Source: an uncultured Bacilli bacterium
Lineage (GTDB): Bacteria; Bacillota_I; Bacilli_A; RF39; UBA660
Direction: 5' to 3'
NCBI GenBank assembly: GCA_934133155.1
Contig: CAKPAT010000006.1
Span: 1 to 22,106, forward strand
DNA length: 22,106 nt
Shown here: positions 1 through 22,106 of the stretch, one piece after another
How the letters are laid out: every line of letters begins with the position of its first letter
Numbering within the stretch: the stretch's first letter is position 1
The notes under the pieces: generated by a model
Seen by the model: only the letters and a program-made list of their open reading frames with translations
What the model was told of the DNA's origin: nothing
Databases searched by the model: none
Position numbers and translations under genes: made by a program

Positions 1-1105
1 CTAGACCATCTAGTATTTGATGTTCGCCTAATGCACCTAGTGTTGTTATTGATAAACTTTGTGTCTCACCTCTTGTGAATAATGCTGAGCCGTGTGTTCT
101 TGGAAGAAAATCTATTTCAGCAGAAAGTGGTCTTATTTCGTCCATTTTTCTGCCATCTGCTCTGGTGTGCTCATCGACGACTATTTTTCTAAATGTTTCG
201 TATTCTATTTCATTAAAAATCAAAGTTATTTTTGTTTTTTCTTCTTCCCAGTTTTCTTGATTTTTTTCTTCATATTCTTTTAAGATATCTTCTTTGATTT
301 TATCTAATGTACCATATTTTTCTAATTTATCTTTTATTCTTAAAGCTTCATTTATTTTATTTTCTATTTTACTTCTTACTTCTTCTTTTAACTTATCTTC
401 TATCTCAAGTTTTGGGTACTCCATTTTAGGTGAGCCTATTTCTTCAATTATTTTATTTTCAAATGCGATTAATTCTTTGATAGCTTCATGGCCAAACATT
501 AAAGCTTCTAGCATATCATCTTCATTTACTTCTTTTGCTGAAGATTCCACCATGTTGATGGCTTCCATTGTTCCAGCAACTGTTAAATCTATATCTGATT
601 TTTCAGCTTCCTCAGTAGTTGGGTTTATGATAAATTTTCCATCTACTCTACCTACTTTAACGCTGGCAACAGGTCCATTAAATGGGACTTTACTGATACA
701 TGTTGCTAGTGATGAGCCAAAAAGTGCAGTCATTTCTGGTGAGTTATCAGGATCTACTGATAAAACTGTATTGACTACTTGAACTTCATTTCTAAAGTCT
801 TCTGGGAAAAGTGGTCTCATTGGTCTATCGATCATTCTGGCAGCGAGTGTTGCTGCTTCACTTGGTCTACCTTCTCTTTTGATAAATCCACCTGGTATTT
901 TACCAACAGAGTATAGCTTTTCTTGGTATAAAACCATTAAAGGCATGAAATCAGATAATATATTAGCGTCTTTTGATACGACTGTTGTTGATAGAATTAC
1001 TGTATCGCCATATCTAACTAAAACAGCACCATCTGCTTGTTTGGCAACTTGTCCATGCTCAACAATTAATTTTCTTCCGTGGAAGTCCATTTCAAATTTT
1101 TGCAT
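1..1105 (-). CDS. pnp: Polyribonucleotide nucleotidyltransferase (PNPase), N-terminal half, cut by window edge
   Basis: PNPase is a phosphorolytic 3'-5' exoribonuclease of RNA turnover, working as a cytoplasmic trimer. I translated the minus strand from the ATG at 1105-1103, which has AAGGAGG just upstream (about 1111-1118). The frame stays open to the left edge, giving 368 codons of a protein usually near 700 aa. The first RNase PH domain is clear: GAVLVRYGDTVILSTTVVS near residues 25-45, then KREGRPSE and MIDRPMRPLFPE. An all-helical linker rich in Glu/Lys follows, then the start of the second RNase PH domain with LPRTHGSALFTRGETQ near residues 335-350. It lies directly downstream of rpsO, the conserved rpsO-pnp order, separated by 45 bases that carry a hairpin. 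The C-terminal KH and S1 domains would lie outside the window. Confidence 0.97.
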   Translation of the reverse strand, partial: MQKFEMDFHGRKLIVEHGQVAKQADGAVLVRYGDTVILSTTVVSKDANILSDFMPLMVLYQEKLYSVGKIPGGFIKREGRPSEAATLAARMIDRPMRPLFPEDFRNEVQVVNTVLSVDPDNSPEMTALFGSSLATCISKVPFNGPVASVKVGRVDGKFIINPTTEEAEKSDIDLTVAGTMEAINMVESSAKEVNEDDMLEALMFGHEAIKELIAFENKIIEEIGSPKMEYPKLEIEDKLKEEVRSKIENKINEALRIKDKLEKYGTLDKIKEDILKEYEEKNQENWEEEKTKITLIFNEIEYETFRKIVVDEHTRADGRKMDEIRPLSAEIDFLPRTHGSALFTRGETQSLSITTLGALGEHQILDGL

Positions 1106-1129
1106 ATTTTTCCTCCTTTATATTTAAAA

Positions 1130-1151
1130 GGACACCCTTATTTTGAGTGCC
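1130..1151 (-). other. Intercistronic hairpin between rpsO and pnp
   Basis: On the minus strand, GGCACTC pairs with GGGTGTCC across an AAAATAA loop: CACTC/GGGTG including one G-T pair, then GG/CC after a bulged T. The stem starts inside the rpsO stop codon. Only four Ts follow (CCTTTTAAATATAAAGG) before the pnp ribosome binding site, so it is a weak terminator at best. In other bacteria the rpsO-pnp junction is a site of RNase processing and PNPase autoregulation. A similar role here is inference. Confidence 0.4.
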
Positions 1152-1420
1152 TATTTTCTTAAACCTAATTGTTTAACGATTTCACGGTATCTTGTAACAT
1201 CTTTTTCTCTTAGATATTTCAATAAGCTTTTACGATGACCAACTTTCTTAAGTAAGCCTCTTCTTGAATGGAAATCGTGTTTATGAACTTTCAAATGTTC
1301 TGTAAGTTCTTTAATTTCTTCTGTTAAAATTGCGATTTGAACTTCAGCTGATCCAGTGTCACCTTCAGTTTTTGCATATTTTTTAACAATATCAGCTTTT
1401 TGTAATTTTGTTAAAGCCAT
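1151..1420 (-). CDS. rpsO: 30S ribosomal protein S15
   Basis: S15 binds the central domain of 16S rRNA early in 30S assembly. The 89 residues match the family's usual length from end to end. Characteristic segments are [17 protein letters not shown] near residues 20-36, [12 protein letters not shown] near 46-57 and [17 protein letters not shown] near 66-82. The start is fixed by AGGAGG six bases upstream of the ATG at 1420. It is followed by pnp, and preceded by an unknown six-gene cluster instead of the ribF often found there. The leader upstream has pairing potential consistent with S15 autoregulation. Confidence 0.98.
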
Positions 1421-1498
1421 GTTTATGCCTCCTTTACTTTTAGTGTCTGCTTACTCCTAGATAAAAAGATGGAGTTCTTTTTGTCCAAGAGAAAGTAC
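1421..1498 (-). promoter_or_regulatory. Candidate rpsO leader (S15 autoregulatory RNA)
   Basis: From the predicted transcription start near 1498 to the rpsO start codon there are about 78 untranslated bases. On the minus strand ACTCC pairs perfectly with GGAGT across a 13-base loop. A GGAC...CTCC stretch and an ACTTT/AAAGT pairing close to the ribosome binding site offer alternative folds. S15 commonly represses its own translation by binding such leaders, whose structures differ among lineages. The function is inferred from position and pairing only. Confidence 0.4.
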
Positions 1499-1504
1499 AT
1501 TATT

Positions 1505-1533
1505 AATATACACTAGTATTTAATTTAAATCAA
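1505..1533 (-). promoter_or_regulatory. Promoter of rpsO-pnp
   Basis: The minus strand reads TTGATT (1533-1528), a 17-base spacer, then TATATT (1510-1505), a good sigma-A type match. The -35 box overlaps the stop codon of the preceding unknown gene, for which I see no separate terminator. Read-through from the upstream cluster is therefore also possible. Confidence 0.6.
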
Positions 1534-2582
1534 CGTTTTTTTGTTTTTTGTTTACTTTTTTTAGGTTCTTCTACTTGGTTACTTCTTAATACATCTAAAT
1601 AAAACTGAATATTGTCTTCATTAATTGGTGTTTTTGATTTTATAGGTGTATTTGTCTCTTCTTTTGGCGTGCTTTCTTCCGGTTTTTCAGTGTATTTCAT
1701 AGCAAGCTTTTCAGCGTCGTCTAAGATTAAGCATGGAACATATCTTCCTTCATTTGAAAGTTGTTGGGCTAAAGATTGGTACGTTTCAATTAATCTTTGA
1801 CTTTTTTGGATCAATGCGACAATATCCCTGTTTTGAGCTTTGAGTTTTTCATCAGTAACAATTTTATTTTGTTCTTGCATACTTTTTAAAACAAGCTCTT
1901 TTCTTTTAGTTTCTTTAAGTATTTCTTCATCTAATTTAGTTACGACCTCTAGCTGCATCTTAGGAAAGGCATCACTTTTTGAAAGTTCGCACTTTTTATC
2001 TTTTAGTTTTTCTTCTTTTTTGTCTAAGTAATATTTGAGAAGTAATTTTAGACCTGATAATTCGTCTAGTTCCGCTAGTATTCCTCCTTTATAAAAACTA
2101 TATATGAGAATTGGGAAAATTGACAAAAAGTAATAGCCTACATATCCGCCAGCATCTGTGACGGCCTCTAAGGAAGGTGCAAATACTGGAGCTAAGGCAA
2201 TAATGGTAGCTATGATTGATATTACTTTTAATACTTCTATTACTTTTTCTGTCTTCCAAGATGTGTTTGTTCTTTTTACTATTAGAAAGTGAATTAATCT
2301 TTGCATTTTATTTGGTTTAAAATATTTTCTCATTTTTTTAGGAAGTACTTTTTTATCGGCATTATCAATTACATTGTCTACGTGATATGAAGTATGATTT
2401 AGATAATCAGACATGATGTTGCTTCTTGTTTGAGCAAGCTTTTCGGAAGTTTGCTCTAAATCTAATTGGACTATTTTATCTTCTGGCTTAATACTTGTTA
2501 AAGCTTCTTCTAAAGAGGATTGTGTTTCAGCATACTTTATTTGTATTTCTTTTATTCTAGCATAAATTTTTTGAATTTCCAT
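1530..2582 (-). CDS. Unknown two-TM coiled-coil protein, last gene of the six-gene cluster (paralogue of the next two)
   Basis: I do not recognise a named family. The 350 residues show a charged, heptad-like N-terminus (1-60) and a conserved block at about 53-110 (RSNIMSDYLNHT, then KKMRKYFKPNKMQRLI). Two membrane segments lie near 115-134 and 144-165. A long charged coiled coil follows (about 175-275), then a Glu/Pro/Thr-rich, strongly basic tail ending KSKQKTKKR. The same N-terminal block occurs in the upstream 293-aa protein (RENITKDINNHT..., KDVRKIAHPSKISKL), so the two are paralogues. There is no signal peptide, so both ends may be cytoplasmic around a membrane hairpin. The ATG overlaps the previous stop by one base (TAATG), suggesting translational coupling. 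Confidence 0.88.
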   Translation of the reverse strand: MEIQKIYARIKEIQIKYAETQSSLEEALTSIKPEDKIVQLDLEQTSEKLAQTRSNIMSDYLNHTSYHVDNVIDNADKKVLPKKMRKYFKPNKMQRLIHFLIVKRTNTSWKTEKVIEVLKVISIIATIIALAPVFAPSLEAVTDAGGYVGYYFLSIFPILIYSFYKGGILAELDELSGLKLLLKYYLDKKEEKLKDKKCELSKSDAFPKMQLEVVTKLDEEILKETKRKELVLKSMQEQNKIVTDEKLKAQNRDIVALIQKSQRLIETYQSLAQQLSNEGRYVPCLILDDAEKLAMKYTEKPEESTPKEETNTPIKSKTPINEDNIQFYLDVLRSNQVEEPKKSKQKTKKR

Positions 2583-3463
2583 TATTTTCTTCCTTTCCTT
2601 TTTTGGAAGCCCATAGACTCACCATCTGGAATTACTGGAAGTTTTCTTGTCATATCAGGAATCACTTCACCTTCGGCAAATAATATTGATATTAATCTAT
2701 TTTTTTCATGTAACAAGTTTTCTTTTCTATCTAGCAAATTTTGTATTATTCTATTTTGTCTCATTAAATCTTTATCATGAGCTTGCTCACGTTTTAACAT
2801 TTCTATTCTTCCGTCTTCATTATTGCTTTCTTCAATTATTTTTCTATCAATGTTATTTACGGCTTCTATTTCTAAATCATGATATCTATTACTTCTTATT
2901 AGTCCTTTTAATACTTCATTTTCTTCTTCTTCTTTTTCTTCTAACGCAACTTCACAAAAGCCTTTGAAAAGTGATATATCACCATATTTTCTATAAATGA
3001 TACATTCTACTGTTTCGGTAATTACAATAGCGGGGAGGAAAAAAAGCATAAGTATTGCGTTTCCAGAAAAGAGACCGGTAATTAAAAATACACTAATTAG
3101 AATTCTTTTGACACATTCAAGATTTATATCTGTTTTTCTGGTTGTTTTTATTCTTTTTTTTGCTATTTTTGTAAATAATTTAGATATTTTACTTGGATGA
3201 GCAATTTTTCTAACATCTTTTGATAATGATTTTTCTTTAGCGTGCTTAATTACTTCGTAAACACTATTTGCCGTGTGATTATTAATATCTTTTGTTATAT
3301 TTTCTCTTACACTTGTAAGTTCTGGTATGCTTGCTCTTGGAGTTTCTTTTTCTTTTTCTTTTCTTATCTTAGGTTTTCTTAAAATTCTTCTTAATTCTTC
3401 ATCAATTTTATTTATTTCATTTGAAATTTCATTTATTCTTTGATAAATTTCTTGCACATTCAT
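2582..3463 (-). CDS. Unknown two-TM coiled-coil protein, fifth gene of the six-gene cluster
   Basis: The family is not recognised. This 293-aa protein has a coiled coil at 1-30, a paralogous block at 53-110 (NHTANSVYEVIKHA, then HPSKISKLFTKIAKKR) and two hydrophobic segments near 117-135 and 136-155. A long Glu/Lys/Asn-rich coiled coil follows (about 170-265), with a short FAEGEVIPD stretch and a basic end, FQKRKGRK. The downstream gene has the equivalent features in the same order, including SNEGRYVP opposite FAEGEVIP. AAGGAG precedes the ATG. The start lies two bases after the previous stop and the end overlaps the next start by one base, so the cluster is probably translated as a coupled unit. 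A structural or scaffolding membrane role is a guess. Confidence 0.87.
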   Translation of the reverse strand: MNVQEIYQRINEISNEINKIDEELRRILRKPKIRKEKEKETPRASIPELTSVRENITKDINNHTANSVYEVIKHAKEKSLSKDVRKIAHPSKISKLFTKIAKKRIKTTRKTDINLECVKRILISVFLITGLFSGNAILMLFFLPAIVITETVECIIYRKYGDISLFKGFCEVALEEKEEEENEVLKGLIRSNRYHDLEIEAVNNIDRKIIEESNNEDGRIEMLKREQAHDKDLMRQNRIIQNLLDRKENLLHEKNRLISILFAEGEVIPDMTRKLPVIPDGESMGFQKRKGRK

Positions 3464-3465
3464 TT

Positions 3466-4200
3466 TTATTTTCTCCTTAATGTTTTTTGATTTCCTTTTT
3501 CTTCTTTAGACTGAATTATACTGTTCATTATTTCATTATATTCTTGATTAAGACTGGCTTTTTCAATTTGAAGTTCTAGAAAGTAATCTTCATTTAATGC
3601 TTCTATATTTGGTGTTTGACTTAATATTTCTTCTTTTTGCATGATTTTACTATCAATAATATCAATTGCTTTTGATTTGATTTTTTTATCTTTTAAGTAT
3701 TCAAGTACTTCTTCATCTTCTTTTTCAATATGTTTACCTAATATGAGTTTTGTTAGTCTAATGTTTGGATTAATAATGCTGACTGTTCCTATAATCATTA
3801 GAAATATAGCAATGGCTGGTGAAAAAGGTATTTTTAAAAGAAAAGTTAAAAAACCTATTAAAATATAAAGTGATGTATTTAAAACTGCTGAATTATTTTG
3901 ATAAATTTTACGAATTTTTCTTTTTATTTTATTTGGATAAAAATAATTTTGAATTTTTTCAGAAAAGATTTTTTTTGAAAAAAGTGGGATAATTTTTTTA
4001 GCTTGATGAATAGATAATGGTTTTGATAGTAATTCTTCTTTTAATCTTTCTAATCTAGCTTTTTCTATTTTAGCTTTTTCTATTTCTTCTTTTTTTGTTT
4101 TATTTTGGGAATTTTCGATAAGCATTTGGGATAATTCTTTTTCAATTTCATTTATTCTATCTTTAATGTCTTTTATTTGATTGAAGTTTATTTTTGACAT
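3466..4200 (-). CDS. Unknown two-TM coiled-coil protein, fourth gene of the six-gene cluster
   Basis: The family is not recognised. In 244 residues the order is: coiled coil at 5-60, a basic segment at 66-102 containing YFYPNKIKRKIRKIY, two membrane helices near 107-124 and 127-145, a second coiled coil at 155-235, and a basic tail ending KTLRRK. The YFYPNKIKR stretch matches YFKPNKMQR in the 350-aa protein, placing it in the same family although the rest has diverged. The predicted start has AAGGGAAG upstream. It overlaps the previous gene by 13 bases and is followed two bases later by the next start. Confidence 0.86.
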   Translation of the reverse strand: MSKINFNQIKDIKDRINEIEKELSQMLIENSQNKTKKEEIEKAKIEKARLERLKEELLSKPLSIHQAKKIIPLFSKKIFSEKIQNYFYPNKIKRKIRKIYQNNSAVLNTSLYILIGFLTFLLKIPFSPAIAIFLMIIGTVSIINPNIRLTKLILGKHIEKEDEEVLEYLKDKKIKSKAIDIIDSKIMQKEEILSQTPNIEALNEDYFLELQIEKASLNQEYNEIMNSIIQSKEEKGNQKTLRRK

Positions 4201-4730
4201 TTTTTTCTTCCCTTCGTTAATGTTTTGGTTTTTTCTATGTAAGGGATATTTACTGGAGTTATATCATGCTTTATTTCTCTTTTAGCACTTTTGATTTTTT
4301 CTTCTTTTTCAGCTTTTTTTATTTCTAAGTTTACAAGCATTTCTTCTATTTGACTTTTACTATAACTTCTTTTTTGATTGATGGTAAAAATGGTTAAATT
4401 AGCACCTATTATAGATAGGCCTAGTAAGGATGCTGAAATGATTTCAGTGCCTGGATTTAACATAAAAATGATAATAGCTAGGACTGTAATTAGGGCTAAT
4501 ATTTGAGATATTCTTTGTTTGATTTTACTTTGATATATATCTTCTTCCTCGGTTAAGTGCTTTTTAAATAATGTTTTTAAAACTTTACTCCATGTTATTT
4601 TTTGACACTTTTGTCTTAGGTTATGATTTAAAATTATTCTTAGGTTTTCTATTTCACTAATTTCTTTTTCATTTTTTTCTATTAATTTTTCATATCCTTC
4701 TATTACTTCTTCAGATAAATCTTCTCTCAT
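4188..4730 (-). CDS. Unknown two-TM coiled-coil protein, third gene of the six-gene cluster
   Basis: The family is not recognised. The 180 residues comprise an acidic helical N-terminus (1-45), a basic patch with WSKVLKTLFKKHL near 47-59, two hydrophobic segments near 74-91 and 96-117, a charged helix at 122-155, and a basic C-terminus ending KGRKKCQK. The layout repeats that of its neighbours in shorter form, but sequence identity to them is not obvious by eye. The ATG overlaps the previous gene's TGA as ATGA, with AAAGGA upstream. Common ancestry with the others is inferred from layout and context. Confidence 0.84.
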   Translation of the reverse strand: MREDLSEEVIEGYEKLIEKNEKEISEIENLRIILNHNLRQKCQKITWSKVLKTLFKKHLTEEEDIYQSKIKQRISQILALITVLAIIIFMLNPGTEIISASLLGLSIIGANLTIFTINQKRSYSKSQIEEMLVNLEIKKAEKEEKIKSAKREIKHDITPVNIPYIEKTKTLTKGRKKCQK

Positions 4731-5038
4731 AATTTTTTTCCTTTCATTTTTTCTTCATATTCATAGCATTCGTCTTCTAATAAGTTTTTATTTTTTGAAA
4801 GTGAAGCGATATATGCTTGCACTAAAATGGTATATAAACTACTGCCAATTCCCATGATTGAGGCAGATATTTTTAGATTTGGTAAGCAACTTATAACAGA
4901 TATAACTTCAGCAATTAATGACGTGGTTATTAAAATTAGACCACCTGTTCTATGAATTTTAGTTTTTTCTAAGCTTATTTTTAAGCTTTCTAATTCTTTT
5001 TTATTTATTTGGTATATGATTTCTGGTTTTTCTTGCAT
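4727..5038 (-). CDS. Unknown small two-TM protein, second gene of the six-gene cluster
   Basis: This is the shortest member, 103 aa and not recognised. It has a charged N-terminal helix (1-30), two hydrophobic helices near 32-51 and 56-79 with short polar ends, and a charged tail ending KMKGKKL. A 2TM plus coiled-coil layout of this size recalls SLATT-type 2TM proteins of nucleotide-signalling conflict systems, but no partner nucleotidyltransferase or SLOG gene lies nearby, so I do not assign it. GAAGGAGA lies upstream of the ATG. It overlaps the preceding gene by 34 bases and the next by 4, which argues that it is really translated despite its size. Confidence 0.8.
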   Translation of the reverse strand: MQEKPEIIYQINKKELESLKISLEKTKIHRTGGLILITTSLIAEVISVISCLPNLKISASIMGIGSSLYTILVQAYIASLSKNKNLLEDECYEYEEKMKGKKL

Positions 5039-5802
5039 ATTTCTTCTCCTTCTATATTTTCTTCTAAGGCATTATAAAGTATTTGAATGTCTATGGTTAA
5101 TTCTTGTTTTTGTTTAAGCAGTATTTCTCTTTGCACTTCTATTGGGCTAAATCTCAATACTTTCGTTTTCCCCTTTTTTTCTTTTCTTTTTTCTTCTAAA
5201 TCGTTTTCTAAGCTTTTAAGCATAACATGATATATATCTTCTTTTTTGTTTTTGTTGAAATATTTTTTTAATATTTTTTGATGTCTTTCTTGAACTATCA
5301 TGTCATAAAAATTTGGTACGAAATCAACAAATGCAAAATTCATGGCTGTTAGACACACCCATATAACAATATTTATTATATCGTGAGTTGCACCAACTAC
5401 AGGAAATAAAACTAAACTTAATATAGAAAGTATTTCAAACATTATTTTTATTTTTTTTTCTTTGTTTTGGTATTCAGTATCACTTATAATGTATTTTTTT
5501 ATTTTTTGTATTTTTCTTGGAAGTTTTTGTGCTTCTTTTAAATATTTCTTTTGCCAGTATTTTTGACTTTTAATTTTAGAAAAGCTTTCTTGATCTTTAG
5601 ATATATACGCTTCTTTTAGGCTTTCAGCTTTTCCTTCTAGAGTTCCGATTTCTTTTTCTATATTAAATGCATCATCACTATAGGCTCCTTTTTGAATGTA
5701 ATATTGTCTTTGCAGGCTATCTATTTTTTGGTTTATAAATTCTCTTTGCCGTCTTTTTTCACTTATTAGTTCTAGTATTTCATCATTTGTTTTAGTATTC
5801 AT
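5005..5802 (-). CDS. Unknown two-TM coiled-coil protein, first gene of the six-gene cluster
   Basis: The family is not recognised. The 265 residues show a long charged coiled coil with Gln/Arg/Lys heptads (5-100), a very basic stretch near 93-104, two membrane helices near 118-138 and 141-162, then charged helices (168-250). The end is basic (CKKNQKSYTK). It is the promoter-proximal gene: TTGACA and TATAAT lie just upstream, and AAAGGA precedes the ATG at 5802 by about seven bases. It overlaps the next start by 34 bases. It shares the coil-2TM-coil-basic-tail plan with the five downstream genes but lacks a clear copy of the PNK motif seen in the later ones. Confidence 0.86.
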   Translation of the reverse strand: MNTKTNDEILELISEKRRQREFINQKIDSLQRQYYIQKGAYSDDAFNIEKEIGTLEGKAESLKEAYISKDQESFSKIKSQKYWQKKYLKEAQKLPRKIQKIKKYIISDTEYQNKEKKIKIMFEILSILSLVLFPVVGATHDIINIVIWVCLTAMNFAFVDFVPNFYDMIVQERHQKILKKYFNKNKKEDIYHVMLKSLENDLEEKRKEKKGKTKVLRFSPIEVQREILLKQKQELTIDIQILYNALEENIEGEEICKKNQKSYTK

Positions 5803-5826
5803 ATTTTTTTCCTTTCGTGGGATACT

Positions 5827-5854
5827 ATTATATTCTTTTTTTGTAATTTGTCAA
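5827..5854 (-). promoter_or_regulatory. Promoter of the six-gene membrane cluster
   Basis: The minus strand has a perfect -35 TTGACA (5854-5849), a 16-base spacer, and a perfect -10 TATAAT (5832-5827). Predicted transcription starts near 5820, leaving a leader of about 17 bases with AAAGGA. It follows the truB terminator, so the cluster is an independent transcription unit. The near-consensus boxes suggest substantial expression. Confidence 0.8.
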
Positions 5855-5862
5855 ATTTACAC

Positions 5863-5894
5863 AAAAAAGTATTACTTTATTTTCAGTAATACTT
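5863..5894 (-). terminator. Intrinsic terminator of cysS-truB
   Basis: On the minus strand AAGTATTACT and AGTAATACTT form a perfect 10-bp stem around an 8-base loop, followed by a run of Ts (the A-run at 5863-5868 on the plus strand). The stem contains the last truB codons and its TAA stop. Confidence 0.8.
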
Positions 5895-6717
5895 CAATTT
5901 TCATGACATTACCATCTTTTTTATAGATCGCAAGTTCTTCATTTCCATCTAAAAAGAGAACTTTATTTGGGTAATTTCCAGTTAGTTTTGCACCATTTAA
6001 AATTTTTTCTTTTTCATTTGTCTGCATACTTGAAATATCTAAAACATCTTTTATTTTTAAAAGTTTGGTATCTTTAGTTATCTCTTCTAAATTTAAACAA
6101 TCTTCTATTTTAAATATACCTTGTTTAGTTCTTTGTAAATTACTCATTGTACCAATAACATTTAGTTCTTTTAAAATATCATTTATTAAACTTCTAATAT
6201 ATGTTCCTTTTGTTACTAGGGCTTTAAAGGTGAATTTATTTTCTTTAAATTCTAAAAGCTCTATTTTTTTTATAGTGACAGTTTTTGTGGGCACGTCAAC
6301 TTTCTCGCCTTTTCTGGCATACTCATATAATTTCTTGCCATCTATTTTGACAGCAGAATATAAAGGGACTTTCTGATCATAGGTTTTTTCAAAACTTTTT
6401 AAAACTTTTAGTAAACTTTCTTTATCTATTTTTTCTTCTTTTTCTTCTAAAATTTTACCAGTTATATCAAGTGTGTCTGTTTTGATTCCTAAAGTGACTT
6501 CGGCGATGTATTCTTTTTCTTTACTTGCTAGGATTTCATTTAGTTTGGTGTATCTATTTAATGTGATAACTAAGACACCAGTGGCTAGAGGATCTAATGT
6601 GCCACTATGGCCGACTTTTTTTGTCCCATATATTTTGCTTATTTTGTTTACAACATCTCTACTAGTTATGTCTTTAGGCTTATTTATTAAAATAAGGCCG
6701 TTATTTAATGAGTTCAA
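5872..6717 (-). CDS. truB: tRNA pseudouridine(55) synthase TruB
   Basis: TruB isomerises U55 to pseudouridine in the T loop of tRNAs. The 281 residues carry the family motifs in order: GLILINKPKDITSRDVV near 7-23, GHSGTLDPLATGVLVI at 36-51 with catalytic Asp42, VPLYSAVKIDGKKLYEYARKGE near 117-138 and KGTYIRSLINDI near 170-181. The C-terminal PUA-like part is short. The start at 6717 lies inside the end of cysS (17-base overlap), so the two are one operon. Downstream in many Bacillota come ribF and rpsO. Here a terminator and an unknown cluster intervene. Confidence 0.96.
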   Translation of the reverse strand: MNSLNNGLILINKPKDITSRDVVNKISKIYGTKKVGHSGTLDPLATGVLVITLNRYTKLNEILASKEKEYIAEVTLGIKTDTLDITGKILEEKEEKIDKESLLKVLKSFEKTYDQKVPLYSAVKIDGKKLYEYARKGEKVDVPTKTVTIKKIELLEFKENKFTFKALVTKGTYIRSLINDILKELNVIGTMSNLQRTKQGIFKIEDCLNLEEITKDTKLLKIKDVLDISSMQTNEKEKILNGAKLTGNYPNKVLFLDGNEELAIYKKDGNVMKIEVLLKIK

Positions 6718-8098
6718 AGGTTGTTCCTTCTTTCGTATCTTTTAAGAGGATATTTTGTTTTAAAAGTTCTTCTCTTATTTCGTCAGCTTTTTTGTAGTCT
6801 TTGTTTTCTTTAGCGGTTTTTCTTTCTTCTATTTTTTCTTCGATGTATTTTTTTATATTTTCATCGACTTCTTCTTCTTTAAGTAAATTTAAGGAAAGTA
6901 CTTTATCAAAATCTTCTATTAGATATAGTTTTGTGTTACTGTTTGTCTCGTCTTTAATGATGTCATACAGTGTTTTAAGCATGTTTGCGGTATTCATGTC
7001 GTTTTCAAATGCTTTTTTAAATTTATCTTGATAGTAGTTTATTTTTTCTTTATCAAGTGAACCTTCTTTATTTTTCTTGATGTTTTTTATTTTATTTTTT
7101 AGTTTATTGTAAGCGTTTGTGGCACTATCTAAGCCTTCTAGGGAGTATACAAGAGTCTTACGATAATGGCTCATTAAGCAGAAGTAGCGATAGACGATTG
7201 GGTCGTAACCTTTTTCTATTAGACTATTTAGATCTTTGGAATCACCTTTTGATTTACTCATTTTACCGGTTTTGTCGTTTAGAAATTCCATATGAACCCA
7301 GTAGCTACACCATTTGTGGCCTAAAAAACTTTCAGACTGAGCTATTTCGTTGGTGTGATGCGGAAAAATATTATCTATTCCTCCGCAGTGTATGTCTAAG
7401 TTTTCACCCAAGTTTTTAATAGCAATTGCTGAACATTCAATGTGCCATCCTGGGTATCCGTAGCCGAATGGACTTTCCCATTTTAGTTCTTGATCTTTGA
7501 ATTTAGAGTTTGTAAACCAAAGACCAAAGTCAAAAGGGTTTTTCTTGTTTTCGTCAGCATTTACGTCTTCTCTTACGGCTAAAAGTAGTTCTTCTTTATT
7601 TCTTCCGGATAGTTCGTAGTAATTTTTAAATTTTTCGGTATCAAAATAAATGTTTCCGCCAGATTTATAGGCATATCCTTTTTCTAAAAGGTTTGAAATT
7701 ATTTTTATATAAAAGTCTATATTATCTGTTGCTTTGCTTATTATTTCTGGCTTTTTGATGTTTAGTTTTTCTAAGTCTTGCATGAATGCTTTAGTATAGA
7801 AGTCTGCTATTTCTAAAACGGATTTTTTTTCTTTTTTTGCGGTTGTCATTAGTTTATCTTCTCCGGTATCTCCATCACCTACTAAGTGTCCGACGTCGGT
7901 GATGTTCATACATCTTTTTACTTTGTATCCTAGGTAGTTTAGACCTTTTTCTAATATATCTTCGGATATATATGTTCTTAGATTTCCAATATGGGCATAA
8001 TAATAGACGGTTGGTCCACAGGTATACATGGTTATTTCATTTTTATTTTTAGGAATAAATTCTTCTATTTTTTTTGTTAATGTGTTATATATCTTCAT
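6701..8098 (-). CDS. cysS: Cysteine--tRNA ligase
   Basis: CysRS charges tRNA-Cys with cysteine. It is a monomeric class I synthetase. The 465 residues are the usual length. Visible elements are YTCGPTVY with zinc ligand Cys27, the HIGN signature at 36-39, WHIECSAIA and GGIDNIFPHHTNE carrying the remaining zinc ligands and active-site residues, and GKMSKSKGD for the KMSKS loop. The C-terminal DALR-type helical domain ends in a Lys/Glu-rich region. The start is supported by GAGG upstream and by an extended -10 promoter about 26 bases before it. It overlaps truB, an uncommon partner. Confidence 0.97.
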   Translation of the reverse strand: MKIYNTLTKKIEEFIPKNKNEITMYTCGPTVYYYAHIGNLRTYISEDILEKGLNYLGYKVKRCMNITDVGHLVGDGDTGEDKLMTTAKKEKKSVLEIADFYTKAFMQDLEKLNIKKPEIISKATDNIDFYIKIISNLLEKGYAYKSGGNIYFDTEKFKNYYELSGRNKEELLLAVREDVNADENKKNPFDFGLWFTNSKFKDQELKWESPFGYGYPGWHIECSAIAIKNLGENLDIHCGGIDNIFPHHTNEIAQSESFLGHKWCSYWVHMEFLNDKTGKMSKSKGDSKDLNSLIEKGYDPIVYRYFCLMSHYRKTLVYSLEGLDSATNAYNKLKNKIKNIKKNKEGSLDKEKINYYQDKFKKAFENDMNTANMLKTLYDIIKDETNSNTKLYLIEDFDKVLSLNLLKEEEVDENIKKYIEEKIEERKTAKENKDYKKADEIREELLKQNILLKDTKEGTTFELIK

Positions 8099-8123
8099 AT
8101 GGTTTCCTCTTTCTTTTTTTAAT

Positions 8124-8132
8124 ATTATAACA
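8124..8132 (-). promoter_or_regulatory. Promoter of cysS-truB (extended -10)
   Basis: The minus strand reads TGTTATAAT, a TGn extended -10 with a perfect TATAAT at 8129-8124. The expected -35 position holds only a weak box (GTCATA). It is divergent from the promoter at 8159-8187. Confidence 0.6.
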
Positions 8133-8158
8133 CAGAATGCGTATTTATGACTTTTTAT

Positions 8159-8187
8159 TTGACAAATATGGGGTTATGTGCTATTAT
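8159..8187 (+). promoter_or_regulatory. Promoter of the WSxWS membrane-anchored protein
   Basis: TTGACA (8159-8164), a 17-base spacer and TATTAT (8182-8187) form a near-perfect sigma-A promoter. A strong AGGAGGGGG site at 8201-8209 precedes the ATG at 8214. Confidence 0.8.
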
Positions 8188-8213
8188 AAACGGCATATTT
8201 AGGAGGGGGATTT

Positions 8214-9086
8214 ATGTATAACGATAATAGTATTTCACTTAAAGGCGTGTTTTTTAAAATTTTACTAATTGTTATTGCTTTATTTATTTTAATGTATTTG
8301 TTTCCTACTAAAGGTTTTGTAACAAATTATGTAGATAGTAAGGTTTCTTCTAATAATAGTTTTAATAACAATCTTTTGACTATGGCGACGGTTGCTAGTG
8401 GATATTTTAATGAATCTAGACTTCCAGAAAATACGAATGACAAAGTTAAAATTACTTTAGCTGAGATGCTTGATCAAAAAATGATTATTGCACTTAAGGA
8501 TGATGGTAAGTCTTGCGATAGTAATAAGTCTTATGCAATTGTTACTAAAGAAGATTCTGAGTATACTTTAAAGGTTAATTTGTCTTGCGGCAATAAAGAG
8601 GATTACATTGTTTCTCATATGGGACTTTCTGGAACGCAGTTTCCCAGTACCAGCACCGCAAGGTGCGAGTTTCTAAAAAATCTTGATGCGACTTGGTCCT
8701 ATGGTGATTGGTCAAGTTGGAGTAGTAAAAAGGTTTCAGAATCTGATACTCGTCAAGTGCAAACTAAAAATGTAAGCGTTAAAACTTCTGATAAACAAGT
8801 AGCTCATGAAACGGAAGAAAAATTTGATGCAACGAGGTATATTTATAGTAGTGGCAAAACTTATTATGTTTGTGGCAATAAGTATGATAATGCAGGTACT
8901 TATGAAAATGAAGTTTCATGTATTAAGAAAACAGTAACTTATACTACTGAACCAATTTATAATAATGTCACTTATTACAGATACCGTGATAAGGTTTTAT
9001 CGCCTCAGACTGATGTAAAGTGGTCAGATTGTGATGATAAATCTTTACTTGATGATGGTTATGTTTTAACGGGTAATAAAAACTAG
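8214..9086 (+). CDS. Membrane-anchored extracytoplasmic protein with WSxWS (thrombospondin-like) segment
   Basis: No named family is assigned. Of 290 residues, 12-32 form one hydrophobic helix after a short polar N-terminus, with no clear cleavage site. The rest is probably outside the cell. Residues 77-132 contain a Cys101/Cys125 pair. At 161-170 lies WSYGDWSSWS, and the segment after it is Ser/Thr-rich with alternating polar residues. Two further cysteines (220, 236) precede VTYYRYRDKV (252-261) and a second Trp-Ser segment, VKWSDCDD. The WSxWS pattern recalls thrombospondin type 1 repeats, but disulphide spacing does not prove it. Six cysteines in the outer part suggest disulphides. It is monocistronic, with its own promoter and a terminator over its stop codon. 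Confidence 0.9.
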   Translation: MYNDNSISLKGVFFKILLIVIALFILMYLFPTKGFVTNYVDSKVSSNNSFNNNLLTMATVASGYFNESRLPENTNDKVKITLAEMLDQKMIIALKDDGKSCDSNKSYAIVTKEDSEYTLKVNLSCGNKEDYIVSHMGLSGTQFPSTSTARCEFLKNLDATWSYGDWSSWSSKKVSESDTRQVQTKNVSVKTSDKQVAHETEEKFDATRYIYSSGKTYYVCGNKYDNAGTYENEVSCIKKTVTYTTEPIYNNVTYYRYRDKVLSPQTDVKWSDCDDKSLLDDGYVLTGNKN

Positions 9087-9103
9087 TTTAATCTAGTTTT
9101 TTT
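9078..9103 (+). terminator. Terminator overlapping the stop of the WSxWS protein gene
   Basis: AAAAACTAG (9078-9086) pairs with CTAGTTTTT (9093-9101) around TTTAAT, followed by Ts to 9103. The TAG stop is the end of the left arm. The stem holds only two G-C pairs, so efficiency is uncertain. Confidence 0.6.
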
Positions 9104-9153
9104 AGCTTCTTTGCCAATGTTTTGTCAAAATTTAACTAAAATAAGGAGAATGT

Positions 9154-9182
9154 TTGCTTTATTTTTAAAGTTATGCTAATAT
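9154..9182 (+). promoter_or_regulatory. Promoter of the 138-aa protein gene
   Basis: TTGCTT (9154-9159), 17 bases, TAATAT (9177-9182). Transcription would start about 27 bases before the ATG at 9216, and AGGAGGG lies at 9204-9210. Confidence 0.55.
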
Positions 9183-9215
9183 TATTGTAGGAGACTAGAC
9201 GATAGGAGGGATATA

Positions 9216-9632
9216 ATGGTAGATAAGTACAAGTTTATATATGCTAATGAGAATGAATTTAAAAAGCTTGAAAGTTCACTTAAGAAGTACAATATGCTTG
9301 CTTTCAAAAAGCTTTATTTTGAATATTATCCAAAATTAAAAGCTGGTATTTTTATTGGTGATGTTGTTTCTAAAAATGATAATTTATTTGATTATGAAGT
9401 TAAGTTACCTACCGATGCCCTATTTACAAAAGTTCATGGTGAGGTTAAGCTCCATTATCAAGTTAATGAAGATACTAAAGTTGTGATGTTAATTACTTTA
9501 CTTCCTAAAGATATTTTAAGTGAAGGTCATCAGTCAGAGCTTGTTACTTATAAGGGCGTTATGGTATCTAAAGAACATTCTGATAAGGATATGTTTAAGA
9601 TTAATTTACTTAATATGATAAATAAAGGATAG
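9216..9632 (+). CDS. Unrecognised 138-aa soluble protein
   Basis: I do not recognise it. It has no signal peptide or membrane segment. The first 40 residues are helical and basic (KYKFIYANENEFKKLESSLKK). The middle looks beta-rich, with PTDALFTKVHGEVKLHYQV near 68-86 and VVMLITLLPKDIL near 91-103, and it ends NLLNMINKG. The reading frame is supported by its own promoter, a strong AGGAGGG five bases from the ATG, and normal codon use. It stands alone between the membrane-anchored protein gene and the tRNAs. An AT-only hairpin (AGTTTTT/AAAAACCT region, about 9629-9652) follows its stop but lacks a T-run. Confidence 0.85.
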   Translation: MVDKYKFIYANENEFKKLESSLKKYNMLAFKKLYFEYYPKLKAGIFIGDVVSKNDNLFDYEVKLPTDALFTKVHGEVKLHYQVNEDTKVVMLITLLPKDILSEGHQSELVTYKGVMVSKEHSDKDMFKINLLNMINKG

Positions 9633-9650
9633 TTTTTATTTAAAAACCTA

Positions 9651-9679
9651 TTGCATTATTCTGATTAATATGATATTAT
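9651..9679 (+). promoter_or_regulatory. Promoter of the tRNA(CAT)-tRNA-Leu(TAG) pair
   Basis: TTGCAT (9651-9656), a 17-base spacer, TATTAT (9674-9679), with TGA immediately before the -10 (extended -10). Transcription would begin near 9686, 14 bases before the first tRNA. Confidence 0.65.
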
Positions 9680-9699
9680 ATTTAAGTCAGAAGTTGATT

Positions 9700-9776
9700 G
9701 GACCCTTAGCTCAGTTGGTTAGAGCATCCGGCTCATAACCGGGCGGTCGATGGTTCGAGTCCATCAGGGTCCACCA
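9700..9776 (+). tRNA. tRNA with anticodon CAT (probably tRNA-Ile2 with lysidine, or elongator tRNA-Met)
   Basis: A complete 77-base cloverleaf with encoded CCA. The acceptor stem is GGACCCT/AGGGTCC, the D loop carries GTTGG, the anticodon loop is CTCATAA and the T arm is GATGGTTCGAGTCCATC. The fully paired G1-C72 rules out the usual initiator tRNA. The acceptor stem, D arm and anticodon arm resemble, from memory, the Bacillus tRNA-Ile(CAU), whose C34 is changed to lysidine by TilS, more than its elongator tRNA-Met. Sequence alone does not settle the identity. Confidence 0.95.
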
Positions 9777-9779
9777 CTT

Positions 9780-9864
9780 GCGGGCGTGGCGAAATTGGTA
9801 GACGCACTAGACTTAGGATCTAGCGCCTTACGGCATGGGGGTTCAAGTCCCTTCGCCCGCACCA
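9780..9864 (+). tRNA. tRNA-Leu (anticodon TAG)
   Basis: An 85-base class II tRNA with a long variable arm and encoded CCA. The acceptor stem is GCGGGCG/CGCCCGC. The anticodon loop is CTTAGGA with TAG, within stem CTAGA/TCTAG. The T arm is GGGGGTTCAAGTCCCTT. It starts three bases after the previous tRNA, so the two share a transcript that ends at the hairpin at 9876-9899. Confidence 0.96.
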
Positions 9865-9875
9865 TTATGTAAATT

Positions 9876-9899
9876 ACCGTTGATTTTCAACGGTTTTTA
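9876..9899 (+). terminator. Intrinsic terminator after tRNA-Leu(TAG)
   Basis: ACCGTTGA (9876-9883) pairs perfectly with TCAACGGT (9887-9894) around TTT, followed by a T-run (to 9899). This is the most GC-rich terminator in the window. Confidence 0.88.
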
Positions 9900-9918
9900 T
9901 TTTATTAAACTGTTCATC

Positions 9919-10019
9919 TTGTATTTTTCTCAAAAATATTAGTATAAATTCAGTCCTTTACAATAATACTAAATGCTGGGTTGACGTTCTATCATTGATG
10001 AAGAGCGTCTATTTTTTTA
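9919..10019 (+). ncRNA. Candidate small RNA: promoter-like boxes plus strong terminator, no reading frame
   Basis: A gene-free stretch after the tRNA terminator holds TTGTAT (9919-9924), an 18-base spacer and TATAAA (9943-9948). Transcription from there would start near 9955. About 30 bases on is a hairpin: GACGTTCT (9983-9990) with AGAGCGTC (10002-10009), one G-T pair, then a bulged A and TCA/TGA around a TTGA loop, followed by TATTTTTTTA. The predicted transcript is about 65 bases and contains no open frame with a ribosome binding site. The hairpin is a convincing terminator. What it terminates is unknown. No known RNA family was recognised. Confidence 0.35.
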
Positions 10020-10066
10020 TGAACAAAAACAATATTGCAAAAAAAAGAAGTTTTTATTATGCGTAA

Positions 10067-10145
10067 CCTTTTATGGAAGGCCTGTCATGTATATATCGTT
10101 ATTTGCTTAAATACAGGTAGATAACGTTTTTGTGAATTTATTCAC
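10067..10145 (+). other. Crossing stems: candidate structured RNA or switch before tRNA-Leu(CAG)
   Basis: In order: CCTT (10067-10070)/AAGG (10077-10080); CCTGT (10081-10085)/ACAGG (10113-10117); CGTTAT (10097-10102)/ATAACG (10121-10126) followed by TTTTT (10127-10131); and GTGAA/TTCAC (10132-10145). The second and third stems cross, so they could form a pseudoknot or act as alternatives, the latter being terminator-like. I found no good promoter for it and recognise no riboswitch class. Nothing else is apparent between 10020 and 10066 beyond A/T-rich sequence. Confidence 0.3.
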
Positions 10146-10176
10146 AGAATTTTCTATAGATTTTTCGCTTATATTT

Positions 10177-10185
10177 TGATAAAAT
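10177..10185 (+). promoter_or_regulatory. Extended -10 promoter of tRNA-Leu(CAG)
   Basis: TGATAAAAT gives a TGn extended -10 with TAAAAT at 10180-10185. The -35 position holds only TAGATT. The predicted start, near 10192, is about two bases before the mature tRNA 5' end. Confidence 0.5.
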
Positions 10186-10193
10186 ACTTGTAT

Positions 10194-10277
10194 ACAGGTA
10201 TGGCGGAATTGGTAGACGCGCTAGTTTCAGGTTCTAGTGCCATTGGCATGAGGGTTCAAGTCCCTTTACCTGTACCA
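10194..10277 (+). tRNA. tRNA-Leu (anticodon CAG)
   Basis: An 84-base class II tRNA with a long variable arm and encoded CCA. The acceptor stem is ACAGGTA/TACCTGT, beginning with an A-T pair. The anticodon loop is TTTCAGG with CAG. The T arm is GAGGGTTCAAGTCCCTT. It is transcribed separately from the tRNA pair 330 bases upstream, because a terminator lies between, and it ends at the bidirectional terminator at 10282-10322. Confidence 0.94.
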
Positions 10278-10281
10278 TTTT

Positions 10282-10322
10282 AAAAAAAAAATGATATTAG
10301 TTTCAAATCCTAATATCATTTT
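10282..10322. terminator. Bidirectional terminator between tRNA-Leu(CAG) and the SGNH gene
   Basis: ATGATATTAG (10291-10300) pairs with CTAATATCAT (10310-10319), extended by AAA/TTT. The plus strand continues with TTTT and T-rich sequence. The minus strand continues with nine Ts (the A-run at 10282-10290). The TGA stop of the minus-strand gene lies in the stem. Confidence 0.85.
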
Positions 10323-11449
10323 CTATATTTTTTTACTTTTTGCATTTTCTTTATATCATTTGCTATGTTCTCGTCTGGTGATAATTGATAAAAATCAAAT
10401 GGGTATCTACTTTGTATAAACGTTTCAACCTCTTTTAAGAATGCATTATAATCACCATTTTGGCTTTCATATCTAGCTATACTATCTTCTATAACGCATA
10501 AAGCGTCATTTTTATTATATCTTGCACTTTTTATGTCATTGGCATTACTTAAAGAAAATAGTTTTCTATCAATGTCTATCATTAAATCTCTCATGTAGTA
10601 GTTTTCAATTATGCTGTTTTCAATTTCATTTAATAAGTGATAATATTCTGCTTCGTTATAATGAGGGTCTGGTAAAATCATACCATTTTTTGTCTTATAG
10701 AATGTTTGTCTTTGAAATGATGGAATATATGTTACTCCAGCAAATTCTTTAGATAATCTTTTTAACTTTTTATTTAACAATATTTCAGTTATATCGGTAT
10801 TAACTAATCTTGGTCCACCACATAAATATATTTGTGTATGACTATTTTTTTCTCTATTGTTATTTTGAATTAAGTCTAATATTGCATATATTCCAGATAT
10901 ATCTCTTTGAACTGCGTTTGATATGCTTGGTATTGTAAGTGAACCATGTCTTGTTATTATATCTAAAAATGAACCTGTACCTAAGTTCAATATTATGATA
11001 TTTGCTTCTTTTGGATTATTTCTAAAGATAATGTCCTGGATGTTTTCTTTACTACCATTTGAAAAGTACTCTTCTATTTCTTTAGCGGAAAGCAATAAAT
11101 TTCCGTCTTTTAAAGCTCGTATATAATCTTCTTTAGTCCAGTTAAAACAATCTTCTTCGGTGCAGTTTTTTCTAATCCATTCTATTACGGTAAGTGAGTT
11201 ATTATTCTCACTTCTTGATAAATGACTTTTGTTTACGATTATACCATTTTGTTTGCCACATTCGATTAAGTTTAAATTTCTATCTAAAAGTGCCCTTCCA
11301 GGCTCAGACATTGAAAATCCATTACTTATAGAATTACCCATAGCAGTAAGTGTTAATATATCTTTTGGATAAGCTTTAATAAATTGGATTAATCTTTCAT
11401 TTGTTTCCTCTAGTTTATCTTTTTCAGCTAATGCGTCATAATATACCAT
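10316..11449 (-). CDS. SGNH/GDSL-type hydrolase, cytoplasmic, substrate unknown
   Basis: Probable ester/acyl hydrolase of the SGNH fold. The nucleophile block is TAMGNSISNGFSM with Ser40, in place of the usual GDS. A glycine/Asn block near 155-160 (NLGTGS) fits the oxyanion region. LPDPHYNEAEYYHLL (259-273) supplies the Asp261-x-His263 pair in the family's DxxH/DxH position. The 377 residues exceed a typical 200-250 aa domain, with an extra C-terminal helical part (280-377) ending in a basic VKKYRK tail. There is no signal peptide, unlike many secreted family members. AAAGGGGG precedes the ATG. It is the last gene of a three-gene operon with two unknown paralogues, and its stop lies in a terminator. 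The substrate cannot be named from sequence. Confidence 0.8.
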   Translation of the reverse strand: MVYYDALAEKDKLEETNERLIQFIKAYPKDILTLTAMGNSISNGFSMSEPGRALLDRNLNLIECGKQNGIIVNKSHLSRSENNNSLTVIEWIRKNCTEEDCFNWTKEDYIRALKDGNLLLSAKEIEEYFSNGSKENIQDIIFRNNPKEANIIILNLGTGSFLDIITRHGSLTIPSISNAVQRDISGIYAILDLIQNNNREKNSHTQIYLCGGPRLVNTDITEILLNKKLKRLSKEFAGVTYIPSFQRQTFYKTKNGMILPDPHYNEAEYYHLLNEIENSIIENYYMRDLMIDIDRKLFSLSNANDIKSARYNKNDALCVIEDSIARYESQNGDYNAFLKEVETFIQSRYPFDFYQLSPDENIANDIKKMQKVKKYRK

Positions 11450-11469
11450 ATAATAAAGCCCCCTTTAAT

Positions 11470-12090
11470 TTATAAAACTTTTTTAAGTGTTTTGGTATGT
11501 GCAGTTAAATGATTTAAAAATTCTTCTGATGTTTCATTTGCGATGCTTCTAAAATATCCTTTTACAATATATTCTGTTTGTGGTAAATCATTTTCTTCTA
11601 ATGTTTGGATTAATTTTTGTGCGAGTTCTTTTGTTAATGTGTATATATCACCATTTTTTCCTTGCACACGGTATGTAATCTGATTTCTTTTATTAAATTC
11701 TTCTTCTAAATCGTATGAGCCAATAAATTTATGACTATTGAAACTTTGAACATATGCATTTGATAGTTCACATTGACCTTTTCTAACAATTGAACTACTA
11801 TAAACTTCTGGCCTTAGTAAATGCTGACGGGAGTTAAATAAGCGAATTACTTCTAGATTACTTTTATCTCCTATAAATGCTTTAGCTATATCAAGCGGTG
11901 ATTTTGTGATTAACAATTTATAATTTACTGAAAATTCTAATCTGTAATTTTGTGGTACTAATCTTCTATCAGCATTATAACTTTTTATTAAATCTATGGC
12001 TGCCATATCTTTATCTTCTTTTGCTCTAGAAATAATTGCAGGAATTTTACTTTTATCTATAATTCCTTCAAAACAGTGATCTAATTCCAT
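11470..12090 (-). CDS. Unknown protein, paralogue of the upstream 233-aa protein
   Basis: No family is recognised. The 206 residues lack membrane segments or a signal peptide. It aligns by eye over most of its length with the product of the gene just upstream: LIKSYNAD near 34-41 against LIRRSNAD near 36-43, FNSHKFIGSYDLEEE (117-131) against YNSHHFLAPYDMAYE (129-143), and GKNGDIYTLTKELA (144-157) against LKNGQKYRLDVEHA (161-174), with LP then a short helix after it. The shared NSHxFxxxYD stretch is the best candidate for a functional site. AAGGAAGG lies before the ATG. It sits 14 bases after the paralogue and 20 before the SGNH gene, pointing to one operon. Confidence 0.83.
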   Translation of the reverse strand: MELDHCFEGIIDKSKIPAIISRAKEDKDMAAIDLIKSYNADRRLVPQNYRLEFSVNYKLLITKSPLDIAKAFIGDKSNLEVIRLFNSRQHLLRPEVYSSSIVRKGQCELSNAYVQSFNSHKFIGSYDLEEEFNKRNQITYRVQGKNGDIYTLTKELAQKLIQTLEENDLPQTEYIVKGYFRSIANETSEEFLNHLTAHTKTLKKVL

Positions 12091-12104
12091 AAATACCTTC
12101 CTTT

Positions 12105-12806
12105 CTAATGATAGCGATTAAATCCAGATGCATTTCTCAAGTGTACTAGTTTCTTTTGTCTTTGAGCATAATCATCTATTAAGTCTTCTTGTTCTTTTGG
12201 AGTTACACAGTTTTTTGCTACTTCTTCAACTAAACCTTTAGCTGGCAATATACCTCTATCCATTAATGCAAAAACAATTGGAGTAGCATGCTCAACATCT
12301 AATCTATATTTTTGACCATTTTTTAAGGTAAAAACTTTTATTGATGATGTTGCTTGGGTATTTGGATTTACTCTGCCTTCATATGCCATATCATAAGGTG
12401 CTAGAAAATGGTGCGAATTATATCCACAAAAATATCCTGAATTTCCAAAGTTTGTTATTCTTTTTCTAGGTAAAAAACTTTTTACTTTATCTTTTGGCAT
12501 TAATTCAAAAAATGAACTTTGTTTATGTACTAACTTAATTATTTGCATTTCTAAATCATCAGCTTTTTCATTTTCTTGTGATGATAGATATCTCATCATT
12601 TCTTTAGGATCTTGTCCTGAAAATACATTATAGGTTAAAATGAAATTTGCTCTGTTTTCTCCTTTTAATTGTAAACAATCAGCATTACTTCTTCTAATTA
12701 GGTCTGCAACTAGTGCTTGAACTGGATAGTCCCCAGTATAAGTACCTAAAACCTCTAATAGGTCACTTTCGTGCTTTCCACTAACGAATTCTTCTAATAT
12801 ATCCAT
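12105..12806 (-). CDS. Unknown protein, first gene of the SGNH operon
   Basis: No family is recognised. I place the start at the ATG at 12806 (protein MDILEEFV..., 233 aa), because AGGAGA lies just upstream and a near-perfect promoter sits at 12832-12860. An ATG further upstream, at 12890, would have to be read across that promoter. There is no signal peptide or membrane segment. Features are a helical N-terminus, N130-S-H132 with Y138-D139, a KNGQKYRLDVEHA strand-helix region (162-174), and a basic end rich in Arg and His (NRYH). It is a tandem paralogue of the next gene. The duplication and the SGNH partner suggest a joint, unknown function. Confidence 0.83.
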   Translation of the reverse strand: MDILEEFVSGKHESDLLEVLGTYTGDYPVQALVADLIRRSNADCLQLKGENRANFILTYNVFSGQDPKEMMRYLSSQENEKADDLEMQIIKLVHKQSSFFELMPKDKVKSFLPRKRITNFGNSGYFCGYNSHHFLAPYDMAYEGRVNPNTQATSSIKVFTLKNGQKYRLDVEHATPIVFALMDRGILPAKGLVEEVAKNCVTPKEQEDLIDDYAQRQKKLVHLRNASGFNRYH

Positions 12807-12831
12807 ATAATCTCTCCTTTTGGTAAGACGT

Positions 12832-12860
12832 ATTATAGCACAGTATTTTATTTTTTGCAA
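12832..12860 (-). promoter_or_regulatory. Promoter of the three-gene SGNH operon
   Basis: Minus strand: TTGCAA (12860-12855), a 17-base spacer, perfect TATAAT (12837-12832), preceded by TGC (extended -10). Transcription would start near 12825, 19 bases before the ATG at 12806. This decides the start of the first gene. Confidence 0.85.
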
Positions 12861-12882
12861 ATTTTCGTCAAAAAAACACAAA

Positions 12883-12907
12883 AAAATCAAATATTTAATT
12901 TGATTTT
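12883..12907 (-). terminator. Terminator of ppdK-pfkB-smr
   Basis: On the minus strand AAAATCAAAT pairs with ATTTGATTTT (10 bp, perfect) around TAAAT, followed by Ts. The smr TGA stop is inside the right arm. It is AT-only apart from one G-C pair per arm, and separates this operon from the next promoter. Confidence 0.7.
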
Positions 12908-13159
12908 CACTAGTGTGCAGCCCATATTACTGTTTGCACTTTTATATTCTAAGACATTTTTATTTTTCTTTAAAGCTTCATTTACAGCACTTCTTACAAT
13001 GCCTTTACCTATTCCGTGAATGATAAGGACTATTTCATTTTGCATTTTTTGGTTATCTTTTATAAAGTCATTTGTAGCCAATATGGCTTCTTCTTTTGTC
13101 ATTCCATGAAGGTCTATTTTAGGTAGACTATCTATAAATATTACTTCATTTAATGTCAC
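12887..13159 (-). CDS. Stand-alone Smr domain protein
   Basis: The Smr domain occurs at the C-terminus of MutS2 and as a stand-alone protein. It binds or cleaves nucleic acids, and MutS2-type Smr has been tied to ribosome rescue. The 90 residues show the two family signatures: DLHG at 16-19, with MTKEEA after it, and HGIGKG at 48-53, followed by IVRSAVNEAL. The C-terminal strand is CTLVKIKL. There is no MutS-like ATPase, so it is a domain on its own. It could be a split or relict MutS2 tail, but ppdK and pfkB are the only upstream genes. The start overlaps the end of the pfkB-type gene by 14 bases. Confidence 0.9.
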   Translation of the reverse strand: MTLNEVIFIDSLPKIDLHGMTKEEAILATNDFIKDNQKMQNEIVLIIHGIGKGIVRSAVNEALKKNKNVLEYKSANSNMGCTLVKIKLNI

Positions 13160-14021
13160 TATAAACAGACCACATTTCTTCTAAAGAAGGGATTGAATTA
13201 TATGCACCTATTTTAGTTACAGAAATGGCAGATGATATTGTCGCAATTTTTATCGCGGTCTCTAAGTCATATTTGGTTATGGCGTAGGTGAAAGCACCGT
13301 GAAAGATGTCGCCTGCTCCTGTGGTATCTTTAACTTTGACTTTAAGTGATGGCATTTTTTTAAGGGTGTTTTTGTAAGTGTATATGCATCCTTCTTCACC
13401 AAGGGTAATTATTAATGTATTTGTAAATGTTTTTTCCATTTTTTTATAAACTTTTATTAAATCTTTTTGATCTTGAATTTTAATATTAGTAAAATCTTCA
13501 GCAAAATCTTTTGAACAAATTAGATAATCCACTTCTTTGGCTAAACTTAACATGCCGTGAGTATATCTTCCCGCATCCATTACAGACTTTGTTTTATTAT
13601 ATTTTTTTAATATATCTAGACTTATTTTTGGCTCAAAACCATCTATTAATATGATGTCTGGTTTTTCTATTTCTATATTTTCATTTAATGGACCATTGGG
13701 TTCATATGTTATGACGGTTCTATTTTGGTTTTCAGCGATTATATAACTTTGATCAGTTTGATTTGTTTTGTATATATTTTCGGTATTGATTTTGTTTTTT
13801 TCTAAGATTTTTTTTATTTTCTTTCCACTTTCATCTTCACCGATTTGTCCGATTAGTTTTGTATCTACTTTCCATTTACTGAGAAGTAAGGCAGCTATTG
13901 TGGCAGGGCCTCCTGGACCCTCTTCTTTTTTATTTGTATCTATTTTTTTATTTTTTAGTGGATATTCTTCAAGTATTAATGTTGTGTCATATGTTATATG
14001 ACCGATACATAAAGCTTTCAT
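13146..14021 (-). CDS. PfkB/ribokinase-family carbohydrate kinase
   Basis: This enzyme phosphorylates a sugar or nucleoside with ATP. The substrate is not identifiable by eye. The 291 residues show N-terminal GHITYDTTL near 7-15, the GPGGPATIAALLLSKW region near 35-50 that binds sugar, and the C-terminal ATP/anion-hole signature DTTGAGDIFHGAF (232-244) with Asp238 as the likely catalytic base. The length is normal for the family. It overlaps the ppdK stop by four bases (ATGA) and the smr start by 14, so the three are co-translated. Pairing with ppdK suggests a glycolytic or sugar-salvage role, which is inference. Confidence 0.93.
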   Translation of the reverse strand: MKALCIGHITYDTTLILEEYPLKNKKIDTNKKEEGPGGPATIAALLLSKWKVDTKLIGQIGEDESGKKIKKILEKNKINTENIYKTNQTDQSYIIAENQNRTVITYEPNGPLNENIEIEKPDIILIDGFEPKISLDILKKYNKTKSVMDAGRYTHGMLSLAKEVDYLICSKDFAEDFTNIKIQDQKDLIKVYKKMEKTFTNTLIITLGEEGCIYTYKNTLKKMPSLKVKVKDTTGAGDIFHGAFTYAITKYDLETAIKIATISSAISVTKIGAYNSIPSLEEMWSVYSDIK

Positions 14022-16615
14022 TTTATTTCTGCTTTAGCGGCTGCAAGAATGGCAGCTGGCACTCTATAAGGTGAGCAAGATACGTAATCTATGCCTATTT
14101 CACTGAAAAATTTAACACTTTCTTCATCTCCACCGTGTTCACCACAAATACCTAATTCAATGTTTTTATTGTTTGCTTTAGCAAGTTTTTGAGCAACTAT
14201 CATTAATTTTCCAACACCTTCTTTATCTATCGTTTTAAAGGGATCGAATTTTAAGATACCTTTTTGATAGTACTCTTTAATAAAGCTTTCGGAGTCATCT
14301 CTAGAAAATCCGTATGTCATTTGGGTTAAATCATTTGTTCCAAAACTAAAGAAGTCCGCTTCTTTTGCTATTTCGCCTGCTAATATGGTACTTCTTGGAA
14401 CTTCAATCATTGTTCCGACTTTATATGTTATATCTTCATTTTTAAGTAGTTCTTTTGCTGTTTTATTTATTATTTCTTTAAGGTATGTGAGCTCTTTTAC
14501 ATCACCAATTAATGGTATCATGATTTCTGGGTGAACTTCTATTCCTTTTTTATGAACTTTAATAGCAGCGTTTATTATAGCTTTTGTTTGCATGATGGCA
14601 AGTCCTGGATAGACAATATCTAGTCTGCAACCTCTTAGACCCATCATTGGATTAAACTGTTTTAATGAGTTTATAACTTCTTTTACTTCTTCTTCTGTTT
14701 TATGTAAACTTTTGGCAAGTTCTTTTATTTCTTCTTCTTTTTTAGGTAAAAATTCATGAAGTGGTGGGTCTAAATATCTTATAGTTAAAACTTTACCATT
14801 TAATGCTTCAAACAAATTTTCAAAGTCTTTTTCTTGGAATGGATATAGTTCGTCTAGAGCTTTTGTTTTTTCCTCTGGCGTGTTTGCAATAATCATTTTA
14901 CGCATAGCAAATATTTTTTCTTTTTCAAAAAACATGTGCTCGGTCCTACATAATCCAACACCTTCTGCGCCAAACTCTAATGCTACTTTGGCATCTTTTG
15001 CAGTATCAGCATTAGCTTTTACGCCTATTTTTTTAATTTCTTTAGCCCAAGTTAATAAAGTTTTAAAGTTACCGGTTATTTTACCATCTTCTGTTTCTAA
15101 TTTTCCAAAATAAATATTTCCGCTTGTACCATCGAGTGAAATGTAATCTCCTTCTTTTATTTTTTTACTTCCGGCAATAAAATATTTTTCTTCTTCGTTT
15201 ATTGTTATATCTTGACAACCGCTTATACAACATCTACCTATTCCTCTTGCAACAACAGCTGCATGACTGGTCATTCCACCATGAACAGTTATAATTCCTT
15301 TGGCATATTTCATACCTTCGATATCTTCTGGGGATGTTTCATTTCTAACAAGGATGGTATTCTCCTCTTTATTTTTAGCAACATCTTCAACTGTAAAGCA
15401 TACTTTCCCAGTTACGGCTCCTGGTGATGCCGGAAGTCCTTTGGTGACAATTATAGCCTTTTTTAAATCTTCTTTAGAAAATGTTTTATGAAGTAGTTCA
15501 TCTAAGTCGGATATTTTTATTTTCCTTATAGCATCTTCTTTAGTAATTAGACCTTCATTTACCATATCAACTGCAACGTTTAATGTTGCTAAAGAGGTTC
15601 TTTTAGCATCTCTTGTTTGAAGCATATACAGTTTACCATTTTCAGCTGTAAACTCCATATCTTGCATGTCTTTATAATGTTTTTCTAGTAATTTAGCAAT
15701 ACCTTCTAATTCTAAATATATCTCTTTATTTTCTCTTTCTAAAACGTCTATTGGTTTTGGGGTTCTAACGCCTGATACGATATCTTCTCCTTGGGCTTTT
15801 TCTAAGTATTCACCATATATTTTATTTTCACCGGTTGATGGGTTTCTAGAAAATAGAACACCGGTTAAAGAGTTCTCACTTAAGTTTCCATAAACCATAC
15901 TTTGAATATTAACAGCAGTACCTAATTCATTACTTATATTATTCATTTCACGGTAAATGATTGCTCTTTTATTATTCCATGATTTAAATACAGCTTTAAC
16001 AGCTTCTATTAATTGAGTTTTAGGATCTTCTGGAAAATCTTCGCCAGTTATTTTTTTATATATTTCTTTAGATTTCATGGCAATATTATATATATCTTCG
16101 GCATTTAATTCTAAATCGGTTTTTAATTTTCTTTCTTCTTTCTTTTCAGTAAGAAGTTTTTCAAATTCTTCTTTTCCTTTACCTTTTACGACATCAGCAA
16201 ACATCATGATTAATCTTCTATATGAGTCATAAATAAACCTGATGCTTTCTTCATCTTTAGATAAGGCTTTGGCGATTTTATCATTAAGGCCTAAATTTAA
16301 TATAGTGTCCATCATTCCTGGCATGCTTACTGGTGAGCCACTTCTTACAGATAGTAATAATGGTTTTTCAGGGTTTCCAAGCTCTTTATTGGTTTTTATT
16401 TCTATTTGTTTTATACCATCTAAAATTTGTCTTTCTATTTCTTTGGATAATGTTTCATTTTCACGGTGGTACTGATTGCAGGCCTCGGTTGTGACAGTTA
16501 AGCCCATAGGCACGGGAAGACCCATGTTGGTCATTTCGGCTAAGTTCGCTCCTTTTCCGCCTAATAAGGCTCTCATGTCTTTATTTCCTTCGGTAAATAG
16601 GTATACGTATTTCAT
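14018..16615 (-). CDS. ppdK: Pyruvate, phosphate dikinase
   Basis: PPDK interconverts pyruvate, ATP and phosphate with PEP, AMP and pyrophosphate. In fermentative bacteria it can run in the glycolytic direction and conserve energy through pyrophosphate. The 865 residues are near the usual 870-880. Domains in order: an ATP-grasp nucleotide-binding domain (about 1-340; GGKGANLAEM at 19-28, LLLSVRSGSPVSMPGMMDT near 86-104), a phosphohistidine domain with GGMTSHAAVVARG and His451, and a PEP-utilising TIM barrel ending with ELGICGEHGGD, where Cys824 is the catalytic acid. AAGGAGG stands before the ATG at 16615. It is first in a ppdK-pfkB-smr operon. Confidence 0.98.
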   Translation of the reverse strand: MKYVYLFTEGNKDMRALLGGKGANLAEMTNMGLPVPMGLTVTTEACNQYHRENETLSKEIERQILDGIKQIEIKTNKELGNPEKPLLLSVRSGSPVSMPGMMDTILNLGLNDKIAKALSKDEESIRFIYDSYRRLIMMFADVVKGKGKEEFEKLLTEKKEERKLKTDLELNAEDIYNIAMKSKEIYKKITGEDFPEDPKTQLIEAVKAVFKSWNNKRAIIYREMNNISNELGTAVNIQSMVYGNLSENSLTGVLFSRNPSTGENKIYGEYLEKAQGEDIVSGVRTPKPIDVLERENKEIYLELEGIAKLLEKHYKDMQDMEFTAENGKLYMLQTRDAKRTSLATLNVAVDMVNEGLITKEDAIRKIKISDLDELLHKTFSKEDLKKAIIVTKGLPASPGAVTGKVCFTVEDVAKNKEENTILVRNETSPEDIEGMKYAKGIITVHGGMTSHAAVVARGIGRCCISGCQDITINEEEKYFIAGSKKIKEGDYISLDGTSGNIYFGKLETEDGKITGNFKTLLTWAKEIKKIGVKANADTAKDAKVALEFGAEGVGLCRTEHMFFEKEKIFAMRKMIIANTPEEKTKALDELYPFQEKDFENLFEALNGKVLTIRYLDPPLHEFLPKKEEEIKELAKSLHKTEEEVKEVINSLKQFNPMMGLRGCRLDIVYPGLAIMQTKAIINAAIKVHKKGIEVHPEIMIPLIGDVKELTYLKEIINKTAKELLKNEDITYKVGTMIEVPRSTILAGEIAKEADFFSFGTNDLTQMTYGFSRDDSESFIKEYYQKGILKFDPFKTIDKEGVGKLMIVAQKLAKANNKNIELGICGEHGGDEESVKFFSEIGIDYVSCSPYRVPAAILAAAKAEIK

Positions 16616-16650
16616 ATTGTTCCTCCTTATTCTTTTACTACTCTTTTAAA

Positions 16651-16659
16651 ATTATAACA
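16651..16659 (-). promoter_or_regulatory. Promoter of the ppdK operon (extended -10)
   Basis: The minus strand reads TGTTATAAT, a perfect extended -10 (TATAAT at 16656-16651). The -35 region holds only TTTAAT, which runs into the stop of the upstream recombinase gene. No terminator is evident between the two genes, so read-through is possible. Confidence 0.6.
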
Positions 16660-16670
16660 TACTTTCACAT

Positions 16671-17528
16671 TTAATTAAATTTATTTTTTGCACGTGGATG
16701 ATTTTTTAAGTAAACTTCTCTTAATTTTTCGTTAGATACGTGTGTATAAATCTGTGTTGTCGAAAGGTTTTCGTGACCTAATAATTCACTTACTGTTTTT
16801 AAATCAGCCCCTTCATTTAACATGTGGGTGGCATAGGTATGTCTTAATGTGTGGGGTGTGATATGTTTTTCTATGCCAGATTTTCTTGATATATCTGTAA
16901 CAATATTTCTGACAATTTTTTCATCTAGTTTTTTTTGATGTTTATTTGTTAGAAGATAATCTTTAGGTTCATAATTTTTTAAATATATTTTTAATAGGTT
17001 TTGGCATTTTGTCCCATAGTAGGTATATCTTTCTTTTTTACCTTTACCGTGAATTAAAATTTTTCTTTCTTTTTGGTTAATGTCGGTTATTTTTATATTT
17101 ACAAGTTCTCCTACCCTAAGACCGCATGAGTAAAGCATTTCGATAATTAGTTTTTCTCTTTCTCCTACTTTATTTTCTTCGGGGGTATTTAACATTTTTT
17201 CTATATCTTCATAGTTTAAATAATTAGGCAGATTTTTTGGTATTTTAGGGTTTGAAATTAGATTTAAAGGGTTATCTTTTATTATTTTTTCACTTTCTAA
17301 ATATTTATAATAACTTTTTAAAGTGCTTATTTTTCTTGATATGGTTCTTTCTTTATATTTTTTTTCTTCTAAAAACTTGATATAATTTCTTATTTGACCA
17401 AAGTTAGGATTTTTTATTTTATTTTGTTTTAAATATTCTTCAAACTGATTTAAATCAATTTCATAATTTTTTACAGTATTTTCAGAGAAACCTTTTTCTT
17501 TTTTTAAGTAGTTTAAAAATTCATACAT
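16671..17528 (-). CDS. Xer-type tyrosine recombinase (XerC/XerD)
   Basis: A site-specific recombinase that acts at dif to resolve chromosome dimers. The 285 residues fit XerC/XerD. An N-terminal SAM-like core-binding domain (1-95; FSENTVKNYEIDLNQF) is followed by the catalytic domain with every key residue: Arg138 (CGLRVGEL), Lys162 (HGKGKKER), His226 and Arg229 (HTLRHTYATHML), His252 (LGHENLSTTQIYTH) and Tyr261. Synteny with the Bacillus topA-trmFO-xerC order favours XerC, but XerC and XerD are hard to separate by eye, so no symbol is given. AAGGTGAT precedes the ATG. There is no phage or transposon context, so a housekeeping role is more likely than an integrase. Confidence 0.95.
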   Translation of the reverse strand: MYEFLNYLKKEKGFSENTVKNYEIDLNQFEEYLKQNKIKNPNFGQIRNYIKFLEEKKYKERTISRKISTLKSYYKYLESEKIIKDNPLNLISNPKIPKNLPNYLNYEDIEKMLNTPEENKVGEREKLIIEMLYSCGLRVGELVNIKITDINQKERKILIHGKGKKERYTYYGTKCQNLLKIYLKNYEPKDYLLTNKHQKKLDEKIVRNIVTDISRKSGIEKHITPHTLRHTYATHMLNEGADLKTVSELLGHENLSTTQIYTHVSNEKLREVYLKNHPRAKNKFN

Positions 17529-17545
17529 ATTATCACCTTATTATT

Positions 17546-17574
17546 AGGATACATCTGGAAGCTTTCTTTTTCAA
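17546..17574 (-). promoter_or_regulatory. Possible promoter of the Xer gene
   Basis: Minus strand: TTGAAA (17574-17569), 17 bases, TATCCT (17551-17546). The -10 is only a partial match. It lies just downstream of the terminator of the topA unit, where a new promoter is expected. Confidence 0.35.
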
Positions 17575-17578
17575 CAAA

Positions 17579-17601
17579 AAAAGTAGAAATTATCTACTTT
17601 T
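17579..17601 (-). terminator. Terminator of the topA unit
   Basis: On the minus strand AAAAGTAGA pairs with TCTACTTTT (9 bp) around a 5-base loop, followed by a T-run. The stem begins in the TAA stop of the clamp-motif gene. Confidence 0.8.
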
Positions 17602-18703
17602 AAAAAAGCACAAGCTGATTTGAATTTTCCTTTTTTTCCTTTTTTTCAAGTTCTCTTTCATAGGCTTCTATTCCCATATGTATATTTCTTATGGCCTCAT
17701 AATCTAATAGTTTGCATAAGTCACTGAATGCTTTAGTTTTATTGGCGTCGTTTCCTGAAAAATAAATGCTGCGACATTTTGCGATTTGTTTTGATATATA
17801 ATCATTTTTTACTAAGAAATTCCATAATTTAATGTCTTCAGTTTTTAAAAGTAATATTCTTGCTTCACTTCTGATAAAATCTTCATTTATATCTATCATT
17901 AATAGGTTTTTAATATCTTCACTTTTGTAAGCAATTTTGGGTAAATTTGCTGTTTTTTTACTGGTAATTACAATATGTCCGTTTAATGTGATGCTTGGTG
18001 AGTATCTTTGATTTAAAAAGTATATTAAGCTTTCTTCACTTTCATAATTTGAAGTAAAGGCATCTATTTGTCTTAATGTGAGTTCTAAAACTTTTATATT
18101 TAAAATTTTTCTTAAATCAATTATTTCAATTTTATTATTTGCGGTATAGGCTAGCATATAAATATTATCTGTTTGTTTCATTCCTTTGGACTTATAATAT
18201 TCATCTATACCTAATTCAATTCCCCTTATCACTTTGTATCTACTTAAAGCTTGTTTTAATTTTTCATACCAAAATCCGGCATTTTCTCCTTTTTCTTTAA
18301 CATCCATGTAACTATATAAAGCATCTATTATTCTTTGATTTATAAATCCATGTGTTTGCAGATAATAAATGAGATCTTGATTTTCTGCATGTTTTAAAAA
18401 TCTAAGTGTATAGTCTTCTATTTCATCTACATTTGAAGATAATCTTCTTAGATAACTAAAGTTTTTATATATAGGAGTTAATGTGGCAATATTACCTCTA
18501 CTTTTATAGGTTATTTCTATTTTACCATTTAAAGGTAAGCCTAATTTTTGAAGTAAATCTTTTTCGCTTTCAAATTTTGTAGTGTATGCGTCTATTTCAG
18601 CTAATGTGAAGTTTGTTTCTATATTATCTAGCATGATTGCTACAGAAGAATTATTTAATTTATATATTAAGCGGTATCTTTTACTAACTTTTTTTTCTTT
18701 CAT
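17600..18703 (-). CDS. Unknown internally duplicated protein ending in a beta-clamp-like motif QLVLF
   Basis: No family is recognised. The 367 residues consist of two similar halves, about 10-170 and 181-350. FTLAEIDAYTTKFESEKDLL (32-51) matches LTLRQIDAFTSNYESEESLI (208-227), LNGKIEIT (58-65) matches LNGHIVIT (240-247), and YKVIRGIELGIDEY matches YEAIRNIHMGIEAY at the ends. The last five residues are QLVLF, close to the QL(S/D)LF pentapeptide by which replication and repair proteins bind the DnaN sliding clamp, and here placed at a free C-terminus as is common. A Lys/Glu-rich linker precedes it. There is no membrane segment or signal. It lies three bases downstream of topA, where Bacillus has trmFO. 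A DNA-linked role is inference. Confidence 0.87.
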   Translation of the reverse strand: MKEKKVSKRYRLIYKLNNSSVAIMLDNIETNFTLAEIDAYTTKFESEKDLLQKLGLPLNGKIEITYKSRGNIATLTPIYKNFSYLRRLSSNVDEIEDYTLRFLKHAENQDLIYYLQTHGFINQRIIDALYSYMDVKEKGENAGFWYEKLKQALSRYKVIRGIELGIDEYYKSKGMKQTDNIYMLAYTANNKIEIIDLRKILNIKVLELTLRQIDAFTSNYESEESLIYFLNQRYSPSITLNGHIVITSKKTANLPKIAYKSEDIKNLLMIDINEDFIRSEARILLLKTEDIKLWNFLVKNDYISKQIAKCRSIYFSGNDANKTKAFSDLCKLLDYEAIRNIHMGIEAYERELEKKEKKENSNQLVLF

Positions 18704-18706
18704 TTT

Positions 18707-20725
18707 TTACTCCGTGTAACTGCAGTTTGTGCATTTTATTTTATTATTTTTTTCGGTTAACATTTCTCCGCATTCTGGACATTTTTTACCAATTGGTTTA
18801 TCCCAATAAGCGGTTTTACATGTTGGGTAATTACTACATCCATAAAATATTTTACCTTTTCTGGTATGTTTTTCAACAATTTTTCCATCACAGTTTGGAC
18901 AGTCTGTTATTTCATTTTCTTTTCTTTCTTCGTTTTTGATGTATTTACATGTTGGAAAGTTACTGCAAGCGGTGAATTTTCCATATCTACTATTTCTAAT
19001 CACTAGTGGGTGACCGCAGTTTGGACAGTTTTCTCCGGTTTCTACTAGTTCTTTTTTAGGCATACTTTCAAAGGCTTTTTCAACTGATGGCTCAAATTCA
19101 TCATAAAATTTTTGAAGTACTTCATACCATATTTCTTTTCCTTCAGCTATTTTATCTAAATCTGTTTCCATGTCTGCTGTATATTTAACATTTATTAGGT
19201 GACTAAAATATTCTTGAAGTTTATCTGTTATTTCAAAGCCAATTTCGGTTGGTATAAATTTTCTTTCTTCTAAGGTTACATAACCTCTTTTTTTTATGTT
19301 ATCAATGATTGTGGCATATGTGCTTGGTCTACCTATCCCAAGTTCATCCATTTCTTTGATTAGTTTTGCTTCGGTATATCTTGCTGGTGGTGTGGTGAAA
19401 TGCTGAGACTTTTCAATGTTTTCAGATATTATTTTATCTTCTTTAAATTCTGGTAAAATTGTATCTTTTATTTCTTCGTAATCTTTATATATTTTTAGGT
19501 ATCCATCAAAAACAATGATTTGTCCTGATGTTTTAAAATTATAGTTATTATTTGTTAGTGTTACTGTGGTGTTTTCAGTTTTACCTGATGCCATTAAGCT
19601 TGCAAGGGCTCTTGAGTAGATTAATCTATATAGTTTGTATTCGTCTGGAGTTAGATATGCTCTTACACTTTCAGGTGTTCTTTCTATTCCTGTTGGTCTA
19701 ATAGCTTCGTGAGCGTCTTGAACGTTTTCGGTTTTTTTACTTACTTTAACATTTCCAATATAATTTTTGCCATATGTTTTTTCAATATAGTTATAGCTAC
19801 TTTTTATAAATTCATTTGACAATCTAATGGAATCGGTACGCATATATGTAATTAATCCAGCGTTTTCACTGCCTAAATCTATTCCTTCATATAGTTTTTG
19901 AGCAATACTCATAGTTTTTTTAGATGAAAATTTTAGTTTAGTTGAAGCTTCTTGCTGGAGTGTACTAGTAGTAAATGGTGGTTTTGAATTTTTATTTTTT
20001 GTGTTTTTTTCTATATTTGATATAGTAAATTCATTTGATAATTCATTTAGAATTTTGTCTGCTTCTTTTTCATTTTTTATTTCAATTTTTTCACCATTTT
20101 TTTCAAATAATTTTGCTTCAAATTCTTTAAATATCGCATCTATTTCCCAGTACTCTTCTTTTTTAAAGGCGTTTATTTCTCTTTCTTTATCAACGATTAA
20201 TTTTAGGGCTACACTTTGCACTCTTCCAGCACTGCTACCGTCTGTTTTTGATCTTATAAGTTTACTTAGTCTAAAACCGATTATTCTGTCTAATATTCTT
20301 CTGGTTTCCTGACTATTAACTAGATTTTGGTCTATTTTTCTTTCATGTTTAAATGCTTCTTTGATGGCATTTTCGGTTATTTCGTGATAAGTTACTCTAG
20401 CGTAGTTTTCTTCTTTTAAATCTAGGCATTTATAAAGGTGCCAAGAAATGGCTTCTCCTTCTCTATCAGGGTCGGTTGCGAGGTATACTTTGTCTACTTT
20501 TTTAGCTTCTTTTTTAAGCTCGTCTATTACGGCTTTTTTGCCTTTTATTGTTTTATAATCCGGTTTAAAATGGTCTTCTACATCTACTCCTAGTCCAAAT
20601 TTACCTTTTGTTGATAAATCTCTGATATGGCCCTTACTTGATGAGACAATATAATTATTTCCTAAAAATTTGCTTATATATTTTATTTTAGTTGGAGATT
20701 CCACTATGACTAGACTTTTACTCAT
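18707..20725 (-). CDS. topA: DNA topoisomerase I
   Basis: A type IA topoisomerase that relaxes negative supercoils through a transient 5'-phosphotyrosine link. Residues 1-120 form the TOPRIM domain with Glu9 (VESPTK) and the DPDREGE motif at 85-91. The active-site Tyr294 lies in LITYMRTDSI. Three C-terminal four-cysteine zinc ribbons follow (CPNCGHPL..CSNFPTC, CPNCDGKI..CSNYPTC, CPECGEML..CTNC). The 672 residues are close to the family's 690. AAAGGAC precedes the ATG at 20725, and a consensus promoter lies upstream. It is co-transcribed with the clamp-motif gene. Confidence 0.97.
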   Translation of the reverse strand: MSKSLVIVESPTKIKYISKFLGNNYIVSSSKGHIRDLSTKGKFGLGVDVEDHFKPDYKTIKGKKAVIDELKKEAKKVDKVYLATDPDREGEAISWHLYKCLDLKEENYARVTYHEITENAIKEAFKHERKIDQNLVNSQETRRILDRIIGFRLSKLIRSKTDGSSAGRVQSVALKLIVDKEREINAFKKEEYWEIDAIFKEFEAKLFEKNGEKIEIKNEKEADKILNELSNEFTISNIEKNTKNKNSKPPFTTSTLQQEASTKLKFSSKKTMSIAQKLYEGIDLGSENAGLITYMRTDSIRLSNEFIKSSYNYIEKTYGKNYIGNVKVSKKTENVQDAHEAIRPTGIERTPESVRAYLTPDEYKLYRLIYSRALASLMASGKTENTTVTLTNNNYNFKTSGQIIVFDGYLKIYKDYEEIKDTILPEFKEDKIISENIEKSQHFTTPPARYTEAKLIKEMDELGIGRPSTYATIIDNIKKRGYVTLEERKFIPTEIGFEITDKLQEYFSHLINVKYTADMETDLDKIAEGKEIWYEVLQKFYDEFEPSVEKAFESMPKKELVETGENCPNCGHPLVIRNSRYGKFTACSNFPTCKYIKNEERKENEITDCPNCDGKIVEKHTRKGKIFYGCSNYPTCKTAYWDKPIGKKCPECGEMLTEKNNKIKCTNCSYTE

Positions 20726-20750
20726 ATAAATCAGTCCTTTCTTAAATTAA

Positions 20751-20779
20751 TTTATACACTATTATTGATTTTATGTCAA
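20751..20779 (-). promoter_or_regulatory. Promoter of topA
   Basis: Minus strand: perfect TTGACA (20779-20774), 17 bases, TATAAA (20756-20751). It covers the plus-strand ATG at 20773, which argues against that ATG as the start of the divergent gene. Confidence 0.75.
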
Positions 20780-20795
20780 ATATTTTAATGACTTG

Positions 20796-20804
20796 TGGTA
20801 AAAT
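20796..20804 (+). promoter_or_regulatory. Possible extended -10 of the metallophosphoesterase gene
   Basis: TGGTAAAAT gives a TGn extended -10 (TAAAAT at 20799-20804) without a clear -35. The start would fall near 20811, at the GGTGAT ribosome binding site before the ATG at 20821, so the leader would be very short. Confidence 0.35.
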
Positions 20805-20820
20805 TTTAATTGGTGATTTG

Positions 20821-21729
20821 ATGAAAAATGAAGTTTTAAATTTGATGATTGATGGGTTTAGTTTAAGAGATATTGCTTTTAAAACTTCTCTTTCTTTAGA
20901 TGAGGTTTATGATTTAGCGTGTAAGTATAATTTCAAAAGGACGGTTTTAGATAGCGGTGATTTGGTTTTTGAAAAACATGATTTTAAAACAAATACGGTT
21001 AATTTAAAGCTTTCTTCCAATAACTTTAAAGCGATGCTTATTTCGGATTTACATTTTGGAAATTTTCTTCAAAATTTAGATTATTTGTATTTAGTTTATG
21101 ATTTTTGTATAGATAATGATATTCATGTGATTATTAATGGTGGCGATTTGATTGATGGGATTTTTACTAAAGGAAGGCAGGCTATTATGGATCCTTTTGA
21201 GCAGGTTTCTTTTGCTTTAGAAAATTATCCTTATGATGAGCGCATTATTAATTTAATTTGTTTGGGCAATCATGATTATGATGTTTTCGATTTAACTGGT
21301 TTAGATGTCCAAGGTGAAATTAATAAAAGATTTGATTTGATTAGTTTTGGCTACGGATTTGGGATTATTAATATTCAAAATGACCAGATTATTGTGAAAC
21401 ATCCTATTTCCATTAATGATTTTATTAAACCTTTAAATAAACTTATTTTAGAAGGCCATAGGCATAAGATGTGTTTTGGTGTTAGAAAGGATGATTTTAC
21501 GGTTAGTTTACCAACTTTAAGTGATTTATGTTTTAAGGGACATGTTCCTGGGGCAGTTTTAATGAGTTTGGATTTTGATAAGGGATTTATTACAAATGGT
21601 TTATTTAAACATTTTATGGTTACTAATAAGCTTTCTTTAGTTAGTGAAGCAAGATTTGATTTCTTTTTTTCAAGAAGTTTTATTAACGAGGATATAGTGA
21701 GGAGAAAAATTAAAAAGATACCATCTTAG
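20821..21729 (+). CDS. Metallophosphoesterase with an N-terminal helix-turn-helix
   Basis: A calcineurin-like phosphoesterase, substrate unknown. With the ATG at 20821 the protein has 302 residues. Residues 8-36 look like a helix-turn-helix (GFSLRDIAFKTSLSLDEVY). The metal site is intact: DLH at 76-78, GGD at 107-109, GNHD at 149-152, His194 (VKHP) and GHRH at 212-215. There is no signal peptide. I prefer 20821 because GGTGAT lies just upstream and the earlier ATG at 20773 is covered by the topA promoter and lacks a ribosome binding site. The coding strand is T-rich (Phe, Asp, Leu), unlike its minus-strand neighbours, as expected for a gene on the opposite strand. Its end overlaps the convergent activase gene by four bases. 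Confidence 0.9.
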   Translation: MKNEVLNLMIDGFSLRDIAFKTSLSLDEVYDLACKYNFKRTVLDSGDLVFEKHDFKTNTVNLKLSSNNFKAMLISDLHFGNFLQNLDYLYLVYDFCIDNDIHVIINGGDLIDGIFTKGRQAIMDPFEQVSFALENYPYDERIINLICLGNHDYDVFDLTGLDVQGEINKRFDLISFGYGFGIINIQNDQIIVKHPISINDFIKPLNKLILEGHRHKMCFGVRKDDFTVSLPTLSDLCFKGHVPGAVLMSLDFDKGFITNGLFKHFMVTNKLSLVSEARFDFFFSRSFINEDIVRRKIKKIPS

Positions 21730-21735
21730 TATCTT
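21715..21735 (-). terminator. Terminator of the activase gene at the convergent junction
   Basis: AAGATAC (21715-21721) pairs with GTATCTT (21729-21735). On the minus strand a T-run follows (TTTTTAATTTTT). On the plus strand no T-run follows. Both genes' stop codons fall in or beside the hairpin. Confidence 0.55.
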
Positions 21736-22106
21736 CCACATTTGCTTCCCCAATTATCTATTATTTTACCATTTTTATGAATTTCTAGTATCTCGCAGTT
21801 ATTAGAACATTTGTCACATTCAAAAGCTGTTGTTTTAAAAGGGATCTCAGATATATCCAGATTGTAAGTTTTTCCAGTTTTATTATTTTTTGACATGATA
21901 GCGATACCTATCGCTCCCATCAAATGACCATTTTCATCGGTTATAACTTCTTTATTTAATACTTCTTTAAAGTATTTGACTACTCCTTCATTTTTAGATA
22001 CACCACCTTGAAAAATGATTGGCTCTTCTATTTTTTTGCCTTTTCCAACATTATTTAAGTAGTTTAAAACGATACTTTTACAAAGTCCGGCAATTATATC
22101 TTCTTT
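21726..22106 (-). CDS. Acyl-CoA dehydratase activase (BcrA/BadF/HgdC-type ATPase), C-terminal part, cut by window edge
   Basis: I translated the minus strand from the right edge: 126 residues then TAA, with no start inside the window. EEPIIFQGGVSKNEGVVKYF followed by VLNKEVITDENGHLMGAIGIAI is the C-terminal half of the ASKHA-fold ATPase that activates 2-hydroxyacyl-CoA dehydratases through a bridging iron-sulphur cluster. The final 45 residues hold ECDKCSNNCEI and WGSKCGRY, a cysteine-rich tail typical of the longer YjiL-like activases, in which a DUF2229 region normally follows. Here the protein stops just after CGRY, so the remaining modules, if present, must be separate genes or absent. 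An internal Met at 21923 would cut the conserved ATPase part, so it is not the start. Confidence 0.85.
   Translation of the reverse strand, partial: KEDIIAGLCKSIVLNYLNNVGKGKKIEEPIIFQGGVSKNEGVVKYFKEVLNKEVITDENGHLMGAIGIAIMSKNNKTGKTYNLDISEIPFKTTAFECDKCSNNCEILEIHKNGKIIDNWGSKCGRY

Follow-up and report, generated by a model that had tools for sequence, protein, structure and literature searches.

The six minus-strand genes between truB and rpsO in the window (the whole stretch of 22,106 nucleotides analyzed here) form a real accessory operon that belongs to no known family and has a core of three duplicated members. Our preferred reading, to which we give a probability of about 0.45, is that of a lineage-restricted accessory operon encoding six hairpin membrane proteins, P1 to P6, which likely co-assemble and of which P4, P5, and P6 arose by duplication.

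The cluster occupies positions 1530–5802, and its direct neighbors on these strands are truB (5872–6717) and rpsO (1151–1420). In the order of transcription it comprises P1 (265 aa, 5005–5802), P2 (103 aa, 4727–5038), P3 (180 aa, 4188–4730), P4 (244 aa, 3466–4200), P5 (293 aa, 2582–3463), and P6 (350 aa, 1530–2582), all of them intact; successive genes from P1 to P4 overlap by 34, 4, and 13 bases, P4 and P5 are 2 bases apart, and P5 and P6 overlap by 1 base. The open reading frame coordinates bear out every length, position, overlap, and gap of the initial annotation. A 359-aa version of P6 found in databases results from reading through the TGA of this gene for 9 further residues; we provisionally rejected this reading, as PPDK and other genes of the window also end in TGA. 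A purine-rich ribosome-binding site precedes each gene, and of the 20 bases upstream of P2, P3, P4, P5, and P6, 20, 20, 20, 18, and 20, respectively, lie inside the preceding gene. The coding frame scored best for synonymous codon usage in 6/6 genes; this usage resembles that of seven housekeeping genes of the window, and nothing in it flags P1–P6 as foreign. P1–P6 are real genes. The single consensus promoter claimed earlier also stood, since TTGACA-16-TATAAT at 5854–5827 on the minus strand, 24 bases ahead of the first ATG, is the only exact match in the window, with the qualification that 6 of 100 window shuffles also contained at least one. Between positions 1000 and 6900 we detected one terminator-like site, located after rpsO, which carries little weight because shuffled sequences average 1.6. 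This layout is consistent with P1–P6 being carried on a single transcript.

Comparison of the six proteins with one another revealed common ancestry for the last three. P5 and P6 align over nearly their full length (BLAST E = 5.9e-16), the P4–P5 score was reached by 0 of 500 window shuffles and the P4–P6 score by 1 of 500, and hhalign aligned P4 with P5+P6 at E = 5.7e-5 (probability 66%). By these alignments, P4, P5, and P6 are demonstrably paralogues, that is, diverged tandem duplicates. Among the 15 pairs tested, P3–P4 (8/500 shuffles; BLAST E = 5e-4) and P1–P5 (6/500 shuffles; BLAST E = 0.27) were borderline, P2 showed no relationship, and hhalign returned nothing for P1, P2, or P3. Shared ancestry of all six is therefore not supported; P3 is possibly a distant relative of P4, and P1–P3 appear to have the common architecture without a reliable signal of homology to the rest. 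The divergent six-member family proposed at the outset is accordingly reduced to P4–P6, for which expansion by duplication holds. The motifs said to be shared by the last three genes fared similarly: a PxK[I/M] block is common to P4–P6, although P6 reads KP in place of Y/HP, and NHT..VI..A occurs only in P5 and P6, is absent from P4, and reads NNT in a metagenomic variant of P5.

A two-helix membrane hairpin is clear in 5 of the 6 proteins, at approximately residues 120–159 of P1, 34–73 of P2, 74–115 of P3, and 117–170 of P6, and also in P4. Between the two hydrophobic peaks lie 2–16 residues in four proteins and a single residue in P4. P5 is ambiguous: only one hydrophobic block stands out, some 38 residues long, which gives a single 19-residue peak at the 1.3 cut-off and leaves the second helix uncertain, so that the earlier claim of two adjacent membrane helices in each protein holds clearly for P1–P4 and P6 and possibly for P5. 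In P1–P4 and P6 the loops measure 0–16 residues and contain at most one K/R each, and the 20 residues preceding helix 1 contain 4–7 K/R. Under the positive-inside rule, by which K/R-rich flanks are read as cytoplasmic, the short, nearly uncharged loops and the basic N-terminal flanks suggest that both ends of the hairpin proteins are probably cytoplasmic. A screen for this architecture covered the window and 145 retrieved loci (together 1.29 Mb and 1208 ORFs, with some overlapping loci and a bias towards the surroundings of truB). A loose filter passed 75 of the 1208 ORFs, and when this list was read by eye, only five ORFs, all of them in the cluster, combined charged flanks with two hydrophobic peaks next to each other. 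The combination of hairpin and charged flanks is not due to chance. AlphaFold models of two of the six proteins, P6 and P5, were all-helical and of low confidence (pLDDT 55.6 and 59.1, respectively). With the low-confidence P5 model as query, Foldseek found nothing at E ≤ 0.001, its hits being generic coiled coils (best E = 0.075), and sequence searches of the PDB gave no significant match for the cluster proteins queried.

The basic C-terminal ends reported for all six proteins are present, with 4–7 K/R in the last 12 residues compared to 1–7 in 15 other proteins of the window, but those of P2–P5 coincide with, and are partly encoded by, the ribosome-binding site of the next gene. P1 differs in that the residues encoded by the ribosome-binding site of its downstream gene are acidic, and P6 lacks an overlap of this kind. 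Features that packed genes seem to share, such as basic C-terminal ends, can thus be by-products of embedded ribosome-binding sites and not signs of function.

Relatives of these proteins were found only as near-identical copies. Among 5.8 billion proteins, P6 and P1 each matched only themselves, and a four-row profile retrieved P3 itself together with a variant of P5 at 96% identity and a fragment of that variant. Scoring in the profile search was confined to the 7992 candidates with the most words in common, and P6's own cluster was missed although it is in the same database, so the search was incomplete and distant relatives may have escaped it. Recurrence amounted to 9 sequences and 6 contigs for P1, 7 and 3 for P6, 6 and 6 for the P5 variant, and 4 and 9 for P3; the copies on metagenome contigs, of which there are several, all have at least 90% identity. 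No relatives were found for P6 and P1 in viral contigs, for P6 in phages, or for P5 and P1 in plasmids. We also searched 44 genomes of the genus of a near relative (hereafter congeners) with P1, P2, P4, and a P5+P6 profile, and none gave a match at E ≤ 0.001 in a search run without a positive-control genome. For comparison, two other genes of the window without a Pfam family, which may evolve more slowly, matched in 18/44 and 11/44 congeners. The initial annotation had regarded absence of co-occurrence in close relatives as evidence against its reading; for the queries tried, such absence is largely what the searches of the 44 congeners appear to show, with copies of 90% identity or more recurring in metagenomes.

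Weaker matches in the congeners, inspected in place at P1's locus and seven others, were rejected: the best were a protein with six hydrophobic peaks for P1 (E = 0.0017), a frame with six stops for P2 (0.0012), a 703-aa frame for P4 (0.0026), and a frame with three stops for query A2 (0.005). Also discarded were matches of A2 in 4 of 291 family genomes, located among housekeeping genes (best E = 1.8e-4, in a frame with a stop), and of query A1 in 2 of 12 genomes (4.1e-4 and 9.5e-4), which are 99-aa proteins beside a gene that we take to be ftsY-like. In 385 order-level genomes, query A4 had 0 matches at E ≤ 0.001, again without a positive-control genome, and P1 had two (1.9e-4 and 6.9e-4), both rejected, namely a 302-aa protein carrying one hydrophobic stretch, at its N-terminal end, and a presumably tRNA-synthetase-like protein.

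The cluster sits between truB and a conserved rpsO promoter. This promoter, TTGATT-17-TATATT (1505–1533, minus strand; 9/12 consensus positions), corresponds to a conserved region before rpsO in the congeners, where a −35 region of TTGCAT type and a −10 resembling TATATT occur together with a leader. The TGA stop of P6 lies inside the −35 hexamer TTGATT (1533–1528), which places the downstream boundary of the cluster exactly at the start of the rpsO promoter. TruB was detected at E ≤ 1e-95 in 24/44 congeners, at no more than 70% identity to that of the window, and the slot was read in 23 of these, the contig of the omitted genome ending 190 bases past truB; the remaining 20 congeners fall outside the slot comparison. 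None of the 23 slots holds the P1–P6 cluster, three of them (L130, L134, and L004) running off before rpsO. Of the 20 slots with both flanks, 8 were empty, having no ORF of at least 70 aa except rpsO, and 12 carried other cargo. Seven of ten cargo proteins scanned matched Pfam (GNAT, HTH, Cna_B in two genomes, T4SS coupling ATPase, PDDEXK_2, and RhuM with Fic) and three matched nothing. The slot is variable among congeners and is a site of accessory cargo. Like known accessory insertion slots, it has the same flanks with other or no cargo in congeners, but no integrase, repeats, or attachment sites were identified here. In L137, the 440-base truB–rpsO interval appears by eye to hold a decayed remnant of an HTH protein, of which L125, L129, and L133–L135 have intact copies in this slot. 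In L001 (8919–15914) the slot contains a gene that is presumably sortase-like and another for a repetitive 2019-aa product, presumably resembling surface proteins.

Other observations concern the surroundings of the cluster. The rpsO (S15) leader (1413–1505, minus strand) contains a conserved stem-loop with a CTCC loop complementary to the ribosome-binding-site GGAG, and it is possibly an autoregulatory pseudoknot. The stem-loop was present in 10/10 congeneric slots inspected without motif selection, with changed loop flanks in L128. We aligned 16 leaders selected with a motif containing the loop and GGAGG, a choice that itself accounts for part of their invariance. In this alignment pairing held in 96.4% of cells, and the covariation score was above 500/500 shuffles; only 2 pairs changed on both sides, a number reached by 468/500 shuffles. 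Rfam at gathering gave no family for this leader. S15 leaders are known to be diverse (PMC4137082; see also PMC4684408). The two Pfam-less genes with relatives in congeners, at about 21%–35% identity, lie at 17600–18703 (minus strand; 18/44), beside topA, and at 11470–12090 (minus strand; 11/44), among three orphan genes at 10316–12890. Two further Pfam-less genes, at 8214–9086 and 9216–9632 on the plus strand, stand just before three tRNA genes, the product of the former having an N-terminal hydrophobic stretch.

Pfam, NCBIfam, PADLOC, and PHROG gave no match above curated cut-off for any of P1–P6 (in PHROGs, none below E = 0.022), in agreement with the initial finding of no recognised family. 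The lowest E-values scatter over unrelated families: ribosomal protein L44 (0.0032, P5 in Pfam), RTasSLATT (0.0063), SctR (0.0072), and IncD (0.012). This scatter bears on the main rival to our reading, which we consider unlikely, namely a defense or conflict module in which SLATT-like hairpin effectors would disturb the membrane on infection and the other proteins would act as sensors or inhibitors. The presence of HTH, RhuM/Fic, and other conflict-type genes in congener slots favors such a module, as does the weak match of P2 (residues 9–84) to the DRT-associated SLATT model of PADLOC (RTasSLATT, PDLC03810), a 2TM effector domain that likewise has two adjacent membrane helices and charged helical flanks. 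However, this match is sub-threshold, and since unrelated families reach like E-values, their scatter is the null against which it must be judged. No SLATT profile was matched significantly, and no Pfam SLATT model was listed for P2 at E ≤ 1; the four libraries recognised no SLATT-type linked sensor or signal-making gene among the six, and the cluster has no partner enzyme, whether nucleotidyltransferase, reverse transcriptase, or nuclease. Chlamydial inclusion membrane (Inc) proteins, which have a bilobed hydrophobic hairpin flanked by helices, are an analogy of architecture only: P3 matched IncD (PF17628) with only 15.8 bits, below the cut-off of 27, and the window has no secretion system.

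The tandem arrangement of diverged paralogues P4–P6, with one architecture and in an accessory slot, could also be explained by a set of immunity or exclusion proteins, each conferring protection from its own bacteriocin, toxin, or phage and diverging by duplication. We find this very improbable, because the window has no cognate toxin, transporter, or secretion gene and long charged cytoplasmic parts are unusual in small immunity proteins. It is likewise unlikely, in our judgment, that the cluster is a degenerate or neutral orphan set, made of young duplicates of K/E-rich helices plus a hydrophobic hairpin with no common machine. Absence from the congeners in the searches made with P1, P2, P4, and the P5+P6 profile, the origin of part of the basic ends, and the lack of reliable homology for P1–P3 would fit such a set; arguments against it are the six intact frames with their dense overlaps, the consensus promoter, and a P5 that stays intact at 96% identity elsewhere in metagenomes. 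A titles-level search of the literature on SLATT, RF39 and orphan genes, and restricted genes found no account of such a cluster. The FESNov catalogue (PMC10849945) similarly gathers novel gene families without known relatives that are exclusive to uncultivated taxa; these are by definition multi-species, whereas the cluster is seen only as copies of at least 90% identity.

Under the preferred reading of a co-assembling accessory operon, the variable chromosomal slot flanked by truB and the rpsO promoter would, in this gut-type, Bacilli-like bacterium with a small genome, hold genes whose products are made together through coupled translation. Each product would be anchored in the cytoplasmic membrane by a tight helical hairpin and keep both of its long charged helical ends in the cytoplasm. 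P4–P6 would have arisen by tandem duplication and then diverged. Because of the gene layout and the protein anatomy, we infer that the products most likely co-assemble through their cytoplasmic helices, which may associate into a membrane-bound scaffold or patch at the inner face. The stronger proposal, a new multi-subunit machine for membrane scaffolding or remodelling, built from six hairpin proteins in one small-genome Bacilli lineage and unlike described complexes, seems improbable. Together, these results suggest that the slot marks where this genus exchanges optional genes and that the products of P1–P6, if they form one complex, would constitute a membrane assembly without described relatives.
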